Origin: Gautieria morchelliformis
Lineage: Eukaryota > Basidiomycota > Agaricomycetes > Gomphales > Gomphaceae
Length of the DNA: 64,000 nt
Assembly: GCA_015179125.1 (NCBI GenBank)
Contig: WHVA01000008.1
Location: 124,001-188,000, forward strand
Direction of reading: 5' to 3'
This document shows positions 1 through 64,000 of this stretch, piece by piece; positions within the stretch are counted from its first letter, which is position 1; each line of letters starts with the position of its first letter. The position numbers were made by a program, and so were the translations under genes. The notes under the pieces were generated by a model. That model ran no database searches. It had not been told where the DNA came from and worked only from the letters and a program-made list of their open reading frames with translations.

Positions 1-709
1 AGAGCCGCAGACACACTATCAGCCTGAAAGATGATCAAAGGCCCACGTGCCATTTGGACACATCACAAAGGGGGCCCAAAGATGCGAGATGGCAGGTTTG
101 CCAATGGAACACCACAGTGCCTATATTACCCAGATGACCATCCGATAATGCCTGGGTGGTTCAAGGGGATGCAGAAAATAATTGAAGAGCGTGGACTGTG
201 GCCAGCGGAAGGCCTCCGTTCACAGTGTGATGGCTTCAAATGTGAGACAGGATGCACAGATTGCTGCTGCTGGGGCTTCTTTTCATGCAGCCAGATTTCT
301 CATCACAGAAATCACAACTCGAAGAATATATCACAGGATGCGGCCACATATGCGACTTCTACCCAAAATTTCATTGTGAATTGAATTTTATTGAGCAGTA
401 TTGGGGAGCTGCAAAACTTCGCTACAGATCTTCGGTCCGGACCAGCAATATTGACGAAATGGAAAAAAATATGTTGGCTTGTCTAGATGCTGTCCCTCCC
501 TTGCAAATGTTGAGGTGAGCACTGCTTTGTTCCATATTAATTGTACTAATATGTTGAAAAGGTATGCAAACTGTTCTGCAAGATTCATTGATGCATACAG
601 AAAAGGATTAAATGGTTCCCGAGCTGTCTGGGATAACCAGCGATACCACCGTCATCGGATGCTTCCAAATTCTATACTACAGGAGCTGAAAGAGGCAGGA
701 AAAGAGTGA
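1..709 (+). pseudogene. DDE-type transposase relic (Tc1/mariner-like DDE_3 group), 3' part
   Basis: This is the C-terminal half of a cut-and-paste transposase whose 5' part lies outside the window. The recognisable segments are 'MRDGRFANGTPQ', 'DDHP..GWFKGM', 'SQKSQLEEYITGCGH' and 'HCELNFIEQYWGAAK'; the glutamate in the last block is in the position of the final catalytic acidic residue of this family. The frame is read from base 1 through an in-frame TGA at 25-27 (probably CGA originally). A one-base loss near 271-276 then moves it from frame 1 to frame 3. A 47-nt intron (515-561, GTGAGC...AAAAG, with TACTAAT branch site at 544-550) joins 'MLR' to 'YANCSARFIDAYRKGL'. The frame ends at TGA 707-709. 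The family assignment rests on motif memory. Inactivation is seen directly. Confidence 0.75.
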
Positions 710-927
710 ATAAGTTAACTGGCTTGTCCTCTAATCCCCACCACTGCTGGGTCCGCACTAAATAAAAATAAAAATTTCTGACCTGCCGGATTTTGCACTC
801 ACGTGATGTAGACGCCCGTATTACATAAGGGTGTCAGTTTTGGGTGTCCTCTACCTTACATGCCACCTCACAGCTGTCCACCCTGCATATCCCCCCAAGT
901 GCAATGTGGTCCTCACAGAACCTTCTG

Positions 928-1343
928 TCATGATACACTGCAGGCATAGAAAAGTTTTCTTGCCTAAAAAACTGTTCAAAACCTGTAAAGGTTTTCCAAA
1001 TACTTTGTGGTTTTTTTTTATGTAAAAAAAACTATAATAAAATTTTGTGCTTTTATTAGAATTTGTGGAGCAAGAAAATTGTAAAGAGAATGAAAGTTTT
1101 TTGCAGGGTTTTTGTATGGGTTTCTTTGTGTTTTCACAAAGAAACTTATAAAAACACATAAAAAAACCTGCAAAAAAACCTTTAAACTTTTTTACAATTT
1201 TCTTGCTCAACAAATTCTAACAAAAACACAAAATTTTGTTAATTTTTTTTACATTAAAAACACTAAAAAAATTGGAATATCTTTACAGTTTTTTGAACGG
1301 TTTTTCAGACCAGAAAATTTTTATGCCTCCAGTGATAGTTCAT
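928..1343. repeat. Imperfect long palindrome (fold-back/MITE-like element)
   Basis: The sequence from about 928 to 1130 is repeated in inverted orientation from about 1136 to 1343. Examples: GGAGCAAGAAAATTGTAAAG (1066 on) pairs with TTTACAATTTTCTTGCTC (1190 on), and AGGCATAGAAAA (942 on) pairs with TTTTTATGCCT (1318 on). The centre is TTTCTTTGTG/TTTTCACAAAGAAA near 1120-1148. The arms are A/T-rich and about 200 bp each. No coding capacity is seen. Such structures usually are non-autonomous DNA transposons; I could not define a target-site duplication. Confidence 0.7.
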
Positions 1344-1362
1344 TAGGGTGCCATGGCAATCC

Positions 1363-2484
1363 CTAACTGCACAGATCTGTGCCATCTGGCATGCCCGGGG
1401 GTGTTAATCCCATCAGCATCATCCTGCAACAATGGCGGGCTGCATTCACCCGGTGCACCATTGTTTTCCCGTCCATGACAGCCATGTGAACCCACCCTTG
1501 CAGGATCCCTGGCCCTGGGTCCTGCTGCACAGGCAGTGCATTTGGGTCAAGTGGCAGCCCCTGTGGGAAGATGCCCCTCTTTAGTCACCTGGAACTATGC
1601 CTGGGCCAGACCATGCCACATCAGGAGGATGTACCTCTGCAACAGCCCCTGAGTGATCGTCAGCCATCACTCCCACTGCCTCCCTTGCAAGAGCCCCCAG
1701 GTCCACATAGTCGCTGAAATACCGCTTGCAGTGTGTGCACTCCTGACATTTGTGCTCCCTGGCCCCACCCACCAACCCCTTGTTTCAGGACCCCAGGTGT
1801 CCTAGGATGCACTGCACAAGCTCATCTGATCGCAATTCCACATCAGAACAGAAAGTCCCCTCTGCCCCATGGGCCACTAGCAGGCAGTGCCCAAAGTGCT
1901 CGACATACATTTTTGAACTTGCCAAATGGTTAGCAGGTGCTCACCTGCCACACCCCCTTAAGGCTCATGGTCAACTCACATTGCAACGTCCACTGACCTC
2001 TGCCAATGCCCTGGTTAATAAATCCACAGAAGTCAACCACGATGTGTGGAACTGCAGCACTGCACTCTCCTGCAGGTGCGCCAGTGCTTGGTGCACCCAA
2101 ACCCCTTGACATGAGACCCACAGATAGTCTGCATCACAGTGCAGGACCTGATACTGACCACAATCCTTGTTGTGCCTCGTCACATGGGCAGGGAAAAAAT
2201 GCTGGTGTCCTCATGTCAACATACGAGGGGTGGTGCAATTTTTCAATTTCAGCGGGTGCATTCCTTTCACTATGCATGGCAAAACCATGCAAGACATTAA
2301 GAGCTTCATGTGCTGCACCTGCTATAGTCACCAGTATGTTACTGTCTGAGCTCTGCTGCCTCGTTAGAAAAACAGAGCCGAGAGGTTGTGCACTCCCTGC
2401 TGGAGTCCCTCTTCCCAAGGGTGTTGCTGCTATCAATGTTTCTGATTTTGCGCAGCTCGTGGGGCACAGTGGAAAGTGTGTCAA
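1363..2484 (-). pseudogene. Unrecognised decayed coding region
   Basis: Three reading-frame fragments run in the same direction on the minus strand. The first (2484 to 2134) is 116 codons. The second (about 2183 to 1971) contains 'QFHTSWLTSVDLLTRALAE'. The third (1775 to 1581) has a Cys/His-spaced stretch, 'HKCQECTHCKRYFSDYVDL', and is followed in another frame by an open stretch that stops at 1363-1365. The fragments are in different frames with no convincing splice sites, so a decayed gene is likelier than an intact one. I do not recognise the family. The Cys-x2-Cys-x2-Cys pattern hints at a zinc-binding patch but is not enough for a functional call. Confidence 0.3.
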
Positions 2485-2880
2485 GAATCAGCTTCCTGAG
2501 CACTCAAATTCTCTCAGTATAGTCTCGAATGTGGAACCTGCCTGAATGATGATGAGACAGGTTCAGTGCCATGATATATATTGTTCCCATTCGCTCTATT
2601 TCGGAGGTGTCATGCATGAAAACACGGTATGGAAAGTTTGACATGGTTGATGCTTACCTGAGGCACCTTCAAGTGGAAAACATGGCCTCCAGGGCTGTTA
2701 ACTGCATGATTCTGAGACTTGCCATGAAATATTACAGACTGGACCCATCTCCAAATAGAATCAAGCAATGCAGAGTAGATAGATAGTACAGCCCATGGCC
2801 CACCACTGTCTTAAACACAATGTTAGTTGTCCACTGTGTGCATCCTGATACCTTTCAAGTCACTTACGCTACCTTGACCA
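2485..2880. other. No recognisable gene
   Basis: This stretch separates the decayed coding patch from the LTR-like element that starts at 2881. It contains only one short plus-strand open frame (2571-2786) without recognisable motifs or a convincing start context. The last five bases (GACCA, 2876-2880) are the left target duplication of the next element. Confidence 0.5.
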
Positions 2881-3943
2881 TGTTGTGATGCACACAACTA
2901 TTCTATTTTGAGTCATCTATATATACAAAGAAACTAATAAAAGAAAAAGAAAAACGACTAAAAAGATAGGAACGACACTCACGACGGATATCAACACATA
3001 CAGACAACAGACACATGACATCACGAGCAGCTATCTTATCTATAGATCAGATAAGATACAGGGACACGGGCATCGACCACGTGTGGCCGATCAGAGATAG
3101 CATGCCTATCGACTGATGGCATCGGCCATGACGTCGACAGGCGCCAGGCCATAGGCACCAAGGAGGTGTGGGCACCAAACGCCACAGAGGAGTATAGACT
3201 GCGCAGGAGCACCGGACGTCGCGGAATGACTACAGAATGACATTCCAAGTACGTGTGCTCAATCAGCTGCCCCAATAGAAGAGGCACAGAGACAGCAGCC
3301 CCATCACCAAGACTAGCATTTATGCTAGGCAGGAGGGATTTGATTTCTATTTTCTATTGAGCTCCATGACACAAACAGCTGACTACTATCTTGACACCAT
3401 GTAGACAGGGGCTTTGTATAATAGGTACAAGACTCTATTCCAAAGCTTAACACCCCTAACACTATCCCCATCACTCCCATGACTTTATGACTATAAATAG
3501 TCACCCCTCTAGTTATACATAGTTTTTTGACCCATTAACTCACTATCTCGAACACTAGTAGTTACCACTAGTATAGTATAAGTAGCTACTATGAATGTAT
3601 GAATCAATCATCCAGAATCAACTGTTTCACCCCTTGAAGTCACTGTAGTCTTGTTTGATAGCTACAGAACTTAAATCTCGATAGTTTACTCCAATTCTTC
3701 GTTGAGAGTTCACTATTATTGTTTACTCTAGACTACCTCAAAAGCGAAGCCTTTTGATATAGTTATCCTGTAGATCAAGACCATTCTCTCATCGACACGG
3801 TCACGTGACCTTCATCCATCAGTGCCAGACGCGCCTCAGGAGGCTTAGTCAGCACACAGGAAAGGGACAGATATAGCGGTCCCAACCGCTGAGCAATAGG
3901 AATCATTTGTTAAAGGCACCAATATAACATTTTAATCATAAAA
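2881..3943 (+). mobile_element. 1,063-bp LTR-like element, copy 1 (target duplication GACCA)
   Basis: The element starts TGTTGTGATG and ends TAATCATAAAA. It is flanked by the exact 5-bp duplication GACCA (2876-2880 and 3944-3948). A second copy of exactly the same length lies inverted at 5809-6871, and a more diverged copy sits inside the Copia element at 11885-12955. It contains a TATA-like ACTATAAATAG near 3490 and the palindrome GGTCACGTGACC at 3799-3810. An 83-codon open frame (3036-3287, minus) is identical in both 1,063-bp copies but resembles nothing I know; it is probably incidental. Size and 5-bp duplication suit a solo LTR, but the 3' terminus AA rather than CA is non-canonical. Confidence 0.75.
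3799..3810. promoter_or_regulatory. 12-bp palindrome GGTCACGTGACC (E-box-type site)
   Basis: This perfect palindrome is centred on CACGTG. It lies near the 3' end of the 1,063-bp LTR-like element. Exact copies occur at 5942-5953 and 12812-12823 (other copies of the same element) and at 18950-18961, 25380-25391 and 28523-28534 (5' regions of Helitrons A, B and C). CACGTG is the classical core for bHLH factors such as Cbf1/Pho4. The binding role is inferred. Confidence 0.5.
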
Positions 3944-3948
3944 GACCA

Positions 3949-4459
3949 AGTGTCATCACAGACGTACTTCAGGTTGATAGACGTGCCTTTCTAGTAGTAT
4001 GCTGTCACATTTTAATAGTTTATCTGCTTGGTGTCAAGGAAGTTGAGTGGGAGCATCTATATGGCTCCCCTTTGAAGTGAGGTCTAAGTTGAACAGGCTG
4101 CTTGAGCTCCATATCCCCGGTCAGTGGTGGCCCTTTCAATCCATGCAATCTCGTCGATGTCATTGTCCAAGATTGCATCAAGGTAGTCAATGTCCATGGT
4201 CCCTTTGCTAGGTGCGTAATCCAAGAAATGCATTCAGTTGCTAGTTGTATTGTAATGCTCACAGCTTGGTATTCCAAGGCCCAGTCAACAGCAAGAATAA
4301 GAAGCCACCGACAAGCCTTACCTAACAAAAGCATCACCCTTACTATCTACATTGAATTGCAAGTGACCTTCACACGTTCCCTCCTTGAGTGGGAGTCTTC
4401 ATCTTGCAAGTGTGAGGAGGTCATGGCGTGAGGAGTAACCACCAGACACCTGTGGTATC
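3949..4459. other. No recognisable gene
   Basis: This unique-looking sequence lies between the LTR-like element and the minisatellite. Overlapping open frames of about 105 codons exist on both strands (4020-4337 minus, 4102-4431 plus). Neither shows a motif I can name, and having both open over the same bases argues against coding. Confidence 0.4.
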
Positions 4460-5345
4460 AAATGTGTACAGCCCACTGTAAAATACGGCTTGGTAAGTCG
4501 TTTCATGTCCAGCCCATTGTAAATATGTGTGCAGCCCCACTGTATATACCCTTATGCACTGGTCGCCCTAAATGGTTCATGTGTACTGTGCCTCCGTATG
4601 CACATATGGCACACAGGAACCGTACCCCCCCTGCATGTAAGGTTCTCCTGCACTGTCCCACCACCTGCATGTATGGTTCAGGTGTACCATCCCACCTTAT
4701 GCATGTATGGTGCACAAGAACAGTGCACCCACCCCCTGTGCAGTGGGCAGCAACTGTCCACAGACCCTAAGTACAGCTCTCGTGCATGGTCCGTTGGCTG
4801 CACGTACGGTGTACAGGAACCGTATTCCCTCTCCACATATGGTTCACATCCACCGTCTGTCGGCCCCACCCACTGTGGACAGGAACCATCCACCATCTGC
4901 ATGTACAGTTGATGGTTGATGGGCACCATCCCGCTGTATGCATGTACTGTGCACAGGAACCACACCGAAATGGACCCAGGGACAGTGCACAGCAACCGTG
5001 GCCTGTGAATGCACATACAGCTCCCATGCCACCATCTGTCGAGTCTGCATATGGTGCAGAGCAGCCATCCATTTGCTCCATGTACAATGCACAGGAACCA
5101 TCATACCACGGTGCACCGGAACCATACGGTTCAAGTGCACTGTCCACTGTCTCCATGTACGGCGCATGGGGACCATCTGTTGGCTCCACATGGTTCATGT
5201 GCACCATCCACCATATGCAGGTATGGTTTACAGGAACTGTACACCTTCCCCACATACGGTTCATGTGAACTATCTGCTGTATGCATGTACGGTTCATGTG
5301 CACCATCCGCCGTATGCACGTACTGTGCACAGGAACTGTACGCAT
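4460..5345. repeat. Degenerate minisatellite of TGCAYGTAYGGTTC-type units
   Basis: Roughly 45-50-bp units recur about 18-20 times with many substitutions. They combine GCATGTATGGTTCA-like, GTGCACAGGAACCGT-like and CCACCATCTG-like blocks. Because TGCAC and GTGCA recur on both strands, long spurious open frames appear in several frames and directions. I treat them as by-products of the repeat. The array ends abruptly near 5345, where the Copia tail begins. Confidence 0.7.
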
Positions 5346-5356
5346 GCATGAGAACC

Positions 5357-5518
5357 TAAAATTTCGACATCAGATTATATTTCCTTTGAGATATAATCAA
5401 AAATCGAGAAGCAAAACTCGTTTATTTGCCAACCAAACAAATGCTGGCAGATATTCTCACTAAAGGACTTCCCAGTCCTAGAGTGAAGATCCTCAATGAG
5501 AAACTTGGAATATATTAA
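5357..5518 (+). pseudogene. Copia pol 3'-terminal fragment (RNase H tail)
   Basis: The sequence aligns with the end of the pol of the Copia element at 16190-16355. It has the same 'FDIRLYF'-like start, the 'LTKGLPSPRVKILNEKLGIY'-like end, and a TAA at 5516-5518. The middle is frameshifted. It is followed by a polypurine tract (TTGAAGGGGTG, 5521-5531) and an LTR start. It is therefore the right end of a second, diverged Copia copy whose body is gone. Confidence 0.8.
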
Positions 5519-5531
5519 GCTTGAAGGGGTG

Positions 5532-5808
5532 TGTTGGGTGCATATATGCTCCAGCATCAGAATCAAGCTAAATATATGCCATTATTTGTGTTTTGTTTAA
5601 ATTTAATTTCAAATCATTCCCCTGTGATTACTTTCCTTTCCAGAATTCTTCTGAAAATTTCTGTCAAACGTATGTATTTCTATTCCGGTTTGTTTTTCTT
5701 GTTTTTCCAGCCAGTCCTCTTACCTTTTGCTTCTGTGGTCCCGACCAATTGGCTCTGCTGAATGTGGGACCCAAAATAATTTGGTCACCTGCTCTGCCAT
5801 GAGCGCTA
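5532..5808 (+). repeat. Copia LTR fragment, interrupted
   Basis: The fragment begins TGTTGGGTGCATATATGC, the same start as the Copia LTRs at 10552 and 16369, and is diverged afterwards. It is broken at GAGCGCTA (5801-5808) by the inverted 1,063-bp element. The LTR's next bases, CTAAAGGGCC (compare 10789-10798), resume right after that element at about 6874. Confidence 0.7.
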
Positions 5809-6871
5809 TTTTATGATTAAAATGTTAGATTGGTGCCTTTAACAAATGATTCCTATTGCTCAGCAGTTGGGACCGCTATATCTGTCCCTTTCCTGTGTGC
5901 TGACTAAGTCTCCCGAGGCGCATCCGGCACTGATGGATGAAGGTCACGTGACCGTGTCGACGAGAGAATGGTCTTGATCTACAGGATAACTATATCAAAA
6001 GGCTTCGCTTTTGAGGTAGTCTAGAGTAAACAATAATAGTGAACTCTCAACGAAGAATTGGAGTAAACTATCGAGATTTAAGTTCTGTAGCTATCAAACA
6101 AGACTACAGTGACTTCAAGGGGTGAAACAGTTGATTCTGGATGATTGATTCATACATTCATAGTAGCTACTTATACTATACTAGTGGTAACTACTAGTGT
6201 TCGAGATAGTGAGTTAATGGGTCAAAAAACTATGTATAACTAGAGGGGTGACTATTTATAGTCATAAAGTCATGGGAGTGATGGGGATAGTGTTAGGGGT
6301 GTTAAGCTTTGGAATAGAGTCTTGTACCTATTATACAAAGCCCCTGTCTACATGGTGTCAAGATAGTAGTCAGCTGTTTGTGTCATGGAGCTCAATAGAA
6401 AATAGAAATCAAATCCCTCCTGCCTAGCATAAATGCTAGTCTTGGTGATGGGGCTGCTGTCTCTGTGCCTCTTCTATTGGGGCAGCTGATTGAGCACACG
6501 TACTTGGAATGTCATTCTGTAGTCATTCCGCGACGTCCGGTGCTCCTGCGCAGTCTATACTCCTCTGTGGCGTTTGGTGCCCACACCTCCTTGGTGCCTA
6601 TGGCCTGGCGCCTGTCGACGTCATGGCCGATGCCATCAGTCGATAGGCATGCTATCTCTGATCGGCCACACGTGGTCGATGCCCGTGTCCCTGTATCTTA
6701 TCTGATCTATAGATAAGATAGCTGCTCGTGATGTCATGTGTCTGTTGTCTGTATGTGTTGATGTCTGTCATGAGTGTCGTTCCTATCTTTTTAGTCGTTT
6801 TTCTTTTTCTTTTATTAGTTTCTTTGTATATATAGATGACTCAAAATAGAATAGTTGCGTGCATCACAACA
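5809..6871 (-). mobile_element. 1,063-bp LTR-like element, copy 2, inverted
   Basis: This is the reverse complement of copy 1 at 2881-3943, with the same length and only scattered differences. It is flanked by CGCTA (5804-5808) and CACTA (6872-6876), a 5-bp duplication differing by one G-to-A transition. It was inserted into an older Copia LTR. With copy 1 it forms a 1,063-bp inverted repeat around a 1,865-bp spacer. It includes the GGTCACGTGACC palindrome at 5942-5953 and ends with the complement of TGTTGTGATGC. Confidence 0.8.
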
Positions 6872-6876
6872 CACTA

Positions 6877-7375
6877 AAGGGCCGGGTGTTGGTATATTGT
6901 AGGGGACTGGCTGTTCAACCAGCCAAGGAAGGCTGCTCAACCAGCCCTAGGTCTTTGCTATCTGTCTTGACACACCTGTCAAAACACCTCTGAGGAATGA
7001 ACAGTTATTACATGCTGTTGATAACATTGGGGAAAACCTATTCAAACATTCCTCTATTTTCCTATTATTTTTCCCTATTTTTCCGATGCTCCAGTGACCC
7101 AAACTACCCCAGTTCTGCCCTTGAAGAGTTGTGTGTCCACTTACACCCACAACTCTGTCACGGCCTTCGATTTCAAACTCCGCCGGACATCTCGGTGGTA
7201 GCCCTATTTTCGGACCTAGGGTTACCTAAGCACCCTCAGGTCCGGCAGGATGGCTCTCTCAATGTTTCCAGCTGAGATCCAAACAACTGCCATATGCAGC
7301 ATTAGCAGCTGTGCAGCCTGTTTGGCTACTCCAAACAGTGGGGCTCTTGGTCAGTCATGACAACAAGGTTGTACC
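6877..7375. other. Flanking sequence between the Copia LTR relic and the hAT element
   Basis: After a few bases of residual Copia LTR (AAGGGCC) the sequence becomes unlike it. A TGTTGGTATATTG at 6887 could be an LTR start, but I found no matching end or duplication. The sequence would rejoin 18541-18827 on the far side of the hAT insertion. No coding region is recognisable. Confidence 0.4.
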
Positions 7376-7393
7376 TAGTGTTCTGCGGGCTCG

Positions 7394-7835
7394 TGTCAGG
7401 GAACACCCTGTTCTCCATTTCCGGTTCCGACACCACACCCAGTTCCGACTCCATTTCCGATTCCGCTTCTGGGAGAACTCCCACCAGTTCTGTTCGCTTT
7501 GCCAGTTCCACTCCAATTTCCGACTTCCACTCTCGGAACAGTGTCGGACATCAAGCGGCTCATGTGATAGGTGGCATCAAGGGTCGATAAAGGGTTAGGG
7601 AGGTCAGGAGGATGCAGGGTTGATGGCAGGTGCCAAGTGTTGTCCCTGGCTGCGCAGCGTAGTATAATACGGGCTCGCTGACATTGGGGGTCCTTAGACT
7701 TTTCTCTTTGGATTCCCCCTTGTCAGGTGAGAATCCCCTCTCTTGTATACTCTGTTCATTTATACATACTTTGGATTCCCCCTTGTCAGTTGTGTGGTAG
7801 TGTGATCTCCACAACTAGCCAGGGTTGCCCTTACA
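7394..7835 (+). mobile_element. Gypsy solo LTR in the hAT terminus (target duplication GCTCG)
   Basis: This 442-bp LTR starts TGTCAGGGAACACC and ends TTGCCCTTACA. It has exact GCTCG duplications at 7389-7393 and 7836-7840. It matches the start of the 3' LTR of the Gypsy element at 62768 and the inverted solo LTR at 35581-36069. It separates the first 18 bp of the hAT TIR from the rest, so it inserted after the hAT. Confidence 0.92.
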
Positions 7836-8735
7836 GCTCGGGCTGGGCTCAAAAGCCTGGGCTTGGGCTCGGCCTGGAGGGGCTCGGGCTCATCAAATTC
7901 TGAGCCCAGCCCTTGAAGAAGGGCCGGGCCAGGTTTGGGCCAGGCCCGGGCCTGTGGGTGGGCAGTTGTCGAAGGGGATGCAGCACATGTCATAAAAATG
8001 CTAGTAAGCCCACAACTGCCACTACAACACATCCCACTGCTGCATATATGCTACCCCACATCGTCCACACACCCCCACTCACAACAACCACATCTATCTG
8101 AGCCCACACACGTCTGCATGACACACCCTGACATCTACATCACCCTGCCGACTCGACCCTGATCCAATACCCATGGATCCACCCCAATCCAAGACAGAGC
8201 CCGAGCCCGAGGCCTGCTGATCCACGGAGACTAGACGTTTAGAGACTCATTTGCATTACTTCCACATTCCTTTCTATTTCTTCTGACTACACTACACACT
8301 TCTGATACACATGACTATCTACATTCCCCTGCATTCAATAGGCGAGCTTCTTAGTTACCGCTGCATCCGGACTACCATTCCCCCGAGTCCAGACGTTCGA
8401 GTCGACCCACACATCCCTTCTCCGTTCTTCGCACCGCAGCACACCCCATAGCTAGATAAATACTTCAGCTTGTACATCCAAAATCCCCAGTCAATCAGAA
8501 CTCACCTTTTGAATTATCTTGGTATTTTGCGACGCATAGTATTGTGTAGTTATCACTGGAGAGAATACACATATTGTGATTTCTCTATATCTTCGTTTCT
8601 ACAACTCCACTCGATTCGACTTCGAATAGAAGTCTGAATCCAACTCACTACCCATTCTATCATCAATAACTCTTAGTCTGTTACAGCACGTGCATTATGA
8701 TATTTGTTACTTGTGCTTAGTATTAAATTCAACTA

Positions 8736-8768
8736 CTAGACAACCTCCTCATGCAGGAGGTTGTCTAG
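8736..8768. other. Perfect 14-bp hairpin at the hAT transposase stop codon
   Basis: CTAGACAACCTCCT, five bases (CATGC), then AGGAGGTTGTCTAG. The hairpin coincides with the last eleven codons and the stop of the hAT gene. It could act in 3'-end formation or be a coding coincidence. Confidence 0.6.
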
Positions 8769-10551
8769 TTCAAGCTCACAGTCACTATCTAAGTCTATGT
8801 CAACAGTACACTCACTGGATCCACTCGCAGTTTTCCCATCACCAATGAGATCAATCTCAAGTGAGGACATGGGTGCCGGCTCACGGGTGAGCAAGTCGTT
8901 TCATAGGGCACATTTTAATACCTGTAGGGCCTCCACCACATCTCCTTTCAAGCGGTTACGGTGTTTGGTGATTGTGATACCGGAGCTAGAGAACGCACAT
9001 TTGCTTGAAACCAAGGAGGCCATGATTGGAAGGTAATCATGCCCAAATAGGGCAAAGTCATTCGTGACACTAGGTATGGATCAGCAATTTCATCTAGTCC
9101 CAAAAATATAAGGGCTTACCCCCCACCACTCAATTAGCCCCATCCCATCAGGTATTGGCTCCACTGGCCCCATGTAGCCTCGGTATGCCTGGAGCCAAGG
9201 GATTTCACTCTCTGACATGTCACTCGAGAAGCTGGATGCAGGCACCAAGGGAGCTGGTGGGCCTTCTTCTTCATCGCCACTCAGTGTGCCCAGTAGAGCC
9301 TGGAGCCGACATTTCCTTGGGTTAGGAGCTGCATTGGGCTGAGTCGGCGTGGCCCTCAATGCATCCCAACATTCCTTGGACTGCAGGACTGGTCAGTGGA
9401 AAGAATAGACAACATACATACCTAACTCACAATAGTTTTGACTGTATGTATCACCCTGTCCATGAGGTCATTATCCCAATGTTTTTTGAAGTTAGCGAGT
9501 TTGTGTTCAGGGTGAAGCACTGCCATGCAATGTGTTAGCATTCATGGACAATTTGTACATACTTATGCAACCCACCCATAGCCATAATATATGCTGGTGA
9601 GTCTTCCGTCCTGCTATAGTATTCAGCGAGTTTATTGATCCCTGCAGTCAATGGTTCACGGAATTCATCGTATCCAGACCTTGAAATGACTCGGCTCGAC
9701 CACGCTGCATGGAGACCCTTCTAACCCTGGGATTGCAAGGTACAGGGTAGGATACCTTTCAGCCAAGAACTCATGCTGCGCACAGTTGGTAAACTGGTAC
9801 AGGGGAGATCTTTAGCATTGACTTAGTTGCATAGCCAGGAAATACATACCCGTAGGAGCTGTATAAAGGCCTTCATAGAGTCCCATTCACACAGGGTAAG
9901 GGACAGCTTCATGAGCTTCAGTGACTTCGTGCAATCCTTCTCAAGATGTGCTATTTCGAGCATGCTGCAGGGTCACCTTTATAAACATATACATATATGT
10001 TTGTTGTGAGTACGCACCTCTTTGTTGCGATAAGCTCTGTTGAGCATGAGATATGTTGATGACCAGCGAATGACCATATCCAGTAACAAGGTGGTCGGCT
10101 GCTCAACATTGTTTTTGACCTGGAGCATACAGTATACCTCTTTGCATTTGGCCGAAGACCATTCCTGGTTACAGGAATGGTTGTTAGAATGTATGCATGG
10201 GCGGTCTAATAATGGTGTACATACCTTGACACAAATAGCACATAAAAGTCCCACTGCATCTCGTTTTGATGCATCAGTGTCCAGGATATGATCTTTGGGC
10301 TTATCCGCATTGTAATGCGGGGAGTGTGAGTGCACGGAGAGCAGGGCTTGGGTTGCCAGATTGATGCAATGTGCCAGACATCTAAAACCAATAGTTTAGA
10401 GTGCAGAACACGTTGAAAAGAAAATTACTTACTGGATGCATCTTTCTACTGGGCAGAACGATTGTCCTGTGCATTCTTCAATGCGTTGAGCCAGCTCCTC
10501 CATCATAGTGTTGTTATTAGAGGCATTATCACATGTCACCCACCCGATCTA

Positions 10552-11040
10552 TGTTGGGTGCATTTATGCTCTTGCACCAAAATCAAGCATAATATGTTCG
10601 ATTTATTGCATGGTGTTTCAATCTCTTTTCATATTGTTCTTGTACCATGCATTCACTTCTCTGTTTATTTTTGAAATTTTCTAGTCACTCTCTACCTCTC
10701 CATTTCATTCTGTTATTTCTATTTTCACAGGTGGCTGCACCCAGCGGAGTTTGAAATGACTTCGACGCGCGGGCCCTTGGGCGCTAAAGGGCCAGGTGCA
10801 CGTATATGCTCTCTGAGACAGAATAATACTCCTCTCCCAGTGACAATAAATTCACTGAGAGAGGCGAGTAGTATCTTTCATATTTACCTAGCATGTTGAC
10901 TGAAAATCATGTAGTGTATTTGATTCTAGGTATTGTATTAATATAACAGTGACAATAAATTCACTGAGAGAGTGTATTTGATTCTAGCTTTCTAAGAACT
11001 CAACCGAACCTTCCCTGCCATATCCCCTGAGTTGTTAACA
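10552..11040 (+). repeat. Copia 5' LTR
   Basis: 489 bp, TGTTGGGTGCATTTATGC to GTTGTTAACA. It holds promoter-type A/T stretches and a duplicated short motif, AGTGACAATAAATTCACTGA (near 10838 and 10949). The gag ATG lies only 6 bases beyond the LTR, so no separate primer-binding site is obvious. Confidence 0.93.
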
Positions 11041-11046
11041 AGGGTT

Positions 11047-14000
11047 ATGGGCCCCGCAGACACTTCGCAGAAGCTTTTGGGTGTGGAGAAGCTTGCAACA
11101 GATGGAAGTAATTGGCCTCTGTGGAGAGCTACTCTCACAAGTTATTTTGAGTCCAAAAATCTACTCAGGCATATAGAAGGGAGAGCCATTCGACCTCCTG
11201 ATCCTCCAGTCATGCCCCCAGGCCATATTCTTACAGAAGCTGAGGAAACTCAGATAGAGAAGGCTGAGGAGAAGCTGGAGAAGTATCTTGCCAGAGAAGG
11301 ACAGGCAAAAACCCAAATAATCATCTCAGTGTCAGAGTCACTAGCTCTGATGCTACAGAAGAGACATACAGCGAAAGAAGTCTGGGATGCATTGGTCAAT
11401 GAGATGACCAAAAAGCCCAAGATGGTCCTCACCAACCTACAGAGACAGCTTCGCAGTATGAGGTGTCCTGAGGGTGGAGACTTGAGAGATCACTTGGACA
11501 AGGCCCAAGACCTCTATGCTCGTCTCAATGAGATGGGAGCCAGAATTTCTGAAGGAGAGTTCATGGATATTATCCTTGCATCACTTCCACCCTCCTATGA
11601 GGCAGTTATGAATGCCCTTACCACATTGCTCAAAGAATGTGGAATGCCCTTAGTGCCTGATGATATTATCAGAGTACTAAAGGCTCAATACAACAGGAGA
11701 AAGACCCTTAATATTTCACAAGAAGAGCAGGCATTTATTGGTTCATCTACGAAAGGGCAGAAGGGCCGGCAAGACCCGAAGGTGCATACATGCACTAATT
11801 GCCACAAGCCTGGACATGCTATCAAGAGTTGCTGGGCTAAAGGAGGTGGTAAAGAAGGCCAGGGGCCACGTCAGAAGAAGAAGATGTTGTGACAAACGCA
11901 ATTATTTCACTCCAAATCATTTATATATAAAAGGAAACTAATAAAGAAAGAAAAGAAAAACAAAAGAAAAATCAAAAGAAACAAAAATTATATTCATGAT
12001 AGACATCGGCGCAGACGACGATCACACGAAATTTATGTCATGCTATATTACTCACAAATCGGGTGATATACAGGAGTTCGAGCGTCGACCACGTGTGGTC
12101 GATCAGGGACGGCGCGCCTATCGGGTGATGGCATCGGCCATGACGTCGACAGGCGCCAGGCCATAGGCACCGAGGGGTGCGGGCACCAAACGCCGCAGAA
12201 AATAATAGACTGCGCAGGGGTATGAGATACTGTGGAGCGACCTGAGAAAGTCACCTGCAGTATACATATTCAATCAGCTGCCCCACAGAAAGGGCACAGA
12301 GACAGCGGCCCCATCTCCAAGACCAGTATATATGCTGGGCAGGGTAGACTCAGATCCATTTTTCTATTCTAATATCATGACACGTCTGACTGATTACTAT
12401 CTTAACATCATGTGGACAGGGGCTTTGTATACTAGGTACAGATCTCTATTTCAAGGCCCAGACAATCCTAACACCATCCCCATCACCCCATGACCTTATG
12501 ACTATAAATTAGTCACCCCTTAGTTACAAAGTAGTTTTTCGACCCATCCATCCAATATCTTGAACACTAGTAGTTACTATCAATATAGTATAAATAGCTA
12601 GTACACATGTATGAACGAGATCATCCAGAATCAATTATTCTGCCTCCTGAAATTGCTGTAGTCTTGTTTGATAGCTACAGAGCTCAGATCTTGATAGTTT
12701 ATTCCAAATCTTCGTTGAGAGTCTACTATCACTGTTTACTCTATACTACCTTAAAAGCGAACACTTTTGATTTGACTATCCCTTGGATCGACACCGTTCT
12801 TCTGTCGATGCGGTCACGTGACCCTCATTCGTCAGTGCTGGACGCGCCTCGAAAGGCTTAGTCAGCGCACAGAAGAAGGACGAACACAGTGGTTTCAATC
12901 ACTGAGAAATAGAATTCCACTTGTTAAAGGCACTAATTGATATCTTAATCTAAAAAGCGAAAGCCAAAAAGAAGAAGGGCAAAGCCAAGGCAAATGTTGC
13001 CGAAGAAGTGTCTTCTGAGGAGGATGAGAGTGGCAGTCCAGCCGCTTTCGCCAACTTCAACTGCTCTAATTTGAGTAGTTTATCTCTGGACACTGTTGTT
13101 ATCCTCGACACTGGAACGACCGCACATATGACCCCTCACAAGAATTTATTGAGGGATTACAGTCCATTCTCACAGCCGCGCACAATTCGTGCAGCCAACA
13201 AAGGCACTTTTGATGCCTTCGGTTCAGGCTCACTCGTGCTATCTAATAAAGTTGGAGATAAGACTGTGAACATTACATTGAAGGATACGTTCTATGCGCC
13301 CAACATGGCTGTTACCCTCATCTCGATCGGCCGGTGCAATGATGCAGGCTATAACACTCAGATAGCTGATCAGAAATGCACAATATCCAATCGTAAAGGC
13401 AGGATATTGATGCAAGCACCGAAGCTGAATGGCTTATATCGATTTGACTTACAACACACAAGTGCCGAAGCGCATATATGCACATCAGCCATGGAGATAC
13501 ATCAGAAAATGGGGCATATTTCACAAAAGTCCCTACAGCATTTGCTCAACCATGGCATGATATTAGGCATTGAATTGAGCTCAAAAGGTGACAAGGTTGT
13601 TTGCGATGCGTGCATTCAAGCCAAGATTGCACATAAATCACTTCCTCAGGAACCCAGAAGCCGATCTTCAAAATTCGGTGACAGAATTTATTCCGATGTC
13701 TGGGGACCAGTGAGACACTCCACAATTGACAAGAAATCCTATTATGTGTCTTTCATCAACGACTACTCAAGGGAATCGGTTATCTATTTGATGGCAAACA
13801 AATCGGAAGCATTTTCAAAATACAAACTCTATGAGGCTTTGATGCTTCGACAGAGGAATGTGCACATTAAAGCACTTGTTTCCGACAGAGGGGGCGAATA
13901 CACAAGCTCAGAATTCGAACAGCATTTAGCCAAACAAGGCACGAAGCATCGGTTAACCGTGCACGACACCCCAGAGTCAAATGGTGTTGCTGAACGTTTA

Positions 14001-16355
14001 AACCGAACTCTAGTTGAAAGAGCTCGTGCTATGCTATTGGAATCAAGTCTTCCTAAGATCTTATGGGGGCATGCAATTTTGCACGCCAACTATCTTAGGA
14101 ATAGGACGCATACAAGAGCTTTGCCAGACAAAACCCCTTTTGAAATGATCCATCATGAGAAACCGAACCTGAAGGACATACACATGTGGGGAATTGAAGT
14201 CTATGTTAAAGTCAAAGAGGGAAACAAACTAGCAGCCCGTGCCAAAAGAGATTGGTGGATAGGAATCTCTGGACAGAGCCATGGTCACTGCATCTACTGG
14301 CCTGACTCTCAGAAGGTTTCTGTCGAGCGGAATGTTAACTCAGAGATGAAGGGGGGCAAAGCTCCAATCATTTCTATTGAAGAGTCACAGCTACCTACGT
14401 CCAGAAAAGTGATACAGGCCATTTCGGCGCCAGCACCTATGCCTAGTCGCTTAGTCAGTGAGGAGGCAAAGATCGAGGAAATCGACGATAACCAGAGGAA
14501 TGTCTTGAAGAGCTGCAACCCAGTCAGACTGTTGATGTCAGACCTAAAGAAGCTGCTCCAATAAGGAGAAGCGAGAGGATCCGTCAGCAGCAGGTGCAGC
14601 CAGCCCCAAGTGGTCCCGTAACAAGATCTCAAGCTAAGAGACATGCTGGTGCAGACATCACTACACTAGCTTACCAGCACATTGAGGACCATCAAGACAA
14701 ATTATTCGAACAAGATTTACCCTCTGAAACTGACGGCATCAGTGATTATAACCTTGCCATCAGTACACTTTCGACCTCTGATCAAAACAAAGATAAAGTG
14801 CTGCCGGATTTGAATCAGACTGAGCCTAGCAATGCAGATGAAGCCTTAAATGATCCTATATGGAAAGCATCAATGGATAAAGAGTACAAAGTGCTACTCG
14901 ACAAAGGTGTATGGGAAGTGGTTAAACCACCTCCTGGGGCAAATATTGTCAGAAATAGATGGGTATTCCTCTGGAAGCGCAATCCATGAACCCATTACAC
15001 CTAGATCGAGGATGGTCGCCCAAGGCTTTACATAAAGTTTTGGAGTCGACTACAATGGTACCTATGTACCTGTTGCTCAGATGACTTCCTTACGGATTAT
15101 ATGTGCCATTGCTGCCAGGAACAACTGGCCTATTCACCAAATGGATGTGGACAGTGCGTATTTGAATGCTACACTGCCAGAACCTATTTACATGAGACAG
15201 CCGTATGGATATGAGACCGGAGACAAAGATGATGTCCCCCTGCTGAAGAAAGCACTTTATGGCCTCAAACAGTCTGGAAGGGAATGGTACAAACGTCTGA
15301 GTGGTGAATTTCTCAAGTTAGGATTCACTAAATCAGCTTCGGATGGAGCTGTATTTTGCAGACGTGGACCGAGAGGACATGCGATCATTGCAACGGCAGT
15401 AGATGACCTCACTATTACAGCTGAGAGTCAACCAGTCCTTGATGAGGTGAAGCACGACCTTGCCCAGGTCTTTAATATGAAAGACCTAGGCAAGATCCAT
15501 TGGCTTTTGAACCTCAAAATCGAAAGAGATTGGAAGAACAAATCGATTGCAATATCACAAGCCGCATACATCTAGAAAATCATCAAAAAATTCAATATGG
15601 ATGATGCCAAAACGTTTTCCACGCCTCTCGACCCAGCCGTTAAATTATCCAGAGACCAATGCCCTTCTACAGATGAAGACAAACAGAAGATGTCGAAAAT
15701 TCCATACAGACAAGCGATAGGATCATTGATGTGGGCAGCAGTAGCCACTTGACCTGACATTGCATTCGCAGTGTCGCTACTTTCTCAATTCCTCGAAAAC
15801 CCAGGTCCAACTCATTGGAATGCAGTCAAACGTGTCTTCAAATATCTAAAAGGCACGATGGACTACAAATTGACACTTGGGAAGAACCGAGACGGCCTCA
15901 TTGGGTATTCAGATGTGGATTGGGCTTCACAAGAGCACAGGCACTCATATTTGGCTTATATTTTTCAGATTGATGGAGGGACAGTATCATGGAGTTGCCA
16001 AAAACAATCCATAGTAGCCCTATCCTCAACTGAAGCCAAATTCATTGCTCTGACTCATGCGAGCAAAGAAGCCTTATGGATGTGCCACTTTATTTCTGAA
16101 GTGTTCCAACCGCTGAATTATCCCATCAAACTTTATTCAGACAATCAATCAGCCATTGCCATTGTCTATGGCACTCAACAACACACAAGGACCAAACATT
16201 TCGACATTAGATTATATTTCATCCGAGATATAGTCGAAGATGGAGATATTAAGCTTGTGTACCTGCCAATGGAACACATGCTAGCCAATCTTCTCACTAA
16301 AGGACTTCCTAGTCCTAGAGTGAGAATCCTCAACGAGATAATCGGAATATATTAA
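11047..16355 (+). pseudogene. Copia gag-pol polyprotein, disrupted
   Basis: Gag (11047-11884) has a UBN2-type capsid-like region and a CCHC knuckle (CTNCHKPGHAIKSC). After the insertion, pol resumes near 12960: protease 'VVILDTGTTAHMTP'; GAG-pre-integrase HHCC (H-x3-H ... CDAC); integrase with Asp in 'YSDVWGP', Asp in 'VSDRGGEY' and Glu in 'NGVAERLNR'; a basic Ser/Arg region; reverse transcriptase with 'WPIHQMDVDSAYLNA', 'KALYGLKQS' and 'AVDDLTI'; and RNase H 'VALSSTEAKFIAL' and 'LYSDNQSAI'. Lesions are frameshifts near 14490 and 14990 and stops at 15033-15035 (TAA), 15573-15575 (TAG) and 15750-15752 (TGA), each one C-to-T step from Gln or Arg. TAA at about 16353 ends pol. The protein makes virus-like particles and reverse transcribes the element RNA. 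Confidence 0.9.
11885..12955 (+). mobile_element. LTR-like element (1,063-bp family) inside Copia gag-pol
   Basis: The element begins TGTTGTGACA immediately after the Lys-rich end of gag and ends TAATCTAAAA. It is homologous along its length to the copies at 2881 and 5809 but more diverged. It also contains GGTCACGTGACC (12812-12823) and a TATA-like ACTATAAATTAG near 12500. The coding frame resumes just downstream with another Lys/Ala-rich stretch. No clean target duplication could be read (GAAGA before, AGCGA after), possibly because the flanks are repetitive AAG codons. Confidence 0.8.
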
Positions 16356-16368
16356 GCTTGAGGGGGCG

Positions 16369-16857
16369 TGTTGGGTGCATTTATGCTCCTGCACCAAAAT
16401 CAAGCATAATATGTTCGATTTATTGCATGGTGTTTCAATCTCTTTTCATATTGTTCTTGTACCATGCATTCACTTCTCTGTTTATTTTTGAAATTTTCTA
16501 GTCACTCTCTACCTCTCCATTTCATTCTGTTATTTCTATTTTCACAGGTGGCTGCACCCAGCGGAGTTTGAAATGACTTCGACGCGCGGGCCCTTGGGCG
16601 CTAAAGGGCCAGGTGCACATATATGCTCTCTGAGAAAGAATAATACTCCTCTCCCAGTGACAATAAATTCACTGAGAGAGGCGAGTAGTATCTTTCATAT
16701 TTACCTAGCATTTTGACTGAAAATCATGTAGTGTATTTGATTCTAGGTATTGTATTAATATAACAGTGACAATAAATTCACTGAGAGAGTGTATTTGATT
16801 CTAGCTTTCTAAGAACTCAACCGAACCTTCCCTGCCATAGCCCCTGAGTTGCTAACA
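16369..16857 (+). repeat. Copia 3' LTR
   Basis: 489 bp, the same length as the 5' LTR and about 98.8% identical by eye. It ends TTGCTAACA immediately before the ATCTA target duplication. Confidence 0.93.
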
Positions 16858-18540
16858 ATCTATACATAGGCTGTCAGTTATGGAGAGTATAAAGGCATGG
16901 AACATACTTTATGGACGGAACCGACACAGTCAAACACTTTGAACAGTATTTGACTGAGCCGCTTACCGGAATGCCCACTGTTGACACCTACAAAACCGAG
17001 GAGGGCATTCTGGAGGGTCATGATGCCCCCAGAACTATTTTCAACCCAGTGACAGGTGATGGCGAAATACCCATTGACATTCGAGGCTTGCCATGCATGG
17101 CATGTGCATGAGATCAAACCTTGGATATTTGTGCCCTGGGCCGCAACTTGTAGTTATTTTGGTTATGGAATAACTGGCTATACTCACTGTAAACTGTTTC
17201 TTGAGATCACGCAAATGCCCTTGGAATAACTCTAAGATTTTGTTGCAGGTTACCTTGGGCCCAGGCACCTTGAGTTTATATTTGGCACGTGATGCCATTT
17301 CGAGCATCGCTTTGAATCGTGGGTTATCAAAGACCATTAGAGGCTATGCAGATAAGATAAGCAATTTCAATACAAGTGACAAGATAAGGAGCTCCCCTGA
17401 TTGGTCACGATCATCCATTCTATTGCAAGCTGGAGAAACAACTCATCCATATATGGAGCTACAGCCGCTTCCATCGCTTTGGAGGGAGCCGGTCCAAAGT
17501 GCGTAGTCAGTACACTGGTCTGCGCAAGCTTGGCCTGCTTGATTGCATTTGGAAGTTTGCTGGTAAATCCAGTTTTAGGACACCAATCTTTGTATTTTCC
17601 CTAAATGTGTAGTTAAATAAATTATCTATTTAGTATGTTCACCAGACTAAAATATACCTTGTGCATCGCCTGGAGGTGGCATTGCAGGGTACTGACCTCG
17701 ATCATGAAACTGACCTTGTGCCGATCATGTTTTCTATGTTCGGACAAAGTCAGTGATGATTGAATTACGGAGGCTGCCACACCCACTGGCACAGCTTGCA
17801 GTCCATCAATTTCTTGCCTTCTTCCTCATGCCGGTTCTCAAAAAAGAACTGAATATCTAAGGTACATTCCTTTAATTTCTTGGAATGGATCTCAGGTAAG
17901 TCCTCGATCCCATCTAGATCTTTGTGCCATCCTTCCGGATGGGCATCGTCATGAGCGATAGTTGCCAGTGGTATGGGCATGGCCGGTTTGGCTGACACGT
18001 TAGGCACAAGAACCTCCTTCTCCTTTTGTTTACCGGTAGGTTTTGCTTTCTTCCTCTTAGGCTCCTCTGATTCCCCCAGCCACCTAGTGCCGTGAGGCTG
18101 CCCTGGCACTTTCGCCGCGTTACTCGGATTGAGCAGTGCTGCGCTTGGCTTCAGTACACGGCCCGAACTGCTTTTAAATGGCAGAGGGGTGATTTCCTCA
18201 ATTTTCTCTTCGGAGCTGTCGATGACCACGTGTGGCATTGGGATTTAAGGTGTGGGGGTGGGTGCAGGGATTGAAAAACAGTTGACAAATTTTTCATCTA
18301 ATAACTTTTTTTTGGAACTACAGTTACACTTTTTGGGACTTCGCAAACAACGAGCCACACTGGCACCGGCGATTTAGTTTCCCACCCAAAAGCCCAGGCT
18401 TAAAGGCCGGGCTCAGGGCTTCCGAAAACGAAGCCGAGCCCTCCTCTTGGGCTTTTGGAGGCCTGGGCTCGGCTCGGCTCAGGCTTTGAAGGGCCAGGCT
18501 TGGGCCAAGCCCGGGCTTGAGCCGAGCCCACAGAACACTA

Positions 18541-18827
18541 GCTGTACCAGGCTATGCTCAGCTGTGCTAAGCAGTGCTCTTAGTAATTATGGCTGCAGAG
18601 CCCTAATTGGCTCAGAACTGCTTACTCAGCTTCTGAGTGCCAAAAACATAGTTATCTGGAGATACAGTCTCAATGACTCAACCAAGCTGTGCTATGGCAC
18701 ATGACCCTTTTCAATGAGTCATTCCTGACAAAGCAAGATCTGATTGGTAGGAATCATAGTAGAGTCACCTGGAAACAGCCAGTGCCTTCCAACACTTTCT
18801 TCCATCTTCCTCAAGCTTCTTCCCCCA
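18541..18827. other. Flank between hAT element and Helitron array
   Basis: It begins with the right 8-bp hAT target duplication and ends at the A that borders the first Helitron. It contains the sequence continuous with 7375 before hAT insertion. No gene is seen. Confidence 0.4.
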
Positions 18828-18949
18828 TTACACTATTCCTATAGGTGAAAGTAGCACGGTGGGAGGTTGTGGGCGCGCTTACAAATAATATTACGTAAAA
18901 ATTATGTCAGCGGTGAGCGGCGCAGCCGCGAGCACCAACGCTGCGCAGC

Positions 18950-18961
18950 GGTCACGTGACC
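18950..18961. promoter_or_regulatory. GGTCACGTGACC palindrome in Helitron A 5' region
   Basis: An exact copy of the 12-bp palindrome, about 120 bp inside the Helitron, next to the GCGGCGCAGCCGC hairpin. It is at the equivalent place in Helitrons B and C. Confidence 0.5.
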
Positions 18962-19489
18962 GGCAGCCCGGCGTGAACCTGGAGCGCGAGCGGCGCAGCC
19001 GCGAGCTCCTGGCGGTTCACGCCGATCTTCCGGCTCCAGCGCTCAACCCTGCGCTGAGCTGGCAGAACGCGCTGGCAGAACGCTGCGCAGCCGCGTCTGC
19101 GCACTCCACCACCACCCTCCTCTCCTCTCTGCCCACTAGATAGAATAAAATTGCGTGAGAGTGAATTAATAGATAGCCTATATAGTGTAGAACACAAAAG
19201 ATTATAGTGTAGAACACAAAAGATCTCTTCCCAGGGAGATCTCTGCAGTGAACTATTGGGGTTGACCTCTTCAGTGGGGCAGCTTTTTCTCTGCTAAGGA
19301 GCCAGGTAGTCATCCCAGGCTGCCTTAGAGGGAGCCACAATTGCATTGCAGTTCTCTTAGTGTTGACTTGCACTACTGGTGGCTGAAGAAGACATCTCCC
19401 CAGGACCAGGACCAGGACCAGGACCAAGACCTTTTACTGGAATTATTCCAGTTGGATAGCCGAAGAAGACTTGGATATTTTCATCAAAC

Positions 19490-19705
19490 AATTTCCCCGT
19501 CCCTTCCTTGGTACGTATATATTTCTCTTTGGTCTGCTGTGAGCCATCTGACATTTATTTTATTTTAAATAGAAAATCATAAATTCCCTTGACTTTGCCT
19601 AACAAACAAATTCTCAGTCCCATCCTTGGTACGTATATATTTCTCTGTGCTCTGGTGTGAGCCATCTGACATTTATTTATTTTATTTTAATTAGAAATTA
19701 ATAAA
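19490..19705 (+). repeat. Tandem duplication (~125 bp) in Helitron A leader
   Basis: TTGGTACGTATATATTTCTC and GAGCCATCTGACATTTATTT occur twice, about 125 bp apart, each followed by TAGAAA-N-TAAATTCCC-TGACTTTGCC. A short (CCAGGA)n tract precedes at 19399-19425. Similar TTGACATTTTTTCGCAAATAG units recur in B and C. Confidence 0.7.
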
Positions 19706-19756
19706 TTCCCCTGACTTTGCCCAAGAAAAATTAACAACAGCTGCATCTACTTACAA

Positions 19757-22700
19757 ATGTAAGTTGAATTGTGGTAGCTTGATTGTTCCCCTAAGCTTAT
19801 GCCTGCATTTCTCAGGGATCCATCTACTCCAGAGAGAAATCGTCAGCAGGAGCGTGAAAGGGCGAGGGAGGAGCAGGAGGGTCACATGACGTCGCCCACT
19901 GATCGGAGAGCGCGTGCACTTGCTGCTGCTGCTGTCAGAGCTCAGGACCAGCCACCCCCTCCACCACAGCCTTTTGCCATCCCCCACCCTCCTCCTAGAA
20001 GCAATGTCGCTGATCCTTTTCAACAACCTGTGGCCGGGCCATCACGTCCTCCTATGCTTGCAGGACCATCGCGTCCTCCTAATCTCAGTCCTGGAGAGCA
20101 GGTGGCAGCCCTTCGTGCACAGTTAGCAGTTATCCCACCATTACAGCCCCTGAGAAGAAATAGGCCAGACCCTGTACAGCCTGCTCCCGTAGTAGGTTCA
20201 GCGGCTATTGCTCAGTTGCGTGCTCAGGCAGCTGGAATTGGACATCCGGTGGTAGGCTCTACAGCGGTGGCAGATTTGCGTGCTCAGGCTGCTGGGATAC
20301 TGCCTATCCCAGCACAGCCCTTGGGAAGACACAGGCAAGCACCTGTACAACCAGCTCCTAGACCTCCTGTAGTAGGTTCTGCAGGAGTGGCAGCATTGCG
20401 TGCTCAGGCCAATGCAATAAGACCAATGCCGCCGCTACTCCCTGCACTTTTGTGGCCTCTTCAGCGACTCCCTGCACCTCCTCAGCCGCTCCCTGCACCT
20501 CCTCAGCCTCCCCAGCCACTCCCTGAACCTCCTCAGCCGCTCCCTGCACCTCCTCAGCCGCTCCCTGCACCTCCTCAGCCTCCCCAGCCACTCCCTGAAC
20601 CTCCTCAGCCGCTCCCTGCACCTCCTCAGCCGCTCCCTGCACCTCCTCAGCTGCTCCCTGCACCTCCTCAGCCGCTCCCTGTACCTCGGCAGCGTCCTCA
20701 GCGACCTCCTCCTCCTCTTCCACTTGGTCGCTCTAGAATAATTGAGGCAGATGTGCAGCGTTATGATTTGGGTCCCATGGTTATTCCCTGCCCTGACTGT
20801 GGAGCATTACACTGGAGGGCAGAACGTCTGCAGAAATCCTCAAATGTGCGGCCCAGATTTGGTGATTGCTGTATGGAAGGAAAGGTGCAGCTGGAAGACC
20901 TGCCAGAGCCCCCTCAGCCGTTGAAACAGCTTTTAGAAGGCCAGGACCCTGAGGCAAAAGGATTTCGCCAGAATATCAGGCAGTATAATGCTGCGTTTGC
21001 ATTCACTTCTGTGGGGGCCAACTTTGACCAAGATTTGCTTCGGGAGGGTCGTGGTCCATATGTGCTCAAGCTACAGGGTGAACTGTATCATCTCCATGGC
21101 TCTCTCCACCCTGACAATGAAGACGATCCAAAGTATGCCCAGCTTTACATATATGATCCTGCACTGGCTTTGGCAAAGAGAAAAAATCGTAATGAGCGTC
21201 TGTCTCCAACTATCATGGGAGACTTGCAGGAAATGCTCCTGCTATGCAATCCTCATGTGCGCATATATAAACAAGCAGCTGAGAGGCTCAGAGCTCAAGA
21301 ACAGAATGGTGACATCCAGGCAAGGCTCACATACAGGGCACACAGGGATCCTAGGAGATATAATGTCCCAACTGCAGATGAGATTGCAGTTGTTCTTCCT
21401 GGAGATGGCATCGACCCTGAACCTAGGGATATTATTGTCCAGCTCAGAGGTGGACCTTTCAGAAGGGTATTGGATACCAATGCAAACTATGCCTCTCTGC
21501 ACTATGTCTTGCTCTTTCCCAAGGGAGAGTTGGGATGGGAACCAGGTATTCCTTATCATGAGCCAGAGCGTGCTCGGCAGGCCAATCCCAATCCAAACAG
21601 ACGGACACAGGTCACCCAAATACAGTACCATGCGTATCGTCTGTTCCAGAGAGAGAGAGAACCTACAACACTCCTGCGTGGTGGCAAATTGTTCCAGCAG
21701 TACATTGTAGACTCCTGGGCTGCTGCAGAGCAAAGCAGACTGAGGTGGATCAGGGCCAATCAACACACTCTGCGTGCTGAGCAGTATAACCAGATGGTAG
21801 ATTCATATGGAGGCTTGGACAATGACATTGGAGATGCAAACAGCTTGGGCATAAAAGTCATTCTGCCTGCGACATTTCAAGGAAGTACACGGGACATGAA
21901 TCAAAACTGCCAGAACTCCCTGGCCATTACAACAAAGAAGGGTCCCCCTGATTTATTTATTACCATGACTGCCAATCCAAAGTGGGATGAGATAGTGGCC
22001 GAGTTGCTCCCTGGACAAACTGCTCAGGACAGACCTGACCTGGTGTCGCGGGTGTTTCACCTCAAAAAGAAATACCTCATTGACTTGATCGTCAAGGACA
22101 AGATCTTTGGAGAAACAGTCGCTCGCGTTCACACTATTGAATTCCAGAAGAGGGGGCTCCCACACATGCACCTGCTGACCTGGTTCGATAGGGAGTCCAA
22201 GGTCAAACATCCACATGAGGTGGATTCTATGATTTCAGCAGAGTTCCCTGATCCAGAGACACATCCTGTCCTCTACCAGTTGGTCTGTGAGCTGATGACA
22301 CATGGTCCCTGTGGACAAATGAATCCAAATGCACCCTGCATGGAAAATGGCAAGTGCAAGAAAGGCTTCCCAAAGCCATTCTGTGAGGAGACCGTTGTGA
22401 ATGTAGATGGATATCCAAAATATCGTCGTCGCAATGATGGAAGGCTGCACAATGTCAGAGGTGACATGCTGGACAACAGATGGGTTGTGCCATACTCTCC
22501 TCTGCTCTTGCTCAAACTCCGGTGTCACATCAACCTTGAATTCACCTTCAGTGTGAGGTGCGTCAAGTATATCCACAAGTATCTATACAAGGGCCACGAT
22601 CGGACCACGATGGAGTTTGGTGTCGACCATGATGAGATAAAGAAGTACCTGGACGCTCGCTATGTCAGTGCTCATGAGGCCAGTTGGAGGTTGCTGGAGC

Positions 22701-24912
22701 GGGAAATCCACACCCAGGTGCCTGCAGTCATGGCACTGCCAGTCCATGAAAAAGACCAGCAATCAGTCGTTTTCAATCCTGATGCTGATCCGCTCACCAT
22801 CATGAACAGGGTCGAGGGGTCAAAGACAGCGCTCATGGCTTACTTTGAGGCCAATGCTGCCTACCCTCATGCACGCGATGTGCTCTATGTGGATTTTCCT
22901 GAGCATTTTACCTGGAAAAAAGAGGAAAGGGTATGGACACCACGTCAAAGGGGATATAGCATTGGACGCCTTCACTTTGCAAGCCCAAAATCAGGAGAGA
23001 GATTTTATTTGCGCACTCTCCTCACGGTGGTCAAGGGGCCAGATCCTTTGAGGAGCTTAGGACGGTGGATGGCATACAATGTGCTACTTACAAGGAGGCC
23101 TGTCTTGCCAGGGGACTTCTGGAGGATGATCAGGAGTGGAGGTTGTGTCTCCAGGAAGCCAGTGGCATGAAAACAGGTGCTCAGCTCAGACATCTCTTTG
23201 CCACCATCCTTGGTCATTGCATTCCCTCACAACCTGACAGACTATGGGACGGCTTCAAGGAGCACATATGTGATGATCTCAGACATCGGCTCCAAACCAG
23301 ACACAATATCCAAGAGCCACAGGATGATCAGGTCTATGATTTTGGCCTCTTTCTCTTGGATAAACTCCTTCAGCGTAATGGAATGTCCTTGAGCAGCTTT
23401 AAAGATATGCCTCGGGTGGTAGGCGAGTGGGAGGTCCTGATTGGAAACAGGTTCATAGCTGAGCAGAGGGACTATGACCCTGTTCAAGAGAGGCAGATGG
23501 CTGAGGAGGAGGTTCCCAAGCTGAATGAGGGGCAAAGGTCTGCACATGATCAGATATTACGGTCGGCACTGGACATAGATGCTCAGGGGAAACCTAACGG
23601 ACAAATGTTTTTCGTCACTGGCTCAGGGGGCGCTGGGAAATCATTCACATGGAACACCCTAATCCACTCCTGTAGAGCAGAGAGTCTCATTGTGCTTGCT
23701 GTAGCCTCATCTGCAATGGCTGCACTTATCCTCACTAATGGGACAACCTCTCACAGCATGCTTGGAATTCCAATTCCTGTCCATGAGGGCTCTCTCTCCT
23801 CCATCAAAAAGAACTCTGACCAGGCTGATATGCTGAGACTGGCCAGGCTCATCATTTGGGATGAGGCTGCAATGCAGCATCACCATGCCATAGAGGCCAT
23901 TGACAGGACACTGAGGGATTTCCTTGACCAGCCTGACAGACCCTTTGGTGGCATCACGGTCGCCTTTGGAGGTGACTTTCAGCAGACTCTCCCAATTGTC
24001 CCTAAAGGCTCCAAGGAGGATATCGTGGGAGCTACCCTTCAGAAGTCATATCTGTGGCCAAAGATCAAGGTCCTCCATCTGACAGAGAACATGCGGGTGA
24101 GAAATGACCCTGACAGAGCCAGGTTTGCAGAATGGCTGCAGAATGTGGGTCAGGGAAAGGATCTCCCACTAGATCATACGCTCTCACTCCCTCCTCACAT
24201 GGTTTGTGGCCCTGGAATTGCAGAGCTGATCCAGGAAATATACCCTGGCATTGGCAATGCAATCCCTGCCCAGGACAATTATTTTTTAGAGCGGGCCATC
24301 CTCTGTCCCAGAAATATTGAGGTCAATGAGATCAATTCCATGGTGTTGAGGCAGTTTCCAGGTGATGCTCAGGTCTTCCACTGTGCAGATTCTGTCAAGG
24401 AAACCGACTTTGCAGAGCAGTATCCTGTGGAGTATCTGAATTCCATAGAGATGGGCAGTCTTGCTCCTGCTCACTTGGAAGTCAAGCCTGGAGTGCCTCT
24501 GATGATGTTGCGCAATTTGGATAAGAAGCAAGGACTATGCAATGGGACAAGGTTGCGGTTGGTGAGGATGAGGAATAGAGTGTTGGAGGTCAGGATCATC
24601 TCAGGTCCACGTGCAGGAAATACTGCTTTCATCCCCAGGATCACCATTTCACCATCAGAGGGGGAATTACCATTTGTGCTGCAGAGGAGACAGTTTCCAG
24701 TGCGTGTGGCATTTGCAATGACCATCAACAAGTCTCAGGGACAGTCTTTGGGTACGGTTGGGCTGGACCTGAGATATCCAGTGTTTGGACATGGTCAGTT
24801 GTATGTTGGTGTTTCAAGGGGAACAAGCTGGAACAAAGTGAAGGTCTTGCTTGAGGAGGGTTTGAACACAACCAACATTGTATATAAAGATGTATTACTT
24901 AGAGCTCCTTGA
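19757..24912 (+). CDS. Helitron RepHel protein (Rep nuclease plus PIF1-like helicase), one frameshift
   Basis: Splicing 19757-19758 (AT) to 19816 by removing a 57-nt intron (GTAAGT...CTCAG, 19759-19815) creates an ATG followed by 'DPSTPERNRQQ'. The N-terminus is Pro/Gln-rich (20450-20700), then a Cys-rich finger (CPDC ... CC). The Rep domain has the HUH pair in 'KRGLPHMHLL' (about 22150) and the two tyrosines in 'KYIHKYLYKG' (about 22565). The helicase has Walker A 'GSGGAGKS' (about 23623), Walker B 'IIWDEA', 'FGGDFQQTLP' and 'VGVSRG'. A one-base loss in a G run at 23035-23038 separates the two halves; restoring the frame would give about 1,699 residues, the usual RepHel size. No other stop is seen. 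It nicks and unwinds DNA for rolling-circle transposition. Confidence 0.9.
20450..20700 (+). repeat. In-frame Pro-rich minisatellite in the RepHel gene
   Basis: Units of about 21 bp (CTCCCTGCACCTCCTCAGCCG) and a 63-bp higher-order unit recur about 12 times, coding for LPAPPQP repeats. Its reverse complement is also open (20358-20723) but only because of the repeat. Confidence 0.85.
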
Positions 24913-25379
24913 TTTTTAATATCCACTTCTCTTGATATGGTTTATGTGTTTGACTTCATTTTACTTGATGGAAATTGATTACTTTGATTTTCCCCAATGT
25001 ACTTGACCTTACTTATATGTTAGACTTACCGATGTGTTAGACTTACTGATGCGTTTGACCTTACTGAGGCGTTTGACCTACACCCCCGCATAATTCGAGA
25101 GATAGTTACCTGCTTCTAAAAGTATTTTAGCTACCATCCTTTAAAAGTATGGGCTTCAGCTAAATAAAGTACGACATTTATATGTAATTAATCGCCACGC
25201 CTTTAAAAAAACTGATATCATTAAATACCGCGCGAAGCGTGGGTACCCACCTAGTTACACTATATGAAAGCGCCTCGGTGGGAGGTTGTGGGCACCGCTG
25301 ACAAATAATATTACATAAAAATTAAGTCAGCGGCGAGCGGCGCAGCCGCAAGCAATGAACGCTGCACAGCAGCGTCCGC

Positions 25380-25437
25380 GGTCACGTGACCGGTTCGCGC
25401 GTGGTCCGTGCACGACACGCGCGCGCGGTATATAAAG
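25380..25437 (+). promoter_or_regulatory. Palindrome and TATA box of Helitron B
   Basis: GGTCACGTGACC (25380-25391) is followed about 40 bp later by GGTATATAAAGGCAG (TATA core 25429-25437). Together they resemble an RNA polymerase II promoter. A run of CTCTCTGCTGTGTG repeats and a possible 5' splice site (TTG^GTAAGTGA near 25721) follow, so a spliced non-coding transcript is possible. Confidence 0.5.
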
Positions 25438-25489
25438 GCAGTTCGGTAGGATTGAACGCCAGGAATCTGCCCGACCGGCAATTCCTCAC

Positions 25490-25650
25490 TCTGCTGTGTG
25501 CTCTCTCTGCTGTGTGCTCTCTCTGCTGTGTGCTCTCTCTGCTGTGTCTGCTGTCTGCTGTGTCTGCGCTGTCTGCTCTCTGCTGTGTCTGCTGTGTCTG
25601 CGCTGTCTGCTCTCTGCTGTGTCTGCTGTGTCTGCGCTCTCTGGTGTCTC
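25490..25650 (+). repeat. CTGTSTGCT-type simple repeat
   Basis: Units such as CTCTCTGCTGTGTG and CTGCTGTGTCTGCG are repeated without interruption. They create a Leu/Ser/Cys-rich open frame that I do not regard as a gene. Confidence 0.8.
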
Positions 25651-26109
25651 CTCCTTTAGCTGGCTGGCTGTCTATGGCTTTGGTTGGCTGGCTATCTATT
25701 GGCTTGGCTGGCTTTCTATTGGTAAGTGATATCTCTTTTTTAATGCATTCCCATGTATTTTATTTTATTTGTGTTTGTAATTTTATTGGTTCCTTTTTTT
25801 TTTCATCATATTGCATTGTCACATGTGCTTTATATTTCTGTGAATTTTTTCGAAAATAGATTTAAATAAAATCCCAAGACTGCTGAAAAAAAATATTTTT
25901 ATATATATATTTTTCAGGTTTTTTTTCGAAAATTGACAGTTTCCACTAAAGTTAATGACAATAGGTTCTACTTTTAAATGTGGTTTGTTTTTTGTTTTAT
26001 TTACTGTAAAGCTTCCAGGCACTCCTTCTCTGGCTATACTGGTGGCTGGCTTACTATGGCTTTGGCTGGGCTCTGGGTTTCTCTGTCAGTCTCTGGGCTT
26101 CTCTGGCTT

Positions 26110-26440
26110 TGGCTGGGCATTAATAACAGCTTCTCCTTCAATGTACTGTACTTTTTTGACATTTTTTCACAAATAGATGTCAATAAATTATCCTGACTTT
26201 GTGAAAATTGACAACAGCTCCAGGTTAAATGTACAGTGCATTTTTTTGACATTTTTCGAAAAAATAGATCATCTTGACTCTGCTAAAATTAATAATAACT
26301 TCAGCTTAAATATACTGGACATTTTCTTGACATTTTTTCAAAAAATAGATAAGCCTGACTTTGCTAAAATTAATGACAGCAGCTGCTTAAATATGGTTTC
26401 CTTGACTATTTTATTTATGTCTGTATATGTCACAAAATAG
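26110..26440 (+). repeat. A/T-rich ~100-bp tandem units in Helitron B
   Basis: At least three units share TTTTTTGACATTTTTTCNNAAAATAGAT, TGACTTTGCTAAAATTAAT and CAGCTNCTTAAATNT. Related units occur in Helitron C (28770-29210). Each contains a CAAATAG-like 3' splice-type sequence, so they may be duplicated introns. Confidence 0.65.
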
Positions 26441-26519
26441 ATGTTGATACATGTCCCTGAGTTTGCTGCTAAAAGTTAATAAGTAATAACAGCCTCTGCT
26501 TGCTTCACTTTGAGGCCCT

Positions 26520-27470
26520 TGGGGATATGCTACACATACCATTGGCACATGCTACGCATGCTATACTTGAGGGGCATGCTACACACACTATGCATGGGGA
26601 CACGCACCCTATGCTTGGGAACATGCACCCTATGCGTGGAGACACGCACCCTATGCTTGGGGACACGCACGCTATGCGTGGAGACACGCATGTTATGTGT
26701 GGGGATACGCACCCTATGCTTGGGGACATGTACGCCATGCACGGGGGCATGCATGCTACATGTGGGGACACACTATCCTTGGGGACAGACAGGGTATGCA
26801 TGGGGACACACACACTATGAGTGGGGACACACTATGCTTGGGGACAGACACACTATGCTTGGGGGACACACTTTGCACACTATACTTGAGGGAGATGCTA
26901 CAGATGGGGACACACTATGCATGGGGGACACACATGCTATAATTTAGGGTCATGCTATGTTTGGGGACATGCTGCATGTGGGGACACACTACACATGGAG
27001 ACACACTACGTACACTATACTTGGGGACATGTTATATGTGGGGATATGCTACAAACCAGGGGACACACTACACACACTATACTTGAGGGACACACTATGC
27101 ATGGGGGACACACATGCTATAATTTAAGGACATGCTACAAACCAGGGACACGCTACACACAAATACTTGAGGGATATGTTATGCATGTGGGACATGCCAC
27201 ACACACTGTACTTGGGGACATGCTGCATGTGGGGACACACTATGCACACTATACTTAGGGACACATTACAAACAAGCAACACACTACACACACTATACTT
27301 GAGGGACACACTATGCACACTATACTTGGGGACACAGTACATGTGGGGACATGCCACCTGTGAGGACACACTACGTGTGAGGATGCGATATGTGTGAGGA
27401 CAGATGAAGTGTGATGACACACTACAGGTGAGGACATGCTAACATGAGGTAGGGGACACACAGACATGGG
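26520..27470 (+). repeat. 17-bp minisatellite (GGGGACACACTATGCTT type)
   Basis: About 50 units of roughly 17 bp with the core GGGGACAYRCTAYGYNTG, partly mixed with TATACTTGAGGGACACAC variants. It is related to the cleaner array in Helitron C. Short open frames on both strands are repeat artefacts. Confidence 0.85.
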
Positions 27471-27492
27471 AGAAATGTGTAGAGTCATTACC

Positions 27493-28184
27493 TGTTATGT
27501 ATCGGGTTTGGCTCTAAAGGGACTGCAGCTTCAACTTATATGTTGCGCCCCCAACTATCACCCTAAGTATTTTGGAGATTGGAGATCAAAAGTTGGAGGA
27601 GGTCAAGTATTATAACTGAAGAGGTAAGGGTTCAAGAATTAAGTGAAGTTGGATATCAGAAATCGAGTTGGAAGACGGAGGTCAGAGAGACAGAGGCCTT
27701 GCAAGTACTTGCTCTGCTAAGAATAGGAAACAGTGCAAAGGGAGTCACATATTAAAGTTGATTATCTAATTGTAGAACAGAGGCATACGTGACTGGGTTT
27801 TATACAAAGAGCTGAGACAACATGTCAGAAGGTAGAGAGGTAAGCAATTCCAGTGCAAGCAAAAGTCACTAGGATAAATGGAGTAAGTAACTAATACGGA
27901 ACAAGGGGAACTACAAGGGGGTGCCGGGTAGAACTAAGAACAATCAATAGGCAAAAGAACAAGGGGAATGTGGGTCTAATTGATAGTGGAACAAATGGAT
28001 CTCCTGATGCTCCAGACTTGCTATGCTAAGGGTCAAGTAGGGAAGGCCGGTGAATAGAGTCAAAAGGGGAAGTATGTGAATAGTAAAGAACAAGGGGATC
28101 AAAAGGTCAAAGTGTGGACGTTGCAGAATAGAGCCAGAGGAGGCATGGAGGTACCAGAGTTGGTCAAGCAGCATGGTCATAACA
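27493..28184 (+). mobile_element. 692-bp solo LTR in Helitron B (target duplication TTACC)
   Basis: TGTTATGTATCGGG to GGTCATAACA with exact TTACC on both sides (27488-27492 and 28185-28189). It is homologous in inverted orientation to the solo LTR at 43152-43879. No internal retrotransposon sequence is present, so recombination between LTRs probably removed it. Confidence 0.9.
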
Positions 28185-28522
28185 TTACCTACCTTGACCT
28201 GTTACTTAGAGCTACTTTCAATCAATAAGATGTGTTTTACTTATCTGAATGAAATTTTCTTATCCGAATGTGTTTGACTTATCCCAAGTTTGATTTACCC
28301 AAGGTGTTTGACCTTACCGATGCATTTGACTTGCACCCCCGCGCGAAGCGCGGGTATCCACCTAGTCTAAGAGTTAAACGAGCACGGTGGGTTGTGGGCG
28401 TCGAGGCTGACAATTAATATTACAAATAATATTACGTAAAAGTTAGGTCAGCGGAGCCAGCGGCGCAGCCGCGAGCCCCAGGCCCAGGCCTAGGCCAGAC
28501 CACGCTGCACAGCAGCGTCCTA

Positions 28523-28600
28523 GGTCACGTGACCGGTTCACGTTCGTCACGACCATACGCGAGGGTGGTCCGTGCATGACCCTTCGCTTGGTATAAAGAG
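28523..28600 (+). promoter_or_regulatory. Palindrome and TATA box of Helitron C
   Basis: GGTCACGTGACC at 28523-28534 and GGTATAAAGAGAG near 28590-28602 have the same arrangement as in Helitron B. Confidence 0.45.
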
Positions 28601-28769
28601 AGCGATGCTGCAGAACCGCACTCCCCACTGGTGTCTTTCTGTGTTCTGGTTGTACTGGTGGGCTTACTATTGCTTTGGCTTGGCTCTGGGTGTCTCTGGG
28701 TGTCTCTGGGCTTCTCTGGGCTTCTCTGCCTTTGGCTGTGAAGTGACACCAGCTTCTGCTTCAATGGCC

Positions 28770-29250
28770 TGTATATTTTTTCAATATTTTTTCGCAAATA
28801 GCTATCAATAAACCTAACTTGTGAACCTTAACAATAGCCAACTTACATATCCTGTACATTTTTCGATATTTTTTCGCAAATAGACATCAATAAATCTAAC
28901 TGGCTAACCTCAGCCACCTTAACTATCCTGTACATTTTTTTGACATTTTTTCGCAAATGGATATCAATAACTTATACTGACTTTGCTCAAGTTGATAACG
29001 ACTTCTGTTTTAATGTAGTATGTTTTTTTTTTATCTTTTTTTTTGAAAAATAAATATAGATATCAATGAATTATCCTGACTTTGCTAAAATTAATACCAG
29101 CTTCAGGGTAAATGTACTGTACATTTTTTGACATTTTTTCAAAAGGTAGATATCAATAAATTATCCAGGCTTGGCTAAAATTAATGACAACAGCTGCTTA
29201 AATGTGGTTTCTTTTGCTATTTTATTTATGTCTATATAAATAGATACTGA
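28770..29250 (+). repeat. A/T-rich tandem units in Helitron C
   Basis: Four or five units share CTGTACATTTTTTGACATTT, TTCGCAAATAG, ATCAATAAA and CTAAAATTAAT. They correspond to the units in Helitron B. Confidence 0.65.
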
Positions 29251-29267
29251 TACATGTCCCTGATATG

Positions 29268-30115
29268 TGTGAGGACATGTTACGTGTGAGGACACGCTAC
29301 CTGTGGGGACACATTACATGTGAGGACACGTTACGTGTGAGGACACGCTACCTGTGAGGACATGTTATGTGCGAGGACATGCTACCTGTGAGGACATGTT
29401 ACGTGCGAGGACATGCTACCTGTGAGGACACGCTACCTGTGAGGACACGTTATCTGTGGGGACACGCTACCTGTGAGGACACATTACCTGTGGGGACATG
29501 CTACCTGTGAGGACACATTACATGTGGGGACACACTACCTGTGAGGACACGCTACCTGTGAGGACACGTTACCTGTGAGGACACGTTACCTGTGAGGACA
29601 CATTACCTGTGGGGACAAGCTACCTGTGAGGACACGTTACATGTGGGGACACACTACCTGTGAGGACACGCTACCTGTGAGGACACGTTACCTGTGAGGA
29701 CACGTTACCTGTGAGGACACATTACCTGTGGGGACAAGCTACCTGTGAGGACACGTTACATGTGGGGACACACTACCTGTGGGGACACACTACCTGTGAG
29801 GACACGCTACCTGTGAGGACACGCTACCTGTGAGGACATGTTACCTGTGAGGACACGTTACCTGTGAGGACACGTTACCTGTGGGGACATGCTACCTGTG
29901 AGGACACATTACATGTGGGGACACACTACCTGTGAGGACATGCTACCTGTGAGGACACGCTACCTGTGAGGACAACACGTTACATGTGAGGACACGTTAC
30001 CTGTGGGGACATGCTACCTGTGAGGACACACTACCGGTGAGGACACACTACCTGTGAGGACACATTATGTGTGAGGACACGTTACGTGTGGGGACGCGCT
30101 ACCTGTGAGGACATG
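29268..30115 (+). repeat. 17-bp minisatellite (GTGAGGACACGCTACCT)
   Basis: About 50 nearly regular 17-bp units alternate ACACGCTACCTGTGAGG, ACACGTTACCTGTGAGG and ACATGTGGGG variants, with visible higher-order duplication (for example around 29537-29620 and 29645-29740). Spacing is regular with no unique spacers, so it is not a CRISPR array. Confidence 0.92.
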
Positions 30116-30787
30116 CTATCCAACTGCACTTTGGGTCTTCCCCCATTTCTGATTTTGGTATTGTTTCTGGTTCTGTGAGAGTGTCACCGGAGGATCAGCT
30201 GGCATATTGATATAACCACATTGTCAAAATTCTGGATCCCCAAGATCACTATTGGATCTATTTCACAATGCACAAGCTTTGAAACCTGTGGATTATGACA
30301 ATAGGTGCAATCTTATAATCTCTGATGATTCAGTCAAGACCATTACCACTTTCATGTCTATAGTCGCTGGGAGGGCCATCCCAGAGGTTGAGAGAGAGGT
30401 TTGCATGTTCGACTGTTCCATGGGTGCATACATGATTCATTATACTATATGAACAGGGATATATTTTGCATGATCCTATTTACCCTAATGCACTTGACCT
30501 TACTGATTCACTTAACCTTACTGATGCATTTGACCTTACTGAGGCGTTTGACCTACACCCCCGCGCGAAGCGTGGGTACCCACCTAGTCTATAGTATAAA
30601 GTTGCTGGAAGGGTGGTTGTGGGTGTTTTATGTAATAATGTTATGTAATTTGCTGAGTTTGAACGCGAGCGGCGCAGCCGCGAGCGCCGTTCCTAGCTGC
30701 GCAGCCTGCTCTCTCTCTGTCTGCTACTGCCCTTCTCTGTGTCTGCTACGGGCTGTCTCTGCCTCCTGCCTGTCTCTCCCTGCCTCC

Positions 30788-31210
30788 ATCCATTCCTGGC
30801 TGTCATCCCTGCCCCTGGTGTGTCTTCTTTTCCATTAATTTTCGCTTTTTTGGCCTTTTTTTTATTATTGTTATTTCTTCATTTATTTTCGCTTTTTCTG
30901 ACCTTTTTTCACCCCAGGTTTCTCCTCTCACTGCCTCTCTCCTTTCCTGGCTGTCATCCCTGCCCCTGGTGTGTCTTCTTTGCCATTAATTTTCGCTTTT
31001 TTGGCCTTTTTTTATTATTGGTGTTTCTTCATTTGTTTTCGCTTTTTTGACTTTTTTTCACCCCAGGTTTCTCCTCTGATTGCCTCCATCCATTCCTGGC
31101 TGTCATCCCTGCCCTTGGTCTGTGTTTTCTTCCATTAATTTTCCCTTTTTAATCCTCTGTTTCCCTTCTTTTCAACCCAGGTTCCTGCTCTCAGTGCCTG
31201 CTACCTTGCC
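30788..31210 (+). repeat. Three ~150-bp tandem units in Helitron D leader
   Basis: TTCCTGGCTGTCATCCCTGC, TGTGTCTTCTTTNCCATTAA and TTTTCGCTTTTTTGGCC recur at about 30791, 30949 and 31092. Each unit ends with TTTTTTCACCCCAGG, which resembles an intron acceptor. This may be an exon/intron unit amplified in an untranslated leader. Confidence 0.7.
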
Positions 31211-32127
31211 TGTCTACCATTGCAGGTCAGTTTTATGCTACTGTATCTGCCTTTCTTTATTTTTGTTATTTTTTTTATTTCTTATATTTTCGCTTTTTTG
31301 GCATTTTTTAGCCTCTTTGCAGTTGAATTTGGTCCTGTAACTACTGCCCATCCTACCTGGCTATTGCTCCCCCATTCTGGTGAGTGTTATGCTACTGTAT
31401 TTGCTATATTAAGTATTTATATCTGCAATCCCTCTGGTAATTATAGTTGTTTCCTTCTGGTATTTTTTGTTGTTTTATATCGCTTTTTCAGCCACAATTT
31501 GACTTCTTTATGCCAGATCTGTTCTTCAGTCTGTCATTCCTTAGGTATGGTCTTATTCTCATGGAACTTTGCCTTTTTGGGGCCTATTTGGGCTTGGGCC
31601 CTGACTGATTTGCTATTTGTTTCAGTCAAGCCCTGCAGCTATTTGGTAAGGTTTTGCAATGCATATGTTGGATTTTCAAGCTAATGTTTTAGATTCTCTC
31701 CTTGGTTTTTGGCGTGCTCTGTGCTGTGCTAATCTCTGACCTTCCTAGAGCAGTTGGTGTGGTCAGTTGGTTGTATCATGGACTGGCATACTCTACTGCA
31801 TTGCAGATTGATTCTGGCCAGAGTTACAACTCCAGTGTGGTCTGTGGACTAGGATTGGTTTGGTGGTGCACATTGGATTTAGGCGGATTGACCACCTCAC
31901 TGGTATCTGTGGTGGATTTGTTTGGTTGGGTGGTCGGTTGGTTGGATTGTGCAGTGGGAGCTTGCATTGCAGTTTGATTCCGACCAGAGTTATAACTCTG
32001 ATAGCCAGTGTGGTCTGTGAACTGGGATTGGTTTGGTGGCACACATTGGGTTTAGACGGTTTAGGTGGACATTGACTGCCTCCCTGGTATCCCCTATTGT
32101 TGGCCGTGAGCTACAGTCATTGTGAAA

Positions 32128-35100
32128 ATGTGAGTATCCTTTATATTATATATATATATATTGGCTTGATTTGAAACTGACTGTAATTAAAGGGAGCCCT
32201 CTACACCAGAGCATGATAGGCAGGAGGAGCATGCTCTGGAGCATCAGCAGCGGTCGCCAATGATGTCCCCTTCTATGCGTCGTCGGGATAGGGTTCTCGC
32301 TGCAGCTCAAGAACATCTTCGAAATCCTGACCCTCCACCTCCTCAGCCATTTCCTCGACCTCTACTCCCTCAGGACAATGCAATTCCTTGGCCTCCTGTG
32401 GCTGGACCTTCAAATGCCATTCCACCTGATCTAAGTCCTCGGGATGCTGTACGTGCCATACGGGAACAGTTAGCTGATATGCCTCTTGCACCTGTGCGTC
32501 AAAGACAGGCCCAGGCAGCACCTCCTCCTCCTGTCTCTATAGGCTCTGCAGCTGTAGCTCTGTTGCGGGCCCAGGCTGCTAATATCAATCCTATGCCTCT
32601 GCCACAACGAGGACGGCCACGACGAGTGCACAGGCATTGAATCCAAACCCTGAACCTCTCCCAGATCAAATGCCACTCCAGCAGCAGCCTGCACCACAAC
32701 GACCTGTGTTTCCACAGCCTCCACATCCACCTGCTCATCCTCGGGCCCCTCCACTTCCACTGCCTCATCAGCCTGCTCCACAACAACCTGTGCCTCCTGT
32801 TGCCCCTGTGCCCCCTGTGCCTCCACACCCTCTGCATCCACCTGCTCCTCCTCAGCCCCCTCCACTTCCACCGCCTCCACCAATGCCTTTAAGAAACCTT
32901 CCACTAGCACGTCGCCCTTTGATTGAACAACAGATTGCACCTCATGACCTTGGTGCTATGGATGACAAATGTCCAAAATGTAAAGCATGGCATTGGAAGG
33001 CAGAGCGTCTGGCCGACTCTACCATCGCTGAGCCCAAATTTGGTATATGTTGCTCAAAGGGCCAGATACACCTTGAATTGTTGATGGAACCTCCAGAACC
33101 ACTAAAGACTCTTTTGTCCAGCCAAGACAGGCATGGAAAACAGTTTAGGGAAAAGATTCGGAACTATAATGCTGCACTGGCATTCGTCTCTGTGGGAGTG
33201 AACATAGATGACAATGTCATGAATAGACGTGGGCCATATGTCTTCAAAATTCAGGGAGGCCTCTATCATATTCATGGTGCTCTTCTTCCTGCTGAGGGTC
33301 AGGATAGGGCACCCAGCTATGCGCAGCTCTACTTTTATGATACAACAGAGGCTTTGCGACGTAGGCAGCACAATAACAGATTTGATCCTTTGGATTCAGA
33401 TGTGTTAAGTGACCTCCAGGAAATGATGCAGGCTCACAATCCATTGGTTCCAATCTATCAGCAGACAATGGAAAGGCTTAGGAACCAGCCAGATAGGTTG
33501 ACTGTGGAGGCCAGACTCACCTACAGAGCACATACAGACCAGAGAAGATATAATATTCCTACAGCGGATGAGATTGCCATTGTGCTCCCTGGAGAAGGTG
33601 TGCCTGGAGGCACTAGAGACATCGTCATTCAGCTTAGAGGTGGAGAACTGCAACAAATTCAGGCTGAACATGCTTTGTATGCACCACTACACTATGTCCT
33701 TCTCTTTCCTAGAGGTGAATCAGGCTGGGATTGGGACATTCCACGGATAGACCAAGCTCTTCCACGACAAGGCCAGGAGGGGGAGGAGGAGGAGGACCCT
33801 TCAAGTGACAGGCGTGTGACCATGTCAAAATACTATCGTTATCATCTTTTTTCCAAGGGAGGGTGAAGCTGAAACTCTCTTCCTGGCTGGCAAGCTCTTT
33901 CAGCAATACATTGTGGATGCTTGGGCAGCGACTGAACAGCAGAAGCTAAATTGGATCAAATACCATCAACATGAGCTGCGAGCTGAGGTCTACAATCAGA
34001 TGATTGATACATTTGGACCTGAGGACAATCAGGCCAATCCAGCTAACTTGGGACAAAAGGTCATCTTGCCTGCTACATTTACTGGGAGCGCCAGGGATAT
34101 GAACGAGAATTTTCAAAATTCAATGGCAATCACTAGGAAGCATGGTCCAGCAGATGTCTTTGTGACAATGACAGCAAACCCCTAGTGGAAATAAATCAAA
34201 GATGCTCTCAAGCCAGGCCAGACTCCCAGTGATCGTCCTGACTTGGTTGCAAGGGTTTTTCATCTCAAGAAGGAGCAATTGATCAAACGTATCATGAAGG
34301 ATGGTATCCTTGGTCGCACAGTTGCACGTGTCCATGTGATCGAATTCCAGAACCGGGGGCTCCCTCATATGCACCTTCTCATATGGTTTAAAGAGGAGGA
34401 TAAGATCAGGACACCGGAAGCTGTGGATGCTTTGGTTTGGGCCGTCTTTCCTGATCATCAAGAGCATCCAAGGCTCTACAAATTAGTTTGTGATCTAATG
34501 ACTCATGGCCCCTGTGGACAAGCGCGTCCTCGGGCTTCTTGCATGACAGAGGGCAAGTGTTCTAAACATTTCCCAAAGGAATTTCGTGAGGTGACATCTG
34601 TCACTGAAGATGGCTATCCACAGTATCGCCGTCCTAATGATGGCAGACAGCATAATGTCAGAGGCAACATCATGGACAACCGCGACGTGGTTCCCTATTG
34701 TCCCACCCTCCTCTTGGAATTTGAATGCCATATTAATGTGGAACCCACTTTCAATGTGCGCTCTATCAAGTACATTCACAAGTATATGTACAAGGAGCCT
34801 GACAGGACCACAATGACCATTAATAAGGAGAGGGATGAGGTTAAACAGTACCTCGATGCACGCTATGTCAGCTCACATGAAGGTGCTTGGAGACTGCTGG
34901 AATATAAAATGCATGTTCAGGTCCCTCCTGTCATGGCACTTCCAGTCCATTTGCCAAGCCATCACAATGTGATATTTGATCCTCATATGGATCCAGGCAT
35001 GGCTTTGCAGAGGGCAGAGGATGCTAAGACCATGCTCATGGCCTATTTTGAAGCCAATGACAGATATCCTGAGGCACATGAACTGCTCTATGTGGAATTT

Positions 35101-37573
35101 CCTGAGCACTATGTTTGGAAAAAGCAAGCCAAGCGGTGGCAACCTCGCCAGCGGGGTTTCAGTCCTGGTCGCCTTCATTTTGCAAGTTCAGCCTCTGGAG
35201 AGTGCTTTTTCTTGCGAACCCTCCTTACAGTTGTCAGAGGCGCAACATCATTTGAGGAGCTTAGATCATTTGATGGTGACCTTTGTCCTACTTACAAGGC
35301 TGCATGCCTGGCAAGGGGCCTGTTAGAAGATGATTCAGAGTGGACACAGTGTCTTCAAGAGGCTGCACATATACAAACAGGTTTCCAGCTCAGGAGGTTA
35401 TTTGTCACTATTCTCCTTCGGTGTAACCCTGCTTGGCCTGCTCAAATCTGGGAGGAGTTTCAGGAGCATATTTGTGATGACCTGGAGTATCAGCTTCAAA
35501 ATAGGCATGGCATTCACCATCCTACCAATGATCAAATCTATGACTTTGGTCTCTTTCTCATTGACAAGATCATACGTCAGTGTAAGGGCAACCCTGGCTG
35601 GTTGTGGAGATCACACTACCACACAACTGACAAGGGGAAATCCAAAGTATGTATAAATGAACAGAGTACACAAGAGGGGGGATTCTCACCTGACAAGGGG
35701 AAATCCAAAGAGAAAAGTCTAAGGACCCCCAATGTCAGCGAGCCCGTATTATACTATGCTGCGCAGCCAGGGACACACTTGGCACCTGCCATCAACCCTG
35801 CATCCTCATGACCTCCCTGACCCTTGATCGACCCTTGATGCCACCTGTTACGCGAGTCGCTTGATTTCCGACACTGTTCCGAGAGTGGAAGTCGGAAATT
35901 GGAGTGGAACTGGCAAGGCGAACAGAACTGGTGGAAGTTCTCCCAGAAGTGGAATCATTTCCGAAAGCGGAGGCGGAGATGGAATCGGAACTGGAAGCGG
36001 AGTTGGAAATGGAGCCGGAACTGGGTGTGGTGTCAGAACTGGAAATGGAAAACAGGGTGTCCCCTGACAGTCAGGGGGGAAGTCTCTGGATGAGTTCCCA
36101 GATATGCCACAGATAATAGGGCACTGGGAGGGATTGGTAGGGAACTGTTGGATAGCTGAGCAGCGGGACTATGACCCAGCTACAGAGCTGGAAAAAGCCG
36201 CCACCAATATTGACAAGCTTAATGCGGAACAGAGGCGTGTCCATGATGAGATCCTCCATTCGGCCATAAATGGAGAGGGTCTTCTGTTCTTTGTCAATGG
36301 CCCTGGTGGTACAGGCAAAACTTTTACCTGGAACACCCTGGCTCATTCTATCAGAGGAAGGGGTCTTATTGTCCTATGCATTGCATCTTCAGGAATTGCA
36401 GCATTGCTTCTGATTGGGGGCAGAGCATCACATGCTATGCTCACGATTCCAATTCTAATTCATGAGGGTTCTCTATGTGACATCAAAAGAGGCTCACCAT
36501 TGGCAGAACTTCTCAAGCAGGTCCATTTGATCATATGGGATGAGGTGCCTATGCAGCATCGTCATGTAGTTGAAGCTGTCGACAGAACCTGCAGGGATGT
36601 CCTAGAGCGTCCAGATCATCCATTTGGTGGTATTACTGTGGCTTGGGGTGGAGATTTCCAGCAAACTCTGCCTGTCGTTCCTCGAGGTAAGAAGGAGGAG
36701 ATCGTGGGTGCTTCTATCCAAAGATCTCCTTTGTGGCATCATGTCAAGGTCCTCCATCTTACTCAAAATATGCAAGTCGACCCTCATGATCCCCAGAGTG
36801 AACAATTTGCTCAGTGGCTCTCTGATGTTGGTCAGGGAAAGGATCTCCCTTTGGACAATTCATTGACACTTCCTCAGCACATGATCTGTGGACCACAGGT
36901 GTCAGATCTCATTGCAGCTATCTATCCTAACATTGGTACTGGGGAGGAACTCCAAGACAAATACTTTTTGGAACGTGCTATCCTTTGCCCTCGCAATATG
37001 GAAATGGATGAGATTAATGCTGAGGTGCTCAATGTATTCCCTGGGGAGGAGCGTCTCTATCCCAGTGCAGACTCAGTCAAAGGAAATGAAGATGGCAACG
37101 TGTATCCTGTGGAGTATCTCAACTCACTCAACATGGGTGGGCTTCCTCCATCTCAACTCAGGCTTAAACCTGGAGTGGTACTCATGCTTCTTCGGAATAT
37201 TGACCTTGGTCGTCGACTCTGCAATGGTACAAGGTTGCATCTCATCAATATGACCAACAGGGTACTCTTTGTGAGGATCATTTCAGGACCATTTGCAGGA
37301 GAGACTGCATTTATCCCTAGGATTACAGTGACACCCACCTCAGACCAATTGCCATTTGAGCTCCAGCATCGCCAGTTTCCTGTCAGGCCGGCCTTTTCCA
37401 TGATTATCAACAAGTCTCAAGGGCAGTCTCTTGGCACGGTAGGCATAAACTTGCGATACGTGGTATTTTCACATGGACAGTTGTATGTTGCAGTGTCAAG
37501 AGGCACTAATTGGAACAGAGTCCCTATTCTTTTAGGGGAGGGGAACAAAACTTCTAATATTGTATATAAATAA
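32128..37573 (+). pseudogene. Helitron D RepHel protein, disrupted
   Basis: As in Helitron A, AT (32128-32129) is joined across a 63-nt intron (GTGAGT...TAAAG, 32130-32192) to G, giving ATG then 'EPSTPEHDRQ'. The gene has the Pro-rich N-terminus, Cys finger (CPKC), Rep HUH 'NRGLPHMHLL', tyrosines 'KYIHKYMYKE', Walker A 'GPGGTGKT', 'IIWDEVPMQ' and 'VAVSRG'. Damage: a frameshift near 32635, an inserted base near 33852, stops TAG 34183-34185 and TAA 34192-34194, the solo LTR at 35581-36069, and a further one-base shift in the G run at that junction. The final TAA is 37571-37573. It is inactive, but the order of domains is complete. Confidence 0.9.
35581..36069 (-). mobile_element. Gypsy solo LTR in Helitron D (target duplication GTCAG)
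   Basis: 489 bp, reading TGTAAGGGCAACC to GGTGTCCCCTGACA, the reverse complement of the LTR type at 7394 and 62768. It has exact GTCAG duplications at 35576-35580 and 36070-36074. It interrupts the helicase half of the RepHel gene. The long plus-strand open frame that reads from RepHel into the LTR is a chance read-through. Confidence 0.93.
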
Positions 37574-37722
37574 GTGTTGCTGAAGCCTGATTAAATATGT
37601 ATTTCCATTTGTATTTAATGTATGTAGTTTCATTTCACCAAATAATTCTTTGATTCTATTAACTACCCATGTGCAATGTTAACCTTAACTAACCCGGTGC
37701 GAAGCACGGGTCTATTGGCTAG

Positions 37723-38374
37723 TTCCATTAATAGATAGAAGGTTCTACCTGCTTACTAAGCCCGTGTACATTACAATATACTAAGTTCCTAACCCGAACT
37801 AGAATACTACTCTTACTTAGAGTAACTATTCTTAGTTAAGTAGTTGCTTTACTGCTTAGCCACTTAGCCTAACCCGCTGAGTGAAACTCTACAGAGTGAG
37901 GTTGGCAATCGATTTTCTTGTCAATTAGCACTCCAATACCCGAGATGAGCTGTTCAGTTGATTTTCCTGTTCAGTGACTTTCACAAGTCAAGTCAAGTTG
38001 TGTGTGAAAGCCACTTCACATTACTCTCTCATTATTGCAGTGCATTGACATTGGTCAACCCAATCCACTCACAAACTCTCCTGCGGAGCCTATTCCCTTT
38101 GATTAAAAGGAACACTGTTGGACCCAGGTAGTGTCCTTGAACCTACACACTCTTTTAGTTTATTGTTCAGTGCAGCTAAGAAACGCATTACCCTCTAGCT
38201 GTAATAACTTGGACTAGTTATTACATGGATTGCAACCAAGGTACAAATATTAAATTATTTCCAGAGTTGTGCTGCTGCATTGAATTGAGATTCTACTAGT
38301 CGTGTAAACAACACGTTCTGATGGACAGAGGCATTAGCAATAACACCAAAGTCTTGAAGGGTTCCAAAACATAT
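37723..38374. other. No recognisable gene
   Basis: Sequence right of the Helitron array, starting with the T that completes the Helitron target. It is moderately A/T-rich, has no open frame of note and no clear repeat until the Copia-LTR-like patch. Confidence 0.5.
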
Positions 38375-38498
38375 ATGCAAAGTAAGACATAGTTTCGACC
38401 TCTCTCAGTGACAATTAAATTCACTGAGAGAGGCAAGTAAATTAGTTTTATTTCCTTCAATTTGTTGACCAAGAAATCTTGTAGTAAATTCATTTCCT
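38375..38498 (+). repeat. Copia-LTR-like fragment
   Basis: CTCTCAGTGACAATTAAATT, TTCACTGAGAGAGGCAAGT and a following TTTTATTTCC...TTGTAGTAAATT correspond to the R/U5 part of the Copia LTRs (10838-10925). It truncates the 3' end of the decayed MULE gene. Confidence 0.6.
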
Positions 38499-41400
38499 GT
38501 CCATGCATTGAGTCGGTCAAAAAGTTGTGCAAGTGGCACTTTTGGCCCACCAAAGGCCTTGTGATTTGGTTTTCAGACTCCACATGGCCATTGGTCCTAA
38601 TGCCTGCAGTGAAAACCTGAGAGACCCATGCCCATGCCCAATGTTTGCAATCAGTGTACATCTGCCCTTCAAGATAGGGATGTGTGCGTGGGTACTTGGA
38701 TAGTAGTTTGTCCTACCCATGGTCAAATGCCTCACGTGACACAGCACAGTATACAGACCAGAAATCTCGAGTGAATGATTGGAACTGCCCTCCAAGCATA
38801 GGGCAAACATGTGAACAATCCTTCCACGAGCAGAGCTGTGTTCAAGAGGTGTGCATTGATACTTTTTCCTAAGCTACAATGCTGAGGACACATCATCCAG
38901 CTATACGACGCCACCATGCTACCAACCTAGGGAGCCTTTTTGCTTGCCCACTCACACTCCTTTGACAATATGCAGGCCCCTTTGCCCTTCAGCAGTCCCA
39001 TCGGGAAATGAATGATGCAGACAAAACAAATGGTATGTGGTAGGCATAATGTCTGCTGTGGCCACCCGTAGTGCTGCATCTCTATCTGACACAAATACTT
39101 CAGGTGCATGACATGCAGTTTCCAAGTGATTGTGTAAGACCCACGAATGGCTGGTAGCATCTGAAAGCAATACCAAACACTACAGCTATGTCCAAAGTTG
39201 TCGTCAATGCCAATATTGAGAGGGTATCCATACTGATTATGGTTATGGGAATTGTCATTAATTAGTATGTCATAGAACTGAGTAGCTAACTGAGCTTGTT
39301 CGGGTGACTGCCACCAAAGACCAATGACCACCTGAGAGTCATCAAGCCAGACTTCATATCACCAGGCCTCTCCATTGGCAATTTGAGAATCCAGGCGTGC
39401 TATTACTATGGTGATATCACCGCCCAGTCTAGAAACCTTGGTCCTACCTGCTGCACCAGCAGCATTCATGATGTTAGAAATCTGACAGTCCTCAAGGATA
39501 TTTCCTGGGAACTCCTGAGCTAGTATAGTCCTGAGATGGTCTTGGGTGAAGTTACCAGCACAGGCATATTGCCTTAAAGCTGGTTGCTGGTCAGGGGCTG
39601 GAGGCCGAGGCCAGCAGCCCCAGGAGCAAGTATAGCATCATGATTGTGAGTCCAATTGGTGGCAGTGACATGCTGTTGGTATGAGGGAAGAATGCAATTA
39701 ACATTGACATGAGCAAGACAATTCTTGCAAATGGACTTCCTGTCACAAAAATTGGATGGGTCAATATTGGGCTTGTGTTTTGGTGTGTGTGATGCATAAC
39801 ATTAGCAGCAATAGGTGACCTTCTTTAAGCAACTCTCTGCAGACCTGCAGACTTGTTTACTCTGCCCCACTCGTATCTTATTACCTCAAGACTTCTCAAA
39901 ATCATAGATTGTGCTGCATGCATCCTTGAGGCTCTCATACATGCTCAGGAGGTGGGGGGGCCCCATTTGGCACATCTTGGATGCCAGCAATGTCTGCATC
40001 ATCCCCATTGTAATTGGCTGATGACCCAGATTCCATGCCCTTGACTTTGGGGCAGCTTTGATGCTTCCCAAATACAAATCTCCAGATTTGCAGTTGGTCT
40101 GGTGCTGAGTGCATGCTGGTTCAACTTCATCTGTATCCAAACTAAGAACAATGACCTCATCCCTTGTAGAATGAATGGGTGTCACTGGGATATCCAAACC
40201 AGCAGTGGAAGATGTGATGTGGCGTCATTGAATCAAGGAAATGGGTGACAGTAAGTCTGATGAAGCAGAGGAAAGAATCTCAAGTATATCACTAGTCCCA
40301 TCATTATCAGAGGCACTAGTCATGTAAACATCATCTGGAGAAGCAGTCAAATCTATAAACGTTATCCTTGAAGGTGTTTTAATTGGACTTAGCATCTTGA
40401 TCATGTTGGTGGCTTCCCCCTGAGAATCAATGAGTGGTGCACGAAGGGGAAACATATCAATGTGGGTTGAATTCCCTAACTGCTTGGCAGTCAACAGTAA
40501 GTCCAGAGATGTTGCTGCAGTGGCCAGCAGTTCATGTATACTCAAGAGACGCAAGCTCAAGTGCAGGCTAACAGGAATATGAGTGATGAATAGTCAACTG
40601 AGGGTCAACTGAGGATAGACGAACCTGCAGTGTAGCTGCCGTGGACAATGCAATAGTGGATGCCAATGGTGATACTCTAGAATTACACCCAAAATTATGA
40701 TAGGGGTGTGAAGACTAACCTGGTCAATCAATTGAAGGCCTTGAAGAAGAACACAACACACGTCTGAACATTATACAGATTAAAATCATTGTATTCTACA
40801 CCAAAAATAGGTACCACTGAGTGGGAAGCATTGTGAAATAATGCAACATCAGTATTATCCATTTTGAACCAATCCACTGGTTGAACAAGCTATGACAAAA
40901 AAGGTGACTGGATATTAGACTTCCCCACATTTTATGCAATGCACCCCTTTTTCTACCATATGCATATGGTAAGTAACTAAGTTTCAAATCTATTCCTTAC
41001 GTCAGGTCCAGTTTCCAACTCAATGGAAGTGACTTGAGGTATCCGAAGCCCTCCAGGACCACAACAAACTGATAGGGGGGAAATTGAGGCCAGCGAATCT
41101 TTCCCAGATGTCACAGAGATTTTTGCTATAGACTTGTGGGTACTGATTGAATAAGAAGCTAGCAGCATTGTAGAAAGAAGTTGGCAAGAGGAGATGGGTT
41201 GGTACACCCCCTGTACCACTGTACAATAATCGAGGTACTCTTCACCAGTCAGTGTCCCAAGCAGCCACCTAGGAATGTCAGTGGTGCTAAGGAAGCCTAA
41301 CAAGGGAGACATGACACGCTGATGGGCAAGCCGTTCAAGTGCTGGTAAAGGTGTGTTGAGGGTTTGGGCTTGAAGTATGGAACTGCAGCTGAGTCAAAGA

Positions 41401-41558
41401 TGGGGGCTGTGATTATTGATGCTGATAAATATGTGGATCTAGCTCTTGTCAGTGCTAGAGCTTCTTACAGTAAATGTTCTCTTGGACTCACTTTACTCAT
41501 ATGAACCAATGATGTCTGTAGTTGTCCATCAATCATCAGTGTCAAAACTACAGCCTTC

Positions 41559-43136
41559 TGTCAAGATTGGTTTTTAGGCGTTAATATTGTGTATTAGTGA
41601 ACACAGCGAATGCCCGAATAACTTGTGTGAATAAGTATGCTGTTCGGCGAATAGATGAACCAATGAATGTTCACAAGGTAAGAGGGTTGCCCGAACGGGG
41701 CTCACCCTATCTACAGTCATAGCGAAATAGCCCATGGCACTTGACAATGTAACGTGCAAGGTCTCACGGAAGGGCTGTCTAAGTCTCGACAATCCCTTCA
41801 CCAACAGCACAGAAAATGGTTCGAAGGCTAAGGTAACGAAGATGAAGTATGAGAACTCACCAGTGATGCCTAAGTCCTCTGCTAGTTGAAGATGGAAATC
41901 TCCAAGAGAAGGCTTAAGACGATGACCACAGCGAGGTCAAATTTGCACAAGATGAACGAAGTATGATAATCGAACTGGAGATACATGCGAATGTAAACTA
42001 CTTATATTGAATGCTCGCAAGGTATTAGCGAATAGGAAAGAGGCCGTCGTGAGTCAGGGTCGGATAGGGGTGTGCAGTCATGATACTAAGTAGATGGAAT
42101 AAACATACAATAGAGTGAGGGAAGAATGCGAACATGAAATGACGGAGAGTAAAAGGGGGCGAAGGCAATTATGGACAAAACCATGTCTTGGGACCCGCAT
42201 ACATGCTACCCTGCATGGACTCTTCGTTTACTGGGTTGATCCCGCATGACCTATGGAAGGGACGTCCTGCGAACACACTTTGGCCATACGTGTTATATTA
42301 TGGATGGGAGATTAATCTCTATCCTATCACTCTTGCGCTGATACCGGCGCATCTATTACACGTACATGCGTTATCAGACGCACGCGCATCTAGCCGGCTC
42401 CTTTAACCCTGAGCCGGATTCCGGGGCCACTCGAGGCACAGATCCGAGATGGAGCGCAGAAGGCGCTCCATCGTTCCTGAATGACATATTAGCTCCACAG
42501 TAATATAGAATGAGCTCCACAGATCAAGGCACAAGTACCTAATGACCAGATAGGTACATACTCCAGCACCGGTGCATACATCATGCACCGGCGGCACCTG
42601 TTCACTCCACAAGCGTCATTCACATCTTTCATAGCATAGCTTCGTTCCAAGCTAGTTAAATAGCTAGGAAACATGTATAGAACTCAAGGCAGTAAGAAAC
42701 TCCATTTGTGCTATTGTAGCTGGCTGTATTGAAGCCACAGTTCTCGTCGTATTGGCCCCAGACTTGCTTCAGCCCTTAATTGGTGCTTGAAGACATTTCT
42801 CCTTAGTTCCCTTGACCCCTCATCATATACGTACGCAGCTGCTTGCGCGCCCTGACTTACAACAATACGAATGCCCAATGGGGTTGGATTATGAAGATGA
42901 TGGGGTTAATGATGAACCATCATGCCGGGTGAATGGTATAGATCATATTTGATGGCGTGCCTGCTGGCAAAATGCGCGAGCAGCGAATAGCGGTTCGGAG
43001 AATGGGGCAAACAGCGGGTAGAGTGGATGTGGAGGGGGAGTGGTCGGTGGGTGCGGCGAACTCTGGCGAAGATGCTAGGGAGTGACAAGGGGGAACATAG
43101 AGGCAGTGCGGTAGGAGAAATAGACCGGTCATGACA
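41559..43136. mobile_element. ~1-kb solo LTR (target duplication CCTTC) with a nested LTR
   Basis: TGTCAAGATTGG to GGTCATGACA with exact CCTTC duplications (41554-41558 and 43137-43141). Homologous copies in the same orientation are at 44741-45636 and 63005 onwards. The extra 579 bp compared with those copies is the nested LTR at 42291-42864 plus its 5-bp duplication. Confidence 0.92.
42291..42864. mobile_element. 574-bp solo LTR nested in another LTR (target duplication ATACG)
   Basis: TGTTATATTATGG to CTTACAACA with exact ATACG duplications (42286-42290 and 42865-42869). The homologous LTR at 63005 reads through this point uninterrupted (CCATACGAATGCCC near 63760), which confirms the insertion. 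Contains short palindromes such as GGAGCGCAGAAGGCGCTCC. Confidence 0.93.
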
Positions 43137-43151
43137 CCTTCATTCCACTGG

Positions 43152-43879
43152 TGTTACAATCATGCCACCTAACCATCTCCGCCACCTCTGGAACACTTCC
43201 ACACCCCCTCTGACTCTATTCTGCAACCTCCACCCTCGACCCCTTGTTCTTCAACACCCCTGACTGGCTCTATTCATCTATTCATCAGCCCCCATACTCA
43301 ACCCTTAGCACAGCAAGATATCATTCCTGGTTCATCAGGAATTCCATTTGTTCTGCTGTCTATTAGACTTATGCACCCTTTGTTATTTTGCCCATTGTTC
43401 TTGACTCTACCCTGCACCCCCTTGTAGTCCCCTTGTTCCATATTAGTTACTTGCCCCATATATATATCCGACTTCTGCTCCCTCTGGAATGTACTTAGTA
43501 CTACCCTATTACTTGTTGTCTCAGCTCTTTGTATAAAACCCCCTCATGTATGCCCTCCGTTCTGCAATCAGATAATCGACTTCGATACGTGAATCCCCTT
43601 GGATTGTCTCCTGTTCTTAGTACAGTGAGTCTTGCAAGCACTCTGTCTCTCTCTGCCCTCAACACTCTGTCTTCCACCTCTTCCGACCTCTGTTCTCTGA
43701 CCTCCAGTTCTTGACACTCCAGCCAAGGTCAAATTCCAAATCTTCTCCACCTCCACCTCATCCGATCTCCAGAACTCAAGTCCAAAATACCTAGGACAAT
43801 AGTTCATCAGGGGCACAACACATAAGTTGAATCCGCTGTCCTTTCCAGATCCATTCTCTGGGATTTCCGATATGTAACA
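43152..43879 (-). mobile_element. 728-bp solo LTR (target duplication ACTGG)
   Basis: TGTTACAATCATGCC to CGATATGTAACA, flanked by ACTGG (43147-43151 and 43880-43884). It is the inverted homologue of the LTR at 27493-28184. Only 15 bp separate it from the preceding LTR, so the MULE gene was hit twice at almost the same place. Confidence 0.92.
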
Positions 43880-44098
43880 ACTGGAGAAGGCAGCTCCCAT
43901 TGTTTTTACAATCATTTGAAGATCATCTGAGTGAGGTATTTTTTCACCTGGCTGTACTGTCAGGCTTTTTGCATTCGTTGGTATTGATGTTTCATATGAC
44001 CACAACATGAGGGATTTGGCAGGCAGAATGCCAGGATATACTAAGCTGAGACTTTGACCAAAAGTGGTCTCTTGAAAGAAAGCCTCGGAGTAGCAAAC

Positions 44099-44527
44099 TG
44101 TTAGCAACTTGGGTTATGGCAGGGAAGGTTCTGTGGACTTTTTAGAAAGCTAGAATCAAATTCACTACATGATTTTGGGTCAACATGTTATAAAAGAAAT
44201 AAAGAATACTACTCACCTCTCTCAGTGAATTTATTGTCACTGAGAGAGGAGCGTTATGCTGTCTCAGAATGCATATACGTGCACCTGTCTTTTTAGCGCC
44301 CATGAGCTCGGACGTCGAAGCCATTTCAAACTCCGCTGGATGGAGCCGACTGTGAAAATAAAGAAAAGAAAACAAAATAGAAAGATCATGAGTGATCAGA
44401 GAATTTCAAAAATAATCAGGGAAGTGGATGCATGGTACAAGAACAATGTGAGACAGAATTGGAACAACACACAATGAATAGAATACATTATTCTTGATTT
44501 TGGTGCAGGAGCATATATGCACCAACA
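44099..44527 (-). mobile_element. Copia-type solo LTR (target duplication CAAAC)
   Basis: 429 bp, TGTTAGCAACTTGGG to TATGCACCAACA, the reverse complement of the Copia LTR at 10552 but diverged. Exact CAAAC duplications at 44094-44098 and 44528-44532. It splits the first coding segment of MULE copy 1. Confidence 0.93.
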
Positions 44528-44740
44528 CAAACATCCACACCAGGTATGGTGTATGTGTTGAAGTTAGAAGCTGGCATTGGAAGGTGTAAATGATGGATGA
44601 CTGCAAAAGACTTTGGATGACAGAACTGGTCTTGGGTTTTGAGTCATACATGCTTCACAGGTGTTAGCGCCATCTGGTGGTAAACGGTGGCAATTGCCAG
44701 TGAACACCGCTGGCCACCAGTGTCCAGCAGCACTTAATGC

Positions 44741-45636
44741 TGTCAAGATTGGTTTTTAGGTGTTGATATCATGTATTAGTGAACACAGCGAATGCCTGAA
44801 TGGCTTGTGCAGTGTGCCATTCGGCGAATAAGGTGAACCAATAAATGTTCAGAAGGTAAGAGGGCTGCCTGAATGACGCTCGCCCTATCTACAGTCGTAG
44901 CGAAGTAGCCTGTGATACTTGACAATGTAACGTGCAAGGTCTCATGGAAAGGTTGTCAAGCAGTAACAATCCTTTCACCGACGAAGGTGCCCCTTCGGAG
45001 ACCTTCGCCGACAGCACCGATAATAGTACAAAGGCTAAGGTAGTGAAGGTGAAGTACAAAAACTCACCAGTGGTGCTTAATGTATGATAATTGAACTGGG
45101 GAATATACATGCAAATGTAAACTACTTATACTGAATGCTCATATGATATCAGCGAATAGGAAGACGCCGTCTTGAGTCAGGGTTGGATAGTGGTGCGCAG
45201 TCAGGATAGAAATAGGTGAAACACATATACAGTGGAAGAGGAGAGGAGTGCAAACATGAAACAATGGAGGGAGAGAGGATGAAGGCACCTATGTAAGAAA
45301 ACACACCTTGAGACCTGCATACATGTTACCCTGCACGGACTCTTGGTCTGATGGGTTGATCCCACATGATCTATGGGTAGAACGTCCCGCAAATGTATTC
45401 CGGCCATGGGGACACCCAAAAGGGGGTTGAGTCAGGAAGATGATGGGACCAGTGATGAACCATCACACCAGGTAAAGGATGTTGATTGTGTTTGATGGTG
45501 TCCCTACTGGTGAATGATGCGAGTAGCGAATGGTCCTTTGGAGAATTCGGCGAAGAGTGAACAAAGCAAACATAGAGGTGGAGCGATGGGAGGAAAAATG
45601 AGGTTACTGGATACAAGAAATAAATGAGTCATGACA
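44741..45636. mobile_element. ~0.9-kb solo LTR related to 41559 and 63005
   Basis: TGTCAAGATTGG to AGTCATGACA. It is shorter than its relatives because of internal deletions. The flanks are AATGC (44736-44740) and GACGC (45637-45641); these differ by two transitions, so the duplication appears decayed. It lies upstream of the first coding segment of MULE copy 1 and 77 bp before the next plus-strand gene. Confidence 0.82.
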
Positions 45637-45713
45637 GACGCCAGTGCACCATGCTGACTGATGCAGACCACGGCCAACCTGTACCTCACAGTAAACAGCC
45701 ATTTCTACTCACC

Positions 45714-46722
45714 ATGCCTCCAAGAGGGAAACATTCCACACCAGGAAATCAGGTGGTGGCACCTAGGAAACACCAAAAACATGCTGCAAAGACCAGTGCA
45801 GACCATATGGCCACCGATGAGGTCACACAGGAGCCTTCCAGGTAAGAATTTACATTGGATTTTTGCTAAGTATGCAGTTGACTTGCTTCTCTGGCAGTGT
45901 TGAATGGACCCTCCTCGTCAAGAAGCTAACATCCAACCCACCGGCACAGAATTTACCCACCACAGGTGGGTCCACAGGAGGGCCCGCCACCATGCCCCGT
46001 GTCACCACCTCCCCCACCTCCGGAGGCTCACACTGCACCTCAGACGCCCCCCTCATGCCCTCTGGTGACTGAGATGTCTCTTGGTACCCATCCAGATATG
46101 TATTGGACACTGTGAACTTGAACGCAAAGGTTTGACAACCTACCAGTCAGTTTTTTTGTGGCTGACATGCCAGCTGCTGGCACCCTGGAGCCTGAGCTCC
46201 TCCAACACATAATGGAGGTCTTTCAAAGGAAGACCTCCGTTGGCACCGAGTACTACATCCAGATGATCCCTGCAATCAGGGACTTAGCGCACACATACTC
46301 ACCCTTGAAAGGTACACTTGGCTTGGTTCATACATCACCCATGTGTCATTCATAACACCGATGCAGAGCAGCTGGGCCATGTGACATGCAAGCATCATGA
46401 GCAGGGCTTGTGGCACCTCATGCATTATGGATGGGAATCAAGGATCACCACCATGGACCCTGGTCCTCCCCCACCTTACATGCATGCCACCAACACGGCA
46501 CGCATTCCAGTAGACCAGAGGGATGATGGTGGGTTCCATGTGGATATCACCTGGGAATCAGGCCACAGTAAAGTACGGCCCAGTCTCATCAGGTGCAATC
46601 TGCAGAGTGACATAGGGCTTCACCATACTGACAGATTGTTATCACCTGAGGTCAATGAGGCAGAAGGGGCCTGGGATTGGCAGCCGTTTGCTGAAGAATT
46701 TGGTCCAACGGTAAGGTCCTAA
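45714..46722 (+). CDS. Unrecognised multi-exon gene convergent with the MULE/Ulp1 gene
   Basis: The ATG at 45714 follows CTCACC. Exon 1 (45714-45841) joins exon 2 (45898 on) across a 56-nt intron (GTAAGA...CTGGCAG) without loss of frame. A TGA at 46070-46072 would end a 100-residue product. The same frame stays open beyond it and can join, through GTTTGA...CTGGAG and GTACAC...GATGCAG introns, to 'ELLQHIMEVFQRKTSVG' and 'LGHVTCKHHEQGLWHLMHYG', ending at TAA 46720-46722. The downstream exons are better preserved than chance would allow, so either the TGA is a nonsense mutation or there are two genes. The product is rich in Pro/Thr/Gly early and Trp/His/Asp late. No family is recognised. It ends 19 bp from the end of the MULE gene. 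Confidence 0.45.
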
Positions 46723-46741
46723 TTTCTATGATCATTCTACA

Positions 46742-49700
46742 CTAAGTCTGATCGTGCCGAGTCCACGGATTAATGTGTCCAGCTGTTCTTGAGTCGACAT
46801 TGTTCAAGAGAGGTTTAAGAGCGGCTTGTGCTTCCTGGAAGACGGTACAGGCGTTGATTGACTGTGTGGATGGAGGGGGGGTACAATTTCTCGTGTGTGC
46901 TCTATCCAGTGGGTTTGAGACTTGTGCAACAGGTAGCGGGCGTGCACGAAGACTAAGCCGTTTTTCTGGAACAGCATGGGTCAGTGTGATGGGTGGGATT
47001 GAGCCAGCATCTAGACTAGGGTCCTGCCACCACCTACACCATATTTCAGATGCTGTTACTGTGGAGAGAGGTATGACTCACCTTTGACGCACAAGCACTA
47101 TGTGAAAAAGCATGCCTTGCACTCGGGATAAAACGGTAAAGTAATGGCGGCACGGGATGCCTAAATTACTGCCCATGCAGCAGTCACATACGTACCGTCC
47201 TGCATCCAGGATCGCCACAAGATGACTAGCGCCTGAGCTTAGGTGTATCACTCCAAGGAGATGGGTGACCGGCAAGGCTTGCTTCCGAATCAACATCATA
47301 AACCATTCTGTTGAGATGAGACGTGTATCATTGGTGAATGGGTCATGCATGTGCTAATTTTCTGAATGAATACAACGTGGCGAATATAGCGTAATCACAT
47401 ACCTTCTCTTCATTGCCTTGCCACTCGTATACCATCTCGTTCTCAACATGCACTGCATATTGCGTCTAGGCCATACACTATATCACTTACAAAGAAATGA
47501 TATAAATAGTTTGTCTCACCCATGATGTAACACCGTCAGGGAGTTGCAGAACCTCAACTCTGTAATACATAGATAATCCCATCTCACGGTAACAAGTTTG
47601 CAATGCAAACGGCCCTGCATACTGGCGTAGAAGTGTGAGTACTTTTGCAAAGAGCCGTTCGAGATTGGATTCGTGTTGTTTGCGTGATGACTACTGCATG
47701 TTTCAGATTGTTAACAGTAATAGAGACAAGATGACTGACCTGTCGCACCCATTCCTGTTCCTTAAGACTCTGACTTATGGTACGGTCATTCAGGGAATCA
47801 AAAAGCATTTTGGCTGACACCTTTGGCCCCCCGAAGACCTTGTTCACCCAGTTCTCAGACTCGCAACGTCCGTTAGTTCTGAGACCTGCCGTAAACCTCG
47901 GTGCAACCCAGGCATGGGCCCACTGCTCTCGGACAGGGTATAGCTCTTTTTCAAGATATCTTCGGCTAGATGGAAAGCGATCTAGAAGAGACTCCCAGGC
48001 TTGTTCGAACGCTTCAGGTGACACAGCTCAATACACTTTCCAAAATCCTTGAGTGAACCTATCCCAGTGCACTCCAAGTGTTCTGTGCAGGTTAAGTGTG
48101 ACATTGCCATCAAGGTGATGGAGACAGAGCACATGAAATGTGCTTGGCAGTTCTTGAGCTACTGCTTGAAGTAGAGAGGGGTCACGGTCGGATCCAAGCA
48201 CTTCTGGCGGGAGCCGTGCAGTGAGGAGATGGTTCCGAATAACCCATCGATGAGTTTGTATGTCTTCACAAGCTTGAAGCGCATACCAGATGTTGCGTGA
48301 GTTGGCAAAATTGTCAATAATTATCCCAATGTTCAGAGGATAACGATATTGATTACGGTTTGCTGCATTGTCCGTTATAAGGATATCTGAGAACCTTCGT
48401 GCCAATGCGGCCTGTTCAGGCGACCGCCACCAGAGCCCTGTAACTTTCCCAATGTCATCAAGATTCAAATAATAGTGCCAACCCTCTCCTGTTGCACATT
48501 TTTCCTGGAGACTATGGATAATGGCAGCAAAGTCCCCACCTAGTTCATCTATGTCATTTCGACTCTGTGCTTGGGCATCGTTGATCAGATTGGATACTTG
48601 ACGTGGTTTGAGGTCATGCTCGGGAAAGGACTGTGAAAGGATGGCCTGAATCTGGCGCCGAGAGAAGGATGGGTTGTTGGCATAGGTCTGTATGAGGGCA
48701 CGCTGTGCATCTGTGGCTGGACGTGGAGCTGAGGCACCCACTTCCAAATTACGGTTATGGTTATGTGTGTAATCGGCCCAGGTCAGAGTATAGACAGTTG
48801 CGCCGACACAACGGTTAAGATTATAGTGCACTTTACAGTCTGTTTTGATTGTCTTGCCTTGCCGGTGGTCACTCGGGTCAATAGCTGGGTTGTGCATTGG
48901 CTGGTTAGTCCGATAGCTGTGACACCGCATCATTATTTTTTTGGGAAGCCCATCCTCATCACCTTCCATCCTCTTGCTCTGACCAATGCGCATCTTATAT
49001 CCTCGTTTCTCCTCGTAGCGGATAATCTCCACCTTGGCCTCATGCAGATTGGAATATGTTGTGCCAATACGTGGGGCACCAGATGGGACCACTTCAGTTA
49101 CTGGGTAGCCATACCTTTTGGCATATGGCTGCGAGTGAACGGTTAGAGCCAACGATTTCGAGTGTGATGATTTGGGCATAGGAAAGGCCAGTGGGGAGTC
49201 TGTTAAGTCAATTGGACTGTCATTGAGCTGAACTTTTACATAAGAAGACTGTTTCTGTGGCATCTGCGGTGAAAGTACATTCATGTGATGGTGCTTCTTG
49301 ACCAGCCTTGATGTGTTCTCGCTATCTGAAGTATCATATGACCGAGTCTCCGGGCTCCAATCCAAATCCAAGTCCGAGTCAGAAACCTCTATCACTGACA
49401 TTTCATGCAATCCTGGCGATGATTGCATGCCTGTCAAGTCTATTACAGAAATGGGGGAGTCTGGAGCCACTGGCAAGTTGAGTGTGAGATCTGCTGGACC
49501 GGGTTCCATTTTAGCTTGCTTCACTGAAGGTACTATTATCGCATCTAATTGGGGATCACGACCTTGGAGTTTATCCAGTGAGACAAAAGCTATAGGTGGT
49601 GGTTTTATGTGCAATGCTGGCTGAAATACTCATTACGGAAAGTTAACACATAGACGGACATGAACTTACTAGAAGTGGTGCTGAGACACTTGCCTTAGCG

Positions 49701-51137
49701 TCAATGCGCTTCACAACCTGGTCACTGAACGTGAAAATGGGATGTGCAAACTACATAATCCACCTCTATATCATCATATACCTCTCGGAATCAAGGCTTT
49801 ACAGCACGTACCTCAATGTCTAACACATTGTAGTCCTGATAGGGAATAGTCACATCAGGCAGGGTATGGTTTATAGGATTGTGGCATAATTCTTCATCGA
49901 CGCGACAAGCCCATGTCCATTCAGAGGGTAGCTACAACAAATTAGTGAGAAATAATAGATCTCAGTCTCAAACTGGAATACATACCCCATGATGCTGCGA
50001 ACAAAGGTGGTACGTGATCAAATCATATATCCATTGATCACGAACCACTGTTGATCGAGCAGGCGTCCAGGTAGGAACTGTGGCATCCATGTGTTGTTCA
50101 ATCGCATTGAGGGCGATCAAGGTACAGCTGCCACTGCCGGCAGGCTGCATTGGCCCACTCTCGACAACCAATGCCATAATTTCAGGAAACCTTAAGCCTG
50201 ACAAAACCCAATTCATGACTGGGAGTACATCTATGTGAGGGGCCTTCCCCATAGAGTCCCGGTGCTGTATAGTGCTCGGACGACTATATGTATATAGATA
50301 CGCAGACGCATGTCCCTGTTCAATGATTTCGAAGCTAAAACCGCGGATGCGTGCAGTTGCAAGTCGGTTACGGATGCCGATGATGTTTTTACTGTATAGA
50401 CGAGGGTTTTGGTGGTATAGTACCTTTGCATCCTCAAAGAATAAGGTGGGAAATACCAAGTGATGAGCTTCGCGAAGGGGATCTGCTGCAATGGTTCACC
50501 AATAGATCATCTCTGAGATCGCATTGATAACATCATCGTAAAGCCAACGTTCTCCAACTAGTGTACCGAGTTGCCACAAGGGCATGCCTGAGGCGGTTGA
50601 GAAACCTGACACCATAGTCGTGATCCACTCATTTTCGAACTTGACGAAGTTAGCAGGTGTAAGTAGCTTGGCCTCTGTAATACGATGTACAAGGGCACGC
50701 GCAAACATCACATGTGGTGTGTGGTTGTTAATTGAAACATAGAGTCGTACCTACCCACACATATCAGAAAACAACAAAGAAAAAAACTAGTAGGCAGCGG
50801 GACGCACTTTCGAGAGATGCACCTGAACCGTCTTTGGTCCTCTTGGTGTATTCATAACCAGTTCAACACCACTGATGCCACCAGCGGATGCCTGCTCCAG
50901 GCCGGGTAGAATATCTTGTAGAGAAACGATGTTCGGTATGAACTCGTCAATGGTGACTGTGGTGGACAATTTGGCGGAAGATGGCAGCGACAGGAGATAT
51001 GTCCATTTGTGGAGAGCATCGGCAGATAAGATGGTGGGTAACGCCAGAGACTTAGCTTCTCGGAAAGTCACAGTTCTGAAAAATTGCTCAGAAAACAGCA
51101 CATATGACGAGGAAGCATTAGCGAAGAGACCAGACAT
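46742..51137 (-). pseudogene. MULE transposase with N-terminal Ulp1/C48-like protease, nine exons, two in-frame TGAs
   Basis: Exons (minus): 51137-50808, 50750-49986, 49931-49812, 49750-49670, 49620-47740, 47690-47520, 47465-47403, 47353-47082 and 47033-46742. All eight introns are 48-61 nt GT..AG; total 1,324 codons. Residues 179-365 resemble the C48 fold: 'WLYDDVIN' (like the family's WLND), His257 in 'EQGHASAYLY', Asp275 in 'HRDSMG', and Gln312/Cys319 in 'QPAGSGSCTLIALN'. SUMO-interaction-like motifs are at 489-495 (ISVIDLT), 507-515 and 567-574. A FAR1-like Cys/His region follows, then the MULE core ('TDNAANRNQYRYPLNIG', 'GSDRDPSLLQ', 'LCLHHLDG') and a SWIM finger ('YVCDC...CRH'). TGA codons at 50496-50498 and 48028-48030 are the only breaks. 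The C48 call is motif-based. The protein would cut and move a Mutator-like element, possibly acting on SUMO or ubiquitin conjugates. Confidence 0.82.
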
Positions 51138-51184
51138 GTCCTAGAGCACTGAGTGTGGTAGCGTGAAAGGAAATGATATTGACC

Positions 51185-51560
51185 GTATTTATAGCTCACG
51201 AGGCAGCGAAGAAGAGGGAAAAAAAAAAGGAGAATACGTGTATTAACGGCAATACGGTTTGATACATCGGTCAGGTAAGGCCGCAGCCCTACTCAGCCTG
51301 AGAGAGAGACTGTACTGAAGGACATTTCACGGTCAGCGTATTACCAGGTGCGAATTCACTTCATAGCTCACCTAATAGCGAAGAAGGAGAAAAACGAGGA
51401 CACGAGTGTGTTAATGGCACACGCACAAGAATTTTGATATGTCGGTCAGGTAAGGCCGCAGCCACCCTTAGCTGCTGAGAAAGATATCGCATCGTCCCAG
51501 TGTCATTCCATGGTCTGAGCATCCCAAGTGCAAACTGACCTAGTGAGAAGGCGGTGAAAG
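51185..51560. repeat. Tandem duplication (~175 bp) upstream of the MULE/Ulp1 gene
   Basis: ATAGCTCAC...AGCGAAGAAG, GTGTATTAACGGCA-type and CGGTCAGGTAAGGCCGCAGC blocks occur twice, near 51190-51280 and 51365-51460. They lie within 50-400 bp of the start codon and could be promoter repeats or part of the element terminus. Confidence 0.65.
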
Positions 51561-51678
51561 ACTAGGGCTCGGCGCCGCACCGTATACGTGTACAGCCGTA
51601 CATGGTACGGTGGCATTACGGCCACCTCATCCGTACCGTATGTTGGGTTGCTAGAACACCGACGTATTGCAGTACCAG

Positions 51679-51715
51679 TGCTCATCGGGTCATTCAGAAA
51701 GACCCGACGAGCACT
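51679..51715. other. 14-bp stem hairpin
   Basis: GTGCTCATCGGGTC, nine bases, then GACCCGACGAGCAC: a stem with one mismatch. It is in a GC-rich patch with other short palindromes (for example CCGTATACG, GTACATGGTAC) upstream of the MULE/Ulp1 gene. Confidence 0.6.
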
Positions 51716-51837
51716 GCAACCGCGACCCATACCTATTTGGCCCTGGAGGTATGATGATATAAGCGGCATCCGAGAATTCCGAGAATTCGGTAGCAACCCT
51801 CGCAAAGTTCATCTTTGCGGATGATTCAGCAGAAAAC

Positions 51838-52868
51838 CCGGGTTGTTTTTCCCACGGGGGGTTGCCACACAGAATTATCCTATAATATACTATCTATAGC
51901 TACTGCATCACAGGCGTCAACATTTGGACATTTGGAGTTTCTGTAAGTATGATATTGGGGTATTAGTTCTTCGTAGGCTGTGATCTTCTCATTGGGCGGG
52001 CGGGGAGGGGGACGTGGGGAGAGGGGAGGCGAGGAGTGTGATGTACCAAGGGATGATCTCAGACGAACGGTGCGTGGAGGCTTCAGTGCGACGCGAGCTG
52101 TGCATGTGGTACTTATTTAAATTGTATCCCTAGTACTCGCTGTTGCGCTAAGCCCGAAGGTAGCGCGGACGGGATGACCATGACATGCTTGCTACGCATA
52201 TGGAGCTTGAACACCGAGATACATAATCTGGCGCACCTGGAACGATGCCATGGACGGCAAGATTGGTGGGGGCTCATGAGCGAAGTCAGTACCGAACCAT
52301 TATTTGTTTCAGTCAATTCAGCTTTGAACAGGTCGATTCCTTGCTCAGTGCTCAACGAGTTCAATGTTGCCACAGGTATCATGCAATATGAAATGGTGAT
52401 TACAGTGATATAGGAGACGGAGACGCCTGGTTGTTAAAAAAAATGTACGGGTTGTACGGTATGGTTGATCGATCGAGCTGGCGTTTTGTGTCTTGAAATG
52501 GGCGGATGCAGCAAAATTTAAGGAGTGTAATGTTCCAATGATACGAAGACACTATTACGCGACCTAGTCGACTACGGCCAAAATGACCCGTCAAACTACA
52601 TAGTTAAGTACCGACGTGTTTTAAATCTCCTCCATCTCCGACTATTCTGAACCTGCCAGGAGGGGACTTTAGGGCAGGGGTCTGAAAAACACCTGACACT
52701 TTCTGCTATCAAGCCGGCCACATTGAAGACGTTCAGCGCGAACGCGCCTTTGGGAAGGGGGATGGGGCCGGGGATTGCACCCGTCGAGCAGTCGTCACCC
52801 CTGGTGGGCGCGGCGAAATATGAGTAAGCATCCAGGCAGAAGAGGTCTGGAAGAGAGAGACGAACTCA
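51838..52868. other. No recognisable gene
   Basis: Unique-looking sequence with a few open frames under 90 codons on both strands (for example 52113-52382 minus), none with known motifs or a supporting splice pattern. The base composition is closer to typical genic DNA than the surrounding TEs. Confidence 0.4.
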
Positions 52869-53163
52869 TCAGCAAAGCATGTGATGCTTTGGAGGGCAGC
52901 GCCTTCTGTTGCAGCAATCCCGCTTGTCGGGTCTGTAATGGAATGCATTCCCCGAAGTCGTAAATAACAGCCTTAGATCCGTATAGAACCCAGGCAGCCT
53001 GCAGAACGGCAAAAAAACAAGGGACATGGTAAATACTGAGATGAGGTGTAGGGCTTCCGTCTTACCGAGTCGGGAGTCGGTGGGCTGCTGGAGGCAGCGT
53101 AACCTGGGCACAGACGACGCCAACAACTGCAAGAATGGAGAGAATGGTTGTAGAAAACTGCAT
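52869..53163 (-). CDS. Possible small secreted protein, two exons
   Basis: The ATG at 53161-53163 has a good context (CCAAA before ATG) and opens a classic signal peptide, 'MQFSTTILSILAVVGVVCAQ'. A TATA box (CATATAAAAAGG on this strand, about 53222-53233) lies about 60-70 bp upstream. Exon 1 (53163-53066) can join exon 2 (52998-52869) by removing a 67-nt intron with GTAAGA donor and pyrimidine-rich TTCTGCAG acceptor, giving 75 residues that end in a Cys/Arg-rich tail ('CCNRRRCPP'). Another acceptor (GATCTAAG, 33 bp later) would give a different C-terminus, so the 3' half is uncertain. No family is recognised; it is not a hydrophobin pattern. If real it is an ordinary host gene. Confidence 0.4.
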
Positions 53164-53224
53164 TTTGGTAGCGGCGAAGAGCTGGCTTGGAATTGCTGCT
53201 CGACTGTGGTACACTCGCGGCCTT

Positions 53225-53234
53225 TTTATATGTA
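53225..53234 (-). promoter_or_regulatory. TATA box upstream of the small secreted protein
   Basis: On the minus strand the sequence reads CATATAAAAAGGCCGCGAG, about 60-70 bases before the ATG at 53163, a typical fungal core-promoter spacing. Confidence 0.45.
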
Positions 53235-53239
53235 CGAGA

Positions 53240-54812
53240 AGGATAATGGCGCCATGGCGTAAGATGAATTAACAAACATGCTGGTACTGGCTAGGCAGTG
53301 CGCTGTAGACATTTCAGTTATTAGTAGCTCATTGAATTGATATTATATGACGAACACTCCAAGTAGCCTTTAATCTATATATACTCCCGGATCCCAAATA
53401 TTCTGAGCTGCATCAAACGCGAAGTATCGGTGAGCTTTATTTAAACGACCTGTGACATGTTGGCCGCAATCCGACTGAATACTAAGTTAGCCTATCCAGT
53501 CTACTTCTCGTCCAGGCTGGATCCATCATGGATGCGCGAATCCGATGCACTTATGTGAAACATCATCAGTATATGTATATAAGTACCTGTAAGTATACCA
53601 TGCTCCGAGTCATAGCCTTGACAAGACGAAATACCACATACACGAGCGTACTAGTAGCGCAGTCGAAGAGCGTGACCGGAACTGAGTTACATATATAAAT
53701 GATAGCTAGGATATTCGCTACAAATCATGCATGATGAAGTGCGCACCATGCAGGCCATCAGCCACATACATATATGCTACTAATACATGAAGATATGGCG
53801 CAATCCGACCACGTCGCTGCATCAGATACTGGAAGACATATTATATGACATACCTATAGGCTACAGGAACAATTAAATGTGGCACCATGATGGGACAGCC
53901 TATGCATGGATGGGTTAGAATTAGTATCATGCTTCTGCCAGCCATTGAAGGGAACGAGACCGGAGCAAGGAGCAACGTACAAGCCCGACAGCTACGAAAA
54001 TCATATTATGCGGACTCATCATTACATATAGAACGAGACAAGGGGAAATGAAAGAACGGACACTGAAACGGATTCGATTAGTATCCGACGGTTCTAGCTC
54101 TGTACATTACGCAGCGTGCTTCTAGAAAGACCGATACTGCTGATCGTTCGATCAGATGACCGTGCACTGCGTTCTTAAAGGCCAACTGACAGGCTTTTCT
54201 TGATCGGGATCAAGAATTATTAATCAGCTCTAAATGTAACCGCTAGAAATACTGACAGATGCAATGTTTGTGGCGTACGCACACTCCAGGATACTAACCT
54301 GAACCTGCGCCGCACGGAACTACTAGCAAGTCTTTGAAAATGTTTTCTCGATCGCATCGATGGTGTGTTGACCGCTCTTCCTCTCATTATTGGTAATCAT
54401 TAATCATGGTTCGATGCCATACTTAGTGCGGCAAATATTGATGATGACCAGCATTGAATATTGAATAATGAGCGCTCGCGGAAGTCCCGAAACAGAGGAT
54501 CGGTTTACGAAAAAGTTTTGAATGGCCACCATTCAATAGTGAGGCGGACCTGTCCTGTGGTCTGAGATTGGCCACGTCCGCGTGCCCTTTGTTCTTATCA
54601 CCACTCCAAACATGTAAATACATCAGGAACGGCCGATTCCGGCTTGTAATTCGGCCATATTTACGCAGCGCCACCGGCGCTACTAGTAGACTACGTCAAC
54701 TACGTAGCTGACTCTGGGTTCCACGTAGTGCCACAGATCGTTATGTGGCGCTGCTGCCCGCACTAGGTAGACCTACAGCTTTCTAGCTCCAGGGACGGTC
54801 TTGTCTATGCCT
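53240..54812. other. No recognisable gene
   Basis: About 1.6 kb of mixed-composition sequence without long open frames; the best is 83 codons (54423-54674, minus) with no motif. There are no obvious repeats or terminal structures. Probably intergenic host DNA or very old TE remains. Confidence 0.4.
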
Positions 54813-55100
54813 CTAGTAGCCTTCCACTTTCCCAACTTTGACGGGCTGGGGCCTCCTTGTGTGCATCTGGCCCCAAGTGACAAAAAATTTGTATCTCATG
54901 GGACGGCCAAACGGCACACCAACACTCAACGCAAGGTCTTTGCGTGCAAAATATGGTGCGAGCTCTTTCAATGTTCGCAAATGCTCAATATCAATGTTCC
55001 CTCAGCCATGGCGAGTTTGCGCGGAAGGACTATTGGCGCGTACACGAACAAAGGTCCACCAAGCGGCACTTGGTTGAGCCATTCAAAGGTCACAGTGAGT
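54813..55100 (-). pseudogene. Unrecognised gene fragment
   Basis: On the minus strand an open stretch includes 'LSVGVPFGRPMRYKFFVTWG' and ends at TAG 54813-54815. One frameshift upstream (near 54985) another frame reads 'EWLNQVPLGGPLFVYAPIV'. The continuous, non-repetitive protein-like sequence suggests a gene fragment with at least one indel. I cannot name the family. Confidence 0.35.
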
Positions 55101-55371
55101 GAGTCTACTTTTTTGCATTGTCACGGGACAGGCGGACTGTGTCGTGCTCTAGGGACAAAGCGACCCGCGTGACGGTCAGTCGCACGCAATGCACGCAATG
55201 CAGAGGGGTTGCGTGGGCTTTGCGTCATACATATACAAACCAATGATTTGCTAGACCTGTGGCCTGTTCATTAGGCCCATATGTCAAGACTAGAGAATCA
55301 AATTTTAACACATCCATGTGAATTCAATGCCATGGGTGGCTGGTGCACGGTTGTCACAACCGTGCCCAACT

Positions 55372-56297
55372 AGGGCACGGGGGCAAAGTCGTCGGGGGTT
55401 TGACACACGTTAGTAACACACCGTGTTATAAACACGGTGTTTCAAACATGTGTTTCAAACTGTGGCTGATATGACTGTGATTACAAAGATTGTGAATTTT
55501 TTAGAATAGTATGTCTGGTACTTCAAAAACTCTAGGTGCACTGCCAGCTGCCTTCTTCATCACTGTTGGATCCTCTCCGACATTGACCAGTGGTGGCAAG
55601 GCCGGGTGCTCACTCAAATAGTCGCGAAGTTGCGTGACACCAATGTCGACCCCATCATCCACCTCTATATCCATGGCTTGCAGTCTCGCGTGCAGACTTT
55701 AGGTCAGAATTTTCCTCCTCCTCCTCCTCCTCATCTTCCCATAACCCATCATCCACCTCCTTGTTCTCAGCCACTTCATCTGATGTTCACCGTGCCGTCG
55801 ACACTTCCTATGGCTTCTACCCAAACACGAGAAAGACTCAGCGATAGCCAGAGATGAAGCTGCAGTTTGCGAAGGTACAGATCAAGCCTTTTAAGCTTGC
55901 TGTCACGGCACTCACAATCCATGGTGGGCGGGCAAGAGGACACATCTCGTGCAATTAGTGTAAATTGATACTAGAGCACATTCACTACTGACCAGGTGAA
56001 GCCTCCGGAAAGGGGCCGCTTACCAGGAAAGCGGCAAGGCCCAATCACCTGGAAAGGAAAAAGGGGTCGGAGGTCAGGGACAGACAACGGTCGCACACAA
56101 CTGCAAAGGGGGTCAAAGCTTGGAGGAGGTTTTGGGTAAGGAGACGGTAAATCTAAAAATACATAAGGCCGGGGTTGTCGGTCTTATGTAAGCTGTGTTT
56201 GAAACACCAGTTGCAAGACCACCGGGGTTAGTCACACGTTATAAACCGTGTGACTAACCCAAAGTTATAAACTCCGGACTTTGCCCCCATGCCCTAT
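55372..56297. mobile_element. 926-bp TIR DNA transposon (8-bp target duplication GCCCAACT)
   Basis: The left end AGGGCACGGGGGCAAAGTC and the right end, read inward, ATAGGGCATGGGGGCAAAGTC form about 19-bp inverted repeats. Exact GCCCAACT copies flank it (55364-55371 and 56298-56305). Subterminal ACACCGTGTTATAAACACGG-type and GTTAGTCACACGTTATAAAC-type palindromes lie inside both ends. Between 55503 and 55850 the minus strand codes for an acidic stretch ('DGLWEDEEEEEENSDLKSA') and 'LRDYLSEHPALPPLVNVGED', probably the tail of a former transposase. The 8-bp duplication fits hAT or KDZ-type elements; I cannot decide. Confidence 0.82.
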
Positions 56298-56305
56298 GCC
56301 CAACT

Positions 56306-57196
56306 GCGTTGCTGCGACTCGCACGGGCGTCACCAACTGAGCGAAAAATTCTTCTCCCATGTGTCACGTGACACGCAAGTTTCGTGCCCAACAGCACCAA
56401 ATAGTTCACGCCATAGAAATACCGCGCTTATGCCCGGGTCTCAAAGGCCGCTCGTTTTCCCCACCACCAACTCCTCCACCATTATTCACGGAGAGAGCTC
56501 TACCAGACCTCTGTCAATACTATCCTATGCTCCTGTGCTTATACTGGGTATAATGACTACTTTGCTCTGCTTGCTGCCGCCGACTGGCTCATCTATTAGC
56601 TCTGCCTGCCATCGCTCCTGGCTGTGCTGTGTCCCTGCTATGCTCTAGTCATCTCTGTGTCTGGCTCAGCTTTGGCTTATACATTCCACGTTCCGGAAAC
56701 TGTGAAGTCGCGTTTCGACCACGCGAAGCTCGCATGAGCAGCTGTGGCAATCCGCGGCGCCTTCGACAAAGAATACACATCCCAACTTTTCCTCTACATA
56801 CTCACATAGACCAATACGTATCTAACTAACAAATGATGAGTTTCTTTGAAGATCTTCCTATAGCTTTAGCACTTCTTTTTATTTCTTTATCTTATCTCCT
56901 AAATCCTCCCAAGCCCTGAACCTGCATTAATTACATCTCACCTCAATCAAATATGCCCTGGGATGTGGCCCACCGTAGCCACCATGCGGCATTATGTGTG
57001 ACTACTGTAACCCACTGTAGATACCACCCGCGGCTACGTGGTCCTATGGCACACTACAAAATTGGGCACGCACTACGGAGCACATTATAATAGGGGGGGA
57101 ACCTACACGCCTACAAGTCCTACGTAGGGTACATACCATTCCATAACATCCCCCATTTTTCCTGATGTATTGTAAATAACCGATAACCCACACTAG
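56306..57196. other. No recognisable gene
   Basis: It contains an open frame at 56289-56648 (plus) that begins inside the TIR element and has no known motif, a CT-rich patch, and a GTGTCACGTGACAC palindrome near 56360. It borders the 3' end of the NAT relic. Confidence 0.4.
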
Positions 57197-58250
57197 TTAC
57201 GGTGCAAGTGCTGCAGGATCTTTGATATTACGAACCTCGCTCTCGTCTAATGTTATGCCAAAGTCCTCCCTCAAGATGCGAACCCTGTCGCTTTCTGTCC
57301 CAAATTCCCTGATGGTCTGCAACTGCGCGCCAATTGTCCTCCGCACACTCCTGCCCGTCATTACAAGCCTGCCTAACGGCATCTCCCCTTGCGTGGCAGA
57401 TATACCCTCTACAATGAAGTGACGTACGGCAAAGACATTGTGCTCAAATAGCGCCACGGGATGTGCGCAAAGCCATTGGGAATACACGATCCAGTCACTA
57501 GTATACGTTTCCGTCTCGCCAAACATATACAGAGTTGTCCAGGCTGGTGTAATCCGCATCGGTATTGAACGACCCATTCACGAGAAGTCTCTGTCTCGCC
57601 AAAAGAAGAGTCCGGATGCATCCCTCGGATGAGGCGATGCTCTTCTGGTGGCGCAGAGCCTGAAATAATAGTCCCAGCCTCAAGAAGCATTGGGCGCACA
57701 ATCACGGTGCCGCCAAACCCTACATCAACTAGGCATGTCTGTTTGGAAGATGAGTCCTCCCCAACATTTCGTGCATTAGGTTCTGAGTGATCTTCTTCCA
57801 GCTGCACAAGCAGCACCATATACGAGAGAAATGTGAAATCTCTGGCCTCTTGCGACCATGGTGACTGATTAACAAGTCCAGAGCTTGCAAAGACCCTGCA
57901 CGAGACACTAGGTAAGCTTGACACGAGACAGACGCATGATTCACCTGTAGCCAAGGCCACGTAGCATCCCCAACAACAAGCCATTATGGCCACAACACCA
58001 CGAACAGCCCATGCGTTTCTCAACGAGCCGGGTGTAGACATATTGTGGACTCACGTCCACCCCGTGGTCGGCCGCACTAATTAAGCATATGCACTATACT
58101 CAACACTGACTGCAAAGCGTGACGCGTATCAATGGAGATGAGAATTCTCGAATGGGAGCGCAACTAGATGCAGTTGGACAAGTTGCTCAAGATTCCTAAG
58201 ATTGGGCTGAAGCGAGGATATATCGCCGTTGAAGTTGATCCTTCGTCCAA
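57197..58250 (-). pseudogene. Arylamine N-acetyltransferase (NAT) homologue, inactivated
   Basis: NATs move an acetyl group from acetyl-CoA to arylamines using a Cys-His-Asp triad. On the minus strand: 'DISSLQPNLRNLEQL' and 'LHLVALPFEN' (N-terminal NAT block, 58230-58150); 'LVEKR...WCCGHNGLLLGML' with the Cys region (about 58030-57975); 'FLSYMVLLV' where the catalytic His should be but Tyr is found; 'LVDVGFGG' with the catalytic Asp; 'HRLIRGM'; and, after a frameshift near 57575, 'TPAWTTLYMFGETETYTSDW' and the C-terminus, stop 57197-57199. One 50-nt intron (GTGAAT...CGTGCAG, about 57918-57967) keeps the frame; another at about 58086-58138 has AT instead of GT at its donor. The 5' end is cut near 58250 by GC-rich repeat. 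Host gene, not TE. Confidence 0.7.
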
Positions 58251-58345
58251 CCCAGCCCGCTTTGAGCCCACCAAATGGGCCGGGATTCTAAGTTGCGGAA
58301 GCCCAAGCCCTGGGCTTGATCTCGGGCTTTGCGGCACTTGAGTAT
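58240..58345. repeat. hAT-terminus-like GGGCTTGGGC-rich sequence
   Basis: GAGCCCACCAAATGGGCCGG, GGAAGCCCAAGCCCTGGGC and TTGATCTCGGGCTTTGC resemble the subterminal repeats of the hAT element at 7836-7960 and 18380-18535. It is probably the remnant of a hAT end that truncated the NAT gene. Confidence 0.4.
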
Positions 58346-58999
58346 GTGGTACATCTTTGCCTTGATTTGGACGGCAACTGTATATATATCAAGCAAACTT
58401 ATTTCTCTCAATTTCCCTCCTGCCCTGAAGCCGTATGTTGGGGATCACCAACAGCAGTCGACTGAAGCGCAGAATTACTGGAACAGAGAAGTCAATGCGG
58501 AGCCATCGTCGCATTCATCGGTCAAGCAAACTCGACCCTCAGAGAAAAAATAACTATGCTCCTGAGAGATGTGAGTGACGATGGGGACTCAGGCGAGGAT
58601 ACTCATCCATCCACTGCCACAATAGATCCCCAAAACCCATGGCTCAAGGAATATAACCTGAATCTTGACTTACCTAAGAAGTCAACCACCACCACCGAAA
58701 ATTTTCCCATGCTCTTCAAAACCTCAAAACTCGAAAAACCCAGGCTTCCCTCAGTCAACCTGACCCCAAACTCAGCACACAGTACCCAGATACCAGCATC
58801 CACGGACGGTACGCCAAAACCCAACCCCGATGGCAGGAGTCCCTAACAAGAAGGCCCTGCCCCTGCACGCGTCCCCGACACACCAGACACCAGGATGGCC
58901 GCAGCCTTTGCTCCAGGACACAGACTGTCAACAACCCTGGAAGTGAACTCGAGAGCGCGTCAAAGAAGCTCCCACTAACCCCAGAGGTCGCACACCAGT

Positions 59000-61900
59000 A
59001 CCTCCTGGCCAAGCGGCTTCACTAGTCATTAAGGTGGAGATCCAGACGACGGATACGGCGGAAGTCAAATCCGGACCCGCCCTTGTCGATTGCGGGGCCA
59101 CTGGTCAGTTTATAGACCGGGACTATGTGGAACGGAACCGACTGACCACGCGGAAGTTGCAACGTGCAATCCTGGTGTTCAATGTGGATGGAAGCCCCAA
59201 TGAGGCAGGGTCCATCACGGTGATAGTAGACACAATTCTCCGCTACGATGGGCACTCAGAACGCACTTCCTTTGCAGTCACCAGCCTGGGGAAGCAAGAC
59301 ATCATCCTCGGGTTCACCTGGCTTCAGGAGCACAACCCGGAGATCAATTGGCAGACTCGGAAGGTACTGATGAGTCGATGTCCAGCCAAGTGTCACATGT
59401 GCCGGTCGGAAGTGCGGAAGGAACGCCAGGAGCAGCGGAAGACCGAACGGCTCATACAGACATGTCGTTCTGGCCCCCATCCACTGCTTGCAGAAGAAGA
59501 CTCGGAAGCGGAATTTGAACCGGATCCCACTCCCAATTCCGATTCCGATTCCGATTCCGATTCTGATTCCGATTCCGATTCCGATTCCGACTCCGACGTC
59601 ATCCGACTCGCCCGGAAGACACTCTGGCGGAAGGGGAGCGCTTGCTGTACGTAAACCTTCCGCTGGAAGCGGAACACATCCGCGCCACCGGAAATATTTC
59701 GCAACGCCTTGCTGAAGCCTCCAAGACGCATGATAGAGCGGAGGCAGAAATTCTGGAGTACCTGCGGGAGTTCGAGGACGTCTTTTCCAAGGAGTCGTTT
59801 GATGCCCTGCCTCCACGGAAGCTGTGGGACCATGCCATCGAGTTGGAGCCTGGGTCAAAGCCCACCAACTGCAAAGTCTACCCGCTGTCACCCAAGGAGC
59901 AGGTAGAGCTCGATGCATTCCTTGCGGAAAACCTCCGTACAGGGAGGATCCGCCCCTCCAAGTCACCTATGGCATCTCCGGTATTCTTCATCAAGAAGAA
60001 GGACAGCTCGCTCAGACTTGTGCAGGATTACCGGGCCTTGAATGCGATCACGATCAAGAACCGATACCCCATTCCACTCATTTCCGAACTAATCACACAA
60101 CTCCGCGGGGCAAGGTACTTCACTAAGCTGGATGTCCGCTGGGGCTTCAATAATGTTCGGATCCGAGAGGGAAACGAATGGAAGGCCGCATTCCGCACCA
60201 ACCGGGGACTCTTTGAGCCACAGGTCATGTTCTTCGGCCTCACCAACAGTCCCGCCACATTCCAGACGATGATGAATGACATTTTCCGTGACATGATAGC
60301 AGAAGGGGTTGTCTGCGTCTACCTCGATGACATCCTCATCTTCACAAAAACAATGTCGGAACATCGGGAAGTCGTGCGGAGAGTGCTGGAATGGCTCCGG
60401 GAGTACAACCTGTGTCTCAAGCCAGAAAAGTGCGAATTTGAGCGGACGCGGATAGAGTACCTTGGGGTGATTGTGTCGGAAGGAAAGGTGGAAATGGACC
60501 CAGTCAAAGTTTCCGGTGTGTCGGATTGGCCTGTGCCACGGAACAAGAAGGAGGTCCAGTCCTTCATTGGGTTTGTCAATTTCTACCGGCGGTTCATCAA
60601 GGACTTCCCCTGCCACGTCCATGCCCTCTTCGACCTCACCAAGAAGGAGGTCGGATGGCGGTGGGGAGAGCCGGAACAGGCCTCCTTTGACAAACTCAAA
60701 GAGCTGATCACTTCTGCCCCGGTCCTGATCTTTCCCGATGACTCTCGCCCTTACCGAGTCGAGGCGGATTCTTCTGACACAGCTACCGGAGCGGTCTTGT
60801 CACAACAGTCACCGGAAGGTGGTGGGGGGTGGCATCCGATTGCCTTCTTCTCTAAGAGCCTTAGTCCAGTCGAGCGGAACTATGAGATCCACGAAAACGA
60901 GATGCTGGCAATCATCCAAGCGCTGGAGGAGTGGCAACACTTCCTTGAGGGTGCTCTATGCCCATTTGCGATCTGGACAGACCACAAGAACCTCGAGTAT
61001 TTCCGCACGTCTAAGAAGTTGAACTGACGACAAGCATGGTGGTCCCTACACCTGTCCCGGTTCGACTTCATGCTCCACCACCGGCCCGGCCGCACCATGG
61101 GCAAGCCCGATGCCCTATCCCGCCATGTGGATCATGGAAGCGGAAGTGGGGACAACGCGGATATGACACTGCTCCGCCCAAGTCTCTTTGCAATCCGTGC
61201 CTTAGAGGGAGTGACTGCAGTTGGGGTGGAAGCGGAAATGCTCCGGGACATCCGGAGGCAGTACCGTAATGGAGAGAAGGAGGAGTTGGTGGTGAAGGCA
61301 GTGGAGGAACTTCGGAAAGGGCACTCACGGTCTGTACGGGGAGCGGAATGGTCAGAACGTTATGGACTGCTCCACTTCAGAGGCAAGGTCTACATTCCAG
61401 GTGGGGCGGACCTCCGCTGCCGCATCATGTCCCAGCACCATGACACACAGGTCGCTGGGCATGCTGGCAGGTGGAAGACGCTGGAGTTAGTGGCTCGGAA
61501 TTACTGGTGGCCCCAGATGTCCCGCTACATTGGACAGTACGTAAAGACATGTGACCTTTGTCTCCGAACCAAAGCACAACGACATCCACCCGTAGGAGAA
61601 CTTCTTCTGCTCCCGATTCCTGAATCCCGCTGGGACACCATCAGTGTCGACTTCATCGTTGAACTCCCAGAGTCTCATGGCTACGACGCAATCATGAACG
61701 TCGTGGATTGGGTAAGCAAGGTGTCCCACTTCATTCCGATGCACACGACGATCAGAGCCCTCGGAGCGGCCCGCCTGTTCCTTGCACATGTCTGGAAGTT
61801 GCATGGGCTCCCGAAACAAGTTGTTTCCGACCGAGGTCCGCAGTTTGTCGTGGAACTGACTCGGGAGCTCTACCGCCTGCTCGGCATAAAGCTGGCTACC

Positions 61901-62764
61901 ACCACAGCATACCATCTGCAGGGTGACGGACAGACGGAACGGGTCAATCAGGGGTTGGAGCAATATCTCCGCCTCTTTGTCAATGAGAGGCAGGATGACT
62001 GGGATGAGTTACTTCCACTGGCGGAATTCCAATACAACAACCATGTACATTCCGCCACACAACAGACTCCCTTCATGCTTGACTCCGGGCGACACCCGTG
62101 GATGGGCTTCGAGCCACGCCAGGCTGACTCCCGACTCGAGACGGTCAATGAGCTCCGAGACCGCATGGACTCCACCCTTTCGGAAGCCAAGTCAGCCCTT
62201 GCAAAGGCCAAGGATGACATGGCAAGGTACTACAACCAACGCCGGGTTCCTGCCCAGAGTACCAAGTTGTAGACAAGGTGTACCTAGATGCAAGTGACAT
62301 CCGCACCACACGCCCTTCGCGGAAACTTGCCCACCGCTACCTTGGGCCCTTCACAGTGACGCGGAGGGTTGGACGGAATGCATACCGCCTCCAACTTCCG
62401 ATGTCCATGTCCCGCCTCCACCCCGTCTTCAACGTGGTGAAGTTACTCCCTATGCTTGAGGACCCAATTCCAGGTTGGAAGGCTCGTCCGCCACCTCCGC
62501 CGGAAATTGTAGATGGGGAAGAGCACTATGTGGTGGAACGGATCCTGGACAGCCGGTTTGTGCGAGGATGACTCCAATTCCTCGTGAAATGGGAAGGGTA
62601 TGGGTACGAGGAGAATTCGTGGGTCCCGGAGCCAGATGTTTCCGCTCCAGACAAACTCCATGAGTTCTATAGGACACACCCCGGTGCCCCTCGCCGAATC
62701 CGCTCACTGGCATTTCAATCCCTCGTGTCCCATGCTTCGAGGATGCAGCACGCTAGAGGGGGGG
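59000..62764 (+). pseudogene. Gypsy pol (protease, RT, RNase H, integrase, chromodomain)
   Basis: Domain order: retropepsin 'ALVDCGATGQFID' (about 59080); an Asp/Ser tract; reverse transcriptase with 'LVQDYRALNAITIKNRYPIP', 'FFGLTNSPATFQ' and 'VYLDDILIF' (60320); RNase H 'FFSKSLSPVERNYEIHENEM'; integrase with HHCC finger (H..H..CDLC) and catalytic 'ISVDFIVELP', 'VVSDRGPQF', 'GDGQTERVNQ'; and a C-terminal chromodomain 'LVKWEGYGYEENSWVPEPDV' (62585 on). Lesions: frameshifts near 59640 and 62250, and TGA at 61025-61027 and 62569-62571, both explainable as CGA-to-TGA. Most catalytic residues survive. The chromodomain usually guides integration to particular chromatin. Confidence 0.93.
59541..59596 (+). 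repeat. (GATTCC)n hexamer microsatellite in Gypsy pol
   Basis: Nine or ten GATTCC units code for Ser-Asp repeats between protease and reverse transcriptase. Similar TTCCGA-type sequence fills part of the LTRs of this family. Confidence 0.9.
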
Positions 62765-62767
62765 TGA

Positions 62768-63004
62768 TGTCAGGGGACACCCTGTTTTCCTTTTCCAGTT
62801 CCGACACCACACCCAGTTCCGACACCATTTCCGACTCCGCTTCCAGTTCCGATTCCATCTCCGCCTCCGCTTTCGGAAATGATTCCGCTCCTGGGAGAAC
62901 TTCCACCAGTTCTGTTTGCCTTGCCAGTTCCACTCCAATTTCCGACTTCCACTCTCGGAACAGTGTCGGAAATCAAGCGACTCGCATAATGGGTGGCATC
63001 AAGG
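62768..63004 (+). repeat. Gypsy 3' LTR, first 237 bp
   Basis: It starts TGTCAGGGGACACCC and matches the solo LTRs at 7394-7835 and 35581-36069. It is rich in TTCCGA/TTCCAG motifs and interrupted after GGGTGGCATCAAGG by the next LTR. Confidence 0.9.
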
Positions 63005-64000
63005 TGTCAAGATTGGTTTTTAGGTGTTAATATCGTGTATTAGTGAACACAGCGAATGCCCGAATAACCTGTGCGAATAGGTATGCCGTTCGGCGAATAG
63101 ATGAACCAATGAATGTTCACAAGGTAAGAGGGTTGCCCGAACGGGGCTCGCCCTATCTACAGTCGTAGCGAAATAGCCCGTGGCTCTTGACGATGTAACG
63201 TGCAAGGTCTCACGGAAGGGCTGTCTAAGTCTTGACAATCCCTTCACTGGCGAAGGTGCTCCTTCGGAGCCCTTCGCCAACAGCGCAGAAAATGGTTCAA
63301 AGGCTAAGGTAATGAAGATGAAATATGAGAACTCACCAGTGATGCCTAAGTCCTCTGCTGGTCGAAGATAGAAATCTCCAAGAGAAGGCTGAAGACGATG
63401 ATCACAGCGAGGTCAAATTCGCACAAGATAAATGACGTATGATAATTGAACTGGGGAATATACATGCGAATGTAAACTACGTATATCGAATGCTCATAAG
63501 GTACCAGCGAATAGGAAAGAGGCCGTCACAAGTCAGGGTTGGATAGGGGTGCGCAGTCATGATACAACATAGATGAAATAAACATACAATAGAATGTGAG
63601 AAGAGGGAGAACATGAAACGATGGAGAGTAAAGGTGGCGAAGGCACTTATGGACAAAACCATGTCTTGGGACCCGCATACATGCTACCCTGCACGGACTC
63701 TTGGTCTACTGGGTTGATTCCGCACGACCTATGGAAGAGACGTCCTGCGAACACACTTTGACCATACGAATGCCCAATGGGGTTGGATTAAGAAGACGAT
63801 GGTGTTAATGATGAACCATCATGCCGGGTGAATGGTATCGATCGTATTTGATGGTGTGCCTGCTGGCGATTGATGCGAGCAGCGAATAGCCGTTCGGCGA
63901 AATGCAAGGAAGGGTGAACAGAGGTGACATAGGGGAGGAGAGGTCGAGGTGGAGGGCGAAGCTGAGTGAACACTGAGGAGGAGTAGCAAAAGGGAAAATG
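63005..64000. mobile_element. LTR of the 41559/44741 family, running off the window
   Basis: It starts TGTCAAGATTGG after CAAGG (63000-63004, expected left duplication). It is collinear with the LTR at 41559-43136 minus its nested insertion. By that comparison only a few dozen bases at most are missing at the right. Whether this is a solo LTR or the left LTR of a complete element cannot be seen. Confidence 0.85.

What the first reader, a model, noticed from the sequence alone, without database searches (positions are those of the whole stretch)
46742..51137. Transposase fused to a SUMO-protease-like domain and SUMO-interaction-like motifs
One nine-exon model on the minus strand joins a C48/Ulp1-like fold (WLYDDVIN, His257, Asp275, Gln312 and Cys319 in family-like spacing), three hydrophobic-acidic stretches of SUMO-interaction type (ISVIDLT, SVIEVSDSD, SPIDLTDS at residues 489-574), a FAR1-like region, the MULE core and a SWIM finger. 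Some plant MULEs are known to carry captured Ulp1-like genes as separate frames. Here the protease is N-terminal to the transposase in one spliced frame, together with SUMO-binding-like motifs. That suggests an element that both recognises and edits SUMO (or ubiquitin) marks, for example on silencing chromatin. The domain calls are by eye; the function is inference.
Basis: partly seen in the sequence, partly recalled or inferred. Interest (0 to 1): 0.88.

Follow-up and report, generated by a model that had tools for sequence, protein, structure and literature searches.

The report
Fungal jumping gene with SUMO-protease domain
This stretch is a worn-out copy of a fungal jumping gene whose cutting enzyme is fused to a domain that appears to fold like enzymes that strip the protein tag SUMO, with SUMO-binding-type motifs between the two; related combinations are known in plants and animals, and this arrangement looks like a new variant.

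The parts
46748..51880 (-). 3'-truncated copy of the MULE family (family A)
   Evidence: 96-99% DNA identity to copies on C194, C91, C482, C219, C856, C537, C242; homology starts at 51880 and stops at 46748, while fuller copies run about 620 bp further to the second TIR
51840..51880 (-). 5' terminal inverted repeat, 41 bp
   Evidence: the same 41 bp is found inverted at the 3' end of fuller copies; 38 places in the genome match the terminal 83 bp wholly or in part
50808..51137 (-). exon 1 (residues 1-110), N-terminal region also present in family B
   Evidence: spliced model; 37-38% identity to C772 and C670
49986..50750 (-). exon 2 (residues 111-365), Ulp1/SENP-like domain
   Evidence: catalytic pattern; homologues P0001-P0004; fold of P0001
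50496..50498 (-). in-frame TGA at residue 195, inside the protease domain of the window copy
50310..50312 (-). His257 codon (catalytic His)
   Evidence: homologue's His pairs with Ulp1 His in hhalign
50256..50258 (-). Asp275 codon (catalytic Asp)
50145..50147 (-). Gln312 codon (oxyanion Gln)
50124..50126 (-). Cys319 codon (catalytic Cys)
49812..49931 (-). exon 3 (residues 366-405), linker, similar in Ramaria protein P0002
49670..49750 (-). exon 4 (residues 406-432), linker
49432..49452 (-). SUMO-interaction-type motif 1, ISVIDLT (489-495)
49372..49398 (-). SUMO-interaction-type motif 2, SVIEVSDSD (507-515)
49195..49218 (-). SUMO-interaction-type motif 3, SPIDLTDS (567-574)
47740..49620 (-). 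exon 5 (residues 433-1059): SIM linker, FAR1-like region, MULE catalytic core
48112..48381 (-). MULE transposase domain (PF10551)
   Evidence: E 2.8e-8, 34.5 bits, cut-off 27.6
48028..48030 (-). in-frame TGA at residue 963 of the window copy
47520..47690 (-). exon 6
47403..47465 (-). exon 7
47082..47353 (-). exon 8 with SWIM-type motif (about 47129-47191)
46748..47033 (-). exon 9, cut short and frameshifted in the window copy; exon 10 with CX2CX4HX4C knuckle absent

Best explanation
The feature is a decayed copy of a Mutator-like element whose transposase carries, N-terminal to its DNA-binding and DDE parts, a Ulp1/SENP-fold cysteine protease domain and a linker with three SUMO-interaction-type motifs. 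What it is: supported by sequence and structure comparison (about 0.93). In intact ancestors the protease was probably catalytically competent (inferred from retained His-Asp-Gln-Cys, about 0.75) and probably acted on SUMO rather than another ubiquitin-like tag (inferred from the closest folds and the neighbouring motifs, about 0.6). Most likely mechanism (inferred, about 0.35): the linker docks the transposase on SUMO-rich chromatin or repair complexes at element ends, and the protease strips SUMO there, or from the transposase itself, so that silencing or SUMO-dependent control of transposition is locally relieved. The window copy itself can do none of this.
Against: Pfam C48 recognises neither exon 2 nor P0001-P0004, though it recognises the genome's own Ulp1 at 4.7e-27. 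Profiles with P0001-P0004 added lost the SENP hits: one unrelated enzyme at 0.96, nothing; P0001 alone hit two kinases weakly. hhalign probability is only 0.9-8.1%. Whether P0001 and P0004 are fused to a transposase is unknown (contigs of 2045 and 2730 bases). A third transposase group (C253, C410, C648; 57-58% identity) shows no protease: no match, and none better than E 0.05 in about 4 kb upstream on C253 and C410. SIM tests: an acid-weighted definition found 1 hit in family A, P 0.25; strict test of family B P 0.12. P0002 and P0003 fail the strict signature and P0004 fails both patterns; the core pattern alone is not rare in shuffles. C537 has lost His257. Changes among family A copies are near neutral. 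No transcript or activity data.
Confidence: 0.58

Rival explanations
1. Pseudoprotease: the Ulp1 fold is kept only to bind SUMO or another ubiquitin-like tag and no longer cuts.
For: The Trp that usually follows the catalytic His (recalled; seen in Ulp1 and SENP1) is Ala or Tyr in the rows that keep the His; no activity data; the copy on C537 lost the His.
Against: His, Asp, Gln and Cys are kept in family A, family B, P0001 and P0002, and His, Asp and Cys in P0004, at 27-62% identity to P0001.
Confidence: 0.17
2. Deubiquitinase or deneddylase instead of a SUMO protease.
Against: Foldseek's first six and VIA-align's first nine rows are SUMO proteases; SUMO-type motifs lie next to the domain.
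Confidence: 0.2
3. Two genes in one element: a protease ending after exon 2 and a transposase starting in exon 5.
For: Exon 2 read on into intron 2 meets a stop after five codons; no RNA evidence.
Against: Exon 3 is similar in protein sequence in families A and B, and exon 3-4 sequence is joined to the protease in the Ramaria protein P0002; splice sites are kept in the six copies compared.
Confidence: 0.1
4. Passenger capture (Pack-MULE type): a host Ulp1 fragment picked up without function in the element.
For: MULEs often capture gene fragments; ULP capture is reported as recurrent in plants (PMC2528002, passages); a related transposase group here has no detectable protease.
Against: Same domain in the same N-terminal place in two families that differ by half or more of their residues, with catalytic residues kept; the genome's own Ulp1 is too distant to be a recent source.
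Confidence: 0.1

Closest known systems
Plant MULEs with Ulp1 domains (KAONASHI/KI-MULE of Arabidopsis; melon, rice, grapevine MULEs)
   Same: Mutator-like element that carries a Ulp1 domain (PMC2528002 and PMC13317346, passages read)
   Different: In the passages the Ulp1 part is a separate gene, downstream of or opposite to the transposase, or part of a VANC-type gene; here it is N-terminal in the transposase frame, in a fungus, with SIM-type motifs
Mutator elements with Ulp1 in hydra and lancelet, and Ginger1 transposases with C-terminal Ulp1 or OTU
   Same: Ulp1-type protease encoded with a DDE transposase (PMC2836005, passages read)
   Different: In Ginger1 the protease is C-terminal and the transposase is of another superfamily; the domain order in the animal Mutator proteins was not seen here
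CACTA elements with ULP domains, and rice proteins with Tnp2 plus ULP1
   Same: transposase domain and Ulp1 domain in one protein (PMC2528002, passage)
   Different: CACTA, not MULE; plants
VANDAL elements with VANC/KIU anti-silencing proteins
   Same: MULE-encoded factor, some with a Ulp1 domain, that lowers methylation of its own family (PMC13317346 passages; PMC10398659 and PMC5735166 seen as listing only)
   Different: separate protein; no SIM linker mentioned in what was read; function of its Ulp1 part is called unknown
SENP5/SENP3/SENP2/SENP1 and yeast Ulp1
   Same: fold and His-Asp-Gln-Cys order
   Different: 10-18% identity over the aligned residues; not recognised by Pfam C48; fused to a transposase
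Fungal MULEs such as Hop
   Same: MULE superfamily
   Different: The fungal groups in the survey PMC6446971 list zinc fingers and FAR1; the words Ulp1, protease, peptidase, SUMO and C48 do not occur in its main text

Membership tests
Mutator-like elements (MULE) | MULE DDE transposase domain | tested here: met
   PF10551 E 2.8e-8, above cut-off
Mutator-like elements (MULE) | terminal inverted repeats | tested here: met
   41-bp TIRs in fuller copies; the window copy keeps only the 5' one
Mutator-like elements (MULE) | target-site duplication of about 8-11 bp (range recalled) | tested here: met
   9 bp: of 5 copies with both ends, perfect in 2, 8 of 9 in one, exchanged between the other two
Mutator-like elements (MULE) | SWIM zinc finger | tested here: inconclusive
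   motif present; Pfam E 0.03 and 0.16, under the cut-off
Mutator-like elements (MULE) | FAR1-type DNA-binding domain | tested here: inconclusive
   family B 26.9 bits, cut-off 28.1; family A not listed
Ulp1/SENP (CE clan, C48) | Ulp1 fold | tested here: met
Ulp1/SENP (CE clan, C48) | catalytic His, Asp, Gln, Cys in order | tested here: met
Ulp1/SENP (CE clan, C48) | Pfam PF02902 above its curated cut-off | tested here: not met
   no hit for exon 2 or P0001-P0004; so filed as Ulp1/SENP-like fold, not as a PF02902 member
Ulp1/SENP (CE clan, C48) | isopeptidase activity on SUMO | not testable with these tools
   needs biochemistry
SUMO-interacting motif protein | hydrophobic core with acidic or Ser flank, or the DLT type (patterns recalled) | tested here: met
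   three strict hits in family A, P 0.00015; one strict hit in family B, P 0.12, three by a looser pattern, P 0.007; a first acid-weighted definition found one in A and three in B
SUMO-interacting motif protein | binding to SUMO | not testable with these tools
   needs binding assay
KI-MULE / KIU | Ulp1 in a gene separate from the transposase | tested here: not met
   one spliced frame here, though without transcript proof

The most novel reading that the evidence does not exclude
A reader-eraser transposase: one protein that finds SUMO-marked chromatin or repair complexes through a triple SIM linker and removes SUMO with its own SENP-type domain, so that a cut-and-paste element in a mushroom edits the mark that silences or regulates it during transposition.
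Probability: 0.28. Interest if true: 0.8.

Novelty: new variant of a known kind. Interest (0 to 1): 0.58.

Why it matters
Ulp1-type proteases turn up repeatedly in unrelated transposons of plants and animals, and their role there is described as unknown. A fungal family in which protease, SUMO-binding-type linker and transposase sit in one polypeptide, present in two diverged families, gives a compact system to test whether mobile elements edit SUMO to escape silencing or to steer repair.

Tried and rejected
Pfam C48 on exon 2 and on four homologues: nothing. Full-length protein search: none at E<=0.001 among the 8000 candidates scored. Two PDB profile searches lost the SENP signal; P0001 alone hit kinases. 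AlphaFold on the family A exon with a shallow alignment: pLDDT 32.5, not used. Viral contigs with the transposase ORF: no match. Plasmids with a linker peptide: no match. A first, acid-weighted SIM definition found one motif in family A, P 0.25, and three in family B, P 0.005; the patterns used afterwards are recalled from the SIM literature and were chosen after that first try, so the P of 0.00015 is somewhat optimistic. The signature patterns were written after seeing the sequence; one search used gapped rows for P0001-P0003 and is superseded. Selection test among nine copies: ratios 0.53-0.91, near neutral; C458 is probably misaligned in part. KDZ/Zisupton elements were considered (recalled) and dropped because the core is MULE; the paper on them held none of the searched words protease, Mutator, MULE, SUMO, peptidase. 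A third transposase group was checked late for the protease, with a negative result. Paper searches: MULE or Mutator with Ulp1 in fungi or basidiomycetes gave no paper holding all terms; looser searches showed 20 of 500, 20 of 1580, 20 of 158, 16 of 16, 2 of 2 and 8 of 2102, none about a fungal MULE with a Ulp1 domain by title. Only open-licence PMC papers are searched and most rows were unseen, so this is no proof of absence from print.

Full report
What is there. On the minus strand the window holds a copy of a Mutator-like element. Homology to other copies in the same genome begins at 51880 with a 41-bp terminal repeat and stops at 46748, while fuller copies on C194, C91, C219, C856 and C242 run on to the inverted 41 bp at the other end, giving elements of about 5.75 kb, about 6.5 kb for C242, which has insertions. 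Eleven loci and the window were examined for ends; of the five copies with both ends, two have perfect 9-bp target duplications, one has 8 of 9, and two have exchanged flanks. 38 places match the terminal 83 bp wholly or in part. The 533-aa ORF of the window matches 39 places, five of them, the window included, over residues 1-533.

Gene. The spliced model starts at 51137. The eight introns left in the window copy, nine in the fuller copies, are 48-61 nt, GT-AG, and of identical length in each of the six copies compared wherever they are present. The product of fuller copies is about 1430 aa. In the window copy there are stops at residues 195 and 963, a 2-base deletion in exon 9, and the last exon with a CX2CX4HX4C knuckle is missing. 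Each of the other five copies aligned has lesions of its own: C194 two stops, C91 one stop and a frameshift near the end, C219, C856 and C482 frameshifts, C856 also stops, C482 also a truncation. C91 is open through residue 1213.

Fusion and linker. Family B, a sister family, has copies on C670, C772, C235 and C462 and a broken one in the window at 44098-38498. It is about 50% identical in the transposase (C462) and about 30% in the protease; C772 and the window's broken copy show N-terminal region, protease part and transposase in the same order, C670 was read for the N-terminal and protease part, and the C462 copy shows no match to the protease core. His, Asp, Gln and Cys are kept. P0002 runs from the protease into exon 3-4 sequence (26% over 89 residues, single-comparison E 4e-12). 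The family A linker holds three strict SIM patterns and the rest of the 1213 residues none. The family B linker of C462, otherwise dissimilar, holds FIDLT, SDIVEILSS and DEVIVLSSDTDE, all three counted only under the looser pattern and the acid-weighted one.

Against. A third group of copies (C253, C410, C648), 57-58% identical in the transposase, shows no protease: no match, and only chance-level matches in about 4 kb upstream on C253 and C410. So the protease is not universal among near relatives; it was lost there, or gained separately.

Mechanism. Supported: MULE element, shared frame, Ulp1-type fold in a homologue, conserved catalytic residues. Inferred: activity, SUMO as substrate, docking by the linker, and relief of silencing or of SUMO-dependent control during transposition. 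Plant precedent: VANC-type proteins, some with Ulp1 domains, lower methylation of their own elements, but the role of the Ulp1 part is called unknown (PMC13317346, passages). The Ginger paper says Ulp1 domains occur in Mutator elements of hydra, lancelet and plants and proposes a role in transposition or repair (PMC2836005, passages); rice proteins with Tnp2 and ULP1 are mentioned in PMC2528002 (passage).

Novelty. A Ulp1 domain in a MULE is known. An N-terminal SENP-like domain with a SIM-type linker in a fungal MULE was not seen in the searches made (partial listings) or in the passages of the MULE surveys read. It is a new variant of a known kind.

Noticed in passing
window 38498-44098, minus strand: A second, badly broken element of the sister family B lies just downstream in the same orientation, with an interrupted protease part and one piece inverted (38906-39010).
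   Followed up: partly
L042 (C219) and L044 (C856): The two copies have exchanged flanking 9-mers (GGGCGGGGA and CCAAATAGG), as if two insertions had recombined with each other, or the assembly joined them wrongly.
   Followed up: partly
G000 C378:5499-6122: Both terminal repeats only about 624 bp apart: a possible short non-autonomous derivative.
   Followed up: no
L049 (C462): A family B copy with a nearly open transposase (one TGA in the match) shows no match to the protease core, so some copies seem to have lost the protease.
   Followed up: no
C253, C410, C648 (L035-L037, L067, L068): A third transposase group, 57-58% identical to family A, without a detectable protease upstream (about 4 kb upstream read on C253 and C410, 1.5 kb on C648).
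   Followed up: partly
exon 2 across nine copies: 43 of 62 distinct changes in the protease region are C to T or G to A, which would fit decay by deamination of cytosines.
   Followed up: no
L041 (C482): This copy also breaks off in its 3' part (at the place matching window 47289) and abuts a repeat that is also found at window 44150-44535.
   Followed up: no
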